From positions 62,001 to 126,000 of the forward strand of contig NZ_VAUW01000009.1 of assembly GCF_005771495.1 (NCBI RefSeq): a DNA stretch of 64,000 bases. Reading direction: 5' to 3'. Positions 1 to 64,000 of this stretch are shown piece after piece (the stretch's first letter is position 1; each line of letters begins with the position of its first letter). The notes beneath the pieces are model-generated. The model searched no databases. It was not told the DNA's origin and saw only the letters and a program-made list of their open reading frames with translations. The translations under genes were made by a program, and so were the position numbers. The stretch comes from Maribacter sp. ACAM166. Lineage in GTDB: Bacteria; Bacteroidota; Bacteroidia; Flavobacteriales; Flavobacteriaceae.

Positions 1-1
1 G

Positions 2-931
2 TTATTTGGAGTAGTTACGGCAAGTATTTTGAGGGCTTATATCGCTTTTAGGGCTAAAAAATTGAAGAATGAAAATAAGGCCTTAGAAGAACGTGTTGAA
101 CAAAGAACAATCGAACTAAAAAATAATATAGACCAATTAAAAGCGACCCAATCACAACTAATCCAATCTGAAAAAATGGCAAGTCTCGGTGAGTTAACCG
201 CTGGTATTGCTCACGAGATTCAAAATCCTTTAAATTTCGTCAATAATTTCTCAGAAGTCAGCAATGAGCTTATCGATGAAATGAACGAAGAACTAGATAA
301 AGGAGATCTTGAAGAAGCCAAGGCTATATCATTGGATATCAAACAAAACCTAGAGAGAATTAACCACCATGGCAGACGCGCCGATTCTATTGTAAAAGGA
401 ATGCTACAACACAGCCGTGCCAGTGGTAACAAAAAAGAGCCTACGGATATCAATGCCCTGACAGATGAATACTTACGATTGGCATATCACGGTCTTCGGG
501 CAAAGGATAAAAGCTTCAATGCTGATTTCAAGACAAATTTTGATGACAGTATTGTTTCAATACAAATAATTCCTCAGGATATAGGCCGCGTAATATTAAA
601 CTTAATTACCAACGCATTTTATGCCGTAAACGAAAAGAAGCAACAACTGGGTGCGAACTATAAACCTACAGTACTAGTAAGTACTAAAAACGTTGGGGAC
701 ATTGTGGAAATAAGAATTACCGATAATGGAAACGGAATATCTAAAACAGTTATAGATAAAATTTTTCAACCTTTTTTCACCACTAAACCAACGGGTAAAG
801 GTACTGGTTTAGGTCTAAGTATGAGTTATGACATCGCAAAGGCGCATCGTGGCGAATTAAAGGTAGAAACTAGGGAAGCTGAAGGAACAACTTTTATCAT
901 AGAATTGCCTAAATTCATAACCACCAACTAG
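2..931 (+). CDS. Sensor histidine kinase, C-terminal part (cut by window edge)
   Basis: The reading frame is open from the first bases, so this is the C-terminal ~309 residues of a larger protein and the TTG near base 29 is not a real start. It begins with the end of a transmembrane helix, then a coiled coil, a HisKA dimerisation domain with the phosphoacceptor His in the motif HEIQNPLNF, and a HATPase_c domain with N-box NLITNAF, G1 box DNGNG and G2 box GTGLGLS. No receiver follows. It is very similar to the C-terminal third of the next gene, so the missing N-terminus probably carries the same Reg_prop/Y_Y_Y sensor (inference). The stop lies 7 bases before the next start, which indicates one operon. 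Confidence 0.93.
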   Translation, partial: LFGVVTASILRAYIAFRAKKLKNENKALEERVEQRTIELKNNIDQLKATQSQLIQSEKMASLGELTAGIAHEIQNPLNFVNNFSEVSNELIDEMNEELDKGDLEEAKAISLDIKQNLERINHHGRRADSIVKGMLQHSRASGNKKEPTDINALTDEYLRLAYHGLRAKDKSFNADFKTNFDDSIVSIQIIPQDIGRVILNLITNAFYAVNEKKQQLGANYKPTVLVSTKNVGDIVEIRITDNGNGISKTVIDKIFQPFFTTKPTGKGTGLGLSMSYDIAKAHRGELKVETREAEGTTFIIELPKFITTN

Positions 932-938
932 GGTAAGA

Positions 939-3900
939 ATGAAAAGAACACGATTATTGATACATCATATATTTTTTACAGGCTTCTTCTGTAGTTTAAT
1001 GCTACTTTCTTGTAACAAAGCAAGTAAGTCTGAAACTGAAACGACCATTGGTGACTATAAAACACCAGAAACCATTCCCTTAGAATTTACGGAGCCAGAG
1101 CCTTTTGAATGGGAAACCATAACCTCAGATACGCTGACAACGCCCGTAACATTTTCTTTGAATGTTGATGCGTTACCTAGCAAACCGTTTGAATTGAATA
1201 CATTCAAGCCACTGAAGACCCCCATGAAAGAATATGATTTGGATTGGGACAATTTCCCTACCGAGAAATTGAAATTTGATTCCATTCCTTTTACGGTTAC
1301 AAAATCTACCATAAAAAAGCCCACGATTACCAAAATGAGACCTCCTGGGATTTTGAAGGGCACCCATGTAAATCTGATGCAACTTTCCATAAACGAAGGG
1401 CTAAAGTCAAATTTAATCACAGCATTTTTAGAGCGTGAAGATGGCACTACATGGATTTCTACTCCCCTTTCCTTAAATCTCTATGATGGGGAAAACACAT
1501 ATACCTATGAGTATAGCCTAGTAAACGATATGACCTTAGATAGTAAAGGTAGGCTTTGGTTAGCCACGAACGGCAATGGGATGTACGTATTGGATTTCAA
1601 AAATAACATAGAATACACCATCAGTACTCCTGCTATTGCGCTTAACCTGGTTGATATACTCTACGACCATACCGGTGCCATTTATCTGGCTGCATTTAAC
1701 AATGGTATCTATACTATGGATGAAGCATTGGGTAGTTTGGAAAAACTCACCAATGAAGGTGCCAATTTACCTATCACACTTCTTGAGGATAGTGATAAAA
1801 ATATTTGGGTGGCCTTTGAAGATGGTATAGCTATAATTAATAAAGAAAGGCTAGATATTAAAACCCTTCCAGAAGATACGAGTTTTACGTTAAACTTTAG
1901 TACGGATATTAAAGAAGATAAGTCTGGGATGATTTGGTTCTGTAGTTTTCAGACAGAAGAAGTGGTTAGCCTATCCTTAAAACAGAAAAAAGCTAAACTC
2001 CTTACCAAAGAAAATGGTTATACCATATCAGGGAGTACCAGAATAGAGGAAGATTCCAAGGGTAATATTTGGATTGTGGGTAATGATGAGGTCTATATAT
2101 TAAGTGAAGATAACCAAAGGTCTAAAACCATAAGTATAAACAGTACCATGTTAAACAATCGAAGGGGCAGCATCCTAAAAAGAAACGATGGTACATTATG
2201 GTTTGGCACTTTGGATAAGGGAGTGGTTATGACCAATTACTTTACTATGAACACGGAATATTTTGATACCTCCAAAGGCTTAATAGATGACCAAGTTTGG
2301 GATATTGAGGAAGACTCTAGAGGAGAGTTATGGCTAGGAACTACAAAAGGTATTAATATTATTGATCCTAAGAAGAATACCATAAAAGCCCTAAGTCATG
2401 AAAAACTGCGTAGTACGGTTAATAATACAATTCTTTTTGTAAAAGAGATTTCAAAAGATATTTACTTTATCGACGCAACATCTGGCTTTTCTATTTTTGA
2501 TCGTAAAAAAAATAGGGTTACCCAATACGCCAGTACTATCAAATCACCTTTTGTAATAAGAGGTATTGCAGCTATTAACGAATATACTTTTTTCTTATAC
2601 ACCCGAGATGGTTTGTTCCTGTATGATATTAAAAGTAATACCTTAAAAAAAGTGGTAGCGAAGAATGATCCTGATATTTTAAAAGCTGCTTCTCAATCAT
2701 TACTGGTTTATGACAAGGAAATACTGTGGGTACCTTCACAAAATGGTTTGGCAAAAGTAAATTTAAAGACGAATACCGTTAGTTATCTTAGTGAAGAACA
2801 AGGCCTTTGTGAAAACAATGTACACGTAGCCGCCTTTTCAAAAGAAGAGGAACTATGGTTGGCTACCCTAAACGGTATTGCTATTCTAAACCTAGAGGAA
2901 AACACGCTTACCAATTTAAAGGAGGAAAACGGTCTGCTGCCTGCAGAGATGTATGATCTTATTGAACGAGGAGATACCATGTATGCCGCCAGTGTAAATG
3001 GCCTTATCCCGATAGACAAAGCATCTGCAAAAACCACAAACAAAGGGTTCTATAATTTTAATCAAGGTCTAGGTTTTAAGTCAACCGACTATCTCGAAGG
3101 TTCCGCTAAATTTCTTAAAAATGGACAACTTTGGGCGGGTGTTGGCGACCTAACGAATGAATTCAAACTTATGGTCATAGATGGAGCGCCTAAACTCGAT
3201 ACAATCGTTAGTAGTATTCGTATTACCGGCATGTTCGTTATGGATGAGAATCCTGGTTTTAAGGAAAATAGTAGCATTGACTCCCTAAATAATAAAGTAT
3301 CCTCTTATGCGGTTAAAAACCAAATGACCTGGGATTCGGTTAATTTCCCCTATACTATTCCAGAAGGTCTTATACTGCCCTTTGACCAGAACAGTCTAAG
3401 TTTTAGCTATGGCAGTGAAGATATTTTTAATAGGGATAAATTATCCTATCGTTTTATCCTAGACGGCGCTGATGAAAATTGGACGTACGCAGCAACCGCT
3501 ACCGCTACCGTAACCAAAAACTATTATAATTTAAAACCAGGTAATTATACATTTAAAGTATCTGCCAGAAATGGAAATAGCAGTTGGTCAATTCCTGATA
3601 CACTTTCATTTAAAATAAATCCTCCATGGTGGCAAACGTGGTGGGCTTACTTACTGTTTGGCATTATCGCCGCAAGCATTCTAAGAGTCTACATCGTTTT
3701 TAGAGCACGGAAATTGACCAAGGAGAATAAGTTGTTGGAAGAGCGCGTCTCGCAAAGAACTTCTCAGCTTAAAAACAAAATTGAAGAATTAAAGGCAACC
3801 CAGTCTAAACTTATTCAATCTGAAAAAATGGCTAGTTTAGGTGAACTTACCGCCGGTATTGCCCATGAAATACAGAATCCTTTAAATTTTGTAAATAACT

Positions 3901-4571
3901 TCTCTGAAGTGAACAAAGAACTTCTAGAGGAATTAGAGGAAGAAATTGAAAAGGGGAATTTTGACGAAGTAAAAGCCCTTGCAAAAGATGTTTCGGCCAA
4001 TGAAGACAAAATCATCTTTCATGGCAAGCGTGCCGATGGTATTGTAAAAGGAATGCTACAGCATAGCCGGAGCAGTAATGGTATAAAAGAACGTACTGAC
4101 ATCAACACCTTGGCAGATGAGTACTTACGACTCGCCTACCATGGGCTGCGAGCAAAGGATAAAACATTCAATGCTACCCTAAACACAGACTTTGGCGATA
4201 ACATTGGTGAAATAACTATTGTTCCCCAAGATATTGGTAGGGTTATTTTAAATCTAATTACCAATGCCTTCTATGTTGTTAAAAAGAAGAAGGAGCAAAA
4301 CCTTAAAGGCTTTGAGCCTACAGTATCGGTAAGTACAAAAAGACAAGGGAGTATGGTATTGGTTTCTGTTTCAGATAATGGCAATGGCGTACCCAAAGAT
4401 GTGCTGGATAAAATATTTCAGCCCTTTTTCACCACAAAGCCTTCAGGCGAAGGTACAGGCCTAGGCTTATCGTTAAGCTATGATATTGTAAAAGTACATG
4501 GAGGAGAATTAAATGTGGAAACGGAACAAGGACAAGGAACCACCTTTATTATCTCATTACCAATGAAGTAA
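939..4571 (+). CDS. Reg_prop/Y_Y_Y sensor histidine kinase with lipobox
   Basis: A 1210-residue sensor kinase. The N-terminus carries a hydrophobic segment ending in a lipobox (LLSC). About 650 residues of two-component-regulator propeller repeats follow (recurring DSKGRLWLAT-like and DGTLWFGT-like blades), then a Y_Y_Y domain (~820-890), a transmembrane helix (~901-922), a coiled coil, HisKA with phosphoacceptor His976 in HEIQNPLNF, and HATPase_c (DNGNG; GTGLGLS near 1172). Unlike HTCS proteins it has no receiver or AraC domain, so the phosphoryl group must go to a separate receiver; the two receiver proteins encoded just downstream are the obvious candidates. It is the tandem paralogue of the upstream kinase. 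Having both a lipobox and a later membrane helix is odd. Confidence 0.93.
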   Translation: MKRTRLLIHHIFFTGFFCSLMLLSCNKASKSETETTIGDYKTPETIPLEFTEPEPFEWETITSDTLTTPVTFSLNVDALPSKPFELNTFKPLKTPMKEYDLDWDNFPTEKLKFDSIPFTVTKSTIKKPTITKMRPPGILKGTHVNLMQLSINEGLKSNLITAFLEREDGTTWISTPLSLNLYDGENTYTYEYSLVNDMTLDSKGRLWLATNGNGMYVLDFKNNIEYTISTPAIALNLVDILYDHTGAIYLAAFNNGIYTMDEALGSLEKLTNEGANLPITLLEDSDKNIWVAFEDGIAIINKERLDIKTLPEDTSFTLNFSTDIKEDKSGMIWFCSFQTEEVVSLSLKQKKAKLLTKENGYTISGSTRIEEDSKGNIWIVGNDEVYILSEDNQRSKTISINSTMLNNRRGSILKRNDGTLWFGTLDKGVVMTNYFTMNTEYFDTSKGLIDDQVWDIEEDSRGELWLGTTKGINIIDPKKNTIKALSHEKLRSTVNNTILFVKEISKDIYFIDATSGFSIFDRKKNRVTQYASTIKSPFVIRGIAAINEYTFFLYTRDGLFLYDIKSNTLKKVVAKNDPDILKAASQSLLVYDKEILWVPSQNGLAKVNLKTNTVSYLSEEQGLCENNVHVAAFSKEEELWLATLNGIAILNLEENTLTNLKEENGLLPAEMYDLIERGDTMYAASVNGLIPIDKASAKTTNKGFYNFNQGLGFKSTDYLEGSAKFLKNGQLWAGVGDLTNEFKLMVIDGAPKLDTIVSSIRITGMFVMDENPGFKENSSIDSLNNKVSSYAVKNQMTWDSVNFPYTIPEGLILPFDQNSLSFSYGSEDIFNRDKLSYRFILDGADENWTYAATATATVTKNYYNLKPGNYTFKVSARNGNSSWSIPDTLSFKINPPWWQTWWAYLLFGIIAASILRVYIVFRARKLTKENKLLEERVSQRTSQLKNKIEELKATQSKLIQSEKMASLGELTAGIAHEIQNPLNFVNNFSEVNKELLEELEEEIEKGNFDEVKALAKDVSANEDKIIFHGKRADGIVKGMLQHSRSSNGIKERTDINTLADEYLRLAYHGLRAKDKTFNATLNTDFGDNIGEITIVPQDIGRVILNLITNAFYVVKKKKEQNLKGFEPTVSVSTKRQGSMVLVSVSDNGNGVPKDVLDKIFQPFFTTKPSGEGTGLGLSLSYDIVKVHGGELNVETEQGQGTTFIISLPMK

Positions 4572-4626
4572 AATAATTAATTATTCCCTTAATATACTAA
4601 TTAACAAAATATTAAATAGACCCATT

Positions 4627-5001
4627 ATGAAAATATTAGTTGTAGATGATGAACAAGATGTAAAAGTGCTATTTCAGCAACGATTTAGAAAAGAAATTCG
4701 AAAAGAGGAATTGGAGTTCGTATTTGCCTTCTCTGGTGAGGATGCACTAAACGTAATGAAAGCTATGGAACATGAAGCTGTTTTGATATTATCTGATATT
4801 AATATGCCAGGAATGAGCGGACTTGAATTATTGGATACTATCAAAAAGAATTATGTAAAACCACCTCCAATGGTTATGATGATTACCGCTTATGGGGATG
4901 AGGAAAATAGAACTATGGCAAAAAATTTAGGAGCTGATGATTTTCTAACCAAGCCTTTAGACTTTTCGCTATTAAAAGATAAGCTTATAAAATTAACTTA
5001 A
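4627..5001 (+). CDS. Single-domain response regulator (CheY-like receiver)
   Basis: A stand-alone receiver of 124 residues with no output domain. The acidic pocket is VDDE, the phosphoacceptor is Asp57 (LSDINMPG), the switch Thr is 87 (ITAYGD) and the conserved Lys is 109 (TKP). It lies 55 bases after the Reg_prop kinase and 4 bases before the receiver-cyclase, whose receiver is visibly similar (both share the SDINMP core and an FRKEIR/FRKQIR N-terminal helix). Likely job: phosphoacceptor or phosphate sink for the upstream kinases, possibly competing with the cyclase receiver. That role is inferred from gene order only. Confidence 0.93.
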   Translation: MKILVVDDEQDVKVLFQQRFRKEIRKEELEFVFAFSGEDALNVMKAMEHEAVLILSDINMPGMSGLELLDTIKKNYVKPPPMVMMITAYGDEENRTMAKNLGADDFLTKPLDFSLLKDKLIKLT

Positions 5002-5005
5002 GATT

Positions 5006-6046
5006 ATGGCAAAAATAATGGTGGTAGATGATGAGACGGATTTAGAAATTCTCATCAAACAAAAATTTCGCAAACAAATTAGGCAAAATGAATATGAGTT
5101 CGTTTTTGCCATAAATGGTAGGGATGCTTTGGATAAAATCATTTTGAATCCTGATGTGGATATTGTTTTAAGTGATATCAATATGCCCGAAATGGACGGT
5201 CTAACCTTGCTATCAGAACTTCATGAATCTAGTCCACTTATTAAATCAGTGATTGTATCGGCCTATGGCGATATGGAAAATATACGCGTAGCGATGAATA
5301 GAGGCGCTTTTGATTTTATTACCAAGCCCATCAATTTTGAGGACCTTACCTTGACCATGGAGAAAACCTTAAAACATGCTAGAGAAATTAAAAAAACTCT
5401 GCAGGCGATAAAGGAAAATAATATTCTTAGAATGTATGTGGACGAGAACGTTTTAAACTTTATGGGCGGACAGGAGTACGAGTCCAAAATTATGGTTAAC
5501 GAAAGTATTGAAGGCACCGTAATATTCGTAGATGTTTGCGGTTTTACAAAGATTAGTGAAACTACTAGCCCAGATGTAGTTGTTACCATGTTGAACACCT
5601 ATTTTGATACCATGGTGAAAGAAATTATGGAACAAGACGGGCATATCGATAAGTTTATAGGAGACGCTATTATGGCTGTATTTAGAGGAGAATTTCATTT
5701 AGATCGTGCTATCGATGCTGCCCTAGCCATTAGAAACCATGTGAACAACTTTCCTAATGTATCGGGTGAGGAAAATTTTAAACCTAAAGTTTCAATAGGC
5801 ATAAAAAGTGGTGAAATGATTTCGGGGAATATTGGATCGGTAACCCTTAAGCGATTAGATTATACGGTTATAGGCGATACCGTAAATACGGCAGCGCGAT
5901 TGCAGGATGCAGCAAAAGAAAATCAGATAATTATATGTGAAGGCTGCTACGAAAAGGTGAAAGAAGCTTTTAAATGTGAGAATTTAGGCAGTATCACTAT
6001 GAAAAACAAAGCGCAACCCCTAACGGTATATAATGTTTTAGAGTAA
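5006..6046 (+). CDS. Response regulator with class III adenylate cyclase output
   Basis: A 346-residue protein. The receiver (residues ~3-118) has phosphoacceptor Asp57 and Lys107. A helical linker (~118-160) leads to a class III nucleotidyl cyclase domain (~165-346). Both metal-binding aspartates are present: Asp176 in FVDVCGFT and Asp220 in FIGDAIMAVF. Lys216 just before FIGD and the Thr in YTVIGD are the adenine-specifying pair usual in bacterial adenylate cyclases, and the transition-state Asn and Arg occur in TVNTAAR. The enzyme should therefore make cAMP when phosphorylated. It is the last gene of the kinase-kinase-receiver-cyclase operon, so the pathway probably converts an extracytoplasmic signal into cAMP. 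A guanylate product is less likely. Confidence 0.93.
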   Translation: MAKIMVVDDETDLEILIKQKFRKQIRQNEYEFVFAINGRDALDKIILNPDVDIVLSDINMPEMDGLTLLSELHESSPLIKSVIVSAYGDMENIRVAMNRGAFDFITKPINFEDLTLTMEKTLKHAREIKKTLQAIKENNILRMYVDENVLNFMGGQEYESKIMVNESIEGTVIFVDVCGFTKISETTSPDVVVTMLNTYFDTMVKEIMEQDGHIDKFIGDAIMAVFRGEFHLDRAIDAALAIRNHVNNFPNVSGEENFKPKVSIGIKSGEMISGNIGSVTLKRLDYTVIGDTVNTAARLQDAAKENQIIICEGCYEKVKEAFKCENLGSITMKNKAQPLTVYNVLE

Positions 6047-6238
6047 CTGTTTGGAGTCTTAAAATTTAAACTGTGACCAAATCATTAAAAACTGCAAACC
6101 CTTTGATATTCAATTTATTGTGTAGGTATTTTTATTTAAATTCTTACCATAAAATCGATTTTTTATATAATTCTATACAATTTTGCCATAACTTTATTCA
6201 AAGTTCCCCTACAAGCAAGTGAACAAAAAAACTCCAAA

Positions 6239-7732
6239 ATGAAAAAATATGTACTTTACATTACCGTATCCTTTGCAAGTATATTATCAGCACAAACCGA
6301 TGCCGAAAAAGCTGCCGAGACTGTAGATAAAAACAATATTGAAGGCCATATCTATTTTCTGGCAGATGATTTATTAAAAGGCCGAGGTACGGGTACTCCT
6401 GAGAATAAAATAGCGGCAAGTTATTTGGCGAATACTTTACGTAGTTATGGCGTAAAACCAGATCCGGTAACCAGTTCTTATTATCAAACATTCAACCTTA
6501 TTAAATCAGCACCGCCGAGCCTCCTTAAGGTAATTATAAATGGAGAGAACTATCCACACATTGTTGCAGTGAAAGCGAAATCAACGATGCTTTCTGCAGA
6601 TGCCATTTATCTTGATTATGGAAGCGAAGAGGATTACGAAGGAAAAGATGTAAAAGGGAAATTAATCGTAGTTAGAGGAGGGACTCCTGAGTCCTCTGAA
6701 GCCAAAGCGGTTTATGGAGCCTACAAAGACAAGCAGGCTTTAGCTATTAAAAATGGGGCTATAGGTCTGTTGGAAATGACATTACTGGAAGAAGATTGGT
6801 GGTCACGTATTTCACACTACATGGAAGAAGGTGTTCAGATTCCTGATGCTAACGACACAAAAAACTCAACTACTAACTTTATCCACCTTTGGGTGAATAC
6901 AACGTCAGAGCTATTAAATACGTTGAATAATTCTAAGGTATCCTGTAAAATAGAAACTGATGGGAGAAAAGAAGAAACTCTTGTGACTCAAAACGTAGTT
7001 GGCGTTATGGAAGGTACAGACCCAAAACTAAAAGATGAATACATTATGTATTCCGCACACTATGACCACATTGGTATAGGCGTACCAAACGCACAAGGAG
7101 ATAGTATTTATAACGGTGCTCGTGACAATGCTATAGGAACTACTGCTGTTTTAAGCATGGCCGAAAATATTGGAAAGTACCCTACAAAACGGTCCGCATT
7201 GTTCATCCTATTTACTGGAGAAGAAAAGGGTTTATTAGGTAGTCAATACTATGTGGAGCACCCTATACTTCCGTTAAAGCAAATCGTATATGGATTCAAT
7301 ACCGATGGTGCCGGATACAATAATACAAGCTTGGCAACCGTAATAGGATTAAGTAGAACCACGGCCCAAAAACATATTAAAACAGGAGCTGCTGCTTTTG
7401 GACTAAAAGCGATTGACGATCCAGTACCAGAGCAGGGACTTTTTGATCGTAGTGATAATGTTAGTTTTGCGAGTGTAGGTATTCCCGCTCCTACATACTC
7501 AACTGGATTTGATGCTTTTGATGATGAAATTACTAAATATTATCACCAAGCGGAGGATGAGGCAGATAGTCTTGATTATGACTATCTATTAAAATTTTAT
7601 CAAGGTTATGTACTCTCTGGTAGGTTAATAGCCAACGATTATGAAAAACCCTTTTGGGTTAAAGGGGATAAGTATGAGGCTGCAGGTAATGTTCTGTACG
7701 GCAATACACCTGTTGTTCCTATAAAAAAATAA
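6239..7732 (+). CDS. Exported M28-family zinc aminopeptidase with PA insert
   Basis: A 497-residue protein with a signal peptide (MKKYVLYITVSFASILSAQ). A PA-type insert spans residues ~105-230 and the M28 peptidase domain ~250-480. The co-catalytic zinc ligands are visible: His274 in SAHYDH, Asp296 in GARDNA, Glu328/Glu329 in GEEKG, Asp356 in NTDGAG and His436 in YYHQAED. It should be secreted or periplasmic and remove N-terminal residues from peptides. The gene stands alone: 192 bases from the cyclase operon upstream and followed by a hairpin-rich intergenic stretch. No T9SS domain is seen at its C-terminus. Confidence 0.93.
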   Translation: MKKYVLYITVSFASILSAQTDAEKAAETVDKNNIEGHIYFLADDLLKGRGTGTPENKIAASYLANTLRSYGVKPDPVTSSYYQTFNLIKSAPPSLLKVIINGENYPHIVAVKAKSTMLSADAIYLDYGSEEDYEGKDVKGKLIVVRGGTPESSEAKAVYGAYKDKQALAIKNGAIGLLEMTLLEEDWWSRISHYMEEGVQIPDANDTKNSTTNFIHLWVNTTSELLNTLNNSKVSCKIETDGRKEETLVTQNVVGVMEGTDPKLKDEYIMYSAHYDHIGIGVPNAQGDSIYNGARDNAIGTTAVLSMAENIGKYPTKRSALFILFTGEEKGLLGSQYYVEHPILPLKQIVYGFNTDGAGYNNTSLATVIGLSRTTAQKHIKTGAAAFGLKAIDDPVPEQGLFDRSDNVSFASVGIPAPTYSTGFDAFDDEITKYYHQAEDEADSLDYDYLLKFYQGYVLSGRLIANDYEKPFWVKGDKYEAAGNVLYGNTPVVPIKK

Positions 7733-7756
7733 TATCCTCGCCATTTTAGACAAAAA

Positions 7757-7820
7757 AAATACCCTTACCCCCCTCTCATACTTTGGCTGCGCTCAGTACA
7801 GGTGGGAGGGATAAGAGTAA
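7757..7820. repeat. GC-rich imperfect inverted repeat in intergenic space
   Basis: A local patch much richer in G+C than its surroundings. A C-rich arm (TTACCCCCCTC) is roughly complementary to a G-rich arm (GGGAGGGATAA) and encloses GGCTGCGCTCAG. It resembles the small dispersed hairpin elements often seen between genes in flavobacterial genomes, but there is only one copy here, so that identity is tentative. It could also serve as a weak transcription stop after the M28 gene. Confidence 0.35.
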
Positions 7821-7936
7821 ATATGCTAAAACTCTGTAGAAAAATTCGTAGAAAATTACGCAATGAACATGGTTTAGTGACTAAATTCTCTTGTTAAAAA
7901 ACACATCTAGCTTTAGATATTTTTAATATATTAAAA

Positions 7937-8923
7937 TCAACTAAGAGATTTATAAGCCTTCAACACATTTTCAATTTTATCTTCCGTCTCAATATCAATA
8001 TTCTGACGTTCCGGTTTTTCTTGCAGCCATTTTATTGTTCTTTTTATTCCTTCGGAAAAAGGTATAGTTGCCTTAAATCCCGGTACAAAGGTTTTTATTT
8101 TAGCATTATCGAATAAGACACTTTCTGCCTTGTCTGCTAATAATGTTCCCGTAAACGAAGGCTCAATTTTACAGATAAAGTCCGATGCAATATGAACGAC
8201 CTTGGCCTCTTTACCTAGAGCATCAGCCAAAATCTTATAAATCATATTCCAGCTTAAAACCTCATCTGAAGTAATATGAAAAGCATGACCAATTGCTGTT
8301 GTCAATCCTAATAAGCCAACAAAGCCTTTTGCGAAATCATCGGAGTGGGTCACTGTCCAAAGTGAAGTGCCATCACCATGAACAATAATTTCTTTTCCTT
8401 TTAAAATTCGATCCGCCGTATTGTATTTATTAAACCCACCAATAGCAATCGGTATTACGGTATCATAAGTCAACGAAGGACGCACAATAGTGATAGGAAA
8501 ACCTTCTTCGCTATAGGCCTTTTGCAAACGATCCTCACATGCTATTTTACCTTGAGAATAGTCCCAAAGATTATTACATAACGGCGTAGATTCAGTTATC
8601 ACCGGATAACTCAATGGAGTCTGGTAACAGGACGCTGAACTAATGAAAATATATTGTTTGGTCTTCCCCTTAAATAATTGAATATCACGCTCAATATCTT
8701 CAGCAGTAAAAGCAATCCAGTTTACTACGACATCCCACTCGTGCTTTTTAAGTTCCGTAAGCTCTTCAGGTTTATTGATGTCTCCAATAATAGAGTGTGC
8801 ACCTTCAATTTCGACCTTCGCTTTTCCTCTATTCAGCACGTATAAATCCATTCCCTTTTCTATGGCCAATCTACTACTTGGGGTGCTAATATTTCCGGTT
8901 CCACCTATAAACAATACCTTCAT
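7937..8923 (-). CDS. Extended SDR / NAD-dependent epimerase-dehydratase family protein
   Basis: A 328-residue extended short-chain dehydrogenase. The N-terminus has a Rossmann nucleotide-binding motif (IGGTGNIS) directly after the first beta strand, and the active-site pattern Tyr-x3-Lys occurs as YSQGK with an upstream Ser cluster (ISSASCYQ). The atypical GGTGNIS loop and the overall sequence place it with nucleoside-diphosphate-sugar epimerase-like proteins whose substrates are mostly unknown. The gene is monocistronic as far as can be seen. Substrate cannot be predicted. Confidence 0.9.
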   Translation of the reverse strand: MKVLFIGGTGNISTPSSRLAIEKGMDLYVLNRGKAKVEIEGAHSIIGDINKPEELTELKKHEWDVVVNWIAFTAEDIERDIQLFKGKTKQYIFISSASCYQTPLSYPVITESTPLCNNLWDYSQGKIACEDRLQKAYSEEGFPITIVRPSLTYDTVIPIAIGGFNKYNTADRILKGKEIIVHGDGTSLWTVTHSDDFAKGFVGLLGLTTAIGHAFHITSDEVLSWNMIYKILADALGKEAKVVHIASDFICKIEPSFTGTLLADKAESVLFDNAKIKTFVPGFKATIPFSEGIKRTIKWLQEKPERQNIDIETEDKIENVLKAYKSLS

Positions 8924-8970
8924 CCTATAACTTTTAATTACTGATTATCAACTAAATATATTATTCTTAC

Positions 8971-9350
8971 TTAAACATCACTACAAAACGTCAATCCATT
9001 TAAAAAGGGGGCAAAAAAAACAAAATCCTCCGTACCCTGTGCCGTTTCCCCTAATTGGGGTATGCGGATTAAAAATATCCTTTTCCCATACTCTTAAAAT
9101 ATAGAATCTATATTCTTGCGAACAATACGCAACATAAATCGGTCGATTTCTATTTCCCATTCTTTGGCGTCGTGCCATTGCAAATGTATTTCAATAGCAT
9201 CATTTATAACACCTACATAGTTCTGGTTTTTGAAATCATCAGCAAAAGCTATCTTGAAACCCAATCGGCTCACATAAAAACCTAGTGCTACCTCATCATT
9301 CCAAACCGGAAGTACCGGATAAATGTAATGTAGGTGACCATTCTGTGAAA
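8971..9350 (-). pseudogene. Decayed VOC-family (glyoxalase/bleomycin-resistance fold) gene
   Basis: Reading the minus strand across frames gives a nearly complete VOC-type protein. One frame gives LHYIYPVLPVWNDEVALGFY, then VSRLGFKIAFADDF, EIHLQWHDAKEWE and DRFMLRIV before an in-frame TAA at 9094-9096. The rest continues in a shifted frame as WEKDIFNPHTPIRG and then back in the first frame as ETAQGTEDFVFFAPFLNGLT. These pieces follow the order and spacing of dioxygenase/glyoxalase-like proteins. At least two frameshifts and one stop, and no proper start codon, make it non-functional. A 65-codon open frame inside it is only one of the shifted segments. Confidence 0.72.
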
Positions 9351-9477
9351 ATACAAAAACCTATAAAAATAGGCGTTAAGAATTGATTTATCCTTCCTAG
9401 ATTACTTCGCCAATAAAATAGAAAATTTAGGTATTATCATTATCTTCATGCCATCATTTTAAACCAAAAATTACACT

Positions 9478-11505
9478 ATGAAAATTTTTATCAAAACGCT
9501 CTTTTTCCTATTGTGTTCTGTGTCTGCTGTGGGACAAGTATCTTCCAATCTTGAGCTTACGGACATTTTTAATATGGAGTATATCTCTGAGCCACAAATA
9601 TCACCAGATGGCACTAAAATTATTTATACACGAAATTTTAAGGATATCATGACAGATAAAAATTTATCAAACCTATGGATTGTTAATTATGACGGTTCTC
9701 AAAACCGTCCTTTAACTACGGGTAATCAAAATGATTATTATCCAAGATGGTCTCATGACGGAAAGAAAATCATCTTTAAATCGAATATGGCTGATGATAA
9801 AATGAAGTTGTATATGATGTGGTTAGACACTAAAGAAACAACGCCTTTAACCAATACGCCAAAAGCACCCGGCGCTGTTAGTTGGTCTAATGATGATCAG
9901 TATTTAGCATTTACTATGTTTGTTCCAGAGAAAGAGGAATCAATTATAAAACTACCTTCGAAACCAGAGGGCGCCAATTGGAACATGCCTCCTATCTATA
10001 TTGATAAACTAAATTATAGAGGTGATGGCGAAGGCTATATTAAGGGAGGGCATGACCAACTATTCATACTCTCTGTGGATGGAGGTACACCGAAGCAGCT
10101 AACCAATACCAAATTTGACCATGGCGCTCCTATTTGGTCTAAAAATGACCAAACATTGTATTTCTCAGCGAATTTTAATCCAGATGAAGCTTTCGAACCG
10201 GCAAATAGCGAAGTTTATTCCTTAAAAATTTCTACAGCAGTGGTAACCCCTTTAACAACACGTTATGGACCTGATGCTTCTCCAACCCTTTCACCAGATG
10301 GTGAAATGTTAGCCTATTCCGGTAACGATGATAAGTTGTTAGGGTATCAAATAACAAATTTGTATGTAATGAATACAGATGGTTCCAATTCTAAAATACT
10401 ATCTGAAAATTTTGATAGAGATATTGCCAATTCACAATGGGCAGCTGATGGTAAAGGGCTTTATTTTCAATATGATGAAGAAGGAGATACAAAAATCGGA
10501 CATATTACTTTGGATGGAAAAGTGACTACCTTAAAAGAAGGTCTTGGTGGACTCTCTTTAGGAAGACCCTATAACGCTGCCGATTTTACGGTTTCTAACA
10601 ACTCTAAATTTGCCTATACCCTTGGTGGCACAGAGCATCCATCTGATTTAGCCGTTGCGGATAAAAAAGGTTCTAAACGTTTGACCTTTGTAAATGATGA
10701 TTTATTTTCTTTTAGAAACTTAGGGAAGGTTGAAGAAATTTGGTGGAATTCTTCGTTCGATCAAAGAAATATACAAGGCTGGATTGTAACCCCGCCTAAT
10801 TTTGACCCTACTAAAAAATATCCGTTTATCCTCGAGATTCATGGAGGACCATTTACTAGTTATGGTTCTGTTTACAGTGCTGAAATTCAAGCGTATGCAG
10901 CAGCAGGTTATGTAGTTTTATATAGTAACCCTAGAGGAAGTACCAGTTACGGGGCGGAATTCGGTAACCTGATTCACCACGACTATCCGAATCATGATTA
11001 TGATGATTTAATGAGCGGTGTAGATGCGGTAATAGAAAAAGGATATGTAGACTCCGATAATCTATTTGTTACCGGTGGTAGTGGCGGCGGTGTTCTTACA
11101 GCATGGATTGTTGGCAAAACCGACCGATTTAAAGCTGCTGTAGTAGCCAAACCAGTAATCAACTGGACAAGTTTTGTTTTGTACGCAGATGGCGCAGCCT
11201 TCTTCTCTAAATATTGGTTCGGCAAGAAACCTTGGGAAGATCCAGAAAACTATTTTAGGCGTTCGCCTCTATCTTACGTAGGTAATGTTACCACACCAAC
11301 CATGTTATTGACCGGAGACGAGGACTATAGAACTCCAATTGCAGAATCTGAACAATTCTATACCGCTTTAAAATTAGAAGGCGTAGAGACTGCTATGGTG
11401 CGTATACCCGGAGCGGGTCATGGTATTGCCAATAGACCAAGTAATCTGGTTGCAAAAATTGCAAGTGTTTTGGCTTGGTTCGATAAATATAAAAATGCAA
11501 AGTAA
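9478..11505 (+). CDS. Exported S9-family serine peptidase (prolyl oligopeptidase/DPP-like)
   Basis: A 675-residue protein with a signal peptide ending near AVGQ. Residues ~25-400 form a WD40-like beta propeller with PD40 motifs (ISPDGTKIIYTRNF, WSHDGKKIIFKS, LSPDGEMLAYS). Residues ~420-675 form the alpha/beta-hydrolase peptidase domain with nucleophile Ser535 (TGGSGGG), Asp616 (DEDYRTP) and His648 (GAGHGI). Family members release dipeptides or acyl-amino acids from oligopeptides in the periplasm or at the surface. The next gene starts 4 bases after the stop, so the two are probably co-transcribed. Confidence 0.94.
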   Translation: MKIFIKTLFFLLCSVSAVGQVSSNLELTDIFNMEYISEPQISPDGTKIIYTRNFKDIMTDKNLSNLWIVNYDGSQNRPLTTGNQNDYYPRWSHDGKKIIFKSNMADDKMKLYMMWLDTKETTPLTNTPKAPGAVSWSNDDQYLAFTMFVPEKEESIIKLPSKPEGANWNMPPIYIDKLNYRGDGEGYIKGGHDQLFILSVDGGTPKQLTNTKFDHGAPIWSKNDQTLYFSANFNPDEAFEPANSEVYSLKISTAVVTPLTTRYGPDASPTLSPDGEMLAYSGNDDKLLGYQITNLYVMNTDGSNSKILSENFDRDIANSQWAADGKGLYFQYDEEGDTKIGHITLDGKVTTLKEGLGGLSLGRPYNAADFTVSNNSKFAYTLGGTEHPSDLAVADKKGSKRLTFVNDDLFSFRNLGKVEEIWWNSSFDQRNIQGWIVTPPNFDPTKKYPFILEIHGGPFTSYGSVYSAEIQAYAAAGYVVLYSNPRGSTSYGAEFGNLIHHDYPNHDYDDLMSGVDAVIEKGYVDSDNLFVTGGSGGGVLTAWIVGKTDRFKAAVVAKPVINWTSFVLYADGAAFFSKYWFGKKPWEDPENYFRRSPLSYVGNVTTPTMLLTGDEDYRTPIAESEQFYTALKLEGVETAMVRIPGAGHGIANRPSNLVAKIASVLAWFDKYKNAK

Positions 11506-11509
11506 ATTT

Positions 11510-12352
11510 ATGAAAGCACCCAAAATAGTATTTGTTTTAAGTTTATGTATTTCATTATCGAATAGTTATAGCCAAGAAACCACGGTCATGACCTATAATA
11601 TAAAGTATGACAATGTTAATGACACGGTAAACAATTGGAACGATAGAAAAGATGCAATGGTCGAATTACTGCAGCACTATCAGCCTGGTATTATTGGTAT
11701 GCAAGAAGTATTGCATGGTCAATTAAGGTATGTGGTAGAGCATCTTCCCCATTTTACGTTTACTGGGGTTGGACGTGAAGATGGAAAAGAGAAGGGTGAG
11801 TACTCCCCTATTCTATTTGATACCACCAACTACAAATTAGTAGAAAGCGAAACCTTCTGGCTTTCAGAAACACCTGATAAAATTTCTGTTGGTTGGGATG
11901 CCGCTTTAGAACGTATTTGCACCTATGCCCTATTTGAAGATACTTATACACAAAAACAATTTTGGGTTTTCAATACCCATTTTGACCACATGGGAAGGCG
12001 AGCACGTGAAAAATCAGCTGAACTTATTGTTTCAAAAATTAAAAAATTAAATACGGATAAACTCCCTGTTGTTCTAATGGGTGATTTGAATTTACGACCA
12101 GAAGAAACTCCGATTCAATTTTTAAAGAAAGCATTGAATGATGCGCAAATGGTAACCCAACAAGCTTTTTATGGCCCAACTGGAACATTTAATGGTTTTG
12201 AGCATGACCGGGTTTTATCTGATCGGATAGACTATATATTTGTCGAGAATTTTGAAGTACAAGCGTATATACATATTGATGACCGAATGGAAAACAATAA
12301 ACATATCTCGGATCATCTACCTGTTTTAACTAAGCTCTACATTGAAAACTAG
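11510..12352 (+). CDS. Exported endonuclease/exonuclease/phosphatase (EEP) family protein
   Basis: The chosen ATG (11510) gives a 280-residue protein whose first ~21 residues are a clean signal peptide (MKAPKIVFVLSLCISLSNSYS). Starts further upstream would overlap the S9 peptidase gene and bury that signal. EEP hallmarks are present: the metal-binding Glu in GMQEVL, Asp-x-Asn in GDLNLRPEE, Asp in DRIDYIFV, and the C-terminal SDHLPV. The domain cleaves phosphodiesters or phosphomonoesters; exported Bacteroidota members are not well characterised, so substrate is open (nucleic acid, sphingomyelin-like lipid or inositol phosphate). It is translationally close to the S9 gene and ends at a strong bidirectional terminator. 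Confidence 0.9.
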   Translation: MKAPKIVFVLSLCISLSNSYSQETTVMTYNIKYDNVNDTVNNWNDRKDAMVELLQHYQPGIIGMQEVLHGQLRYVVEHLPHFTFTGVGREDGKEKGEYSPILFDTTNYKLVESETFWLSETPDKISVGWDAALERICTYALFEDTYTQKQFWVFNTHFDHMGRRAREKSAELIVSKIKKLNTDKLPVVLMGDLNLRPEETPIQFLKKALNDAQMVTQQAFYGPTGTFNGFEHDRVLSDRIDYIFVENFEVQAYIHIDDRMENNKHISDHLPVLTKLYIEN

Positions 12353-12393
12353 TATTCAAATAAGTTTTCAACAAAATAAGTGAAGCATAAAAA

Positions 12394-12423
12394 AATCCCG
12401 ATACGCTCTGAACTATCGGGATT
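12394..12423. terminator. Bidirectional terminator between convergent genes
   Basis: A perfect 10-bp stem (AATCCCGATA / TATCGGGATT) with a 10-base loop. An A-run lies on its left, and a T-rich run follows on its right. It sits between the ends of the convergent EEP and alpha/beta hydrolase genes and can serve both. Confidence 0.85.
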
Positions 12424-12445
12424 GTTAATTTTATAAAGGGTAAGT

Positions 12446-13279
12446 CTATTTCTTCAAAAAAGGAATCAAAATTTTGTTCAATTCATCTGCATGGGTAATA
12501 TTGAGTCCGTGCGGTGCACCTTTAATAATTTCAAAGGTGTTATCCGTTATTCCTGCGGCAGCTTGTTTGGCTGAAGTTTCAATAGGAACAGTTCCGTCTG
12601 CGTCACCATGTACTATTAATGTAGGTACATCGACATTTTTCAACTCAGACCTAAAATCCGTATGCATCCATGCTAATGCGGTTTGAATGGTTGCTCTTGG
12701 CGATGCAAAAGAAGCAATAGTGAAATCATAATCTAATTGAGCCTCACTCACCCTGTCCCCTTTGTTCTCATCGTAATTATAAAATCCTTTACTGAATTCT
12801 TTTAAAAATCCTACTCTATCATTCTGCAAAGCATCTATAATGCCATTTAAAGCTTTCTCCGGCACACCATCAGGATTATCGGATTTATGCTTCACTAATG
12901 GAATAATCGAACTTATAAGTACAGCTTTTGCAATCTTATCAGAGCCGTAATCCGTTAAGTAACGCACCACTTCTCCACCTCCCATCGAAAATCCAACAAT
13001 AATGGTATCTTCTAGTTTAAGTTCTTCAATTATGACATTTAAATCACTTGCTAGTGAAGAGTAATCATAGGCGTTCCATGGCGATGATGACGTTCCAAAA
13101 CCTCTTCTATCATATGAAATACAACGAAAACCTTCTTCTACTATTTTCCACACCTGCTGTTCCCAAGATTTTCTACTTAAGGGCCAACCATGTATTAAAA
13201 TCACGGGCTGTCCACTACCATAATCTTCATAAAAAATATCTACTTGTTCTTTTGCTATTTTATTTGTTATAAATGGCAT
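12446..13279 (-). CDS. Alpha/beta hydrolase, non-heme chloroperoxidase/arylesterase-like
   Basis: A 277-residue cytoplasmic alpha/beta hydrolase without signal peptide. It has the oxyanion-loop motif HGWPLS (residues 30-35), nucleophile Ser98 in GFSMGGGE, the acid in VHGDADGTVP and the catalytic His in GAPHGLN. The length and the motif set are typical of cofactor-free haloperoxidase/arylesterase proteins that hydrolyse small esters and show perhydrolase side activity. The gene stands alone, divergent from the PaiB-like gene across about 130 bases. Physiological substrate unknown. Confidence 0.92.
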   Translation of the reverse strand: MPFITNKIAKEQVDIFYEDYGSGQPVILIHGWPLSRKSWEQQVWKIVEEGFRCISYDRRGFGTSSSPWNAYDYSSLASDLNVIIEELKLEDTIIVGFSMGGGEVVRYLTDYGSDKIAKAVLISSIIPLVKHKSDNPDGVPEKALNGIIDALQNDRVGFLKEFSKGFYNYDENKGDRVSEAQLDYDFTIASFASPRATIQTALAWMHTDFRSELKNVDVPTLIVHGDADGTVPIETSAKQAAAGITDNTFEIIKGAPHGLNITHADELNKILIPFLKK

Positions 13280-13407
13280 TTTATTGATTTTTAAGTTCTT
13301 TTACAATGTATCATACCCTAGGCTATTTGCTTAGCGCAAAGCATTAAAAAGTTTGCTCATAAACAGGTTGTGAAAATCTATTATATTTACCTCTTAAATA
13401 GCATTAC

Positions 13408-14016
13408 ATGTTTATACCGGAGCACTACAAAAACAATGACCTGAACGAAATTCATAACTTCCTAAAAAACAATAGTTTTGGCATACTAATTAATACTATT
13501 GATGGAAAACCCTGGGGTACCCATATACCATTAGAAATTGGAAAGAATAGAAATGGTAAAGACGTATTAGTCGGCCATATTGCAAAGGCCAACCCTCAGA
13601 GCAAAAATTTGATTGACGGCGATGAAGTACTTTGCATCTTTAATGGTCCACATAGTTATGTTTCCTCTTCTTGGTATCAACAAGAAGAAGTTCCCACTTG
13701 GAACTATGTTGCCGTTCATGTTTATGGTAGCGTAAAAATTCAAACTCCGGAGGAATTAACAAATGCACTGTATGAATTAGTCGATAAACATGAAAAATCT
13801 TCAGAACATCCCATTTCAATAAATGATATGTCGAAAAAGACCATGCGTCAAGTTACCGGTATCATTGGTTTTGAGATAATCATTAACGATATACAAGCCG
13901 TAAACAAATTATCGCAAAGTAGAACTCAAGACCATCCTAAAATAATCGAAGAATTAGAAAAACAGGGTGCTGCAGAAAAAGCGGTCGCTAAGGAGATGAG
14001 AAGACTTAATAGTTAA
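13408..14016 (+). CDS. PaiB-type FMN-binding protein
   Basis: A 202-residue protein of the PaiB (FMN-binding split-barrel) family. It begins MFIPEHY, has an IDGKPWGTHIP strand, and carries the family signature GPHSYVSSSWY followed by VPTWNYVAVHVYG. In Bacillus, PaiB was described as a negative regulator of sporulation and protease genes, but most homologues are of unknown function and the fold suggests flavin or heme binding. A small stem-loop follows the stop codon. No paiA partner is next to it. Confidence 0.9.
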   Translation: MFIPEHYKNNDLNEIHNFLKNNSFGILINTIDGKPWGTHIPLEIGKNRNGKDVLVGHIAKANPQSKNLIDGDEVLCIFNGPHSYVSSSWYQQEEVPTWNYVAVHVYGSVKIQTPEELTNALYELVDKHEKSSEHPISINDMSKKTMRQVTGIIGFEIIINDIQAVNKLSQSRTQDHPKIIEELEKQGAAEKAVAKEMRRLNS

Positions 14017-14024
14017 GTTTAGAC

Positions 14025-14042
14025 GAGCTTGTTTTTAAGCTC
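14025..14042 (+). terminator. Possible weak terminator after PaiB-like gene
   Basis: A 6-bp stem (GAGCTT / AAGCTC) with a six-base loop lies 9 bases after the stop codon and is followed by an AT-rich but poorly T-rich tail. Short, hence low confidence. Confidence 0.4.
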
Positions 14043-14099
14043 CTATATTTCATAGATAATCGGTGAAGACTATAGACTCAAGCATTTAGTTATTTCAGA

Positions 14100-14540
14100 T
14101 TTAATTGGCCTGCCTATGTTAAAATAATAGTAAGCAAATGGTAAAACCGACACCTAATTCTATCGTAAATTAAAGTAATCTTAAAATATAACGAAGATGA
14201 ATTCTCTACTATTCACTTTGTGCATGACCTTTATTACGTTACGATATCTTATCTCAATAGTGTAGATTTACAAGATGATTTGAAATGGAAAAACTCAAAA
14301 TTATAGGCAAGCAATTACGGTTTCTCTTTTAAACATAGATTAATCTTACTTCCCTACCACGAATACAGATTGAAAAATTGTAATGAACCACCTCTGCACC
14401 GTCCTTTTAAAATTAAAACGATATCCTTAATTTTATTCTTCTCACCTATTACATAACAGTCAAAATTAATACTTAAAAGATATTTGCATTTCGTTAAGTT
14501 CGTCTAATTTTAACCCATCTAAAAGATTCAATTCGAACAA
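14100..14540. other. Gene-free stretch with a coding-like relic
   Basis: No intact gene is seen. Plus-strand bases ~14190-14400 read as a long frame with a single TAG (fragments FSTIHFVHDLYYVTISYLN and FSFKHRLILLPYHEYRLKN). This looks like an old coding sequence, perhaps a beta-strand-rich protein, but no family could be recognised. The remainder is AT-rich and would have to contain the promoter of the CIA30-domain gene. Confidence 0.3.
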
Positions 14541-14547
14541 ATTTATT

Positions 14548-15042
14548 ATGAGCGAAGTTTTAACCATTTTTGATTTTTCTAAAAAGTGTAATCTTAAGCA
14601 CTGGCACATTGTTAACGATGAAGTGATGGGTGGTATATCTATGGGCCTCATACAAATTAATCAGAATGGAAATGGAGTATTTAGCGGACACGTTTCACTT
14701 GAGAATAATGGTGGTTTTTCTTTGTTAAGGCACGATTTAGAGCGCATTGAAGTTGAGGAGTATTCCTCATTCGAAATTCGATTGAAGGGAGATGGTAAAA
14801 AATATCAGTTCCGTTGTAAATCAAGTGACCATCAAAGGCATTCTTATATCTATACTTTTAATTCAGGAAAAAATTGGAAAACAATTACAATTCCGTTTGA
14901 GAAGATGCAGCCTGTTTTTAGAGGGGGTTCTTTGGAACTACCGAATTTTAAAGGTGATTTTATTTCTCAAATAGCGCTATTGATTGGAAATAATATTGAG
15001 GAAGATTTTAGTCTTGATATAGACTATATTAAACTTAAATAA
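14548..15042 (+). CDS. CIA30-domain (NDUFAF1-like) protein
   Basis: A 164-residue protein made of one CIA30 domain, a galactose-binding-like beta sandwich. Recognisable elements are WHIVNDEVMGGIS near the N-terminus, FSGHVSLENNGGFSL, FEIRLKGDGKKYQFR, and WKTITIPFEKMQPVFRG near the C-terminus. The eukaryotic member is a complex I assembly factor; bacterial members are usually annotated only by domain and their role is unknown. No signal peptide, so cytoplasmic. It converges on the alcohol dehydrogenase gene at a shared terminator. Confidence 0.88.
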   Translation: MSEVLTIFDFSKKCNLKHWHIVNDEVMGGISMGLIQINQNGNGVFSGHVSLENNGGFSLLRHDLERIEVEEYSSFEIRLKGDGKKYQFRCKSSDHQRHSYIYTFNSGKNWKTITIPFEKMQPVFRGGSLELPNFKGDFISQIALLIGNNIEEDFSLDIDYIKLK

Positions 15043-15069
15043 AAAGAGCCATTTAAAATGGCTCTTTTT
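15041..15069. terminator. Bidirectional terminator
   Basis: Self-complementary sequence AAAAAGAGCCAT / ATGGCTCTTTTT around a short TTAAA-type loop, with an A-tract on one side and a T-tract on the other. It overlaps the CIA30 stop codon and lies 17 bases from the end of the convergent dehydrogenase gene. Confidence 0.9.
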
Positions 15070-15085
15070 CAAAACTAATTTTTAA

Positions 15086-16138
15086 TTAGCTATCTTTTAA
15101 AGACTTCATATCAATAACAAATCTGTACTTAACATCAGATTTCTGCAACCTTTTATAAGCCTCATTAATATTCTGAATATCAATCATTTCTATATCGGAA
15201 ACTATATTGTGATCTCCACAGAAATCCAACATTTCTTGTGTTTCTTTCATTCCACCAATTAATGATCCGGCGATACTTTTTCTTCCCATAATTAAACTCC
15301 CACCATGTAATGGATCTAAAGGTTCAACAGCACCAACTATGACCATCGTTGAATCTCTTTTTAATAGACTAGTATAAGGATTCATATCATGACCAACTGG
15401 AATCGTATTCAATAAAAAATCAAAAGAACCAGCATGCTTTTTCATCTGCTCTTCATCTTTTGAAATTAAAACCTCATCCGCACCCAATTTTTTTGCATCT
15501 TCACTTTTAGAAGGTGATGTTGTAATCATTACCGTATGGGCTCCCATAGCATGTGCAAATTTAATTCCCATATGCCCTAATCCACCTAAGCCGATTACAC
15601 CTACTTTATCTCCTTTTTTAACGCCCCAATGGGCTAAAGGTGAATAAGTAGTAATACCTGCACATAATAATGGTGCGGCCGCTTTAGCATCTAAGTTTTC
15701 AGGAACCCTCAAGACAAATTTATGGTCAACAACTACACTTTCGGAGTAACCACCATAGGTATGTCCACCAGAATGTTTGTCCTTACTGTTATACGTAAAC
15801 GTAGCACCTTTTTCACAAAACTGTTCCAAATCATCTTTACAAGCACTACAGGTTTGGCAAGAATCTACCATACACCCTACCCCTACCAAGTCTCCTTTTT
15901 TAAAGTTAGAAACACCTTTTCCAACCTCTACTACTTTTCCTATGATTTCGTGGCCAGGTACTACAGGATAAACAGAGTTTTTCCAATCATTATGTATTTG
16001 GTGCAAATCACTATGGCAGACACCACAATACAGTATATCGATTTTAACATCATCATCTAATGTATCTCTGCGCTCTAGTTCAAATGGTTTTAAATCCGCC
16101 TCCTTAGAATCTGAAGCGTATGCTTTAATCTTTGTCAT
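15086..16138 (-). CDS. Zinc-dependent NAD(P) alcohol dehydrogenase (cinnamyl-alcohol/YahK type)
   Basis: About 350 residues of the medium-chain dehydrogenase superfamily. Catalytic-zinc ligands are in CGVCHSD and GHE; the structural-zinc cysteines are spaced as in CxxCxxC around CQTCSAC plus a downstream Cys. The nucleotide-binding loop is GLGGLGHMG. The sequence follows the cinnamyl-alcohol-dehydrogenase/YahK group, which reduces a wide range of aldehydes with NADPH. I start at the ATG that gives MTKIKAY, where family members begin; an ATG 21 bases upstream (end 16159) is also in frame and cannot be excluded. Role inferred: aldehyde detoxification. Confidence 0.9.
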   Translation of the reverse strand: MTKIKAYASDSKEADLKPFELERRDTLDDDVKIDILYCGVCHSDLHQIHNDWKNSVYPVVPGHEIIGKVVEVGKGVSNFKKGDLVGVGCMVDSCQTCSACKDDLEQFCEKGATFTYNSKDKHSGGHTYGGYSESVVVDHKFVLRVPENLDAKAAAPLLCAGITTYSPLAHWGVKKGDKVGVIGLGGLGHMGIKFAHAMGAHTVMITTSPSKSEDAKKLGADEVLISKDEEQMKKHAGSFDFLLNTIPVGHDMNPYTSLLKRDSTMVIVGAVEPLDPLHGGSLIMGRKSIAGSLIGGMKETQEMLDFCGDHNIVSDIEMIDIQNINEAYKRLQKSDVKYRFVIDMKSLKDS

Positions 16139-16159
16139 ATTATTTTTTTTAGCTCCCAT

Positions 16160-16531
16160 AAGCTATTAAAAAAGTCCAAATATATACTACTATCAAACTG
16201 CTTTAACCCAATTTTAACTCTAGCATATTACTAGTCCAATAATGCATCAAAAACAATTAGCGTTGGTGTATGTATTAAAAGCCCTATGGTATAAAGATTT
16301 TGTATCACTAAATTATTGACCAATGAAAACCTAATTCTAGTTTTTTCTTAGACCAGTTTCTTTTTAAAATTTTATAATTTTGACATTATAAGGTTATAAG
16401 TAATAGTACGTTTAGCTAATTTGAATGAATTTTCAATTGCATCAATCAGAACAAACTAACCTGAACAATATTTCATTTAGTTTATTGTTTTACTTTTAAG
16501 ACATTATGAATTACTATATTCCAATCTGTAC
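16160..16531. other. Gene-free stretch, nothing recognised
   Basis: About 370 bases of very AT-rich DNA between the divergent dehydrogenase and HD-domain genes. It must contain both promoters, but I could not single out a convincing Bacteroidota -33/-7 pair or any repeat. Confidence 0.4.
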
Positions 16532-17134
16532 ATGACTCTGCATAACCGAAAAGCATATCCTGAATTATGCCTGCAGCTTTTAGACACGTTGGATCGATGT
16601 TTACCACCACATTTATCATATCATTGCGTATCACACACTATTGATGTGGCTAATGTCTGTAATAAATATATAACCTATTACGATATAGATAGTGCTCATT
16701 CAAAACTCATACGTATAGCGGCCATTGGTCATGATTTAGGGTATATCATATCTCCTGTTAATCATGAAGAAAGAGGTATAAAAACACTCTCTCAATTGCT
16801 TCCTTCAATTTTAGAACCTAAAGAAATAAGTATCATAAATGGTCTGATAAGAGCAACAAAAATAACTCAGCAACCCAAAACTTTTTACGAGAAAATTATT
16901 AAAGATGCTGATTTAGATTACTTAGGCAGGGATGATTACGACACCTTAAGTCAAAATCTTTTCAAAGAGTTTCAATATTATAATATCGAGAATAATCAAG
17001 AAAAATGGTTAGACCTACAGATAAATTTTCTTGAGAATCATAAATTCTATACTTCTTTTGCTCAAGAGTTTCGAGAACCTTTAAAACATCAAAAATTAGA
17101 ATTTCTGAAGGAAAAGCGAAATATTTATTTATAA
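16532..17134 (+). CDS. HD-domain phosphohydrolase
   Basis: A 200-residue protein with a single HD domain. Metal-binding positions are visible: His31/His35 (HCVSH), His67-Asp68 (IGHDLGY), His78 (NHEERG) and the acidic pair in KDADLDYLGR (~125-129). HD domains hydrolyse phosphate esters, often of nucleotides or cyclic nucleotides. The next intact gene on this strand, beyond an IS remnant, encodes a Pycsar-effector-like membrane domain. HD and PycTM-type domains are often combined in Bacteroidota, so the two may once have been adjacent (inference). An upstream ATG at 16507 runs into a stop in another frame and was not used. Confidence 0.88.
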   Translation: MTLHNRKAYPELCLQLLDTLDRCLPPHLSYHCVSHTIDVANVCNKYITYYDIDSAHSKLIRIAAIGHDLGYIISPVNHEERGIKTLSQLLPSILEPKEISIINGLIRATKITQQPKTFYEKIIKDADLDYLGRDDYDTLSQNLFKEFQYYNIENNQEKWLDLQINFLENHKFYTSFAQEFREPLKHQKLEFLKEKRNIYL

Positions 17135-17233
17135 GAAAACAAAAAATATTTTCATAAAATTCCTTTATTGTTATTACCAAAAATCAGAAATTTGCTTAAT
17201 GTTTTACCATTTCAGTATGACCTCCTTCCATAT

Positions 17234-17347
17234 TTAGGTACCGGTCATAACTAGAGAATATGCGCTATTTTCATTCATTTTGATGTACTCGTTAGGGGAC
17301 ATGTCCCCCCAACGAGCTGTGTGGTCTAAAGCTGTTGTAATCGACCA
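17234..17347 (-). pseudogene. IS3-family transposase orfB, C-terminal scrap
   Basis: The fragment DYNSFRPHSSLGG is the conserved C-terminal integrase motif of IS3 orfB (YNxxRPHSSLG). It is followed by a frameshift and a tail reading DMSPNEYIKMNE. It joins orfA almost directly, so the catalytic DDE core is missing. Confidence 0.78.
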
Positions 17348-17368
17348 TCCCAAGCTTTCTCGACGGTC

Positions 17369-17636
17369 TTAGAACTTTATTTTCAGTACGTCCTGTAATA
17401 TCTGTTTCTCAAGGCTAAGGTCCGCAACAAGTTTCATTAGCTTTGAACTCTCTTCTTCGGGGTTCTTTAGCCTGCGCAGTTCAGATACTCCCAGACCTCC
17501 GTACTTTTTCTTACAATTGATAAAATGTAGCCTCACTGACACCCCTATTGCGGCACACCTCTTGGATACGGGTGCCGGTCTCTACCTGTTTAATCGCAAA
17601 TTTAATCTGCTATCCCCAATACTTTGATCGGTTCAT
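17369..17636 (-). pseudogene. IS3-family transposase orfA, disrupted
   Basis: The minus strand reads MNRSKYWG, an in-frame stop, then QIKFAIKQVETGTRIQEVC, GVSEATFY, a frameshift with a stop, and then KKKYGGLGVSELRRLKNPEE and KLVADLSLEKQILQDVLKIK. This is the helix-turn-helix orfA protein of IS3-family elements in correct order. One nonsense mutation and one frameshift disable it. Confidence 0.82.
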
Positions 17637-17871
17637 AAGCCAATACTTGTTTAAAGTTAAACATTTATTCGCCCTGAATTCTTCAGTTTTAAACTGTCCA
17701 GTTTAACGGGAGGAGGTCAAGTAAAATGTTTAAATTGGTTCTATTCTTTATACTATCTTTTGATGCTTAGCTAAAACTTGTTACCTTGACCTACAGATTT
17801 ATAATTTCTTTTTTAATAATCAATCCAATAACCTTTATTGATTTTCAGTATTCCTATAAAATATTTGATGT

Positions 17872-18492
17872 ATGGCAAAAAAGGAAGTTGTAGATGAAGT
17901 GAAACAATATAAAGATACTTCTACAAAAAAAGATTACTCAACTTTTAAGTTGGTTAAGGGTAAGAGTACACATACTGAAGAACTTGTTGACCATTATTGG
18001 GGAAGTATCAATTACGTTTTTGGCCTTATAAAGGCTTCTGAGATAAAGGCGGGTCTTATACTTTCATTCTATGGTATTTTACTGAATATAATCTATAGTA
18101 ATGTGGTATCGGTTTTGCAGAAAGACGATAACAATTGGTTGTTATATGCCCTACTTATTTCCTGGGTTATATGCACCATAATTTCTGTGTACTATAGTAT
18201 CCGTTGTTTTATCCCCAAAATCGAGGAAAAATACGACCGAAATATTTTATTTTTTGGTGATATTATTTCAAAGTTTGGCACCATAAGGGAGTTTTCACAG
18301 ACTTTTTATAATATAAGTTTAACCGAAGAAGAACTTTTTGACCATTTAGGCCAACAGATTTTCATCAACTCTAAAATATCCGCTTATAAATTTAAATGTG
18401 TCAACCACGCAATTCGCTTTTTGGCTATAGGGTTGGCAATACTTCTTTTAGCGATAATTTGTTATTTGATTACCGAGTTTATATTGAAATAA
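17872..18492 (+). CDS. Pycsar-effector-like (PycTM-type) membrane protein
   Basis: A 206-residue protein with a charged N-terminus (~1-40) and three predicted membrane helices (~58-79, 89-112, 181-203). The first helix is preceded by IKASEIKAG and contains LILSFYGILLNIIYS; this pattern (residue cluster AExKAG before a glycine-rich helix) is the hallmark I associate with the Pycsar effector transmembrane family, in which cyclic UMP or CMP triggers membrane damage in phage defence. No dedicated uridylate/cytidylate cyclase gene is adjacent. An HD hydrolase lies upstream beyond the IS remnant. The family assignment is from memory of the motif. Alternative: a membrane protein of unknown function. 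Confidence 0.72.
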   Translation: MAKKEVVDEVKQYKDTSTKKDYSTFKLVKGKSTHTEELVDHYWGSINYVFGLIKASEIKAGLILSFYGILLNIIYSNVVSVLQKDDNNWLLYALLISWVICTIISVYYSIRCFIPKIEEKYDRNILFFGDIISKFGTIREFSQTFYNISLTEEELFDHLGQQIFINSKISAYKFKCVNHAIRFLAIGLAILLLAIICYLITEFILK

Positions 18493-18631
18493 GTCAGAAG
18501 TTTACGTTATAAATTGAACAGTATTATAATTTATTACAGTGAGAAATAAATGTAGCTCATCAAGTAAACGATATCAATACTATAGGTTTTCAGAATCGGT
18601 TTTAGTAGCTTTATAGCTTTAAACTATACAC

Positions 18632-19567
18632 ATGACTATTACTCAATTACAGTATGTACTTGCCGTTGCAGAATATAAGAATTTTACCCTTGCGGCCGAG
18701 AAAAGTTTTGTAACTCAACCTACACTTAGTATGCAGGTTCAAAAGTTAGAAGATGAACTCGACATTCTACTATTTGACCGAAGTAAAAAGCCTATTACCA
18801 TTACCGAAGTTGGTAAAAAAATAGTAGCTCAGGCTAAAAATATTGTAAATGAAGCCGCTCGCATAAAGGATATTGTAGAGCAAGAAAAAGGGTTCATAGG
18901 AGGTGATTATGTATTGGGAATTATACCCACAATCATGCCGACACTCTTACCCATGTTTCTTAAGACTTTTATACAGAAATACCCAAAAGTAAATCTTATC
19001 ATAAAAGAGCAGAACACGGAAAGCCTTATTCAGAATATACATGACGGACATTTAGATGCCGCTATCGCTGCAACGCCACTAGAAGTCGATTTTATAAAGG
19101 AGAGACCTCTATATTATGAGCCATTTGTAGGCTATGTTCCAAAAGAACATCGATTGGGCGATAGTTCTCAACTCGTGCCTGAAGACTTGGATATTTCAGA
19201 TATATTACTGTTACAAGATGGCCACTGTTTTAGAGAGGGTGTTTTAAATTTATGCAAAGCTCCTAAAATGAGTGGTGAGCATTTTAGTCTTCAAAGCGGA
19301 AGTTTCGAGACGCTGATTAATCTTTCGAATGAAGGATTAGGAATGACACTTCTGCCCTATTTGAATACAATCGAACTTGATACGGAGAAGAAAAAAAACC
19401 TTAAATATTTTAAGGATCCTTCACCGGCAAGAGAAGTGAGTCTTATCTACCACAAAAAAGAACTTAAAGTTCAGATTACCGATGCTTTAAAAGATGTTAT
19501 AACAAGTGTCGTTCGAGGTGCAATAGCATTTCAAGATGTGAAAATTATAAGTCCGCTGAATAAATAA
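18632..19567 (+). CDS. oxyR: LysR-family peroxide sensor OxyR
   Basis: A 311-residue LysR regulator. The N-terminal winged helix (MTITQLQYVLAVAEYKNFTLAA ... TQPTLSMQVQKLE) is followed by a substrate-binding-like domain. The redox pair sits at Cys199 and Cys208 in GHCFREGVLNLC, exactly the residue numbers and spacing of Escherichia coli OxyR. It should sense hydrogen peroxide by disulphide formation and activate catalase, peroxiredoxin and iron-storage genes. None of those targets is next to it; a decayed lipocalin-like gene follows on the other strand. Confidence 0.94.
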   Translation: MTITQLQYVLAVAEYKNFTLAAEKSFVTQPTLSMQVQKLEDELDILLFDRSKKPITITEVGKKIVAQAKNIVNEAARIKDIVEQEKGFIGGDYVLGIIPTIMPTLLPMFLKTFIQKYPKVNLIIKEQNTESLIQNIHDGHLDAAIAATPLEVDFIKERPLYYEPFVGYVPKEHRLGDSSQLVPEDLDISDILLLQDGHCFREGVLNLCKAPKMSGEHFSLQSGSFETLINLSNEGLGMTLLPYLNTIELDTEKKKNLKYFKDPSPAREVSLIYHKKELKVQITDALKDVITSVVRGAIAFQDVKIISPLNK

Positions 19568-19597
19568 GATTCTATTCTTTCTCAAAACAATATAGTC

Positions 19598-19885
19598 ATC
19601 CTTCAATACGTATACTAGGATAAGATGATGATAAGAGTAAATGTATCTTTATTGAGTTCAATTCTATAACACAAGGTAACTTGTAAACCTTCATTTTTGA
19701 AGTACAAAAAAATTCATTTTCCTTTACTTGAAATGTTACTTTTTGTGGCAGTGTATACTCTTAATCCCGTTTGTGAAACAATCCATTATTGTCAAAAATA
19801 TATCGACATCCTTTATATTTTGCCATTCGGCAGCACCACCCGGACTAATGTAGCTTTCAGTCAACAACCATTCGCCAACTAATTT
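19598..19885 (-). pseudogene. Decayed lipocalin-like gene
   Basis: The minus strand reads VGEWLLTESYISPGGAAEWQ, followed by a frame change to FDNNGLFHKRD, then QVKENEFF, YRIELNKDTFTLIII and, in another frame, SYPSIRIEG. The pattern of GTW-L-ESY-PGG, an FxxNGxF strand, an ELNKDTxTL strand and a terminal SYPxxxIEG is that of the small lipocalin-like proteins of Flavobacteriia. Several frameshifts and a stop disrupt it. A plus-strand open frame over part of this stretch is an antisense shadow. Confidence 0.6.
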
Positions 19886-19995
19886 AGTGTTCCCAATTGG
19901 TACATCTTAATCTAAATTATCATCATTATAAGAAAAAAAGTGGCTAAAGAAAATCATTTTACATAAGATTCCCTTTTAAACACTTGGTTGCTTGG

Positions 19996-20032
19996 TATAA
20001 AAAAGAGCCACTTTGAGTGGCTCTTTTTTATA
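19996..20032. terminator. Strong bidirectional terminator
   Basis: A perfect 17-bp stem (left arm TATAAAAAAGAGCCACT, right arm its complement) with a 3-base loop, flanked by A and T runs. Its right arm includes the stop codon of the minus-strand 65-residue gene. Confidence 0.93.
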
Positions 20033-20225
20033 CTTTTAAATAAAGTAAACTTTGTTGTAATTCTGGCTTGTCCGTTATAAAATTTTTCAACCAGATTTTT
20101 AATTCCTCCACCTCTTCAGGTAGTAACGTCACGAGGGCTTTTTTTAATTCCTTGCAGAAAAGCAATGTATCAAAACTCACCTTTTTAAGTACTGTTTTAC
20201 TATACTCAAGCATTGAATTTGCCAT
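20028..20225 (-). CDS. Small conserved flavobacterial protein, unknown function
   Basis: A 65-residue acidic helical protein (MANSMLEYSKTVLKKVSFD..., then LLPEEVEELKIWLKNF). Short proteins with the same MANSM-EYSKTVL-KVSFD opening occur widely in Flavobacteriaceae as far as I recall, which argues that it is a real gene. No domain, signal peptide or membrane segment is visible. Its stop codon lies inside the terminator stem. It is divergent from the PBP4-type gene with a ~140-base shared promoter region. Confidence 0.78.
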   Translation of the reverse strand: MANSMLEYSKTVLKKVSFDTLLFCKELKKALVTLLPEEVEELKIWLKNFITDKPELQQSLLYLKV

Positions 20226-20368
20226 GATTTAATAATTGTTATTGGTTTGCTGTTGTATAAAGATAACCAGAAATACACATTGAATATTGCTTACAAAAAG
20301 TTAAAGTAAAAGCGGTCATGTTAAATTTTTCGGTACTATAAAGACTATAGTTTTGTACTTTAGAAGTT

Positions 20369-21637
20369 ATGAGAAATATTCTTTTTAAAGTAGTCATTTT
20401 CATCATTATTTCTGCCTGTAGTTCCAAGAAAGCCATTATTAGCAAACAGTTAGATAGTAACCTTTCATCAGCCTTCTATAAAAATCAATTTACCGGAGTT
20501 TTAATTATTGATGCTCAAACTAAGGATACCGTTTATAATCAAGACAGTGACAAGTATTTCATTCCTGCCAGTAACACTAAGATTTTTACGTTATTTGCTG
20601 CCATAAAAAGCTTGCCTAAGCAAATACCTACTTTACGGTATATAAAAGTAAAGGATACGCTTTATTTCGAAGGAACGGGAGACCCTTCGTTCTTGCACCC
20701 TTATCTAAAAGATTCAACTGCACTTAAATTTCTTAAAAGTCAAACCAATTTGGTATATGCTTTAGGGAATTTTAAAGATGAAAAGTACGGCCCAGGTTGG
20801 GCTTGGGACGATTACCAGTGGTATTATTCCCCAGAACGAAGTGGGTTACCTGTTTATGGCAATGTTGTAATGTCTTATAAAAATCCTGAATTGATAGTTT
20901 CTCCACCTTATTTTAAGGACAGTGTATTTCAACTTACCCACAAGAACAATAGAAATGAAGCAACGAATATTTTCTATTATCCTCCTCAGTCAACAGACAC
21001 CTTAGAAATTCCGTTTATTACAAGCATTCAGGCAACTAAGTCAATTTTGGAAAAAGTGCTAAAAAAACCAGTAGGTATAAGGTTATTAATACCCGAAGGA
21101 GATAAAAAAACGCTTTATGGTATAGATGCAGATTCGCTCTACATAAGAATGATGCATGAGAGCGATAACTTCATTGCAGAACAACTCTTACTTTTAGCAG
21201 CTTCTGAATTAAAAGACACCTTGAATGGTAACATAGCAAGAACTCATATTTTAGAAAATGAGTTAATCGATTTGGCCCAGCAACCTAGATGGGTAGACGG
21301 GTCGGGCCTATCACGCTACAATCTTTTTACACCACAAAATATGGTGTCGGTATTAGATAAATTATATACGATGATACCCCAAGAACGTTTGTATGCTATA
21401 TTTCCTGCTGGTGGAATTTCCGGAACTTTAAAGGAGCGTTTTATTGGAGAGGGTAAGCCGTACGTCTATGCCAAATCTGGGAGTCTAAGCAATAACTATT
21501 GTTTAAGTGGATATTTACTAACAAACTCTGGTAAAACCTTGATTTTTAGCTTTATGAACAATCACTTTAAACAATCTTTAGCGGAGGAACGTTTACAACT
21601 AGAAGGTATGCTCGAAACTCTTCGCAATACCTATTAA
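20369..21637 (+). CDS. dacB: D-alanyl-D-alanine carboxypeptidase/endopeptidase, S13 (PBP4) family lipoprotein
   Basis: A 422-residue penicillin-binding protein with a lipobox (ISAC) after an 11-residue hydrophobic stretch. The three active-site motifs are present: Ser68-x-x-Lys71 (PASNTK), Ser265-Asp266-Asn267 (ESDNFIAEQ) and Lys369-Ser-Gly (AKSGSLSN). This order and spacing are those of S13 enzymes, which trim or cleave peptide crosslinks in peptidoglycan. It is slightly shorter than typical ~450-480-residue members. As a lipoprotein it would be membrane-anchored in the periplasm. The gene symbol is by family only. Confidence 0.88.
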   Translation: MRNILFKVVIFIIISACSSKKAIISKQLDSNLSSAFYKNQFTGVLIIDAQTKDTVYNQDSDKYFIPASNTKIFTLFAAIKSLPKQIPTLRYIKVKDTLYFEGTGDPSFLHPYLKDSTALKFLKSQTNLVYALGNFKDEKYGPGWAWDDYQWYYSPERSGLPVYGNVVMSYKNPELIVSPPYFKDSVFQLTHKNNRNEATNIFYYPPQSTDTLEIPFITSIQATKSILEKVLKKPVGIRLLIPEGDKKTLYGIDADSLYIRMMHESDNFIAEQLLLLAASELKDTLNGNIARTHILENELIDLAQQPRWVDGSGLSRYNLFTPQNMVSVLDKLYTMIPQERLYAIFPAGGISGTLKERFIGEGKPYVYAKSGSLSNNYCLSGYLLTNSGKTLIFSFMNNHFKQSLAEERLQLEGMLETLRNTY

Positions 21638-21648
21638 GTATTGTAATC

Positions 21649-22146
21649 TTATACCTTAGGAGCAACATGCGCTGCAAACTTCTCTTTAAGTAGTGTTATT
21701 TTGGGTGAAATGTGAGTCTTGCAAAAGGGCTTGTTTGTATCGCTGAAATAATAATTATGAAACTGCTCATCAGATAATTTAAACTTCCCAAATGGAAGCA
21801 CCTTAGTTATTAATGGGATACAATATTCCTTTTGTACTTCATTCATTATCGTTTTTAAAGAACCTTTTTTATCTACTTCAAAATAATATATCGCAGACCT
21901 ATATTTATGGCGCATAGAATGGTTTTGTGTGCTTTGGTGAGTTGATAGATGAATTTCTACCAAGTCCTTGAAACCAATCTGCTTTTCGTCAAAATAAACA
22001 ATGACAGCCTCTGAAAAGTCATCTAAATTATCCTTTGATGCTATACATCCTTGCTCCACTTTCTTCACACCTTTCAATGCCATAAAAACTGCCTCGGTAC
22101 ACCAGTGGCAACCGCCACCAAATCCTATTTTAGGCAAATCTTTCAT
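21649..22146 (-). CDS. msrA: Peptide methionine-S-sulfoxide reductase MsrA-like
   Basis: A 165-residue MsrA-fold protein. The active-site motif is GGCHWCTEAVF, where most MsrA proteins have GCFWC-E, so the aromatic Phe is replaced by His. The second family motif (YRSAIYY, usually YRSxIF) and the HNYY segment are present. It reduces methionine sulfoxide in proteins. It starts 23 bases after the NudK stop and both read leftwards, so a repair operon of two genes is plausible. The sequence is divergent from classical MsrA; substrate preference may differ. Confidence 0.86.
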   Translation of the reverse strand: MKDLPKIGFGGGCHWCTEAVFMALKGVKKVEQGCIASKDNLDDFSEAVIVYFDEKQIGFKDLVEIHLSTHQSTQNHSMRHKYRSAIYYFEVDKKGSLKTIMNEVQKEYCIPLITKVLPFGKFKLSDEQFHNYYFSDTNKPFCKTHISPKITLLKEKFAAHVAPKV

Positions 22147-22169
22147 ACCATTTGGTCGGACGAAATAAC

Positions 22170-22751
22170 TTAAACTAACGCATTTATTTTAGCGTATTGA
22201 AGCAGCATAATAGTTTTAGCATCATTAATGTCTCCCGTATCAACCATGTCCATCGCTTTGTTAAAGTCCAGTTCCAATACCTCAATATTCTCAGTTTCGT
22301 TTTCGGCTCCGCCCCCTTCACTTACTTTCATGCTTTCATCATATTCTCCAACAAATAGATAAAGAATTTCGGTCACCGAGCCAGGTGACATATAAGGTTG
22401 CATCACTTTTTTAACATTACTGATTTTATAGCCCGTTTCTTCTTCAGTTTCCTTTCGCACACAATCCGCAGGATTGTCACCATCTAATAATCCGGCACAA
22501 ACCTCTATCATCATACCATCATCGTTACCATTTACATATGTGGGCATTCTAAATTGTTTGGTAAGTACAACGCTACTCTTTTTTGAGTTATACAATAGAA
22601 TTGCTGCGCCATTACCACGGTCATATGCCTCTCGCTTTTGGGTTTCCCAACTACCATCTGGCTTCTGGTATTTAAAAGTATATTTATTAAGTGTGTACCA
22701 GTTATCTGAAAGTATTTCCCTTTGAATATCTTTTATTCTGTCGTTCTTCAA
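22170..22751 (-). CDS. nudK: Nudix hydrolase, GDP-mannose pyrophosphatase NudK-like
   Basis: A 193-residue Nudix protein. The Nudix box appears as GLLDGDNPADCVRKETEEET followed by GY, and the flanks (EVCAGLLD before, PYMSPGSVTEILYLF after) match NudK, which hydrolyses GDP-mannose and related nucleotide sugars. Relative to the canonical box, the Glu in GLLDxDE is Asn and the REU arginine is Lys, the latter shift being close to what NudK shows. The glycine-rich EGGGAENE loop is also NudK-like. Cytoplasmic; upstream of the MsrA-like gene. Confidence 0.88.
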   Translation of the reverse strand: MKNDRIKDIQREILSDNWYTLNKYTFKYQKPDGSWETQKREAYDRGNGAAILLYNSKKSSVVLTKQFRMPTYVNGNDDGMMIEVCAGLLDGDNPADCVRKETEEETGYKISNVKKVMQPYMSPGSVTEILYLFVGEYDESMKVSEGGGAENETENIEVLELDFNKAMDMVDTGDINDAKTIMLLQYAKINALV

Positions 22752-22806
22752 TTTGATACGTTTTTTTAGATTGATAATAAATATACCCTAGAAATTTAAG
22801 CATATA

Positions 22807-22844
22807 AAAAACCACATTAAAGATTATTCCCTAATGTGGTTTTT
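22807..22844 (-). terminator. Terminator after the GMC/subunit-3 operon
   Basis: A perfect 13-bp stem (AAAAACCACATTA / TAATGTGGTTTTT) with a 12-base loop. Read on the minus strand it ends in a T-run and lies 63 bases past the stop of the subunit-3 gene. Confidence 0.88.
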
Positions 22845-22906
22845 CGAAATGCCTTTATCTAGTAAAAAACCTTACTACATCTTACTCAGAAATAGGAATC
22901 AGAGTA

Positions 22907-23500
22907 CTATAAACTCCAACGATTTCCTACTTCAGACAATGGTTTACATGGCTCATAGGCGCCTGGTATTGGATCATAATTAAGCACATTCTCACCCATT
23001 TCCTCAGAGGTGAAATAAGCCCAAATAGCCATTGATTTCATGGATCTATAAAAACCGATGGGTTCTTGAGGCCCAACCCCAGCTCCCCATACACCTTTAC
23101 CGAATTTTCCAGAACTCTTTTCAGCTTCATTCAATATCGCAATTCTATCGTCTTCGTTTAAATTATAGAAAACAGCTCCGTATTTCGATTTACAATTTTC
23201 ATTAAAAGCGGTAATATTCGCTCTCATATCATCCTGTCCTTCTTTATCATAGCTTTTGGCAATAACCGTGTCTATAAATATATCTGATTTTACATCTAAT
23301 GCTCCTGGTGTATCTGTTCTTGGTAATATCATATCTACCAAAGCAGCAATAGTTTTAGCTTCCTCACCAGTGAAAAATAAAGGTTGCCAATCTAGTCTAG
23401 TTTCAGACTTACAAGATTCAAATAAAGAAAGCATGGAGGGCATTAAAATGGTCGCTCCTGCAAAAAGGCCTGTTTTTCGTAACGCTTTTCTTCTGTCCAT
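22907..23500 (-). CDS. Gluconate 2-dehydrogenase subunit 3 family protein (Tat-exported)
   Basis: A 197-residue protein with an N-terminal twin-arginine-like sequence (MDRRKALRKTGLFAGA) and a hydrophobic stretch ending in a possible lipobox (FESC). The rest matches the small gamma subunit of membrane-bound gluconate 2-dehydrogenases (LVDMILPRTDTPGA; FYRSMKSMAIWAYFTSEE). Such subunits escort the FAD-binding partner through the Tat system. It begins 3 bases after the GMC oxidoreductase stop, so the two form a pair. No cytochrome subunit is adjacent, so the electron acceptor is unknown. Confidence 0.92.
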   Translation of the reverse strand: MDRRKALRKTGLFAGATILMPSMLSLFESCKSETRLDWQPLFFTGEEAKTIAALVDMILPRTDTPGALDVKSDIFIDTVIAKSYDKEGQDDMRANITAFNENCKSKYGAVFYNLNEDDRIAILNEAEKSSGKFGKGVWGAGVGPQEPIGFYRSMKSMAIWAYFTSEEMGENVLNYDPIPGAYEPCKPLSEVGNRWSL

Positions 23501-23503
23501 AGC

Positions 23504-25204
23504 TTAGATATTTAATTTTTTTAATTCGGATACCGCATAGTCAGCCGCTCTAGCCGTTAGTGCCATATACGTCAATGAAGGGTTTACACATGATGAAGAA
23601 GTCATACATGCACCATCAGTTACAAATACATTTTTAGCGGCATGGACTTGATTGAATTCATTTAAAACAGATGTTTTTGGGTCTCGACCCATACGTGCTG
23701 TTCCCATTTCGTGAACACCATACCCTGGTGGGTGCTCATTATCAAAGCCCATTACATCTTTTACACCTGCTTTTGTTAGCATTTCTACAGCGTCTTCTTG
23801 AATCTGTTTGTTCAGTGCCTTTTCATTTGCTTTAAACTCCGCATCAATCGTTAATGTAGGTTGTCCCCATTTATCTAAAACATCCGTATTCAGTGAAATT
23901 TTATTATCATGATACGGTAAACACTCTGCAAATCCTGTAATGAACATTTCCCATGGACCAGGCTTTAAAATACGATCCTTGTAGTCAGCTCCAAAGGATT
24001 CAATATTTGCGGGATTACCACCTCGATAAGCGCCACCTTGATATCCAAAACCACGAACGAACTTATCAGATTTACTTTTCTCATCGATATTCACATATCT
24101 AGGAATATAAATACCATTGGGTCTTCTTCCTTTATAATACTTATCCTCAAATCCTTCAACTTTACCTAACGCTCCCACCCTATAGGTGTGATCCATAAGG
24201 TTATGACCTAGCTCACCACTATCATTTCCTAATCCATTTTCAAAACGATTAGAGGTAGAGTTCATTAATATTTGAGTGGTACTTAAGGTAGATGCATTTA
24301 CAAAAATGATTTTGGCTGAGTACGCTATAGCTTCATTTGTTTCTGAGTCTATAATTCGAACCCCTGTAGCTTTTCCTTTTGCTTCATCATATATTAATGA
24401 TTGTACAATAGAGTAAGGTCTAATGGTCAAATTACCCGTTGCATTTGCTGGTGGTAAGGTTACCGCATTACTACTAAAATAAGCACCATAAGGGCACCCT
24501 CTACTACATCTATTCCTATTTTGGCATTGTCCTCGTCCATTATGTGGTTGGGTAAGATGAGCTACCCTACCAATAATCATATTTCTACCAGCAAATTGCT
24601 TTTCAATTCTATCCCTTACATGTTTTTCGACACAATTCAACTCCATTGGCGGAAGAAAATGACTATCCGGTAATTGCGGTAATCCTAACGCTTCTCCACT
24701 AATACCAGCAAATTTCTCTACATAGGTATACCAAGGCTCAATATCCTTATAACGAATTGGCCAATCAACACCATGACCATCTTTCGCATTTGCTTTAAAA
24801 TCTAAATCACTCCAACGGTAGGTTTGCTTACCCCATAGTAGCGATTTACCACCCATTTGATGACCACGTAGCCATAAGAACGGTTTTTCTTCTGTATACG
24901 GATTTGCAGCATCATCTGCCCAAAAATGTTCGGTATCCGTACCAATCCATCCAGAACGAATTGCTTTGTAGTGCTTTTCTTTTTGATCTGGGGTTAATCC
25001 ACCTCTCAGTTCTGTATCCCAAGGGTCTAAATTCATGGTAGGATAATCTACAACATGCTCTACAATTGGTCCACGTTCTAACACCAATACTTTCAATCCC
25101 TTCTCACAAAGCTCCTTTGCTGCCCATCCTCCACTAATTCCGGATCCAATCACGATGGCATCGTAGGTCATCTCCTTTTTAGCATCAATATTAAAATTTG
25201 CCAT
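23504..25204 (-). CDS. GMC-family FAD oxidoreductase
   Basis: A 566-residue glucose-methanol-choline oxidoreductase. The FAD-binding Rossmann motif is VIGSGISGGWAAKEL followed by VLVLERG; the substrate domain contains NRCSRGCPYGAYFSS; the C-terminal catalytic region has GYGVHEMGTARMG and VNPSLTYMALTARAA. It lacks its own signal peptide, consistent with export together with the Tat-tagged subunit-3 protein encoded immediately after it. Substrates of such pairs in Bacteroidota are sugars, sugar alcohols or aldonates; nothing here fixes which. The upstream region carries a LacI-type palindrome shared with the divergent M81 gene. Confidence 0.93.
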   Translation of the reverse strand: MANFNIDAKKEMTYDAIVIGSGISGGWAAKELCEKGLKVLVLERGPIVEHVVDYPTMNLDPWDTELRGGLTPDQKEKHYKAIRSGWIGTDTEHFWADDAANPYTEEKPFLWLRGHQMGGKSLLWGKQTYRWSDLDFKANAKDGHGVDWPIRYKDIEPWYTYVEKFAGISGEALGLPQLPDSHFLPPMELNCVEKHVRDRIEKQFAGRNMIIGRVAHLTQPHNGRGQCQNRNRCSRGCPYGAYFSSNAVTLPPANATGNLTIRPYSIVQSLIYDEAKGKATGVRIIDSETNEAIAYSAKIIFVNASTLSTTQILMNSTSNRFENGLGNDSGELGHNLMDHTYRVGALGKVEGFEDKYYKGRRPNGIYIPRYVNIDEKSKSDKFVRGFGYQGGAYRGGNPANIESFGADYKDRILKPGPWEMFITGFAECLPYHDNKISLNTDVLDKWGQPTLTIDAEFKANEKALNKQIQEDAVEMLTKAGVKDVMGFDNEHPPGYGVHEMGTARMGRDPKTSVLNEFNQVHAAKNVFVTDGACMTSSSCVNPSLTYMALTARAADYAVSELKKLNI

Positions 25205-25514
25205 TATAAATGTTGAGTTAATTCACTACCTAATGTAGTTCTTTATATAGACATGTCAACTATTACGTTTAATACTTATCGATTATATGACAAGTTAAAT
25301 CATGTACTGATTTTATGACAAATCCATCAAATTTTTAGGGTATAGATACATAACCAATGCCCTACGAGATTTTTTTTAAAGAAAAAAAAGTATCCTTTTT
25401 ATTTCGAAAACGTTTTCGTTAAAAGTAATATTCAAATTTAATTAACATACATTTGAAGATGTAACTATTATCATTTTTTTTAACTCAATTACGAACTTTA
25501 AACCAACTACCAAT
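25205..25514. promoter_or_regulatory. Divergent promoter region between GMC operon and M81 gene
   Basis: A 310-base, very AT-rich spacer between two divergent transcription units. The only outstanding element is the 14-bp palindrome described separately. No open frame, repeat or RNA was recognised. Confidence 0.55.
25405..25418. promoter_or_regulatory. Perfect 14-bp palindrome, LacI/GalR-type operator
   Basis: CGAAAACGTTTTCG is fully self-complementary with a central ACGT step, the layout of operators bound by LacI/GalR-family (CcpA-like) repressors. It lies ~200 bases upstream of the GMC start and ~97 bases upstream of the M81 start, so it could control both. The regulator is not encoded in this window. 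Confidence 0.6.
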
Positions 25515-27086
25515 TTGAAATTACTATACGTTAAAGCCATTTTACTTTTAGTTCTATCAGCATCATGTAAACAAGGCACTACTTCTGCGGAAGAAAAGAA
25601 ATTACCTAAAATTGCTATTGCTGGTTTAGGAATTGAAAGTAGTACTTTTTCGCCTGCTCTTTCTACAGAGGAAGCTTTTCATGCAAAAATAGGAGATTCG
25701 GTATATACTAGATATCCATTTTTACAAATCGATTCATTACAACGACAACGAGCCGAATGGATACCGACCTTAGTTGGAAAATCACTTCCCGGTGGTACGG
25801 TAACTAGAGAAGCCTATGAATCTTTGGTCACTAAAACCTTGAAATTATTAAAGAAAAATGGACCATATGACGGACTTTTCTTTGATATTCATGGCGCTAT
25901 GAGTGTGGTTGGACTCGATGACCCAGAAGGTGATTTGATAGAACGTATACGGACTGTTATCGGAAATGATGTACTTATATCCACTTCAATGGATTTACAT
26001 GGTAATGTTTCTGAAAAATTAGCTAAACATACCGATTTAATAACCTGTTATAGAATGGCGCCCCATGAAGATGCTATACAGTCTAAGAAAAGAGCGGTTA
26101 CCAATCTTTTGGATCGCCTTGAAAATGGTAAAGGTAAACCTGCGTACAAAGCATGGGTGCCTGTACCAATTCTTTTACCTGGTGAAAAAACAAGTACCCG
26201 TATAGAACCTGGTAAAAGTCTTTATGCCAAAATACCGGACATAACAAAACAAGATGGTGTTATCGATGCTGCAATTTGGATAGGATATGCTTGGGCAGAT
26301 GAACCACGTAATCATGCAGTTGTTATGGTCACGGGAGATGATAAGGAAAAGGTAGAAAAAGGTGCCGAGAAATTGGCACAAAGCTTTTGGGATGTTCGAA
26401 ATGAGTTTGAATTCGTTGCCCCTACCACAACATTGGAAGAGAGTTTAAAATTGGCATTGGCCAGTGAAAAACATCCCTATATGATTAGTGATTTGGGTGA
26501 TAACCCAACAGCGGGTGGTGCAGGCGATGTTACTTGGACCTTAAAGGAATTACTTGCAAGGCCAGAATTTAAATCAGCAACTGGACCTTCATTAATTTAT
26601 GCCTCAATCCCAGGACCTGAATTTGTAAAAGAGGCTTTAGAAATTGGCGTAGGCGGAAAAATAAATGCAACGGCAGGTGCTGCAGTAGATAATCGTTTCG
26701 CCGGACCGTTAGCATTAGAAGGTACAATCACTGCAATCAAAGAAGGTGACAGGAATGCCGAAGTAGAAGTCGTTGTTAAAGTAGGAAGCATTCATATAAT
26801 CGTAACTAAAAAACGAAAACCATATCATCGCCTGAGTGATTTTACTAACCTAGGTTTGAATCCTAAAGAAACGGATATCGTCGTAATAAAAATAGGGTAT
26901 TTAGTCCCTGAGTTATATGAAATGCGTGGTGATTGGATTATGGCGTTGACACCAGGTGGCGTTGACCAAGACCTAAACCGCTTGGGCTACAAACGTATTA
27001 AAAGACCAATGTTTCCTTTAGATAGTACCATGGCTCAACCAGATTTGAAAGCTCGTTTGATACCTGCATCAGATACAACAGAATAA
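25515..27086 (+). CDS. M81-family (MlrC-like) metallopeptidase lipoprotein
   Basis: A 523-residue protein beginning at a TTG codon; this start gives a lipoprotein signal (LLVLSASC) and no suitable ATG precedes the conserved domain. The MlrC domain starts at KIAIAGLGIESSTFSP. Probable zinc ligands are Asp160 and His162 in MDLHGN and His184 in APHED; their spacing (D-x-H, then His 22 residues on) equals that of microcystinase MlrC. FFDIHGA upstream is also conserved. Known MlrC enzymes open or degrade cyclic or linear peptides, but most homologues are of unknown substrate. Its stop codon abuts that of the convergent DUF2461 gene. Confidence 0.88.
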   Translation: MKLLYVKAILLLVLSASCKQGTTSAEEKKLPKIAIAGLGIESSTFSPALSTEEAFHAKIGDSVYTRYPFLQIDSLQRQRAEWIPTLVGKSLPGGTVTREAYESLVTKTLKLLKKNGPYDGLFFDIHGAMSVVGLDDPEGDLIERIRTVIGNDVLISTSMDLHGNVSEKLAKHTDLITCYRMAPHEDAIQSKKRAVTNLLDRLENGKGKPAYKAWVPVPILLPGEKTSTRIEPGKSLYAKIPDITKQDGVIDAAIWIGYAWADEPRNHAVVMVTGDDKEKVEKGAEKLAQSFWDVRNEFEFVAPTTTLEESLKLALASEKHPYMISDLGDNPTAGGAGDVTWTLKELLARPEFKSATGPSLIYASIPGPEFVKEALEIGVGGKINATAGAAVDNRFAGPLALEGTITAIKEGDRNAEVEVVVKVGSIHIIVTKKRKPYHRLSDFTNLGLNPKETDIVVIKIGYLVPELYEMRGDWIMALTPGGVDQDLNRLGYKRIKRPMFPLDSTMAQPDLKARLIPASDTTE

Positions 27087-27740
27087 CTATACGGTAATCG
27101 CCTTATTTAAATAACGCCTAAACGGCAACATTTCGGTATATACTTCAACTAATTTTTCGTTGAAATTTTCATTGAAAGTTAATTTCGTTGGGAATTCCTG
27201 TGCTACAGCAAAAGTTTTATTACGTAGTAGTTCTATGTATTTGTGATCACTAGAAAAACCCTTTGGCGAATTGGTTAATTTCACATCCTCATAAAGTCCT
27301 CCAAAATGTTTTTTGAAGGACTTTTTATTTAGAATATTATCGAGGTCTTCACCATCGTAGTCAATAGCCTCCCTGACACTTCTTAAGGTTTTTGAATCTG
27401 GTCTCCACAATCCTCCTGCAAAAACGCATCGTTCTATACCTAACTCAAAATAGAAGTCTGCTGTGTGGGGATTTTTATCAAATCCTGCTCCAAAATGATC
27501 CTTATAAACAGGTTTATTAGGATGAAACATGAGATTGTTATTGATACGGTTAATTCCCTTTTTACCGGGCGTATCATAATATTCATCATCAATAGCAGAT
27601 AGTCTAGTATTCATACTATTTAACCAAACAATAAAATCATCACGGACTTCTTTGTACCATTTCCGGTTTACATCCATCCATTCTTTTGAATTGTTCTGCT
27701 GGAGTTCTTTTAAGAAGTTGATTTGGTTGTTGAAATCCAT
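27087..27740 (-). CDS. DUF2461 protein
   Basis: A 217-residue protein of the DUF2461 (TIGR02453) family. It has the characteristic opening FLKELQQNNSKEWMDVNRKWY, the middle motif INRINNNLMFHPNKPVYKDHF and GIERCVFAGGLWRPD. The function is unknown. Cytoplasmic, no signal peptide. Convergent with the M81 gene with no spacer between the two stop codons and no terminator visible between them. Confidence 0.9.
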   Translation of the reverse strand: MDFNNQINFLKELQQNNSKEWMDVNRKWYKEVRDDFIVWLNSMNTRLSAIDDEYYDTPGKKGINRINNNLMFHPNKPVYKDHFGAGFDKNPHTADFYFELGIERCVFAGGLWRPDSKTLRSVREAIDYDGEDLDNILNKKSFKKHFGGLYEDVKLTNSPKGFSSDHKYIELLRNKTFAVAQEFPTKLTFNENFNEKLVEVYTEMLPFRRYLNKAITV

Positions 27741-27825
27741 TATTTATTTGATGTTATGTAATTGATGCTCAATTTATGGCTATAATTTCTAATGATTGAT
27801 TAATTCCAACTAAGGGTTCATGAGC

Positions 27826-27972
27826 CTAATTTAGCAAATACAAACCGAATGGAGCCCTAAATTGTCTATGTACTTTCTCGTAATTAGAAGCACCATTCAT
27901 AGCATCTGTTTGCTCGGTATTTTCATTTCTTGAATTCACTAATCTGTGAATCGCTTGATCAATCACTACGTT
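27826..27972 (-). pseudogene. Unidentified coding relic (about 48 codons)
   Basis: The minus strand has a stop-bounded frame reading VIDNVVIDQAIHRLVNSRNE, then NTEQTDAMNGASNYEKVHRQ and FRAPFGLYLLN before TAG. The amino-acid composition looks coding, but there is no start codon and I do not recognise the family. It lies next to clearly decayed genes and is probably another relic. Confidence 0.35.
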
Positions 27973-28026
27973 ATCAATTACTTAAATGGTTTTAATTGCA
28001 GCCTAGCAACCAACTTTTCGATACTT

Positions 28027-28897
28027 CTAATATTTATCTCCTAATACTTTTCGAAGGCCCTTTTCTTTCAATAATTTAACAGCAATTACCATATATACTG
28101 TTGAAATAGTAACAAAGAAAAGACGACCTGTAGCCATTGTAGTTGCAACACAACAAGTGATAATGAAGCTATACATTAGTGGATTTCTTACCAGTTTATA
28201 AATCCAATTGACCTGATAATTTGGGTAGGTCAAGATTTGATAAACCTGTCTAAGGCCAAAATGACTAATCATGAAAGAAGAATTAGGAAATGCTTTTGCC
28301 ATACTTATAGTAGAAGATGCATGTCCGCAACCAACGTCAGCTACTTTAGCTAATTTCTCAATGAGAACTTACATAACTGGAAGTCAACTGGTAATTAAGT
28401 TTCCTTCGTAGGAGGGACTGAAGAATTTCTTCGTTCCACAAAATAAGCAGTTGTTATGGTCTCACCAAGAAACACCTTCACCCGTTTAAAAAGCCTTCTC
28501 TATTTTTGGCTCATCATAATATACTGATGCAATGGCATAAAAAGCTCCTTTCATAAAAATAGGACTCTTTCTGTTTCCAAAAACCATGGTTTGTTCTAGT
28601 GTCATTGAAAATTTATGTATGACGGCATGATATTGCACATAGCCGGATGCTACTTATGTCGATAACCATTCTCTCACATACCTTTCAGCGATATCGGTTT
28701 TGCGGCTAATTCGCTAAACGATAAAAGTTCTGATTCTGATTGGGTAGTGTAGAGGCTCAATTTATCTCCAATAGTAATTAATGGGCCGTTTGCAGCTACT
28801 CCCATTTCAGTTACGACTTAACCCAGTAAGTCGTGTAATTTTTCTTCATTTAATTCCGTAAGATACTTATTTAAATGGTTTATTAATGTTGACCTCA
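28027..28897 (-). pseudogene. Chimeric pseudogene: class I methyltransferase N-terminus joined to NnrU/ICMT-like C-terminus
   Basis: From 28897 the minus strand encodes an N-terminus like that of SAM methyltransferases that carry a helical cap: MGVAANGPLITIGDKLSLY, ISERYVREWLST, MKGAFYAIASVYYDEPKIEK, KTGEGVSW and VADVGCGHASSTISMAKAFP. It holds several stops and frameshifts. Right after MAKAFPNSSF the frame switches to FGLRQVYQ, VNWIYKLVRNPLMYSFII and LLKEKGLRKVLGDKY, which is the end of a membrane methyltransferase of the NnrU/isoprenylcysteine-methyltransferase (MddA-like) type. A deletion evidently fused two neighbouring dead genes. The last 91 codons are still open but are only a fragment. 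Confidence 0.72.
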
Positions 28898-29048
28898 TTG
28901 GTCGCCTTTTGTAATTCGAACTGGGGGAATCGGCTGCTAAACATGAGGAGAGAATAGAATGTTAGCCTTCTTCAGTACAATTTAAAATACGTTCAAAACA
29001 GTCAACTGTTACTATCCATTTACTAATAGTATTTGTGTATTGGTTTAT

Positions 29049-31163
29049 TTAATCACAGCCTTCTCCCGGATCTGTGAGTAGGGTGAGTACGCCGCCATTA
29101 GATGTTTGCAAATCGCACACTTCTGTTGGGATACTTGTAATTGGGTTTGAGGTTAAACTTAAAAGCACCAAATTGGTAAGTTGCCCTAATTCTGAAGGAA
29201 CCGTATTTAGATTATTGCTCGCCGCTGTGACGACAGTCAAGGAGTTTAAGTTGCCGAGTGTTGTTGGTAGGCTTGTTAAGTTATTACTATTTACAGCTAA
29301 GTTTCCTAATTCAACAAGTTGATCTATAGTATCGGGTATTCTAGAAAGGTTTTTATTGTTCGCAGTAATAGCAATGGGCTTGCCATTGGCATTGAAACTA
29401 ACTCCTTGGTAATTATCTACACTCCACTCTAAAGTATTACCAGGGTTGGCACTATAGATACTTATAAGTACATCTTTTTGAGTAGGTATGGCACAGTTAA
29501 CTTGGTTGTCTTTACTTAGATTCAAATCATTGAAATCTTCTAAGTAACAGATAGATCTTGGTATTGAAGTAAGGTTGTTATTTCTAATACTTAACTCATT
29601 CAATTTTATTAAAAAACCTATTTCAGGGGGTAGGCTAGTAATTTTATTATTTCTTAGACTTAATTTTTTCAAGTTTATTAATTTGCCAATTTCTCGGGGC
29701 ACACTATTTAGTTCATTATCGCTGATAAAAAGGGATTCTAGATTGCTTAAATTGGAAATTGCTACGTCTATCGTAGTGATATTATTCGCACTAATGCTTA
29801 AAAATGTCAGATTTTCTAGTGTTGTTATTTCTATTGGAAATTCTTGAAATTGATTCTCAGCAATATTTAATAATGTCAAATTAGGTAGTTCGCCAATTTC
29901 TTTTGGTAAAACAGATAGTGAGTTACCATTTAGGTTTAGGCTTGTTAAGTTGTTCAAATCTCCAACTTCTGGAATAATTGATTCAAATTGGTTATTTGCG
30001 AGCGAAAGGATTTTTAAGCTAGTCAAACCTCTAATTTCTGCTGGTAGCATAGTTAAACTATTAGACCTTGCAACCAAATTGGTCAACTGGTTTAGATTGC
30101 CTATTTCAGCAGGCAATGAACCTATTTGATTATCAGTTAAAATCAAAATCTTCAAATTAGTTAATTCACCTATTTCAGAAGGTAAAACTTGTATAAGGTT
30201 GCTTGATAAGCTTAAAAACACTAAATTTTTTAATTCACCGATCTCATTGGGTACTTCTGTTATTTTATTATTAAAAATATTAAGTTTTTCTAACATCGTT
30301 AATTGACCAATTTCTGGTGGTAATACTGATAAATTGTCTACTGCCATTATTAATTCAACAATAGTACCTTCGGTATTTGTTGTAACCCCATCAAGAATAT
30401 TTAAGTCAATTGTATTTTGTAGATCCCAGTCCAAGGTAGTACCAGGGTTGGCATCTAAAACAGCTTGTAAAATTTGACGTTGGTTTAATATTGTGGTTAT
30501 AGTTACTGTATAAATTTCTTCACTACCATCTTCAGCAGTTACGGTATATTCTATGGGTTCCGTAAAATCTTGAACGGTATTAAGGTCAACCGTTGCCAGT
30601 TCAGATAGTTGTACTTCCGGTTGCAACTCTGTAACATTTGTACCTAGAGGCATTGTAGCGGTAATAGTTTTATCTTCTTCATTTATAGTAGCTACCACAT
30701 TGCTGGTTATAGCATTGTTTGTAGCAAGAAAAACAAAACTGGCAATCTGTTTGGCACTAGTCTTACTACTTGCAGATACGCTATAACTTTTTGTAGAGCC
30801 ATCTTCTGCGGTAACCGTGTAGGTTACTGGGTTGGTGAAGTCATGTTCGCCTTGAGGGTTAATACTTGCCTTTGCGGATATTGCGATTGTTGGTATTAAA
30901 GCTGTAAGTGGCGTATCGCTAGGTAAATTAGCAGTAATAGTTTTTGCTGTAGTATTTATGTTTGCTATTACATCTGTAGCCAATGCCCCATTATTGGCTG
31001 ATAAAAAGCTGAAACTGCTCAGTTCTTTTTCAGTATTTTTTACAACTTCAACAGCTGCTGACCCATCGCCTTTGCTGCAGCTCATAGAAATTATAAAGAG
31101 TAGGGCTAAAATCTTTGTTAGAAATATGTTTTTGTATAAAATTTCAAGTGTTTTCATAACCAT
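29049..31163 (-). CDS. Leucine-rich-repeat lipoprotein with two DUF5018-type domains
   Basis: A 704-residue predicted lipoprotein (lipobox ISMSC; the second ATG at 31157 is an equally good start). Residues ~45-125 and ~135-215 are two copies of a DUF5018-like beta domain, each ending TVTAEDGS. Then come two blocks, each opened by a cap with ANPGTTLDW or ANPGNTLEW: a long one of about ten 23-residue leucine-rich repeats (LPSEIGELTNLKILILTDNQ type) and a short one of about four. LRR surface lipoproteins typically bind proteins or glycans. The gene belongs to a leftward group with the collagen-like lipoprotein and HTCS genes, which may control it. Confidence 0.9.
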   Translation of the reverse strand: MVMKTLEILYKNIFLTKILALLFIISMSCSKGDGSAAVEVVKNTEKELSSFSFLSANNGALATDVIANINTTAKTITANLPSDTPLTALIPTIAISAKASINPQGEHDFTNPVTYTVTAEDGSTKSYSVSASSKTSAKQIASFVFLATNNAITSNVVATINEEDKTITATMPLGTNVTELQPEVQLSELATVDLNTVQDFTEPIEYTVTAEDGSEEIYTVTITTILNQRQILQAVLDANPGTTLDWDLQNTIDLNILDGVTTNTEGTIVELIMAVDNLSVLPPEIGQLTMLEKLNIFNNKITEVPNEIGELKNLVFLSLSSNLIQVLPSEIGELTNLKILILTDNQIGSLPAEIGNLNQLTNLVARSNSLTMLPAEIRGLTSLKILSLANNQFESIIPEVGDLNNLTSLNLNGNSLSVLPKEIGELPNLTLLNIAENQFQEFPIEITTLENLTFLSISANNITTIDVAISNLSNLESLFISDNELNSVPREIGKLINLKKLSLRNNKITSLPPEIGFLIKLNELSIRNNNLTSIPRSICYLEDFNDLNLSKDNQVNCAIPTQKDVLISIYSANPGNTLEWSVDNYQGVSFNANGKPIAITANNKNLSRIPDTIDQLVELGNLAVNSNNLTSLPTTLGNLNSLTVVTAASNNLNTVPSELGQLTNLVLLSLTSNPITSIPTEVCDLQTSNGGVLTLLTDPGEGCD

Positions 31164-31362
31164 ATTTTTGTGGATGATTTTTTAATTTAAAAAAGAATAT
31201 GTAGTAGTTTCAGTATGTTTAGAAAAATATATAGAGGTACTAAATATTACTCTGGAAGGTTTTTGACCACCCAGAGCAATAGACAATTTTTAAAAAAATA
31301 GCTGTAGTTTTTCAGGAATTTAAATTCCATAGAAATTCAGGGCGCTATGCTATATCAATGAC

Positions 31363-32004
31363 TTATTCCGTAATATTGAAATAGTTACGCACCGCATTAT
31401 AATCGTTGATATCTACACCAGCATGTAACAATTTTGCAAGAATGATTTTTCGAAAGTTTGAAGGTGTGCTTGCATTTTTTCCATTCCCGCTTTGTAAGAT
31501 AACGTTGCTCGGTTCTATAATAATTACTTTGGCTTCTGGAATAGTTGGTCGGGTTTGATCAATAACATCATTAAAATCATAAGCTCTTATAAAGTATCTT
31601 CCTATATCATAGTAACCCTTATAATAACCTCCTACTGCCTGGTTTCCGTTTGCTGAATACCAAATACTTCCTTCTTTTACAAAGCCTAGTATTAAATAAT
31701 AATCAAATGCATCTTGAGTAATGCCAGGAACTTGTAAAGTCATTAAACCAGAAGTTGACCATGTTGGGTTCAAAAACACTGTAGTTTCAACATTTGCATT
31801 ACCATTAGCACCGTCCTCTCCATTCGCCCCATCAACACCATCTGTTCCATTTGTGCCGTCTACGCCATCAGTTCCATTCGTTCCGTCTACCCCTGCAATA
31901 CCTGCTGTGCCAGTTGATCCGGCATCCCCATCTTTAGAACAAGACGTTAATACTAAGGCGATAATTAGTAATCCATAGATAAAAAATTTCATTGTAGTTT
32001 TCAT
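31363..32004 (-). CDS. Lipoprotein with short collagen-like segment
   Basis: A 213-residue predicted lipoprotein (lipobox LTSC). Immediately after the anchor, residues ~26-70 form a Gly-x-y collagen-like stretch (GVDGTNGTDGVDGTNGTDG type), then a globular domain of ~140 residues with no family I recognise (NPTWSTSGLMTLQVPG; FIRAYDFNDVI). The GTNG/GVDG repeats resemble those in the large collagen-like proteins at 52.6-60.6 kb. Likely displayed at the cell surface on a short stalk. Lies between the LRR lipoprotein and the HTCS gene, all on the minus strand. Confidence 0.85.
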   Translation of the reverse strand: MKTTMKFFIYGLLIIALVLTSCSKDGDAGSTGTAGIAGVDGTNGTDGVDGTNGTDGVDGANGEDGANGNANVETTVFLNPTWSTSGLMTLQVPGITQDAFDYYLILGFVKEGSIWYSANGNQAVGGYYKGYYDIGRYFIRAYDFNDVIDQTRPTIPEAKVIIIEPSNVILQSGNGKNASTPSNFRKIILAKLLHAGVDINDYNAVRNYFNITE

Positions 32005-32169
32005 AATTATGTTTTTTTATATTAATTATGATACAATGATATTGTGCTTTTTAAAAAACGGCGTTTACCATTTTTTCAATCGCTAGGAGTATTTGTGAAG
32101 TGAAAATAAAAACCTTGTACTATTATTGCATGAAAATGAAAGATGTGATTTTAAATCACTAGTAATTAG

Positions 32170-35100
32170 CTATTTAAGTATATCGCTAGGTGAAATATTA
32201 AACTCTTTCTTAAAGGCACGACTAAACCATGAAGGATCGTTAAAACCTACTTGATAGGCAATTTCTGAAATGGTTTTATCTGTAGTTTTAATTAACTCTT
32301 TGGCCTTTTGCAAGCGAACAGAGCGAATAAAAATAGCTGTTGATTTATCAGTAATGGATTTTAGTTTGCGGTAGATTTGAGATTCACTCAAACTCATTTC
32401 TTTGGCCAATTGCGTTGGACCAAAATTAGTATCGTCTAAATGGGAATGAATACTTTCCAGCACTTGTTTTAAAAATTTGGTCTGCGGGTTTTCTACTTTC
32501 TCTTTTAACAAAAAAGAGAGTCCGTTCTTCTCTAATTTACCAATGAGTTTTTTTCGAATTAAAATCAGTTGATCTAAGCGTGTAAATAGTTCTTCTTTAT
32601 TAAAAGGCTTTGCCAGATAGGCATCTGCCCCATGGGAAAGTCCGGTTAGCCTATCTTCGGTAGTTACTTTCGCCGTTAAAAGTATAATGGGAATATGATC
32701 CGTACGTTCATCAACTTTTAGCGTGGCGCAAACTTCAAAACCGTCTTTGCCAGGCATCATAACATCGGAAATAATGATATCGGGAATATTTTCATAGGCC
32801 ATCTGCAAGCCTAGATTCCCATCTATGGCATGCACGGTTTGATACTTCCCCTTTAAGCAGGTTTTTAAATAATGGGCGACATCAACATTGTCTTCAATAA
32901 TCAGAACCAGCGGTAATTCTGAAGAATCAGTTTCTAGCGTAGGTTCTTTTTTGAATACGGGCATAGTTGCCTTAATAGGCGGTTCTACCGTTATTTTGGC
33001 GTCTACGATTTTAACTGCCTTATTGGTTACCGGTATTTGCACGGTAAAGGTGCTCCCTTTACCTAAGGTACTATCTACACTAATAGTACCATTCATTAGT
33101 TCCACAAATTCCTTGGCTAAAGAAAGTCCGATTCCTGTACCTTCCTGTCTATTGGACGATTCGTTATCGACCTGATAAAAGCGGTCAAATAAATGTGCGA
33201 TGTCATCTTCTGCGAGACCTAGACCATTGTCTTGTACTTTTATTGTCAAAAAATCGCTATCCTTTGTTTTGATTTTGTTAAGGTGTACTATTATTTTGCC
33301 GTTGGCTCCTGTAAATTTTATTGCATTAGAAAGTAAATTAGAAATAATCGATGCCATCTTATTTACATCAATATCCATTTCCAAGGCTACAATTTCCGAA
33401 TACACAGTAAGGTTGATTTTCTTGGTTTCGGCCAAAGAATGAAAACTTTCACTCAAATACTTTACGAACGGAATGGCATCGGTCTGTACCAAATTTAACT
33501 CCATAGAACCGCTTTCTACCTTTGCCAAATCGAGCATTTCATTGACCAATTGCAATAGATTTTTACCATTGCGGCGAATCATTTCCAACGATTTTTCAGC
33601 TCCTTCAAAACGGTTGTTCATGACATTTGTTTTTAAGGTTTCCGCCATTCCAAGGATTACGGTCAGCGGGGTGCGGAATTCGTGGGTGATGTTCGAATAC
33701 AAGCGCGTTTTTGATTCGTTCAACTGCTCTAGTTGCTCTGTTTGGTGGTTTAAAAGTTGGTTTTTATGACGTACCTCGGTGGTACGTTCAGAAACCAACT
33801 TTTCTAGATTTTCATTTTTTCTTCGTAATTCTTTTGATCGCCATTGAAGTAGTAGCGATATCAATGCAATTGCCCCAAGAATATAGAATAAATACGCCCA
33901 CCAAGTGCCGTACCATGGGGGTGAAATTGAAAACGAATAATTATCCTCATTACTTACTTCGTTGAAAATATTCTTTGAACGTACCTTAAAGGTATAGTCA
34001 CCACTGGGAATGTTCGTATAATCTTTTTTGGTTTCAAAAGACCATGTAGACCAGTCTTCATCAAAACCTTCTAAGATGTATTGGAACTGATTTTTTGATT
34101 CATCATAAAAACTTGGGCTGGCATATTGAAAGCGTAATTGATTATTTTTAAAGGGAAGTTGAGTGGCAACTGTGGCATTATAACCACCAAAGAGTAGCGA
34201 ATCATTTTGCCATACTATTCCTGTTATTATAGCTTTTGAATTTAGGGTGCTTTTGTCAAATTTCTGCTTTAGATCATGCCTTATAATAGTCCCTTTCTTG
34301 CCTCTATACCATATAATACTATCACTCAGCTCGGCGAACATGTCATTTTTTCTCAGGTCCATTATCCTTTCTTCATCAAGCTCTTTTACTATATACGATC
34401 CATTTTTTTGCGCCAGGGCGACCAACTGCTCCAATCTATTCTCTCCATTATATTCAATTAACCATATATTTCCACTTTCATCAGTTGAATGAACTTTAAC
34501 TATTTTATTTTCAAGACCTATTCTTCGAAGTAAGTCTTTATCATTAATGAATTTTTCTGTACTAGAATCGAACAGATACACTTCATTAGCAGATTCAATA
34601 TAAAGCTGATCTTCAATATAATAATGCCTTCCAATGTTATCAGGAACACCATCTTCCACTTTAAAGGTCCTGACTTTTGAGTTCGTTACTTTATTGTTTA
34701 CCAGTATATTATCAAATAAAATTCGAATGGCTTCGTTTTTATTTACATTTAGCCATAAATCGCCTTTTACATCTTCTATAATTGTACTTACTTGAATGTT
34801 TATTCCCTTAAAAACATGTTCTATTGCCCATTTATTGTTTTTTAGGTATATGGAGGTTAACCCTGAACCTGTACCAATATAAACTCTATTAGAATCAATT
34901 TTAGAAGCACGCAAAGATGAAACAGTAGGCTGTTCTAATAGCTCTTTGGATTTGCCCTCCTGGTTAATTTCAAAAAGCCCAGCTCTAGATCCTACTAACA
35001 TTTTGTCTTTGTGAAGAAGGGTTTCAAAAACAATTCCCATGTCACCTATAGGTTCCAAAAGATTAATTCCTGAACTATTCTTATTATCTAAATAATACAA

Positions 35101-36201
35101 TCCATCTCCGGTACCAACATAAAGTTTTTCTTGAAATCTTTGAAAACCCATTACTAAACTAGGGGTATTATTGAGCTTATTGTAAAAGGAAAATGGAGAC
35201 GGATATTCAATTTTCGCTATTCCAGAATTTAAAGAGGCCCAAAGTAGGCCAGTTCTGTCTTGGAAAAGATCCAACACCATATTCGATTGAAATATTCCTT
35301 TATTAGAAAGCATTACTTTTCTTTGTCCTTTATCGTCGAGGATCAATACTCCCTTTTTAAAAGATCCAAAAGCAAAAGTATTTGAGTTTAAAGCTATTCC
35401 ACAACTAATGCCATTATCAGCAAAGAAGTCTGGAACATTGGTTTCAAGTCTCTTAAAATAGGTTCCATCAAAAATATAAAGTTGGTCATCCGTTGCTATT
35501 AAATATGAATCCTTATTAAAAGGAAGAACTGCTCTTATTTTTTTATCAGCAAAAATTTCACCTTGTGTAACTAATTCAAATTGGTCTTTTTTAAAAGATG
35601 TTAACCCTTCGCCCTGTATCCTTTTAAAAATGGTATTGCGAGCTAAAAACAGAAAAGGGTCTCCAGAATTCTCCCAGGTTTTAAATTTTATTCCATCCCA
35701 TTTAAAAATGTATTTATTTGAACTAAAAAATACACCATCTTTTATACTATGCACTGATCTAATTCTAGTGAAGTGACGAAATTTTTCTGGCAATTTGGAT
35801 AATAAAGAAATATAGACAAGTTGACCTTTATCATTTGAATCCAAATAACCTAGTTCATCAACTCCCCCTACATATATCTCTCCTTTGTTTGTAGATGCTA
35901 TTGCATTAACACTTACTAATCCTGGCATTTCTAATAAATTCCAACTTGCCCCATTATAGGTTAAAATACCATCGCCATTTGCAAAATAAATTATATCTAA
36001 ACTATCTTGAACAGCTCCCCAATTCTGTATAAAAGCACCATATTCATCTGGACTGTAATTCTGAATATAGGGCAACCCGATTTCTGAAGTCTGTTGAGCC
36101 TGTGCACTATGAAAAATTAGATTAAAAACAAGCGTCAGTAGAAATAATAGCCTAAAGCGATTTTTAGGGTAAAATGAATTTAAAATTTGAGTCTCCTCCA
36201 T
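32170..36201 (-). CDS. Hybrid two-component system (HTCS) regulator
   Basis: A 1343-residue one-protein signalling system. A signal peptide or anchor (~18-36) is followed by a Reg_prop propeller (~60-650), a Y_Y_Y domain (~690-755), a membrane helix (~763-785), HisKA with phosphoacceptor His840 in THEFRTPLT, HATPase_c (~940-1060; NLLSNAIKF, DNGLGL, GTGIGLSLA), a receiver (~1097-1210) with Asp1146 in ISDVMMPGKDG, and a C-terminal AraC-type helix-turn-helix (~1240-1343). HTCS proteins sense breakdown products of polysaccharides in the periplasm and activate adjacent utilisation genes. No SusC/SusD pair is next to it, so its targets may be the two lipoprotein genes downstream (inference). Confidence 0.95.
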   Translation of the reverse strand: MEETQILNSFYPKNRFRLLFLLTLVFNLIFHSAQAQQTSEIGLPYIQNYSPDEYGAFIQNWGAVQDSLDIIYFANGDGILTYNGASWNLLEMPGLVSVNAIASTNKGEIYVGGVDELGYLDSNDKGQLVYISLLSKLPEKFRHFTRIRSVHSIKDGVFFSSNKYIFKWDGIKFKTWENSGDPFLFLARNTIFKRIQGEGLTSFKKDQFELVTQGEIFADKKIRAVLPFNKDSYLIATDDQLYIFDGTYFKRLETNVPDFFADNGISCGIALNSNTFAFGSFKKGVLILDDKGQRKVMLSNKGIFQSNMVLDLFQDRTGLLWASLNSGIAKIEYPSPFSFYNKLNNTPSLVMGFQRFQEKLYVGTGDGLYYLDNKNSSGINLLEPIGDMGIVFETLLHKDKMLVGSRAGLFEINQEGKSKELLEQPTVSSLRASKIDSNRVYIGTGSGLTSIYLKNNKWAIEHVFKGINIQVSTIIEDVKGDLWLNVNKNEAIRILFDNILVNNKVTNSKVRTFKVEDGVPDNIGRHYYIEDQLYIESANEVYLFDSSTEKFINDKDLLRRIGLENKIVKVHSTDESGNIWLIEYNGENRLEQLVALAQKNGSYIVKELDEERIMDLRKNDMFAELSDSIIWYRGKKGTIIRHDLKQKFDKSTLNSKAIITGIVWQNDSLLFGGYNATVATQLPFKNNQLRFQYASPSFYDESKNQFQYILEGFDEDWSTWSFETKKDYTNIPSGDYTFKVRSKNIFNEVSNEDNYSFSISPPWYGTWWAYLFYILGAIALISLLLQWRSKELRRKNENLEKLVSERTTEVRHKNQLLNHQTEQLEQLNESKTRLYSNITHEFRTPLTVILGMAETLKTNVMNNRFEGAEKSLEMIRRNGKNLLQLVNEMLDLAKVESGSMELNLVQTDAIPFVKYLSESFHSLAETKKINLTVYSEIVALEMDIDVNKMASIISNLLSNAIKFTGANGKIIVHLNKIKTKDSDFLTIKVQDNGLGLAEDDIAHLFDRFYQVDNESSNRQEGTGIGLSLAKEFVELMNGTISVDSTLGKGSTFTVQIPVTNKAVKIVDAKITVEPPIKATMPVFKKEPTLETDSSELPLVLIIEDNVDVAHYLKTCLKGKYQTVHAIDGNLGLQMAYENIPDIIISDVMMPGKDGFEVCATLKVDERTDHIPIILLTAKVTTEDRLTGLSHGADAYLAKPFNKEELFTRLDQLILIRKKLIGKLEKNGLSFLLKEKVENPQTKFLKQVLESIHSHLDDTNFGPTQLAKEMSLSESQIYRKLKSITDKSTAIFIRSVRLQKAKELIKTTDKTISEIAYQVGFNDPSWFSRAFKKEFNISPSDILK

Positions 36202-36391
36202 TTTTTACTTGGTTTTTAGAGAAATTGGCCCAATTGCACTTCATAGGGAACAATAATTAACAAAAACAGGTTTAAATTTGGTTTATCGCTATCCTAACGA
36301 ATTTAGTAAAGCAGCTCCACGATACTTGAAGTAACTGTACCAAAAGTGATAAACCAAGTTTTGTTAGCTAATTATTCTGTGTAGACGGTAA

Positions 36392-36432
36392 CTAAACCAC
36401 CCTGCACTTTCAGTACAGGGTGGTTTAGTTTA
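36392..36432. terminator. Strong hairpin terminator
   Basis: A perfect 15-bp stem (AACTAAACCACCCTG / CAGGGTGGTTTAGTT) with an 11-base loop and a T-rich tail on its right. It lies 84 bases past the end of the minus-strand AIM24 gene. The rest of the 36202-36516 spacer shows nothing else. Confidence 0.85.
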
Positions 36433-36516
36433 ATTTTGAAAGTCTCAATACTCTATTTTCCAAAGGTTAAAAATTTGCCAGATTGCTTCGTCGTAACTTC
36501 TCGTAAAGTTGTGTTC

Positions 36517-37314
36517 TTAAAACCGCTTATCACCACCAACGATATCCCCTAAAGTTCCAAGAATACTACCTTCACCTTTATCCTTTCCTCCTCTTGGTAT
36601 CGAAGCTATCACTCGACCCGCCAAACGACTGAAAGGCAACGATTGAATATAAACCGCACCAGGGCCACGTAAGGTTGCGAAAAACAAGCCTTCTCCGCCA
36701 AACACCGTATTTTTTATGCCTCCAACAAATTCAATATCATAATCAACATCTTTGGTGAAACCCACTATACAACCGGTGTCAACTTTAAGAACTTCGCCAG
36801 GTCCCAACGTCTTTTTGGCTAACGTACCTCCTGCATGTATGAAGGTCATTCCATCACCCTCTAATTTTTGCATGATAAAACCTTCTCCTCCAAAAAGTCC
36901 GCGCCCCAGTTTTTTGGAAAACTCAATACCTACCGACACCCCTTTTGCTGCACACAAAAAAGCATCTTTTTGACAAATAAACCGTCCTCCCATTTGTGAT
37001 AAATCAATGGGTAGAATCTTACCTGGATAGGGAGATGCAAAACTTACCTTTTTCTTACCCTGACCAATGTTTAAAAAAGCCGTCATAAAAAGGCTCTCAC
37101 CGGTCAACAATCGTTTACCCGCTGAAAATATTTTACCTAAAACACTAGTATCTTGATTACTACCATCACCAAAAATGGTGTTCATTTTAATACCGGTGTC
37201 CATCATCATAAAGCTACCCGCTTCGGCAACGACAGCCTCTTGAGGGTCTAGCTCTATTTCTACGTATTGCATTTCTTCCCCAAAAATCTCGTAGTCTATT
37301 TCGTGTGCATTCAT
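36517..37314 (-). CDS. AIM24 / TIGR00266 family protein
   Basis: A 265-residue cytoplasmic protein of the AIM24 family, a double-stranded beta-helix rich in glycine turns (EAGSFMMMDTGIKM, LGRGLFGGEGFIMQKLEGDG, FGGEGLFFATLRGPG). The length and motifs match TIGR00266 proteins, which are widespread and of unknown function; the yeast homologue is a mitochondrial inner-membrane organiser. It stands alone between a strong terminator and the FKBP gene. Confidence 0.9.
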   Translation of the reverse strand: MNAHEIDYEIFGEEMQYVEIELDPQEAVVAEAGSFMMMDTGIKMNTIFGDGSNQDTSVLGKIFSAGKRLLTGESLFMTAFLNIGQGKKKVSFASPYPGKILPIDLSQMGGRFICQKDAFLCAAKGVSVGIEFSKKLGRGLFGGEGFIMQKLEGDGMTFIHAGGTLAKKTLGPGEVLKVDTGCIVGFTKDVDYDIEFVGGIKNTVFGGEGLFFATLRGPGAVYIQSLPFSRLAGRVIASIPRGGKDKGEGSILGTLGDIVGGDKRF

Positions 37315-37479
37315 CGAATATGGTTTTAGATTTATATCAATAAGTTGTCATTGATTATAAATTGTTACAATCGAAAAGATATTTATTTATCTTACTACTT
37401 AAATTAATCTAGAATAAGATAATCTAACTATCTAAAAAATAATACTCAAATCTAAAGAGAGAACGACTTACAACTTAGC

Positions 37480-37947
37480 TTAATTTATAGATACAAGATT
37501 AATATCAAAAATTAAAACCGCGCCGCCAGGTATGCCTGATCTACCAGCATTACCATACGCCAATCGAGATGGAATCAATAATACACCACTACCGCCTTCA
37601 TTAAAATAGGTAATGCCTTCGGTCCACCCAGCAATTACCTGATTTAAATTAAAAGAAATACCATCTTCATTACTTTGGTCGAAAACCGAACCGTCGGCAA
37701 AATATCCTTTATAAGCAACAGTTACATTAGAACTAGCGGTAGGTTTGTCACCTGTTCCTATTTCATTAATTACATAATATAATCCGGAGGCACTTTTTTG
37801 GGCTTCTAAATTTTGATTACTAATATAATCAAGTATTTCTTTTTCGTTTGACTCCGTATACTCTGTTGATGAAGCCTCTGATTTTGAATCTTCTGATCCG
37901 CAACTAACAAAAAGCAATACTATAAAGGGAACTAAAATCTTTCTCAT
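37480..37947 (-). CDS. FKBP-type peptidyl-prolyl isomerase lipoprotein
   Basis: A 155-residue predicted lipoprotein (lipobox LFVSC) with a serine/glutamate-rich linker and a C-terminal FKBP domain (~60-155). Typical FKBP landmarks are VTVAYKGYFADGSVFDQS, VIAGWTEGI, LLIPSRLAYGNAG and the final LIFDINLVSI. It should accelerate proline isomerisation during protein folding in the periplasm. The neighbouring genes are unrelated and there is no obvious operon. Confidence 0.93.
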   Translation of the reverse strand: MRKILVPFIVLLFVSCGSEDSKSEASSTEYTESNEKEILDYISNQNLEAQKSASGLYYVINEIGTGDKPTASSNVTVAYKGYFADGSVFDQSNEDGISFNLNQVIAGWTEGITYFNEGGSGVLLIPSRLAYGNAGRSGIPGGAVLIFDINLVSIN

Positions 37948-38058
37948 ACGTTTATTTTAATTTATTATAATTCTATTGGGTTTATTCTACCCTATTGTAC
38001 TAATAGCTTCAGTATCGTATTAGGGTTATATTTACGCCCTAAAACTAGTGTCTAACCA

Positions 38059-38514
38059 CTATTTTTTAAATCGTACTGTCCATTCAAAAACAAACGTACT
38101 TACTATTATTCCATCTTCATTTACACCGACAGATTTCATCCAGATGGTCTGCCCATCACCTGTTGCTATGGTTTTCTCTAATACTTCTTTTATCAAATGC
38201 CCATCTTTACACGTAAATGTAACTTTACCTGTAGCCTTTTTTGAGAAATTGGCCTTGTTATTGGCAACTAACATTGATATTTTTTTACCTGTTGCCTCTA
38301 TTTGGTCAATCATCATTGCCCCAGTTGACAATTCGGCAGCCATACCCTGTACTGCCCAAAACATAGAATTAAATGGATTCTGATTGATCCATCTATGCGT
38401 TACCGTTACTATTGCCTTGTTTTTATCTATAGTTATCAAACGCACTCCACACCACCACGCAGCAGGTAGTTTAAAAAAGGAAAACATATTGAATTTACTA
38501 GCGGTTAAGGCCAT
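38059..38514 (-). CDS. DUF4442 hotdog-fold protein (thioesterase-like)
   Basis: A 151-residue protein of the DUF4442 family, related to hotdog-fold acyl-CoA thioesterases. The conserved central helix region NQNPFNSMFWAVQGMAAELSTG is clear (quoted in part: INQNPFNSMFWAVQG). It is cytoplasmic. Enzymatic activity has not been established for most members. Monocistronic; the divergent DUF4870 gene starts about 195 bases away. Confidence 0.88.
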   Translation of the reverse strand: MALTASKFNMFSFFKLPAAWWCGVRLITIDKNKAIVTVTHRWINQNPFNSMFWAVQGMAAELSTGAMMIDQIEATGKKISMLVANNKANFSKKATGKVTFTCKDGHLIKEVLEKTIATGDGQTIWMKSVGVNEDGIIVSTFVFEWTVRFKK

Positions 38515-38708
38515 AGTATCTGATAATTTTGATAAAAATAGCTATTATTTACACCATTGTAAAATGTTAAATTTATATTAAAATATAGTACTATGTGTTA
38601 CCTAGTACCTTTTTTTAACCATATATTTGCATAGAAAGTTAATAGGTTATCAACATAATTGGTTTTAGCCTAGTAATAAAAACATCAATCACCAATACCA
38701 AATCAATC

Positions 38709-39191
38709 ATGACAGAAACAGTAACCAAACACGAAAGAAACCTCTCTGCTCTTATACATGCGAGCACGTTTTCTAAGTATTTTATTCCTTTCGGTAATTT
38801 TATTATTCCACTGGTATTATGGACAGCAAATAAGAAAGAATATGACTTTGTAGACCATAATGGAAAACAGGCATTGAACTTTCAAATTAGTCTCTTGCTC
38901 TACTCTATCCTTATAGGTATGGTCAGTATCCCATTTTTCTTAGGAGGTATTCTCCCTAATATTTTCGACTTTGATAATTTTGGTCTATCAAACCTTCATG
39001 ATTTTAATTCTATCAATTTTCATTTTGATAGTGATAATTTCTTTGGACCATGGATGATTCCTGCAGGACTGTTAGTCTTCGCTCAATCAGCATTGTTTAT
39101 TATCAATATAGTGTACACCATTTTAGCTACCATAAGAACAAATGAAGGAGAACATTTTGAATATCCACTAACTATTAAATTTATCAAATAA
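38709..39191 (+). CDS. DUF4870 membrane protein
   Basis: A 160-residue membrane protein with three hydrophobic segments. The DUF4870 signature is visible: LSALIHASTFSKYFIPFGN, the WxxxxK-x-VDHNGKQALNFQ turn, and a C-terminal helix ending before the ATIRTNEG motif. An unusual Asn/Asp/Phe-rich loop (residues ~85-110) separates the last helices. Its function is unknown. The last base of its TAA stop is the first base of the next ATG (ATAATGA overlap), so the two are translationally coupled. It heads the run of membrane-stress-type genes leading to PspC and the GIN lipoprotein. Confidence 0.9.
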   Translation: MTETVTKHERNLSALIHASTFSKYFIPFGNFIIPLVLWTANKKEYDFVDHNGKQALNFQISLLLYSILIGMVSIPFFLGGILPNIFDFDNFGLSNLHDFNSINFHFDSDNFFGPWMIPAGLLVFAQSALFIINIVYTILATIRTNEGEHFEYPLTIKFIK

Positions 39192-39643
39192 TGAAGAGTT
39201 TAAAACTATTACTCGTCCTACTAATTACTGTATCAAGCACAATGGTGAAAGGGCAAGAAGCCCTAGATTCAGCGCTGTACAAGACGATAATGGAATTAGA
39301 CAAAACCTATTTCAAGGCATATAATGAATGTGACATGAAAACACAAGCTGAATTCTACACTGAGGATATAGAGTTTTATCATGATAAGGGTGGTTTGGCA
39401 ACAGACAAAGCCGAACTTTTAAAAAGTATCGAAAAAAATATATGTGGTAAGGTTACTAGAACACTTATCGAAGAAAGTGTAGAGGTACATCCAATCAAAG
39501 ATTTTGGAGCGGTACAAATTGGAAGACACAAATTTTACAATAATCAAGAGCCAGATGCCGTATCAAAACCCACAAAATTTATTGTTACCTGGAAAAAAAC
39601 CGATACCAATTGGCTTATAAGCAGGGTCATAAGTTTACATTGA
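39191..39643 (+). CDS. Exported NTF2-like (DUF4440) protein
   Basis: A 150-residue protein with a signal peptide (MKSLKLLLVLLITVSSTMVKG). The remaining ~125 residues form an NTF2-like/SnoaL-type cone: MELDKTYFKAYNECDMKTQA, FYTEDIEFYHDKGGL and a C-terminal WKKTDTNWLISRV strand. Such proteins bind small ligands or serve as scaffolds; no catalytic residues can be named. Its start overlaps the DUF4870 stop by one base. Confidence 0.88.
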   Translation: MKSLKLLLVLLITVSSTMVKGQEALDSALYKTIMELDKTYFKAYNECDMKTQAEFYTEDIEFYHDKGGLATDKAELLKSIEKNICGKVTRTLIEESVEVHPIKDFGAVQIGRHKFYNNQEPDAVSKPTKFIVTWKKTDTNWLISRVISLH

Positions 39644-39803
39644 AAGAATAGGGTATTCATCACACCCTTAAGAGTTTATTAATCAAAATCAATCAGGATG
39701 TTTATTCATCAAACAAAAAACGAACAGTTAATCTATGCAGACAACAGACACCATGGAGCAAACCCCTCCACGAAGGGGACTGCATAAAAAGCAAAAAGAC
39801 ATT

Positions 39804-40139
39804 ATGAATGTAGAAAACACAAAAGCGCAAATGCGAAAAGGGGTTTTGGAGTATTGCATCCTGTCCATCTTAAACGGACACGATAAATATGCTTCTGAAA
39901 TCTTAGCAACGCTAAAAGATGCCAAAATGCTGGTAGTAGAAGGGACTATATATCCACTTCTGACCCGGTTAAAGAACGCAGGGCTTCTAAACTATCGTTG
40001 GGAAGAATCCACTTCCGGACCACCACGAAAATACTATACCCTAACCGAGACCGGTAAACTTTTCCTTAAAGAATTAGATACCACTTGGGATGAATTAAGA
40101 AAAGCTACGAACCTGGTAACCAACACAAAAAACAGCTAA
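39804..40139 (+). CDS. PadR-family transcriptional regulator
   Basis: The chosen ATG gives 111 residues starting MNVENTKAQMRKGVLEYCIL, where Bacteroidota PadR proteins normally begin; a start 69 bases upstream would add an unusual basic extension. The winged-helix core (YASEILATLKDA, VEGTIYPLLTRLKNAGLL, GPPRKYYTLTETGK) is intact. Its stop is 2 bases before the PspC gene, and PadR-PspC-GIN order recurs in this phylum, so it probably represses this operon and responds to envelope stress (inference). Confidence 0.93.
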   Translation: MNVENTKAQMRKGVLEYCILSILNGHDKYASEILATLKDAKMLVVEGTIYPLLTRLKNAGLLNYRWEESTSGPPRKYYTLTETGKLFLKELDTTWDELRKATNLVTNTKNS

Positions 40140-40141
40140 AC

Positions 40142-41923
40142 ATGAACAAGACAGTAAATATAAATCTAGCAAACATGCTCTTCCATATCGATGAAGAGGC
40201 ATATAACAAAATGCGAAGGTATTTGGAATCGGTGAAACGTTCCTTTGCCAATACGCCAGGAAGCGATGAAATCATTGCCGATATAGAAGCCCGTATTGCC
40301 GAACTTTTCCATGAGAAATTAGAAAATGAACGGCAGGTAATCACACAAAAAGAAGTAGATGATGTAATCGCCATCATGGGACAACCAGAAGATTATATGG
40401 TTGATGAGGAAATTTTTGATGATGAGCCAAAAGTGAAAAATACTTCTACAAAAGATAGGGTCAAAAAATTATATAGAGATACTGAGAAAAAATACGTTGC
40501 AGGAGTCTCTTCTGGTCTAGCCCATTATTTCGGTATTGACCCATTGTGGATACGATTACTTTGGATCTTCTTGACCATTTTTACCTGGGGTGGTTTCATC
40601 TTTATATATGGCCTTTTATGGATTCTTATTCCTGAGGCAACAACCACTGCCCAGAAATTGGATATGCGTGGAGAAACTGTGAATATCAGTAATATCGAAC
40701 GTAAGGTCAAAGAGGGTTTTGATGACGTTGCAGATCGTGTAAAAAGTGTTGATTATGAAAAGGTAGGCAACACCGTCAAAAAAGGAGGTAAAACTATCTT
40801 TGACACTTTTGGGGATATCGTAATGTTCTTTTTTAGGATCATTGGTAAATTCATAGGTATACTATTGGTTATTATAGGGGCCTCTACCTTAATCGGCCTT
40901 TTTGTAGGTCTTTTTACAGTGGGTATTTTAGATGTAATTCACGTACCTGGTATTGATTTCTATGATGTTGTGAACTCTACCAATCTACCTATTTGGATAG
41001 TATCTTTACTAGCCTTTTTTGCTATCGGCATACCATTTTTTTTCTTAATGTATTTAGGATTAAAAATACTGGTGAACAACTTAAAATCCATAGGTAACAT
41101 TGCAAAGTTCTCTTTATTGGGACTTTGGTTGATAACGATTATTCTTTTGATTGTATTTGGTATTCGAGAGGCGGCATCACATGCATATACTGGGAGTATT
41201 TCCGTAAAAAATGAAATAATAGGCGTTATTCCTTCAGATACTTTAGCTATCAAATTGGTTACGACCGACGAGTTTGACTATGAAAAAGACATGCATATGG
41301 GTGATACCTTTATTTCATATGATGAAGACGGCAACAAGATTTTAGTTTCTGACGATGTTAGGTTCCGTATAAGAAAATCTCAAGACAGTCTAGTTCGTAT
41401 TCAGGTACGCAAAGAAGCTGACGGGCCTTCTAATCGAGAGGCAAAAGTAATAGCAGAACAAATTAATTATGAATTTGAAGTTAAGGGTAATACCATTTCT
41501 TTGAACGATTATCTAACTACTCAAGGTCCGAAGTTTAAAGACCAAGAAGTACGGGTTAACATTTTTCTACCTGTGGGCACTGTACTAACATACGAGCAGG
41601 CAAGTAATAGAAACTGGATTACAACTATGACAACAGATAAGGATGTTGATAATCTTGAAGGGTATGTTTGGATAATGGCAGATAACGGTGAACTTCAGTG
41701 TCAAAATTGTCCGGAATTCATGGATTCAGATGACGAAGATGAAAACCGAATTAGCATCAATGGAAAAGGAATTGACATCAATATCAATGGTAATGGTGAA
41801 AAAGGTAAAATATTAATTAATGAAAACGGTATTGACATTGACGTGAATGATAACGGTGAATCCTTTAAGATGAAACTTGATGAGAATGGCGTAAAAATCA
41901 ATGCCAACGATAGTATCTATTGA
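40142..41923 (+). CDS. PspC-domain membrane protein with HAAS-type N-terminus
   Basis: A 593-residue protein. Residues ~1-95 form a cytoplasmic HAAS-like signalling domain (IDEEAYNKMRRYLESV; ADIEARIAELFHEKL; IAIMGQPEDYM). A PspC domain follows at ~105-165 (KKYVAGVSSGLAHYFGIDPL, FIFIYGLLWILIPEA), then about four more membrane helices (~220-350) and a long extracytoplasmic tail rich in acidic and Asn/Gly motifs (ISINGKGIDININGNGEKGK), which looks like a small beta-solenoid. Related to phage-shock-type envelope-stress modules. Sits between PadR and the GIN lipoprotein genes. Confidence 0.92.
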   Translation: MNKTVNINLANMLFHIDEEAYNKMRRYLESVKRSFANTPGSDEIIADIEARIAELFHEKLENERQVITQKEVDDVIAIMGQPEDYMVDEEIFDDEPKVKNTSTKDRVKKLYRDTEKKYVAGVSSGLAHYFGIDPLWIRLLWIFLTIFTWGGFIFIYGLLWILIPEATTTAQKLDMRGETVNISNIERKVKEGFDDVADRVKSVDYEKVGNTVKKGGKTIFDTFGDIVMFFFRIIGKFIGILLVIIGASTLIGLFVGLFTVGILDVIHVPGIDFYDVVNSTNLPIWIVSLLAFFAIGIPFFFLMYLGLKILVNNLKSIGNIAKFSLLGLWLITIILLIVFGIREAASHAYTGSISVKNEIIGVIPSDTLAIKLVTTDEFDYEKDMHMGDTFISYDEDGNKILVSDDVRFRIRKSQDSLVRIQVRKEADGPSNREAKVIAEQINYEFEVKGNTISLNDYLTTQGPKFKDQEVRVNIFLPVGTVLTYEQASNRNWITTMTTDKDVDNLEGYVWIMADNGELQCQNCPEFMDSDDEDENRISINGKGIDININGNGEKGKILINENGIDIDVNDNGESFKMKLDENGVKINANDSIY

Positions 41924-42019
41924 TTACAGTTCATATACTATAATCTACAATTGGGTACTAATTAATCGTAAAACATTCATAAAACGTTCAATTTTACATC
42001 AATCTAAAAACAATCAATC

Positions 42020-42754
42020 ATGACAACATTAGTAAGAATTATAGTAGCACTTGTTCTGGCCCTATTACTTTCCTCTTGCGGCTTTGATATTAATTTCGGA
42101 GATTTTGGCTCAGGGGAAAAAGGCAACGGAGTAGTCGTTGAAGAAACAAGGGAAATCACTGAAGAGTTTACCGTGGTATCAGCATCTGAAGGTATCGATG
42201 TCTATGTTACCCAAGGTACTGATTTTGACATTTTAGTTGAGGCAGATGAAAACATCATGGATTTAATCGGTACTGATATTAAAAGTGGAAAATTAAAAAT
42301 CCATACGATAGAAAACATAGGTAGCGCTACTAAAAAGGTCTATGTAACCTTACCGACAGTAACTGGTTTACATGCTTCAAGTGGGGCTCATTTAACTGCC
42401 GAAAATATGATACAAACTGAAAAATTGGTAGTGGACGCTAGCAGTGGAGCTAGGTTAAATGCAAATGTCAATGTAACAACGGACATGGAAATAGATGCCA
42501 GCAGTGGTGCCAATATTAAACTATCCGGTACTGCTAAAGAAGTGTATGTAGATGCTAGCAGTGGTGCAAATATTAAAGCAAATGACCTTTTGACCTTAGC
42601 GTGTAATGCCGATGCTAGTAGTGGTGCCTATGTTAGTATTCATGTACAGAATAATCTAACCGCAGAAGCTTCTAGTGGTGGTAATATTTCTTATAAAGGT
42701 AAACCCTCTGTGCAGAAGAACAAATCGGTTTCTGGTAGCGTACACAAGTATTAA
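42020..42754 (+). CDS. GIN-domain (DUF2807) lipoprotein
   Basis: A 244-residue predicted lipoprotein (lipobox LLSSC). Residues ~45-235 are a GIN/DUF2807 beta-helix built from repeated HASSGA, DASSGA and EASSGG turns (six copies), each followed by a short strand. In Bacteroidota this domain is commonly encoded next to PadR/PspC genes and is thought to act at the cell envelope. Its gene follows PspC after ~95 bases and ends at a hairpin terminator, closing the operon. Confidence 0.93.
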   Translation: MTTLVRIIVALVLALLLSSCGFDINFGDFGSGEKGNGVVVEETREITEEFTVVSASEGIDVYVTQGTDFDILVEADENIMDLIGTDIKSGKLKIHTIENIGSATKKVYVTLPTVTGLHASSGAHLTAENMIQTEKLVVDASSGARLNANVNVTTDMEIDASSGANIKLSGTAKEVYVDASSGANIKANDLLTLACNADASSGAYVSIHVQNNLTAEASSGGNISYKGKPSVQKNKSVSGSVHKY

Positions 42755-42775
42755 AAATCATCAATCAACTTCATC

Positions 42776-42812
42776 TGAAAACCTGCTGAATTATCAGTGG
42801 GTTTTCATTTTT
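42776..42812 (+). terminator. Terminator closing the PadR-PspC-GIN operon
   Basis: Stem TGAAAACC / GGTTTTCA with an inner CTGA / TCAG stem, separated by a small internal loop, followed by a run of T residues. Confidence 0.85.
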
Positions 42813-42842
42813 TAGTTACTACCTATTCTGTATATTAGTAGC

Positions 42843-43856
42843 ATGCAAATACAGTTAAAAAAATTCACGTTACCACTAAAGCATACCTTTAGCATCTCTA
42901 GAGAATCTCATGATTTTCAAGATACTATGATTGCTTCACTAACATTAAATGGCAAAACGGGGTTTGGGGAAGCAACTTCAAATCCGTATTACAAAATCAC
43001 TATAGAAACTATGATGACCGAAATTATGGCCATCAAAAGTGAACTTGAAAACTTTAAATTTACAACACCTGAAATTTTCCATGCTTTTTTGATAAACAAA
43101 GGGTTATCTAACTTCGCAATTTGCGCTTTAGATTTAGCTGCTCATGACCTTTATGGAAAAATGTTAGGTAAGTCATTACATGAAATTTGGTCTACTAGCA
43201 CCGATTATTACCCGGTTACAAACTATACAATAGGCATTGCTCCTATTGACGTAATGTTGACCAAAATGAAAGAGATGCCTTGGCCTATCTATAAAATTAA
43301 ATTAGGGACTGCGGATGATGTAGCTATAGTAAGAGAACTTAGAAATCATACAGATGCGATATTTAGAATTGATGCCAATTGTGCATGGACCGCTAGAGAA
43401 ACCATCTATAATGCTCCGCTGTTAAAAGAACTAGGAGTAGAATTTTTAGAGCAACCGCTAAAAGCAGATGATTGGTCTGGTATGGAAGAAGTTATGCACC
43501 ATAGTGTTCTACCCGTTATTGCAGATGAAAGTTGTATCGTAGAAAGTGATGTCGAAAAATGCGCTCTTCATTATAGTGGTATCAATATTAAATTGACCAA
43601 ATGTGGCGGACTCACCCCTGCCCTACGTATGATACATAAGGCTAAAGATTTAGGTATAAAAGTTATGGTTGGTTGCATGACGGAATCTACTGTTGGTATC
43701 TCTGCCATTGCGCAGTTGTTACCACAATTAGATTATGTGGATATGGATGGTGCACTGTTACTTAAAAGTGATATTGCTACAGGAGTTAAAATTGAATCAG
43801 ACGGGAAAGTGATTTTTCCAGAACTTGCCGGAAGCGGTATACAGCTTTTAGATTAA
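42843..43856 (+). CDS. Dipeptide epimerase (enolase superfamily, muconate-lactonizing subgroup)
   Basis: A 337-residue enolase-superfamily enzyme. The KxK motif (Lys151, Lys153 in YKIKLG), metal ligands Asp177 (RIDANCAW), Glu203 (LEQPL) and Asp228 (IADES), and the catalytic Lys in NIKLTKCGG are all in place. The pattern fits L-Ala-D/L-Glu epimerases and related dipeptide epimerases that act on murein or dietary peptides. It is coupled by a 1-base overlap (TAATG) to an alpha-oxoamine-synthase-like gene, a combination suggesting a peptide or amino-acid salvage route. Confidence 0.92.
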   Translation: MQIQLKKFTLPLKHTFSISRESHDFQDTMIASLTLNGKTGFGEATSNPYYKITIETMMTEIMAIKSELENFKFTTPEIFHAFLINKGLSNFAICALDLAAHDLYGKMLGKSLHEIWSTSTDYYPVTNYTIGIAPIDVMLTKMKEMPWPIYKIKLGTADDVAIVRELRNHTDAIFRIDANCAWTARETIYNAPLLKELGVEFLEQPLKADDWSGMEEVMHHSVLPVIADESCIVESDVEKCALHYSGINIKLTKCGGLTPALRMIHKAKDLGIKVMVGCMTESTVGISAIAQLLPQLDYVDMDGALLLKSDIATGVKIESDGKVIFPELAGSGIQLLD

Positions 43857-44890
43857 TGTTTACCATCGATGAATTTCCTGGAAGAGAACTAAAAATAAAC
43901 GGTAAAGATTATCTATACTTTGGTGGAACTTCTTACTTAGGCTTACAAACAGACACTAAATTTCAATCGCTATTCATTGAGAATATCAAAAAATATGGTA
44001 CTACCTACAGTGCATCACGAAAATCTAATATTCGTATTTCAATATTCGATGAATCTGAACTTTACCTATCAAAACTAGTAGGCTCAGAAGCTTGTATTAC
44101 AATGTCATCAGGTTATTTAGCAGGACAATTGGTCTGCGATTTTTTCAATCATACCGACTATCAATTATATTATGCTCCGAATACCCACTCCGCTTTATTT
44201 AGAGGGCAACAAAAGGTCTATACCAATTGGAAGGAACTCAAAAATGATATTAAAAAAAACCAAGGAAAAAACCATATTGTTTTCTTAGACAGCATTGATT
44301 TTAATGGAAACAATTATCCCAATTTCAAACCGCTGCAAGATTTACCTTTAAAGGATATTATTCTTATTATCGATGATTCACATGGCATCGGCATAACAGG
44401 TGATAACGGTGGTGGCAGCTACAGCTTTATAAAATCTTTAAAACCAAAAGAATTGTTAGTTTCCTCTTCATTAGGTAAAGGATTTGGAATACAGGCAGGT
44501 GCAATTTTCGGTGCTAAGCACAGAATAGAGAAATTTAAAGAAACCCAATTTTATGGTGGTTCAAGTCCGGCTACGCCAGCTTCCCTAGCTACTATACTAG
44601 ACGCACAATATCTAACTGCCGACAAGAGAGCCTTATTGAACCGAAACACTGCGTTATTCTTAACTAATTTATCCGATCCATCGCTGTTCTTAACTACCAA
44701 AAGTCATCCAACTTTTAGTTTTCAAAACGAGACATTGACAATGCAGCTTGAGGAAAAAGGTATCTTAGTTACAAATTTTAGATACCCTACCAAAGATGAT
44801 ACATTGATGAGTCGCATCGTTATTAGCGCTTCACATACAACTGAAGATATCATAACCTTATGTAACATTCTAAATTCACTTTCCTTTTAA
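43856..44890 (+). CDS. PLP-dependent aminotransferase class I/II, alpha-oxoamine synthase-like
   Basis: A 344-residue PLP enzyme resembling BioF/KBL proteins but shorter than their ~390 residues. It has SGYLAGQLV near the cofactor phosphate, NTHSALFRGQQ for ring stacking, the aspartate in IDDSHGIG, and the Schiff-base Lys208 in SSLGKGFGIQAGA. Genuine alpha-oxoamine synthases condense an amino acid with an acyl-CoA. The tight coupling to the dipeptide epimerase suggests it acts on an amino acid released from that dipeptide; no biotin genes are nearby, so it is unlikely to be BioF itself. Confidence 0.86.
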   Translation: MFTIDEFPGRELKINGKDYLYFGGTSYLGLQTDTKFQSLFIENIKKYGTTYSASRKSNIRISIFDESELYLSKLVGSEACITMSSGYLAGQLVCDFFNHTDYQLYYAPNTHSALFRGQQKVYTNWKELKNDIKKNQGKNHIVFLDSIDFNGNNYPNFKPLQDLPLKDIILIIDDSHGIGITGDNGGGSYSFIKSLKPKELLVSSSLGKGFGIQAGAIFGAKHRIEKFKETQFYGGSSPATPASLATILDAQYLTADKRALLNRNTALFLTNLSDPSLFLTTKSHPTFSFQNETLTMQLEEKGILVTNFRYPTKDDTLMSRIVISASHTTEDIITLCNILNSLSF

Positions 44891-45029
44891 ACTTAAGACA
44901 TACTTAGTAATTGTCAGTAATTATTAGAGTAATCGTAAATTTAAGTTGTTTTTATTAACAAATCTTGTATATATTTTCGTATCTTTTTAATACATATACA
45001 ATTCTTTAACTAACCAAAACATTATCACT

Positions 45030-45476
45030 ATGAAAAAAATTATAGGATTAGTTTTATTGATGCTCATCTTGATTTCCGCAGCCTCGACCAACGCTATTAA
45101 CGAGAACTACATGCATTCTATTGAAGGTACTTGGGAATTGGAAAGCTTTTATAATTATGACGGACAACAAGTAATCGATACCGTGCCCACCACTGATGGT
45201 TATAGACAGGTTAAAATGTACTACAATGGAAAAATAATGTGGAGTCGTTATGTGCCTGTTGACAAAATTGGAAGATTTGGTTATGGCACGTATAGCATCA
45301 CAGACAATCAACTCATAGAAACTATTGAGTATGGAGATAATGAAATGATGATGGCAATGGATACCTTAAGTATTTTCACTTTCGAACTACAACTTAGCGA
45401 TGATAAATTCAGTCAAATAAGCTTAGATGAAGAAGGAAATAGAACCTTCTCTGAAAACTACAAGAGAATAGACTAA
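45030..45476 (+). CDS. Small exported lipocalin-like protein
   Basis: A 148-residue protein with a signal peptide ending near ASTNA. The mature part opens with IEGTWELESFYNYDGQQ and continues with GYRQVKMYYNGKIMWSRYV and FGYGTYSITDNQLIETIEYG. This is the GTW-led beta-barrel pattern of lipocalin-like/DUF4488-type proteins. Ligand unknown. A decayed relative of this general type occurs at ~19.7 kb. It converges on trxB with a shared terminator. Confidence 0.8.
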   Translation: MKKIIGLVLLMLILISAASTNAINENYMHSIEGTWELESFYNYDGQQVIDTVPTTDGYRQVKMYYNGKIMWSRYVPVDKIGRFGYGTYSITDNQLIETIEYGDNEMMMAMDTLSIFTFELQLSDDKFSQISLDEEGNRTFSENYKRID

Positions 45477-45488
45477 CAAGGATTAAAA

Positions 45489-45536
45489 TATAAAAGCGTC
45501 GCTTCTTTCGAAACGGCGCTTTTATATATACTACTA
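45489..45536. terminator. Bidirectional terminator between lipocalin-like gene and trxB
   Basis: A perfect 10-bp stem (TATAAAAGCG / CGCTTTTATA) extended by a mismatched inner CG pair, with A- and T-rich flanks on both sides. It lies between two convergent stop codons. Confidence 0.87.
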
Positions 45537-45545
45537 CAGTTTCAG

Positions 45546-46529
45546 CTACAACTTATACTGACCTGCCACAGACTCTTCTACAGAACCTATTGTAGCCAAA
45601 TATCGCTCGGCATCTAAAGCTGCCATGCAACCTGTACCAGCAGCTGTTACAGCTTGTCTGTATTCCTTATCTTGAGCATCTCCACTAGCAAAAACACCTG
45701 GTAGGTTAGTCTTTGTAGATTTTCCTTTAGTTATTAGATAGCCCGTTTCGTCCATATCTAACTGGTCTTTGAAAATATCGGTATTAGGTTTATGCCCAAT
45801 GGCGATAAACAAACCTGTAATAGTAATATCTTCTTTTTTTCCGGTTTGGTTATTTACCATTCGTAAACCTTCAACGACCTGCTCTCCAAGAACCTCATCA
45901 ACTTCTGTGTTATACCGTATCTCGATATTCTTAAGGCTATTCACTCTATGTTGCATTGCTTTCGAAGCTCGCATTTGGTCTTTACGCACCAACATGGTTA
46001 CTTTATTGCAAATATTGGCAAGGTATGAAGCTTCTTCTGCAGCTGTGTCTCCTGCCCCAACAATAGCGACATCTTGACCTTTATAGAAAAATCCATCACA
46101 AACCGCACAGGCAGAAACACCACCTCCACGTAAACGTTGCTCACTTGGAATATTTAAATATTTAGCAGTAGCCCCTGTTGAAATTATAACAGTTTCTGCC
46201 TCTATTTGTTTTTCTCCATCGGCAGTTATTTTATGAATACCTCCTTTTTCTTTTGAAAATTCAACCGCGGTGATCATTCCTATTCTTACCTCCGTACCAA
46301 AACGTTCTGCTTGTTGTTGCAATTCCAACATCATGGTAGGTCCGTCGACACCCTCTGCATATCCTGGGAAATTATCTACTTCTGTGGTAGTGGTCAATTG
46401 CCCACCTGGCTCCATTCCTGTATACATAACAGGTTTTAAATCGGCACGGGCCGCATAAATTGCCGCAGTATAACCCGCTGGGCCAGATCCTATAATTAAT
46501 GTTTTAACACGTTCTATTTTATCAGACAT
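45546..46529 (-). CDS. trxB: Thioredoxin reductase TrxB
   Basis: A 327-residue low-molecular-weight thioredoxin reductase. FAD-binding GSGPAGYTAAIYAARADL opens the protein, the redox pair is Cys141/Cys144 in ACAVCDGFF, NADPH binding is at GAGDTAAEEA, and the final FAD motif is FASGDAQDKEYRQAVTAAG. I start at the ATG giving MSDKIERVK; a longer frame adds 46 unrelated residues without homology. It reduces thioredoxin with NADPH. Monocistronic. Confidence 0.95.
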   Translation of the reverse strand: MSDKIERVKTLIIGSGPAGYTAAIYAARADLKPVMYTGMEPGGQLTTTTEVDNFPGYAEGVDGPTMMLELQQQAERFGTEVRIGMITAVEFSKEKGGIHKITADGEKQIEAETVIISTGATAKYLNIPSEQRLRGGGVSACAVCDGFFYKGQDVAIVGAGDTAAEEASYLANICNKVTMLVRKDQMRASKAMQHRVNSLKNIEIRYNTEVDEVLGEQVVEGLRMVNNQTGKKEDITITGLFIAIGHKPNTDIFKDQLDMDETGYLITKGKSTKTNLPGVFASGDAQDKEYRQAVTAAGTGCMAALDAERYLATIGSVEESVAGQYKL

Positions 46530-46809
46530 AATATCAATTAGTTCAGTTATCCTTCTCTTGTACAAAAGTAGCTTTTTGAGCAAAAACCTTACAATTAAAT
46601 TATCAAAAGTTTTATTTCTACTTTGAGGATCAATATAACAAATTGATTGTTGATAGCTGCTCACCATCTCCTAACAAAATCTTAAAATTTAGTGAAAAAA
46701 TAAATCTTTACTATAATCAAACTGTTTGTGATTTTAAGAATCTATATTTAAAACTGGATGAGAGTATTACAATGTGCCACAAGAGAAGATTTTAATAGTC
46801 ACCGTATTC

Positions 46810-47179
46810 TGTTTGATGCAATAAATAAGATTATTGATAAAGCAAAACCACCGTATAGAATAAAAATAAACAAGGTATTAAACATACTCTAAAATAGGTC
46901 CAGCCCAATATCAAACTATTTAATAGTTCGAGACTGTAGGCGATTATATTAAAGACATTATACCAGAACGTAATTATGTAAGCCTACTTTACCACGAGCG
47001 CTTCTTATGAAATACTAAAGAATGAAAAATTTCTAACAATTCATACTTCTTTCATTATTAACCTTAACCTGGTCGAAAGATATACTTACAAGTTTATAGT
47101 AATAGAGGACATAAAAACACCAAACGGTCTCACTAAAAACACTGAACGGGACCATCTCTTAAATTGTATAGAGCCGTAG
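46810..47179 (+). pseudogene. LytTR DNA-binding domain relic
   Basis: Plus-strand translation across one frameshift gives SNYLIVRDCGDYIKDI, ERNYVS, YFTTSASYEILKNEKF, LTIHTSFIINLNLVERYTY and KFIVIEDIKTPNGLT before TAG at 47177. The order (RDG-Y-IK, EAERNYV, TTSxSYxL, FLRIHRSFIVNL, V-ERY, KIPxGRT) is that of the LytTR domain found at the end of Bacteroidota LytTR regulators. A less certain upstream piece (FDAINKIIDKAKPPYRIKIN) precedes it, and no receiver or start is found. The gene is dead. Confidence 0.6.
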
Positions 47180-47187
47180 CTCCTAAT

Positions 47188-48324
47188 TTACTTTTCCCCT
47201 ATCATTTCAGCAGAAGCTACCGTTCTAAAACCTGTATGTTCCAATGCAGAATCCATACTAGAACCCATACGGGCAGAAACGCGATAACTAGCGCAGTACG
47301 AAACACTACACAAAAAAGAGCCCCCCTTAATAACTTTCTCCTGCGCTAATGGATTGTTCGGTGTAAAGGGACGGGTTGCACCTGTAGGATTAACCAACGT
47401 AGCATGTTGACCTTTTATTTCTTTATAGTATTTACCATTATACCAATCACTTGTCCATTCCCAAACATTTCCGGCCATATCGTATACCCCGTATGCATTT
47501 GGTGGATATGATTTTACAGGAGCCCTAAGTTCAAAACCATCTGCTTTCGTATTATCTACCGGAAAATCACCTTCCCACGTATTCGCTTTGTGGTTTAATG
47601 AATCTTCTTCATTACCCCAGGTATAAACTGTACCGTAAGCACCAGCCCTTGAAGCTAATTCCCATTCAGCTTCCGTTGGTAAACGTCTTTCTGACCATTC
47701 GCAATACGCTAACGCATCTTCGTAAGCGACTTGTACCACAGGATAATTTCCCTTTCCTTCTATTGAACTTTTAGGCCCGTTTGGATGCTGCCAACTAGCA
47801 CCTATAGTCCAATCCCACCATTGAGAAAAATCATAAAGATTGGCAACTGGTGATTTTGATTTCTTAAAGGTCAATGATCCCGGTTGTAAAATAGAATCAT
47901 GCGGTTTGGGAGTGTTAGGAGGCACTTGTTTTTTAAGTTCCTCCCAGTCAATACCGCGTTCAGCTACAGTAACGTAGCTGGTTACTTCTACAAACGTTGC
48001 AAATTCTTTATTGGTCACCTCGGTGGCATCCATAAAAAAGCCGTCTACCATTACCTCAATTGCAGGTTTTTCATGGTCCATTGCCATTTTATCTTCGGTA
48101 ACGGCGCCTTGCTTAAAAGTCGCTCCAGGAATCCACACCATCCCTTTAGGTGTGTTCAATCCCTCTGGTTGTATCACCAGAAGTTTGTGATCCTCAACTT
48201 TAGAAGCAGCAATATCCTCTTCAATTGTAGCTTCTTGTTTTTTTTTATCCTCCGATTCTGACTTACAATTCGTCAGTGTTACCAAAAGAATACCTAATAC
48301 TAGAATTTTAATACTATTCTTCAT
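47188..48324 (-). CDS. Formylglycine-generating enzyme (sulfatase-modifying factor), lipoprotein
   Basis: A 378-residue predicted lipoprotein (lipobox TLTNC) with a full FGE-sulfatase domain (GMVWIPGATFKQG; RRLPTEAEWELASRAG; YGVYDMAGNVWEWTSDWY). The two catalytic cysteines of true FGEs are present as Cys339 and Cys344 in GGSFLCSVSYCASYR, so this is likely an active enzyme that converts a sulfatase cysteine to formylglycine, rather than one of the many SUMF1-like proteins lacking the pair. It follows the GH2 beta-galactosidase gene by 54 bases on the same strand. No sulfatase gene is in the window. Confidence 0.9.
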   Translation of the reverse strand: MKNSIKILVLGILLVTLTNCKSESEDKKKQEATIEEDIAASKVEDHKLLVIQPEGLNTPKGMVWIPGATFKQGAVTEDKMAMDHEKPAIEVMVDGFFMDATEVTNKEFATFVEVTSYVTVAERGIDWEELKKQVPPNTPKPHDSILQPGSLTFKKSKSPVANLYDFSQWWDWTIGASWQHPNGPKSSIEGKGNYPVVQVAYEDALAYCEWSERRLPTEAEWELASRAGAYGTVYTWGNEEDSLNHKANTWEGDFPVDNTKADGFELRAPVKSYPPNAYGVYDMAGNVWEWTSDWYNGKYYKEIKGQHATLVNPTGATRPFTPNNPLAQEKVIKGGSFLCSVSYCASYRVSARMGSSMDSALEHTGFRTVASAEMIGEK

Positions 48325-48378
48325 ACGCTAAATATAACTCTTCCCATTTTTTTAGCATCATATCTATCTTAAAAGAAC

Positions 48379-51582
<3,204 letters not shown>

Positions 51583-51831
51583 TTACTTATTTAGGTTTTA
51601 AACTATTTCAATCGTCTTCTAAAACATATTTTAAGCGTAGTCTTTTCATGTAAAAGATGCGCTAGCTGTCTATTATCGCTAATATTTGAAACTTCAAAAA
51701 TTTGAGTGTCAATACTAATTTCATCTTTGCAAATTACAATTAAACTTACTAATGAAAAAAGGAGAACTAAAATGTAATTGGATATTTACTTAGTTAACGA
51801 TTAAGGACTTTCTAAAGCTGGCTGGTACAGT

Positions 51832-52140
51832 CTATAATTTAAGGGTATAAATACCAGAAGGTAATATTTTCTATGTAGATATAAAACACTGAATACCAGT
51901 TGAACATTAAGGAATACAGCAACATCATTGCCCCAGTTGTACCAAATATTTACAAATACACACTAGTCGCTTCTTCCATCTGAAAATATAGTATACAGGA
52001 GAATGGATTAGGGTGCGTACCCACTCCAAAACATTCTTCTAATAGTTCTTCTGTATCTCCACCAATAATATACTCAATGTATACTTCTTTTGTATGTTGG
52101 ACTATTGGTTCACCGTAATTTAAAAATCGGTGATGGTGAC
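51832..52140 (-). pseudogene. Relic of a T9SS-sorted protein (C-terminal signal)
   Basis: Minus-strand reading gives GEPIVQHTKEVYIEYIIGGD, then GVGTHPNPFSCILYFQ, MEEATSVYL, IFGTTGAMM and, after a frameshift, ILPSGIYTLKL with a stop at 51832. PNPF-x-LYFQ, IFDTTGK-like and LPSGIYTLKL are the hallmarks, in order, of a type A T9SS C-terminal sorting domain. The frames are broken and no N-terminus is recognisable, although a short coding-like piece (VRTDVRFLFLKRYNG) lies further upstream (~52330). The rest of 51574-52640 shows nothing clear. Confidence 0.65.
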
Positions 52141-52448
52141 AATAGAATATCCAACAATTGTTTGAACATCCCTACCAGTGAATGCTAATTATATCTCCCT
52201 AGTTCTTATTTTGTTACATGTAACATTGATCTAACGTAAAATCAACCAATAACCGCTTGACCTTTACCTAATTGTCTGCTTTTTTTGTGCCAGCACACAC
52301 CTGTTCGGTACCATTGTAACGCTTCAAAAACAGGAATCGCACATCTGTCCTTACATCAAAACTACCCCGAAAAAAGTTTTATATTAACTATTTATCTTGA
52401 ATATTAGTGGCTTGTGCAACGGTTACTTTTCTTGTGCTGTATTATTTA

Positions 52449-52483
52449 AAAAGGACGTTCGGTTTAGTACCAAACGTCCTTTT
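52449..52483. terminator. Hairpin terminator
   Basis: Stem AAAAGGACGTT / AACGTCCTTTT with an inner GGT / ACC pairing and a 5-base loop; T-rich on the right and A-rich on the left. It lies ~158 bases past the stop of the minus-strand collagen-like gene and can terminate either strand. Confidence 0.82.
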
Positions 52484-52640
52484 CTTTTACAAAGTAATTT
52501 TTTATTTTTAATCCATCATGTAGTTTAAAAAACATCTAATTTCTAGGTGTTTTTCTCCTAAATAACTGAAATAATGCATTCTCTGAAAAAGAAAATACTT
52601 CTGTCAGTCTTATTCAACGTGCGGATTTGTCGTTTTTGTA

Positions 52641-54932
52641 TTAATTCGCCTTAATTATAGTCAAAATTCTATTTTTAGCTGACAAGGTTCCAGCGTCAAT
52701 ATTCCATCTTACATCAATCGTTTCTCCTTGAGCAATTGTAGCCATTGCTTGCAAAGCAACATCTGCCCTATTAGTTGTTGTTGTTCTAATTCTGCTAGAA
52801 TTGGGAATTAGTACTCCATTTTGATACAGGCTAAAAGTAGCAATACCATCAGTCTCCTCAACTACGGTTGTTTCTCCTGCAGGATAAACTGTTCCGTTAA
52901 CAGTCGCATCATCAAAGCCAGTTAAAGCACCAGAACCTGTTGCTAAATCTCCATTATAAGTGGATGCTCCAGTATTTCCTAATCCTCCTGTAGCTGTAAA
53001 CATTACAAAAGTGTTTATTGTTCTAAAGTTAATAGAAGAAGTACCAGACGGAAGTGAAGCTGTACCTGGACCAAAAGAAATTGCCCCTCCGGTACTTAAC
53101 ATGCGTCCTTCAAGTTCTGATCCAGCTCCTGCAGACACAGCGGCTCCGTGAGAAATAAGATTTCCAAACATTATTGTATTGGCACCTAGCCCAATAGCTC
53201 CTTCTGCTACCCAGTGTATATTACTTGCTGAAGCATTATTTTGTAAAACAACTTCTACACTAGCAGCCGTATTAAATGCCCCTGGTGTTTTAAAAACAAA
53301 AATAGCATCAGAATCACCTTCTGCGTCTAAATAAATTGTTCCTGAAAGTGATAATGCTCCATTAAAATAATATACCCCTGGTGTAAAGACTACTCCAGTT
53401 GAAATAGCGATAGGTAGAGAAACCTCAGTTACTGGAAGATTATTTATTTCATTATAAACAACATTTAAATCTTCAATTCCTTGTGATGTACTTATAACAT
53501 TTGAACTATTGGCAGGAGAAATACTGTACTGACTATTAAAAAACACCAAATATGACCCAGGTTCTGGTGATTTACTCATTCCGGACATTAAAACATCAGA
53601 AGTAGAGGAGGTAGATATATTTTCTGAATCATCAATAGAACTATAACTCGCCGATTCTCCTTGAAGCCCTTGTGGTCCTGTTTCTCCTTTTAATGAAGTA
53701 ACAAATTCAGTTTGGTTCCCTATATTTCCTTCAGAAAGCCATGTTTCATAGGCTGATGCGCCAGTTTCTCCTATCGCACCAGTTGACCCATTAATTCCAT
53801 TTTTACCATCAGAACCGTCATTTCCTGTGGCTCCATTTACGCCATCAGTTCCGGCTGCACCTTGTGAACCTGGTTCTCCGTCTGTACCATCAGTACCGGC
53901 AATACCTTGTATCCCCTGAGCACCTTGTGAGCCTGTTTCTCCTAAAGTACCAGAATCACCCTTGGCTCCAGTTGCTCCAATAGCACCGTTATTTCCGTCT
54001 ATTCCGTCAATACCTTTAGTTCCAGCGGCTCCATCAACACCATTGGCTCCAGTATCTCCGTTTGCTCCATCAATACCGTTCGTTCCAGCGGCTCCATCAA
54101 CACCATTGGCTCCAGTATCTCCGTTTGCTCCATCAACACCGTTCGTTCCAGCAGCTCCATCAACACCATTGGCTCCGGTATCTCCGTTTATTCCATTAAC
54201 ACCGTTTGTTCCATCAACACCGTTCGTTCCAGAAATTCCATCAACACCATTGGCTCCAGTATCTCCGTTTGTTCCATCAATACCGTTCGTTCCAGCGGCT
54301 CCATCAACACCATTGGCTCCAGTATCTCCGTTTGCTCCATCAACACCGTTCGTTCCATCAACACCATCAACACCATTGGCTCCGGCATCTCCATTTGTTC
54401 CATCAATACCGTTCGTTCCAGCGGCACCTTTTGCTCCAAGAGCACCGTCAATACCGTTTGGTCCAATTAAACCAATAGCTCCGTCTGCACCATTTATGCC
54501 TATCGGTCCATCAAGACCATTTATTCCAGCGTCTCCTTTTGCACCATTAACTCCGGCTGCACCTTGTGAACCTGTTTCTCCGTCTGTACCATCATTTCCA
54601 GCAACACCTTGTATCCCTTGGTCACCTTTTTCACCTCGACTAAGGCTTGCCCCATTGTTTCCGCCTGAAACCCAATTTGGTCTATCTTTAGTACCTATAT
54701 TGTTCTCAATAGCATTCACTTTGGTATTAAAAATCATCAAACCCTTAGCAGGTCTGAAAATTAAGTCACGTTCTATTGTGCTCATTCTAGGCATAAGAAA
54801 TCCTTTGCTAGTAGAACTGATATCTAAAATCGAGGATTCATCAGGGGTTTTGGTGCCAATTCCAGTTTGAGCACTAATACCCCCCGAAATAAGAACAATA
54901 AAAAATATGAAGTAATGATATACTTTTTGCAT
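52641..54932 (-). CDS. Collagen-like surface protein with DUF3494 (ice-binding-type) domain, cassette D
   Basis: A 763-residue exported protein. After the signal peptide (cut near ISAQ) comes a conserved Bacteroidota surface-protein N-terminus (GIGTKTPDESSILDIS, STSKGFLMPRMSTIERD, GLMIFNT), then ~310 residues of Gly-x-y collagen-like repeats, one KxxAYETWLSEGNIGNQTEF-type insert (~395-415), a DUF3494 domain (~450-620; TPGVYYFNGALSLSG, AIFVFKTPGAFNT, GAISFGPGT) and a C-terminal beta domain ending NRILTIIKAN. DUF3494 includes ice-binding proteins but is also used as a surface adhesin module. It follows the T9SS-type gene at 54971 by 38 bases. It has no T9SS domain of its own. Confidence 0.88.
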   Translation of the reverse strand: MQKVYHYFIFFIVLISGGISAQTGIGTKTPDESSILDISSTSKGFLMPRMSTIERDLIFRPAKGLMIFNTKVNAIENNIGTKDRPNWVSGGNNGASLSRGEKGDQGIQGVAGNDGTDGETGSQGAAGVNGAKGDAGINGLDGPIGINGADGAIGLIGPNGIDGALGAKGAAGTNGIDGTNGDAGANGVDGVDGTNGVDGANGDTGANGVDGAAGTNGIDGTNGDTGANGVDGISGTNGVDGTNGVNGINGDTGANGVDGAAGTNGVDGANGDTGANGVDGAAGTNGIDGANGDTGANGVDGAAGTKGIDGIDGNNGAIGATGAKGDSGTLGETGSQGAQGIQGIAGTDGTDGEPGSQGAAGTDGVNGATGNDGSDGKNGINGSTGAIGETGASAYETWLSEGNIGNQTEFVTSLKGETGPQGLQGESASYSSIDDSENISTSSTSDVLMSGMSKSPEPGSYLVFFNSQYSISPANSSNVISTSQGIEDLNVVYNEINNLPVTEVSLPIAISTGVVFTPGVYYFNGALSLSGTIYLDAEGDSDAIFVFKTPGAFNTAASVEVVLQNNASASNIHWVAEGAIGLGANTIMFGNLISHGAAVSAGAGSELEGRMLSTGGAISFGPGTASLPSGTSSINFRTINTFVMFTATGGLGNTGASTYNGDLATGSGALTGFDDATVNGTVYPAGETTVVEETDGIATFSLYQNGVLIPNSSRIRTTTTNRADVALQAMATIAQGETIDVRWNIDAGTLSAKNRILTIIKAN
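54031..54426. repeat. In-gene tandem repeats, 63-bp unit
   Basis: The 20-mer beginning CCATCAACACCATTGG recurs at 54031, 54094, 54157, 54238, 54301 and 54364: spacing 63 bases, with one 81-base interval (63+18). The units encode 21 residues of collagen triplets (DTGANGVDGAAGTNG type). All spacings are multiples of three and of nine, so gain or loss of units keeps the frame and the Gly register. Confidence 0.9.
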
Positions 54933-54970
54933 AATTATTATTTTTAATAAAATTTATTGTTGATTAAAAT

Positions 54971-56026
54971 CTAATACCCACCACTAATTATTTTATTTTT
55001 AAAAAGCGAGGTAGTATTAGTCAATTCAGTTGTTACAATGTACACACCAAGGTCATAATTGAAAGGTTGGTTGTGTTTGAGTACTCCATTTAATTTTTTA
55101 AAGAAAATTAAATTCCCTGCAATATCATGAACACGTAAAGTTTTTAAAGGTTGGGAAGTTTCAATAAAAAGTCTATTTTTATTTACAAATACTATCACTT
55201 CTACTATATTGGGCAAGGTAATTAGTTGCTGTTCTATTGTAGTACCTAATGAAAAGGCCGAATAAACCGATAGGTCTACTTCTGAATTCGTACTAATAGA
55301 ACCCGAATTCAAGCTACTTAATTCGCCTAGTAAAGAATACTCATCAACCATTGAAGGTATGGTGACCCACACAGAACCATTCCAACCTACAATAGTTAAA
55401 TTAGATAGTGATGATGTTAAGTCTGAAATAGCACTTGAAGGTCTCCAACTAAGCGAAATACTAGTATTTATTCCCTTACTATTTATATCCCAATATTCAA
55501 CCGAAGAGATAGATGAGATAGATGTATCCAAAGCATCACCGATCGAATTTGGTGCCGACCTAAAATACGCAGCATCTACATCGCCACTAGTTGATGGTAT
55601 TACTTGAATTGGTGCATAAATACCTGATTGTCCTATCGGTAAAATGAACGCTTCGTTACTTTGAGTTTGAGCATATCCATCTAAAAAATGAAAATCGCTG
55701 GCTTCGCTCCATGACTCTCCATTTGAAAAAGACAGAACACCATAATTTACTTTCGTTCTGCTAGTTTTTACTGAACCTACACCAAAATTAAAATCGGCTC
55801 CCGTATGAAGGAAGCTATTTTCACCTATATATATGTCACTGTTGTTTTGAACTTGTGCCTGTAGCGTAGCTAATTTAAAAAAGATGGTTACCACTATAAT
55901 AAAAGGAAAAAACAATTTTATATTTTGATTAATACTTATAAAAAAACTTTCGAATTTTGTGCTACACTTTATAATTGAAGTAACTTCAAATACATCCGTA
56001 TAATTAACTAAGTAGTTTTTTTTCAT
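54971..56026 (-). CDS. Exported protein with T9SS-type C-terminal domain, cassette D
   Basis: A 351-residue protein with an unusually long signal region (~57 residues: MKKNYLVNYTDVF..., hydrophobic core FPFIIVVTIFFKLATLQ, then AQ). The mature part (VQNNSDIYIGENSFLHTGAD, YGVLSFSNGESW, AFILPIGQSGIYAPIQV, VEYWDINSKG) is a conserved Flavobacteriia surface domain of unknown role. The C-terminal ~65 residues (LKTLRVHDIAGNLIFFKK ... DLGVYIVTTELTN ... FKNKIISGGY) resemble a T9SS sorting domain. Two intact paralogues lie at 60.6 and 61.9 kb. It precedes the collagen-like gene by 38 bases. Confidence 0.88.
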   Translation of the reverse strand: MKKNYLVNYTDVFEVTSIIKCSTKFESFFISINQNIKLFFPFIIVVTIFFKLATLQAQVQNNSDIYIGENSFLHTGADFNFGVGSVKTSRTKVNYGVLSFSNGESWSEASDFHFLDGYAQTQSNEAFILPIGQSGIYAPIQVIPSTSGDVDAAYFRSAPNSIGDALDTSISSISSVEYWDINSKGINTSISLSWRPSSAISDLTSSLSNLTIVGWNGSVWVTIPSMVDEYSLLGELSSLNSGSISTNSEVDLSVYSAFSLGTTIEQQLITLPNIVEVIVFVNKNRLFIETSQPLKTLRVHDIAGNLIFFKKLNGVLKHNQPFNYDLGVYIVTTELTNTTSLFKNKIISGGY

Positions 56027-56041
56027 GTAGTTTATCTTAGA

Positions 56042-56480
56042 TTAAAATCTAATACCTACTAATTTTTTCTTGTTTATAAGCAGCGTAGCATTATCTAATT
56101 GAGTGGTTAAAGTATATTAACCTAACTAATAATTCAAATAAAAATTGCGCAACAGACTCTTTATCTGTTGTTTACGAAAGTTTTCAACTGTAATATCATG
56201 AATTATTAAAGTCTTTGAAGGTTAAAAAACTTCAATAAATAATTTTTTAATAGTTACAGATACTATCAATTATACTTTAGCAAACTCAGGAACCAGGAGC
56301 TATTAAGTTGTAGTCATATTAATAAAGCCAATAAGTCTACTTCTGAATTTAAGTTGCTTAATATTCCTAGTATAAAATACTCTCCACCTATTGAAGGTAT
56401 AATGATACTCACAGAGCCATTCTAGCCTACACTGTTTAAATTAGATTTTGAAGATGTTATTAAAAACCTAATACAGGCTA
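56042..56480 (-). pseudogene. Decayed copy of the T9SS-type cassette protein (cassette C)
   Basis: The DNA aligns by eye with the 3' half of the neighbouring intact gene. It ends with TTAAAATCTAATACCTACTA as the intact copies do, then shows matching landmarks in the same order: the sequence for the VHDI strand (ATATCATGAATTATTAAAGTC), AGTCTACTTCTGAATTTAAG, and ACTCACAGAGCCATTCTAGCC corresponding to the VGWNGSVW region. Many substitutions, stops and indels are present and the 5' half is gone. It lies directly upstream of the intact cassette D gene. Confidence 0.75.
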
Positions 56481-56499
56481 ATGAACAAGAGTTGTTCAC

Positions 56500-57178
56500 A
56501 CAAATGAACACGACACCTGTGGTATAGGTAAGAAGATCTCAATGCTTTTGATTGTTTAAACGAACGGCTTTCGTGATTTTGAAAGCCCAAGACAATTATC
56601 CTCATATTTTGGTCTTACGCCCAACGAGCGAAAATCTGTAAGTAGCATACAGGACAGCTCTCGAATAAGGAAGACAGGAGATTTATCAGCGAGAAATCAT
56701 TTTTTCCTGCGCAGTTTTACCACCTGAATTCATAAGTCCTCAATGCACGGCGTTGTTTTGCTGAATCATACGAACTAAAAGATGAAAGAAAAAAAATTGG
56801 TTATAATCACTGAATGTAATACATTGATACAATAGGCATGCGAAAAATTTACATCAAGCTCGGATTATGATAGAAATTATGTAGATAGATAAAGCTAAAT
56901 TTTAGTTGTTTTTAGCTCAGTTCTTTGTGTTGAAATTTTTAACCGAACCATAACGAGTTCAATTCTTTACTAGCTTAATAAAATACCAAGAGTATAAACA
57001 CGAAAAAGAATCGCTAATTTTCTTCCAAAAATTTTATTATCAAAAAAATACATAAGGATTAAAGTTAATACAACTCCCCTGATTGTAACGTACATACCCT
57101 TTGTAAAGACTGCTATTTTCGGCATATACATTCGAATACAGATGCCACAAAACAGTAACGATACCCCAAAAAAGATGT
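56500..57178. other. Mostly unannotated AT-rich DNA
   Basis: No family could be recognised. The stretch 56560-56760 is less AT-rich than its surroundings and may be foreign or decayed coding DNA. A 72-codon frame (56970-57188, minus) is described separately. Confidence 0.3.
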
Positions 57179-57188
57179 TTAAAAGCAT
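56970..57188 (-). CDS. Possible small two-helix membrane protein
   Basis: A 72-residue frame whose product would have two hydrophobic helices (MLLNIFFGVSLLFCGICI and VVLTLILMYFF) joined by a basic loop. Its ATG overlaps the TAA of the coding-like piece upstream (57179), as if translationally coupled. No homologue is recognised, the flanks are decayed, and it may not be expressed. Confidence 0.3.
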   Translation of the reverse strand: MLLNIFFGVSLLFCGICIRMYMPKIAVFTKGMYVTIRGVVLTLILMYFFDNKIFGRKLAILFRVYTLGILLS

Positions 57189-57330
57189 ACGGGCTTATTT
57201 GTGATACTTTTTATGATCGTTCCTTTTTTTAAAGAATAAAAGGTGATGCCACTTTTTTTTACAATTGCACCTCTTGTGTTTTGATTGTAAGTACCCGTCT
57301 TAAAAAAGAGAACGTCACCCTCTTGATTTT
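57179..57330 (-). pseudogene. Unidentified coding relic
   Basis: Minus-strand reading gives GDVLFFKTGTYNQNTRGAIV, then KKSGITFYSLKKGTIIKSIT and NKPVCF before TAA. In a shifted frame just upstream, VVEGELSPTLWMAVKIKKS may be its continuation. GDxLFFKTG recalls NlpC/P60 peptidases, but the catalytic residues are not visible, so the family is left open. Confidence 0.35.
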
Positions 57331-57759
57331 TTAATTTTTACAGCCATCCATAATGTTGGACTCAATTCACCTTCTACTACAGTTGTTCGTTTTGTTGTAT
57401 AACGACTTCATTTTTTGAGAAGCTAGTATCTTAAAAAAATAATACAATTCCATTGAAGTGCTATGCGACCATTATTCATGATAAAAATAACCAAGAGCGC
57501 TGTGAATAAAGCTAATTTGAAACGCAAATAGTGTCTTTCGATTTGTCCTAATAGCTATTATCCTTTTTAATATTGACTTAATTAGTTATTTAACTAGAGA
57601 CTTTAATTTTAGTTAACGGGTTTTTGGAAAAAACTTTTTTTAATACTTTATACTAAAATAATGGGCTTTTGAGTATATGTCGGGTGTGGACTTCAAACCT
57701 GGCACAATATGTTTATATATAAAAAACAGTGGTTTTGAAAGCCTTAACCTACCTGTATT
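57331..57759. other. Gene-free stretch, nothing recognised
   Basis: AT-rich DNA with stops in all frames and no repeat, hairpin or coding relic that I could support. Confidence 0.35.
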
Positions 57760-57794
57760 AAAAAAGCGCAAGCCATAGTGGCTTGCGCTTTTTT
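57760..57794 (-). terminator. Terminator after collagen-like gene (cassette B)
   Basis: A perfect 16-bp stem (AAAAAAGCGCAAGCCA and its complement) with a 3-base loop; on the minus strand it ends in a T-run. It lies 48 bases past the stop codon. Confidence 0.93.
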
Positions 57795-57842
57795 TAACTA
57801 AATTATTACTATACTAGTAGTCGTTCTTTAACCTTACTTGTA

Positions 57843-60578
57843 TTATTGATTTGTTACGACGGGTTCTTCAACAGGAACCTCCATAGGAAGTTCTGGTGTC
57901 GGATTAACCTTTATTAAGGTTAAAACCCTATTGTCTACAGACAAAGTTCCCGCATCAATACTCCATCTTGCCTCTATACGTTCACCTTCAGCAATAGTAG
58001 CCATTGCTTGTAAAGTAACATCTACCGTATTAACTTTTGTTGTTCTTGTTCTGGTAGAATTAGGAATTAACTCCCCATGGTTATAAAGGCTAAACGTGGC
58101 ATTACCATCAAGCTCCTTAATTACTTCAACATTCCCACCAGCTGGAACAATTTCTCCAGTATGATTAGCGTCTGTAAAGCCTGATATAGCACCAGCTTTA
58201 GTTGATACTTGTCCTTCAACCGCTCCACCTGTGTTTGCAATTGCCCCAGCTTTTGTAAGCATAACAAAAGAATGTACAGCTCCCATGCTAATTTCAGAAA
58301 TGGCTTCGGGAACAGAAATTTCTCCTCCTGAAATAGCTATGGCTCCTCCGAGACTTAACATTCTTCCATCCACCGTACAACCAGCACCGACAGCCACAGC
58401 AATCTTAGATAATAGATTTCCATGAATTATGGTACCTGCTCCTAACCCAATAGCTCCAGTGGATACCCAAAAAATATTTTCCGCCGATGCTCCGTTTATT
58501 AATTCAACTGTAACCCCAGCAGTCGTATTAAACGCACCTCCTGTTTTAAAAACGTACACTCCGGCTCCATCTAACGTGACATCGGTTCCAATGCTTAAAG
58601 CTCCTCCGTAAGAATATGTACCTGGCGTAATTGTTTTGCCCCCAATATTAGTAGCAGCTCCGGTATGACTACCTTTCATGGCATCAATATCTTTAAAGAG
58701 TTTTTGTAAATCCGTAAGTGCATCTTTTGTAGTTACAGTAGCTACCTCATAAGCTGGTTCAATACTATATTCACTATTAAAAAAGACCAAATAATTTCCA
58801 GCAATAGGTGCTTTACTCATTCCGTTTATTTCAACAGCAGAAGATGAGGAAGTCGAAATACTTCCTGAATCATCAATAGAATTAGAGCTAGGCGACTCAC
58901 CTTCAATTCCTTGTGGCCCAACCTCTCCTGTTTCTCCAATTTCTCCTTTTAGTGAAGCAATAAATTCAGCTTTATCTCCTACATTGACTCCATTTGCTTC
59001 ACTACCCCATATTTCATAGGCTGATGCACCCGTATCTCCTGTCGTACCGATTGATCCATTACTTCCGTTTGTACCATCAGCACCGTCATTTCCTGTTGCT
59101 CCATTTGCCCCAGTTGCTCCGGTATCTCCTTTAGCACCTTCTTCACCGTCATATCCATTATTTCCATTTTTTCCATTTTCTCCATTTACTCCTGCCTCTC
59201 CTTGTGCTCCTGTTTGTCCTTGTGCACCATCTTCTCCTTGTGCTCCATTAACTCCATCTTGGCCATCAGCTCCATTAACCCCTGGTGCTCCGTCTTCTCC
59301 GTCTGCACCATCTAAACCATTTGTAAACTGATCTTGAGTACCACCAGTATTTGTTTCTAACCAAATTTCAAAAGCTGATTTCCCATCTGCTCCATCAGTA
59401 CCGTCAACTCCATCTTGGCCATCAGCTCCATTAATCCCTGGTGCTCCGTCTTCTCCGTTTGCACCATCTAAACCATTAGCAAAGTCATCTGGAGTACCGC
59501 CAGTATTTGTTTCTAACCAAATTTCAAAAGCTGATTTCCCATCTGCTCCATTAGTACCGTCAACTCCATCTTGGCCATCAGCTCCATTAACACCTGGTGC
59601 TCCGTCTTCTCCGTCTGCACCATCTAAACCATTTGTAAACTGATCTTGAGTACCGCCAGTGTTTGTTTCTAACCAAATTTCAAAAGCTGATTTCCCATCT
59701 GCTCCATCTTGGCCATCAGCTCCATTAACCCCTGGTGCTCCGTCTTCTCCGTCTGCACCATCTAAACCATTTGTAAACTGATCTTGAGTACCACCAGTAT
59801 TTGTTTCTAACCAAATTTCAAAAGCTGATTTCCCATCTGCTCCATCAGTACCATCAACTCCATCTTGGCCATCAGCTCCATTAATCCCTGGTGCTCCGTC
59901 TTCTCCGTTTGCACCATCTAAACCATTAGCAAAGTCATCTGGAGTACCGCCAGTATTTGTTTCTAACCAAATTTCAAAAGCTGATTTCCCATCTGCTCCT
60001 GTTGCTCCTTGTACTCCAGGTAAACCTTGTGGGCCTTGTTCTCCAGTATCACCTTTTGCACCATTGGTAAAGTCATCTGGATTTGCGTTTGGATTTGCAA
60101 TTTCCCAAATTTCTAAAGCCGATAGACCATCTGCTCCGTTTGCTCCTGGTAAACCTTGTGGTCCCTGTGCTCCATCATTTAAAGCTGCAAAAAACTCATC
60201 TTCTGAGCCATAATTTCCTAATGTTAACCATATATCATATGCAGATTTCCCGTCATCTCCATGAGCTCCTTTTGGTCCTCTTGATCCTCTTGCTCCTTTT
60301 TCACCTTTATCTGAAGCCCATATTGGCTCATCTTTAGTGCCTACATTGTTTTCCACTGTATTAGCTGTAGTATTAAAAATCATCAATCCCTTAGCAGGTC
60401 TGAAAATTAAGTCACGTTCTATTGTACTCAATCTAGGCATAAGAAATCCTTTACTCGTAGATCTGATTTCTAAAATCGAAGATTCATCAGGGTTGTTAGT
60501 GCCAATTCCTGTTTGAGCACTTACACCCACCGAAATAAGTATAATTAAAAAAAATAGGGGACTTTTGAATTTTTTCAT
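57843..60578 (-). CDS. Collagen-like surface protein with DUF3494 domain, cassette B
   Basis: A 911-residue paralogue of the protein at 52641. It has a signal peptide (cut near VSAQ) and the same GIGTNNPDESSILEI ... GFLMPRLSTIERD ... GLMIFNT module. A ~470-residue stalk follows, in which collagen triplets alternate with about eight modules of the KSAFEIWLETNTGG type, then a DUF3494 domain (~560-770; TPGTYSYGGALSIG, GVYVFKTGGAFNTT, GAIAISGGEISVP) and a C-terminal beta domain (STRTRTTKVNTVDVTLQA, NRVLTLIKVN) with a Pro/Glu-rich tail. It starts 36 bases after the T9SS-type gene at 60615. Probably a long surface fibre or adhesin; ice binding is possible but unproven. Confidence 0.88.
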   Translation of the reverse strand: MKKFKSPLFFLIILISVGVSAQTGIGTNNPDESSILEIRSTSKGFLMPRLSTIERDLIFRPAKGLMIFNTTANTVENNVGTKDEPIWASDKGEKGARGSRGPKGAHGDDGKSAYDIWLTLGNYGSEDEFFAALNDGAQGPQGLPGANGADGLSALEIWEIANPNANPDDFTNGAKGDTGEQGPQGLPGVQGATGADGKSAFEIWLETNTGGTPDDFANGLDGANGEDGAPGINGADGQDGVDGTDGADGKSAFEIWLETNTGGTQDQFTNGLDGADGEDGAPGVNGADGQDGADGKSAFEIWLETNTGGTQDQFTNGLDGADGEDGAPGVNGADGQDGVDGTNGADGKSAFEIWLETNTGGTPDDFANGLDGANGEDGAPGINGADGQDGVDGTDGADGKSAFEIWLETNTGGTQDQFTNGLDGADGEDGAPGVNGADGQDGVNGAQGEDGAQGQTGAQGEAGVNGENGKNGNNGYDGEEGAKGDTGATGANGATGNDGADGTNGSNGSIGTTGDTGASAYEIWGSEANGVNVGDKAEFIASLKGEIGETGEVGPQGIEGESPSSNSIDDSGSISTSSSSAVEINGMSKAPIAGNYLVFFNSEYSIEPAYEVATVTTKDALTDLQKLFKDIDAMKGSHTGAATNIGGKTITPGTYSYGGALSIGTDVTLDGAGVYVFKTGGAFNTTAGVTVELINGASAENIFWVSTGAIGLGAGTIIHGNLLSKIAVAVGAGCTVDGRMLSLGGAIAISGGEISVPEAISEISMGAVHSFVMLTKAGAIANTGGAVEGQVSTKAGAISGFTDANHTGEIVPAGGNVEVIKELDGNATFSLYNHGELIPNSTRTRTTKVNTVDVTLQAMATIAEGERIEARWSIDAGTLSVDNRVLTLIKVNPTPELPMEVPVEEPVVTNQ
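59230..60000. repeat. In-gene tandem repeats, 138/156-bp units
   Basis: CCAAATTTCAAAAGCTGATT recurs at 59361, 59517, 59673, 59811 and 59967: spacings 156, 156, 138 and 156 bases. The units encode 52 or 46 residues (GKSAFEIWLETNTGG, a TPDDFANGLDG or TQDQFTNGLDG variant, then collagen triplets). Units 1 and 4 counted from the protein N-terminus are nearly identical, pointing to recent duplication. All lengths are multiples of three. Confidence 0.92.
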
Positions 60579-60614
60579 TGGTTGTCTTTTAATATAATTT
60601 GTTATTGATAAGAT

Positions 60615-61643
60615 TTAATACCCACCACTAATTATTTTATTTTTAAAAAGCGAAGTAGTATCATACAACTCAGTGGTTACGATGTACACACCAAGATCAT
60701 AATTGAAGGGTCGATTGTATGTTAAACCTCCATCTATATTTTTTAAGATTATTTGTTTCCCTGAAATATCATGAACAACCAAGGTCTTTAATGGTTGAGT
60801 AGCTTCAATATATAGTATGTGTTTATTTACATATACTATCACTTCTGCTTTATTAGACAAAGTAACCAGTAGTTGTTCTGTTCTAGTGCCTAATGAAAAA
60901 GCTGAATAAGCCGATAGGTCTAGTTCTTCGTTCGTACTAATAGAACCTGAATCCAAACTGCTTAATTCCCCTAACAATGAATACTCATCAACCATTGAAG
61001 GTATGGCGACCCACACAGAGCCATTCCAACCTACAAGAGTTAAATTGGATAGTGAAGATGATGTCAAATCTGAAATAGCACTTGAAGGTCTCCAACTAAG
61101 TGAAATACCGGTATTTACTCCATTACTAATTACATCCCAATATTCAACCGAAGAGATTGATGAGAGAGAGCTCTCCAAAGCACTACCAATTGAGTTTGGT
61201 GCCGACCTGAAATATGCAGCATCTACACCGTCACTAGTTGATGGTATTACTCGAATTGGAGCATATATACCTGCTTGTCCTATCGGTAGAATAAACGCTT
61301 CATTACTTTGCGTTTGCGCATAGCCATCTAAAAAATGAATATCGCTAGCTCCGCTCCATGTTGCTCCATTTGAAAAAGACAAAACACCATAATCTAATTT
61401 CGTTCTGCTAGTTGTGGTTGAACCTTCACCAAAAGTAAAGTCTTCCGCTCCAGTAGAAAGTAAGCTATTATCACCTATATATATATCACTGTGGTTTTGA
61501 ACTTGCGCCTGAAGGGTATTCAAGTTACAAAATATAGTAACCATTAAAAGATATGGAAAAAACGATTTAATTTTTTGTTTAGTTATGCTTAATGCGGTAC
61601 CATCAAATACATCTAAATACCTAGTTGAGTAATTTTTTTTCAT
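60615..61643 (-). CDS. Exported protein with T9SS-type C-terminal domain, cassette B
   Basis: A 342-residue paralogue of the proteins at 54971 and 61905. The signal region is long (~47 residues, MKKNYSTRYLDVF ... LLMVTIFCNLNTLQAQ) and shorter than in the other copies by about ten residues. The mature domain (NHSDIYIGDNSLLSTGAEDF, YGVLSFSNGATWSG, FILPIGQAGIYAPIRV) and the T9SS-like C-terminus (LKTLVVHDISGKQIILKN ... DLGVYIVTTELYD) are intact. A 12-base box, TTTTCGCCAAGA, lies 58 bases upstream of the ATG, as in the 61905 copy. It precedes the large collagen-like gene by 36 bases and is probably co-transcribed with it. Confidence 0.88.
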   Translation of the reverse strand: MKKNYSTRYLDVFDGTALSITKQKIKSFFPYLLMVTIFCNLNTLQAQVQNHSDIYIGDNSLLSTGAEDFTFGEGSTTTSRTKLDYGVLSFSNGATWSGASDIHFLDGYAQTQSNEAFILPIGQAGIYAPIRVIPSTSDGVDAAYFRSAPNSIGSALESSLSSISSVEYWDVISNGVNTGISLSWRPSSAISDLTSSSLSNLTLVGWNGSVWVAIPSMVDEYSLLGELSSLDSGSISTNEELDLSAYSAFSLGTRTEQLLVTLSNKAEVIVYVNKHILYIEATQPLKTLVVHDISGKQIILKNIDGGLTYNRPFNYDLGVYIVTTELYDTTSLFKNKIISGGY

Positions 61644-61700
61644 GTTCTAACATTCATTATTACATGCAAGTCTACCGCTATTAATTAGCGTATTATTTTG

Positions 61701-61712
61701 TTTTCGCCAAGA
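61701..61712 (-). promoter_or_regulatory. Shared upstream box of cassette genes (copy B)
   Basis: TTTTCGCCAAGA (plus strand) occurs 58 bases before the cassette B start and again 58 bases before the cassette A start (63024). On the minus strand it reads TCTTGGCGAAAA, whose TTG could be part of a Bacteroidota -33 element. Identity at the same distance suggests a retained promoter or binding site. Confidence 0.5.
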
Positions 61713-61816
61713 GCCGCTTATTTGCTGCTGAAGTGTATACTTAGTTTAGACCAATAGATAAGAGTGATATATTGCTCGTTAAAATGTATTACACATGTAT
61801 TTGAGCACTTCTAATT

Positions 61817-61865
61817 CCGAAATAAGTATAATTAAAAATATGAAGTAATTTTTTACTTTTTGCAT
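61817..61865 (-). pseudogene. 5' stub of a third collagen-like gene (cassette A)
   Basis: The minus strand starts ATGCAAAAAGTAAAAAATTA and encodes MQKVKNYFIFLIILIS, nearly the signal peptide of the 52641 protein (MQKVYHYFIFFIVLIS). DNA similarity to the start of that gene is obvious (AAATATGAAGTAAT...TACTTTTTGCAT). After about 16 codons homology stops, so the body was deleted. It sits 40 bases after the cassette A T9SS-type gene, exactly where a collagen partner is expected. Confidence 0.8.
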
Positions 61866-61904
61866 TGTTGTTATATTTAAGAATAGTCTATGGTAGATTA
61901 AAAT

Positions 61905-62966
61905 CTAATACCTACCACTAATTATTTTCTCTCTAAAAAGCCAAGTAGCATTATGCACTTCGGTTGTTACAATGTATACACCTAGGTCATAATTAAAAGG
62001 TTGATTGTATGTTAAACCTCCATCTAGCTTTTTCGAGAATATTAGTTTACCTGCAATATCATGAACAATCAAAGTCTTTAAAGGCTGGGAAGCTTCAATA
62101 AATACTCTATTTTTATTTACATATACTATCACTTCTACTTTATTAGACAAAGTAACCAGTACTTCTTCTGTTGAAGTGCCTAATGAAAATACGGAATAAG
62201 CCGATAGGTCTACTTCTTCATTCGTACTAATAGAACCCGAATTCAAGCTACTTAATTTGCCTAACAAAGAATACTCATCAATCATTGATGGTATGGCGAC
62301 CCACACAGAACCATTCCAACCTACAATAGTTAAATTAGATAGTGAAGATGATGTCAAATCTGTAATAGCACTTGAAGGTCTCCAACTAAGGGAAATGTTG
62401 GTCTTTACTCCCTTACTATTTATATCCCAGTATTCAACCGAAGAGATTGATGAGATAGACCCATCCAAAGCACCACCAATAGAGTTTGGTGCCGACCTGA
62501 AATAGGCAGCATCTACACCTCCACTAGTTGACGGTATTACTTGGATTGGAGCATAAATACCCGATTGTCCTATCGGTAAAATGAACTCTTCATCGCTCTG
62601 AGTTTGACCATACCCATCTAAAAAATGAATATCGCTAGCTCCGCTCCATGAGGCTCCATTTGAAAAAGATAGAACGCCATAATCTATTTTCGTTCTGCTA
62701 GTTGTGGTTGAACCTTCACCAAAATTAAAGTTATTGGCTCCAGTATAAAATAAGCTATTATCACCTATATATATGTCACTGTGGTTTTGAACTTGTGCCT
62801 GTAGCGTACTCAGTTTAAATAAGATAGTTACCAATAAAAAATAAGTGACAACCGATTTTATTTTTTGATTAATGACCATGACAAAAGTTTCGAATTTTAT
62901 ACTACACGTCATTAATGAAGTAATATAAAACACGTTAGAATACTTAGCTAAATAGTTTTTTGTCAT
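61905..62966 (-). CDS. Exported protein with T9SS-type C-terminal domain, cassette A
   Basis: A 353-residue paralogue of the cassette B and D proteins. It has the long signal region (~57 residues, MTKNYLAKYSNVF ... FLLVTILFKLSTLQAQ), the conserved body (NHSDIYIGDNSLFYTGANNF, YGVLSFSNGASWSG, FILPIGQSGIYAPIQV, VEYWDINSKGV) and the T9SS-like C-terminus (LKTLIVHDIAGKLIFSKK ... DLGVYIVTTEVHN ... FREKIISGRY). Its collagen-like partner is reduced to a stub downstream. The gene itself looks intact and has the same upstream box as cassette B. Confidence 0.87.
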   Translation of the reverse strand: MTKNYLAKYSNVFYITSLMTCSIKFETFVMVINQKIKSVVTYFLLVTILFKLSTLQAQVQNHSDIYIGDNSLFYTGANNFNFGEGSTTTSRTKIDYGVLSFSNGASWSGASDIHFLDGYGQTQSDEEFILPIGQSGIYAPIQVIPSTSGGVDAAYFRSAPNSIGGALDGSISSISSVEYWDINSKGVKTNISLSWRPSSAITDLTSSSLSNLTIVGWNGSVWVAIPSMIDEYSLLGKLSSLNSGSISTNEEVDLSAYSVFSLGTSTEEVLVTLSNKVEVIVYVNKNRVFIEASQPLKTLIVHDIAGKLIFSKKLDGGLTYNQPFNYDLGVYIVTTEVHNATWLFREKIISGRY

Positions 62967-63023
62967 ATTTTACACTATGCTATTGAGCGTAAAACTATCT
63001 ATACAAATTAAAGCAATTATTTA

Positions 63024-63035
63024 TTTTCGCCAAGA
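63024..63035 (-). promoter_or_regulatory. Shared upstream box of cassette genes (copy A)
   Basis: Second occurrence of TTTTCGCCAAGA, 58 bases before the cassette A ATG. On the minus strand a TAATTTG stretch follows about 20 bases after the TTG, similar to a Bacteroidota -7 element. Confidence 0.5.
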
Positions 63036-63862
63036 TCTCTTTTAAGTATAGCTGAATGTGCAATAAGTGAAGACGAATGAAATTATTCCACAAAACCATG
63101 TATTTTGCTACTTTTTAGTTTGGAAAACTCATTAATTTGAGCGAAGAGTATACCCTCTTTACCTTTTTTTTAACATTAATTAGTAAACAACGTTTAAGTA
63201 TGTCAGCCGTTACGTGACTAGAGAATTTGGATTAAAATTGAGGAACCCTGTTGAGAAATTTAAACAGATTTTGGTGAATAAGCCTTTACAAACAATTAAT
63301 TTTATACACTATTATCGACAAGCTTTGGTTCGACTTTTATTACTATTAATGTTGGAGTCCACATTATAAATATTTCAACACATATTAATGGTACAACTGA
63401 AAAGAAATATTCAATTACAGTTTTGCTAAATGTTAGGTCTTTAATTTGTCCAAATAAAAAGTCTAGCTGAATAATTCCTCCTACTTCTTACAACTCTTCA
63501 AATAAAAGTATGCAATTGTTACTTCTGACCATAAATTATTGATATGCGTTACTATTTCTACTTTATATAAACCCCCAAGCTGAAAAAGTAGTAATGAGAT
63601 TCAAAATAGCTTAAATGAAGAGTGAAACTATACGGGTTTCGCTAGAGCGTCTTGAATGATAGCCGAATTGCGAATAAACCTAGGATAAATATTTCGATGT
63701 TATAAATTTTCCCTGTCAGTTTGTGAAAGTTCAAAAGTTGTTTCTAATATTTATGGTGAATTGTATTGGACCAGTTAGTAGGGCTAACGTTACAACTATT
63801 AAATGGGAACTTACCCAAATCGTACTGTCAGTGTAATTTTTACTTCTATTTCCAGATGCCAC
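63036..63862. other. Gene-poor stretch with a possible relic
   Basis: AT-rich, without an intact gene. On the minus strand between ~63310 and ~63490 one frame reads QLDFLFGQIKDLTFSKTVIE, then YFFSVVPLICVEIFIMWTP and TLIVIKVEPKLVDNSV before a stop. It has no start codon and an in-frame stop just upstream. It looks like the end of a decayed membrane protein of unknown family. Confidence 0.3.
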
Positions 63863-63896
63863 AAAAAAAGCATCACTTAAAAGTGATGCTTTTTTT
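63863..63896 (-). terminator. Strong hairpin terminator
   Basis: A perfect 16-bp stem (AAAAAAAGCATCACTT and its complement) with a 2-base loop as drawn and T-runs on both strands. It lies 27 bases past the stop of the partial transaldolase gene. Confidence 0.93.
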
Positions 63897-63922
63897 ATGA
63901 AAAATTTATTACCTTTTAAGGA

Positions 63923-64000
63923 TTAGTTACCCTTATTGTAATCAGCCAAGAATTTCTCTAAACCGCTATCAGTTAATGGGTGCTTCAATAATCCCGTAAT
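63923..64000 (-). CDS. Transaldolase / fructose-6-phosphate aldolase-type enzyme, C-terminus only
   Basis: The last 25 codons of a minus-strand gene that continues past the window: ITGLLKHPLTDSGLEKFLAD then YNKGN and TAA. This ending (HPLTDxGLEKFLADY) is characteristic of the short transaldolase-like/fructose-6-phosphate aldolase proteins of Flavobacteriia, which act in the pentose phosphate pathway. Only the tail is visible, so the call rests on that motif. Confidence 0.75.
   Translation of the reverse strand: MTGLLKHPLTDSGLEKFLADYNKGN

Follow-up and report, generated by a model that had tools for sequence, protein, structure and literature searches.

Tandem genes of Maribacter sp. ACAM166 encode collagen-like fibre proteins (B) whose heads are nested: a TNF/BclA-like jelly-roll domain is split by an inserted ice-binding (DUF3494) domain, which is itself circularly permuted. 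This architecture is close to certain at the level of sequence and is well supported by a predicted model. We propose, as the somewhat favoured reading, that each B protein and the exported protein encoded ahead of it (A) form a cell-surface hair that holds or shapes ice, with A anchoring B. The pair may also, though we hold this more doubtful than not, be one case of a general Bacteroidota two-gene display, in which an A anchor carries an exchangeable payload on a fibre docked through its N-terminal module (N-module); the payload of the cold lineage would then be a trimeric TNF-like tip with a permuted solenoid, serving as a multivalent ice gripper.

The genes lie in the 64,000-nucleotide stretch of contig NZ_VAUW01000009.1 that was analysed (the window), all on the minus strand and in the transcription order A3, B stub, A2, B2, decayed half-A, A1, B1. 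Three intact A paralogues of about 350 residues had been predicted and were found: A3 (61905-62966, 353 aa), exported and with a C-terminus weakly resembling T9SS type A, A2 (60615-61643, 342 aa) and A1 (54971-56026, 351 aa), which share 77-79% identity. Two of them are closely trailed, as also predicted, by paralogous collagen-like fibre genes: B2 (57843-60578, 911 aa) starts 36 nt after the stop of A2, and B1 (52641-54932, 763 aa) 38 nt after that of A1. The third A gene is indeed followed by a 5' stub of a B gene (61818-61865), which amounts to just 16 codons of signal peptide, and the decayed fourth copy (56054-56478) exists as the C-terminal half of A only (residues ~188-349, in two frames with internal stops). 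Direct repeats match up the gene copies at 61-88% identity, so the array is not due to chance.

Both B proteins are probably exported via a signal peptide, judged by eye, and neither has a T9SS tail of its own. In B1, the signal peptide and N-module (54657-54932, residues 1-92) are of a kind common to other proteins encoded beside A-like genes, and are followed by a collagen region (53754-54635, residues 100-393) with one run of 98 Gly-X-Y triplets, out of 102 counted for B1. B2 has the N-module (81% identical to that of B1), a nested head and 103 triplets, which are split into nine runs and interspersed with five SAFEIW segments. The two proteins pass the Pfam cut-offs for Collagen (PF01391; 151.1 and 140.1 bits, cut-off 27.2) and for Ice_binding (PF11999; 99.7 and 106.5 bits, cut-off 28.7).

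The original prediction had the B proteins ending in DUF3494. Alignment and the predicted model place DUF3494 inside another domain, the second half of which makes up the C-terminus, and a plain C-terminal DUF3494 domain is rejected on both counts. The Ice_binding match starts only at profile position 16-18, and ~145-160 residues lie beyond it; a split host domain with a reordered DUF3494 inside is the suggested explanation of both features. In an alignment of both B proteins with two relatives of other genera, halves of one domain flank the reordered DUF3494. In the B1 head (P0002), the boundaries being approximate, the first half of the TNF/BclA-like jelly roll spans residues 1-48 (53511-53654), the inserted permuted DUF3494 residues 49-252 (52899-53510) and the second half of the jelly roll residues 253-337 (52644-52898), all on the minus strand. 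Within the insert, the helix and solenoid body (~49-207) comes ahead of the canonical N-terminal segment (~202-264, by HMM). The B2 head (P0001; 57846-58913, minus strand) has the same TNF/BclA-like domain with an inserted permuted DUF3494.

The host part of the B1 head is predicted to adopt the TNF/C1q/BclA jelly-roll fold; the pTM of the head model is 0.69, which leaves the mutual angle of solenoid and jelly roll unsure. From its family and the collagen stalk, the head would be a trimer. The best matches of the host domain are glycan-binding TNF-like lectins (BC2L-C, PLTL). With BclA_C (PF18573), an insert-free paralogue scored 26.3 bits against a cut-off of 38, and 6 of 12 rows matched at E <= 0.05; a PF18573 search of the genome itself gave no matches, and neither did its controls. 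Comparison of the host domain with PDB sequences and with NCBIfam returned nothing convincing. A host-domain search of 397 genomes of the family was positive in four: three with nested heads, and G067, whose protein (E 3.8e-4) is without collagen and has, by eye, a gliding-type tail. In a tree of 44 host-domain rows, midpoint-rooted and without outgroup, two insert-free paralogues (L064:12849-13505 and L067:11430-12086) fall among insert-bearing rows, which leans towards loss of the insert rather than an ancestral state.

The permutation was examined with an HMM built from 101 canonical DUF3494 domains of the fetched loci, heads left out. The canonical order is N-terminal segment, helix, solenoid. 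In all 42 heads compared (from the best 80 of 140 matches), the canonical N-terminal segment (positions ~10-75) comes after the body, and the heads are thus permuted members of the family. The i-E of that segment is below 1e-3 in 39 of the 42 and 0.0051, 0.086 and 0.094 in the other three; a chance match of the second IBP-like segment is therefore rejected. In the controls, which are canonical domains from this genome (C45, C70, C92) and from G006, the segment lies ahead of the body. The heads were collected with a head profile, so that their mutual agreement is expected; the independent part of the result is the first segment of the canonical profile at the far end. The set derives from 50 ORFs with full or near-full heads, the two window ORFs included, after removal of four duplicates (L034, L049, L035, L036), the two insert-free paralogues and two short entries (L079, L064:13534); the rows are kin, and counts over them are not independent.

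The ice-binding protein IBPv (PDB 5UYT), which has two tandem domains, points to how the permutation may have arisen. Head residues 55-263 align unbroken to residues 56-271 of the IBPv chain, that is, to the body of domain A followed by the start of domain B. Tandem proteins of the genome itself align likewise (query 50-260 on C45 and 39-261 on C92). Such unbroken alignment across tandem domains suggests, as the simplest history, that the middle of a tandem two-domain protein like IBPv was excised and inserted into the host domain.

IBPv also allows the ice-binding face to be located. In its domain B, a bulkier residue at A364, A391, A410 or G429 lowers thermal hysteresis from 2.11 to < 1 degree (PMC5673226). 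With numbering anchored on cysteines, these positions correspond in the B1 head to A126, A153, A172 and A191, and S431 corresponds to S193; in the weaker domain A of IBPv, Leu174 takes the place of A153. All four row positions are A or G in 33 of the 42 heads (from the best 80 of 140 matches), B1 and B2 among them, a conservation equalled in 1 of 20,000 random draws of four columns from the body. A full A/G row is found in 14 of the 101 canonical domains: 13 of 34 that are IBPv-like and 1 of 67 others, the loci list behind this split having been chosen by eye. The pattern is evidence, not proof, that the ice-binding face has been kept, as the rows are related and small residues may serve packing too. 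We consider it likely that the head binds ice.

The nested architecture could be right and the solenoid still not bind ice, B being a general adhesin or matrix fibre that attaches to glycans or surfaces through its TNF-like domain or its solenoid. The lectin matches of the host domain fit such a role, as do the collagen stalks typical of bacterial adhesins (the SclB and Lcl models were matched, below cut-off) and the presence of DUF3494 in many genomes of varied taxa. Against it, the small-residue row is kept in the heads far above its frequency in canonical domains, and the named head-bearing relatives are largely cold-habitat species. We regard this alternative as unlikely, and an ice-binding head as the better reading. 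Those relatives include Flavobacterium gillisiae, F. yafengii, F. ranwuense, Aequorivita antarctica, Psychroserpens burtonensis, Polaribacter glomeratus and Bizionia saleffrena.

Full or near-full heads occur at 22 loci (L060-L081) of 74 scan loci, from a profile scan in which the best 80 of 140 matches were kept, so more distant nested heads may be missing; two IMG/VR loci also encode them. Six of the loci (L064, L067, L069, L070, L077, L080) have tandem heads. A collagen region accompanies the head in F. gillisiae (L060; long, 657 residues) and at L071 (short, 48 residues), and the same pattern found none at the other 20 of these 22 loci from the best 80 of 140 matches. Within the genus, the head profile matches 2 of 36 genomes, at full length in this genome only; within the family, it matches 15 of 397, at full length in three. 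Among 50,697 phage records nothing matched the B1 head, and its matches in 18 plasmid records were partial only.

The A proteins matched no Pfam family. Their C-termini do resemble T9SS sorting tails, as had been suggested, but at 14.9, 15.9 and 18.5 bits on TIGR04183 (T9SS type A) they do not reach the cut-off of 23. Relatives of A at L150, L152, L153 and L154 pass that model (31.4-42.9 bits), those at L147 and L002 pass the cut-off for T9SS type B, which L003 misses (28.0 against 35), and those at L149 and L151 have OmpA-like tails (below those models' own cut-offs). At L078, a protein right upstream of the head passes type A; the A profile missed that protein. The genome has a SprA_N match (E 1.4e-135), indicative of T9SS. 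The original prediction left A as either anchor or exporter. Because the tails of A relatives are of the T9SS type A, T9SS type B or OmpA-like kind, the anchor is favoured and the exporter disfavoured, and we lean slightly towards A being the anchor.

Gene linkage supports A as a partner of the fibre. Of the 70 module genes in 36 genomes of the genus, 49 lie within 6 kb of a same-strand A-like gene, and conversely 44 of 60 A-like genes have a module gene (a match in G036, of another genus, and two decayed-A fragments were left out of the count); the rough chance expectation is 0.25% per gene, and the loci are largely orthologous. All four module genes of this genome lie in A clusters: two in the window, one immediately upstream of an A-like gene at C83, and one sharing a gene row with A at C7. 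Linkage extends to other genera. Among eight of the nearest relatives from other genomes (L147-L154), a module protein is encoded <= 20 nt downstream of A at L150, L152, L153 and L154, its distal part quite unlike that of B; a module-bearing collagen protein lies directly upstream of A at L151; and no module gene was seen in the short flanks examined at L147, L148 and L149. The sole N-module gene found in each of G310, G370 and G203 sits behind A. More widely, 182 of 397 genomes of the family have A-like genes at E <= 0.001, with many of the matches spanning just part of the protein.

A and B might instead be mere neighbours, A being an independent, co-transcribed surface protein and B secreted or otherwise attached. 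No A-like gene was detected at 19 of the 22 related head loci (from the best 80 of 140 matches, some flanks being short); the other three are L060, where the A gene is in pieces, L061 and L064. Co-conservation elsewhere, on which the original prediction hinged, is seen for A and the N-module, and was not detected for A and the ice-binding head at most of these loci; together with A tails below the T9SS cut-off, this counts in part against that prediction. Moreover, many A-like genes of the genus precede, by eye, another gene family, and for 21 of the 70 N-module genes the nearest 6 kb hold no A-like gene (some are at contig ends). A module gene stands within 300 bp of 20 of the 52 A-like ORFs in the fetched loci and was not seen for the other 32, in a count where window copies recur and flanks are short. 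The genus-wide linkage, the sole module genes directly behind A, and a gene order that stays constant while the distal parts differ weigh against mere adjacency, which we consider improbable. A shared A part with varied tails at the cell end, beside fibres with a shared N-module and varied tips, is best read as anchor plus fibre.

In the anchor-plus-fibre reading, B would be exported by its signal peptide and its Gly-X-Y region would form a triple-helical stalk, trimerised at the tip by the C-terminal TNF/BclA-like domain. Each protomer would carry a DUF3494 ice-binding solenoid spliced into a loop of that domain, giving a proposed three ice-binding faces per tip. At the cell end, the exported A, with its T9SS-like C-terminus, would grip the conserved N-module of B. 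If so, cells would have a further way to grip ice, by a collagen hair with a three-faced tip, and DUF3494 would provide a natural case of circular permutation and nested insertion in which the ice-binding face is preserved. The nested head would also be a natural threefold display of ice-binding domains, bearing on the effect of valency in ice binding, and an unnamed gene pair widespread in Flavobacteriaceae would gain a testable function.

The component parts have known counterparts. The proposed job, tethering the cell to ice by a long stalk, is shared with the ice adhesins of Marinomonas primoryensis and Shewanella frigidimarina, which have a stalk of Ig-like repeats, not collagen, and are not known to have a TNF-like tip or a counterpart of A. 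Collagen-like adhesins (SclA, SclB, Lcl) share the stalk and have other heads and anchors; all matches of B to their NCBIfam models are below cut-off. BclA, F-BclA and ExsF exosporium proteins and the lectins BC2L-C and PLTL are without an inserted solenoid, and the head's host domain falls short of the BclA_C cut-off. The two ice adhesins are treated in PMC9957290, where an Arctic metagenome architecture, pfam11999_pfam01391, joins DUF3494 and collagen repeats as B does; it is given by Pfam names only, and no mention of insertion or permutation was found there. IBPv, of Flavobacteriaceae strain 3519-10, is a free two-domain protein in canonical order (PMC5673226) that lacks a TNF-like host domain, a stalk and a partner gene. 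ComZ of Thermus thermophilus (PMC6561018), a surface-fibre tip protein, resembles B in having an FfIBP-like beta-solenoid within a different fold; unlike B, its host is a pilin serving DNA uptake, the paper reports no conservation of ice-binding positions, and no mention of a permutation was found. Another Flavobacterium antifreeze-like protein appears in PMC13413566. Among the open-access papers listed, permuted DUF3494, DUF3494 with BclA and the A/N-module pair were not found; papers joining ice binding and circular permutation were, by title and start of abstract, unrelated. Searches for collagen-like proteins with ice binding in Flavobacterium, with type IX secretion, or trimerising in Bacteroidetes gave a lectin review, a Cardinium paper and a Legionella paper, respectively. 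Within that literature, no description was found of the nested head with its permuted insert or of a general pairing of A with the N-module.

The array had also been read as a variable surface-antigen system, which would exchange head cassettes; the tandem copies and relics fit this, as do heads that are 52% identical between B1 and B2 and nearer those of other species (73% to L061 for B1 and 71% to L060 for B2, from the best 80 of 140 matches) while the N-modules stay 81% identical, but complete B genes number just two, both keep the ice-binding row, and antigenic variation, without positive support, is very unlikely. Heads and modules have apparently been shuffled: the L061 head gene, 73% alike to B1 in the head, shares just 38% with it in the N-module. 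Beyond B1 lies a gene for a glycosyl hydrolase family 2 beta-galactosidase, and the first gene of the contig past A3 is presumably a transaldolase gene.

The nested head, in which a circularly permuted DUF3494 ice-binding domain is inserted into a TNF/BclA-like domain, is also encoded in tandem gene arrays that lack collagen. Two of these arrays, with six ORFs (locus L064, 8578-16292) and eight ORFs (L067, 1445-12086), each include one insert-free paralogue; two others have four ORFs each (L069, 5249-10554; L070, 4537-9832). Nested permuted heads are found as well on two IMG/VR contigs (L134, 4941-6014; L135, 3-965). One neighbor gene in L135 matches the phage baseplate family phrog_20556 (E = 1.3e-6), and the remaining neighbors tested gave no match; phage origin of these loci is therefore a candidate only. 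Canonical DUF3494 domains occur five times in the source genome besides the window (contigs C45, C70, and C92), as two tandem pairs and a single domain, and elsewhere among the 36 genomes of the genus in G006 alone.

Relatives of A, the exported protein encoded upstream of the fibre genes, differ in their tails: two have an OmpA-like C-terminus of the peptidoglycan-binding type in place of a T9SS tail (L149, 1096-2277; L151, 1177-2241). In Flavobacterium gillisiae (L060, 5438-6477), the A gene upstream of the collagen gene is fragmented, its pieces corresponding to A residues 1-86 and 288-353, which reflects either decay or an assembly error. The window A frames (54971-56026, 60615-61643, and 61905-62966) extend about 30 residues upstream of the A start in L061, and their true start codons may thus lie further inside the frame.

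The N-terminal module of the fibre protein has 33 matches in genome G334; the other eight genomes scanned for it have 1-13 matches each. The collagen region of B2 contains five near-identical SAFEIW...GLDG segments that lie on a 156/138-base repeat (window 59250-59999).
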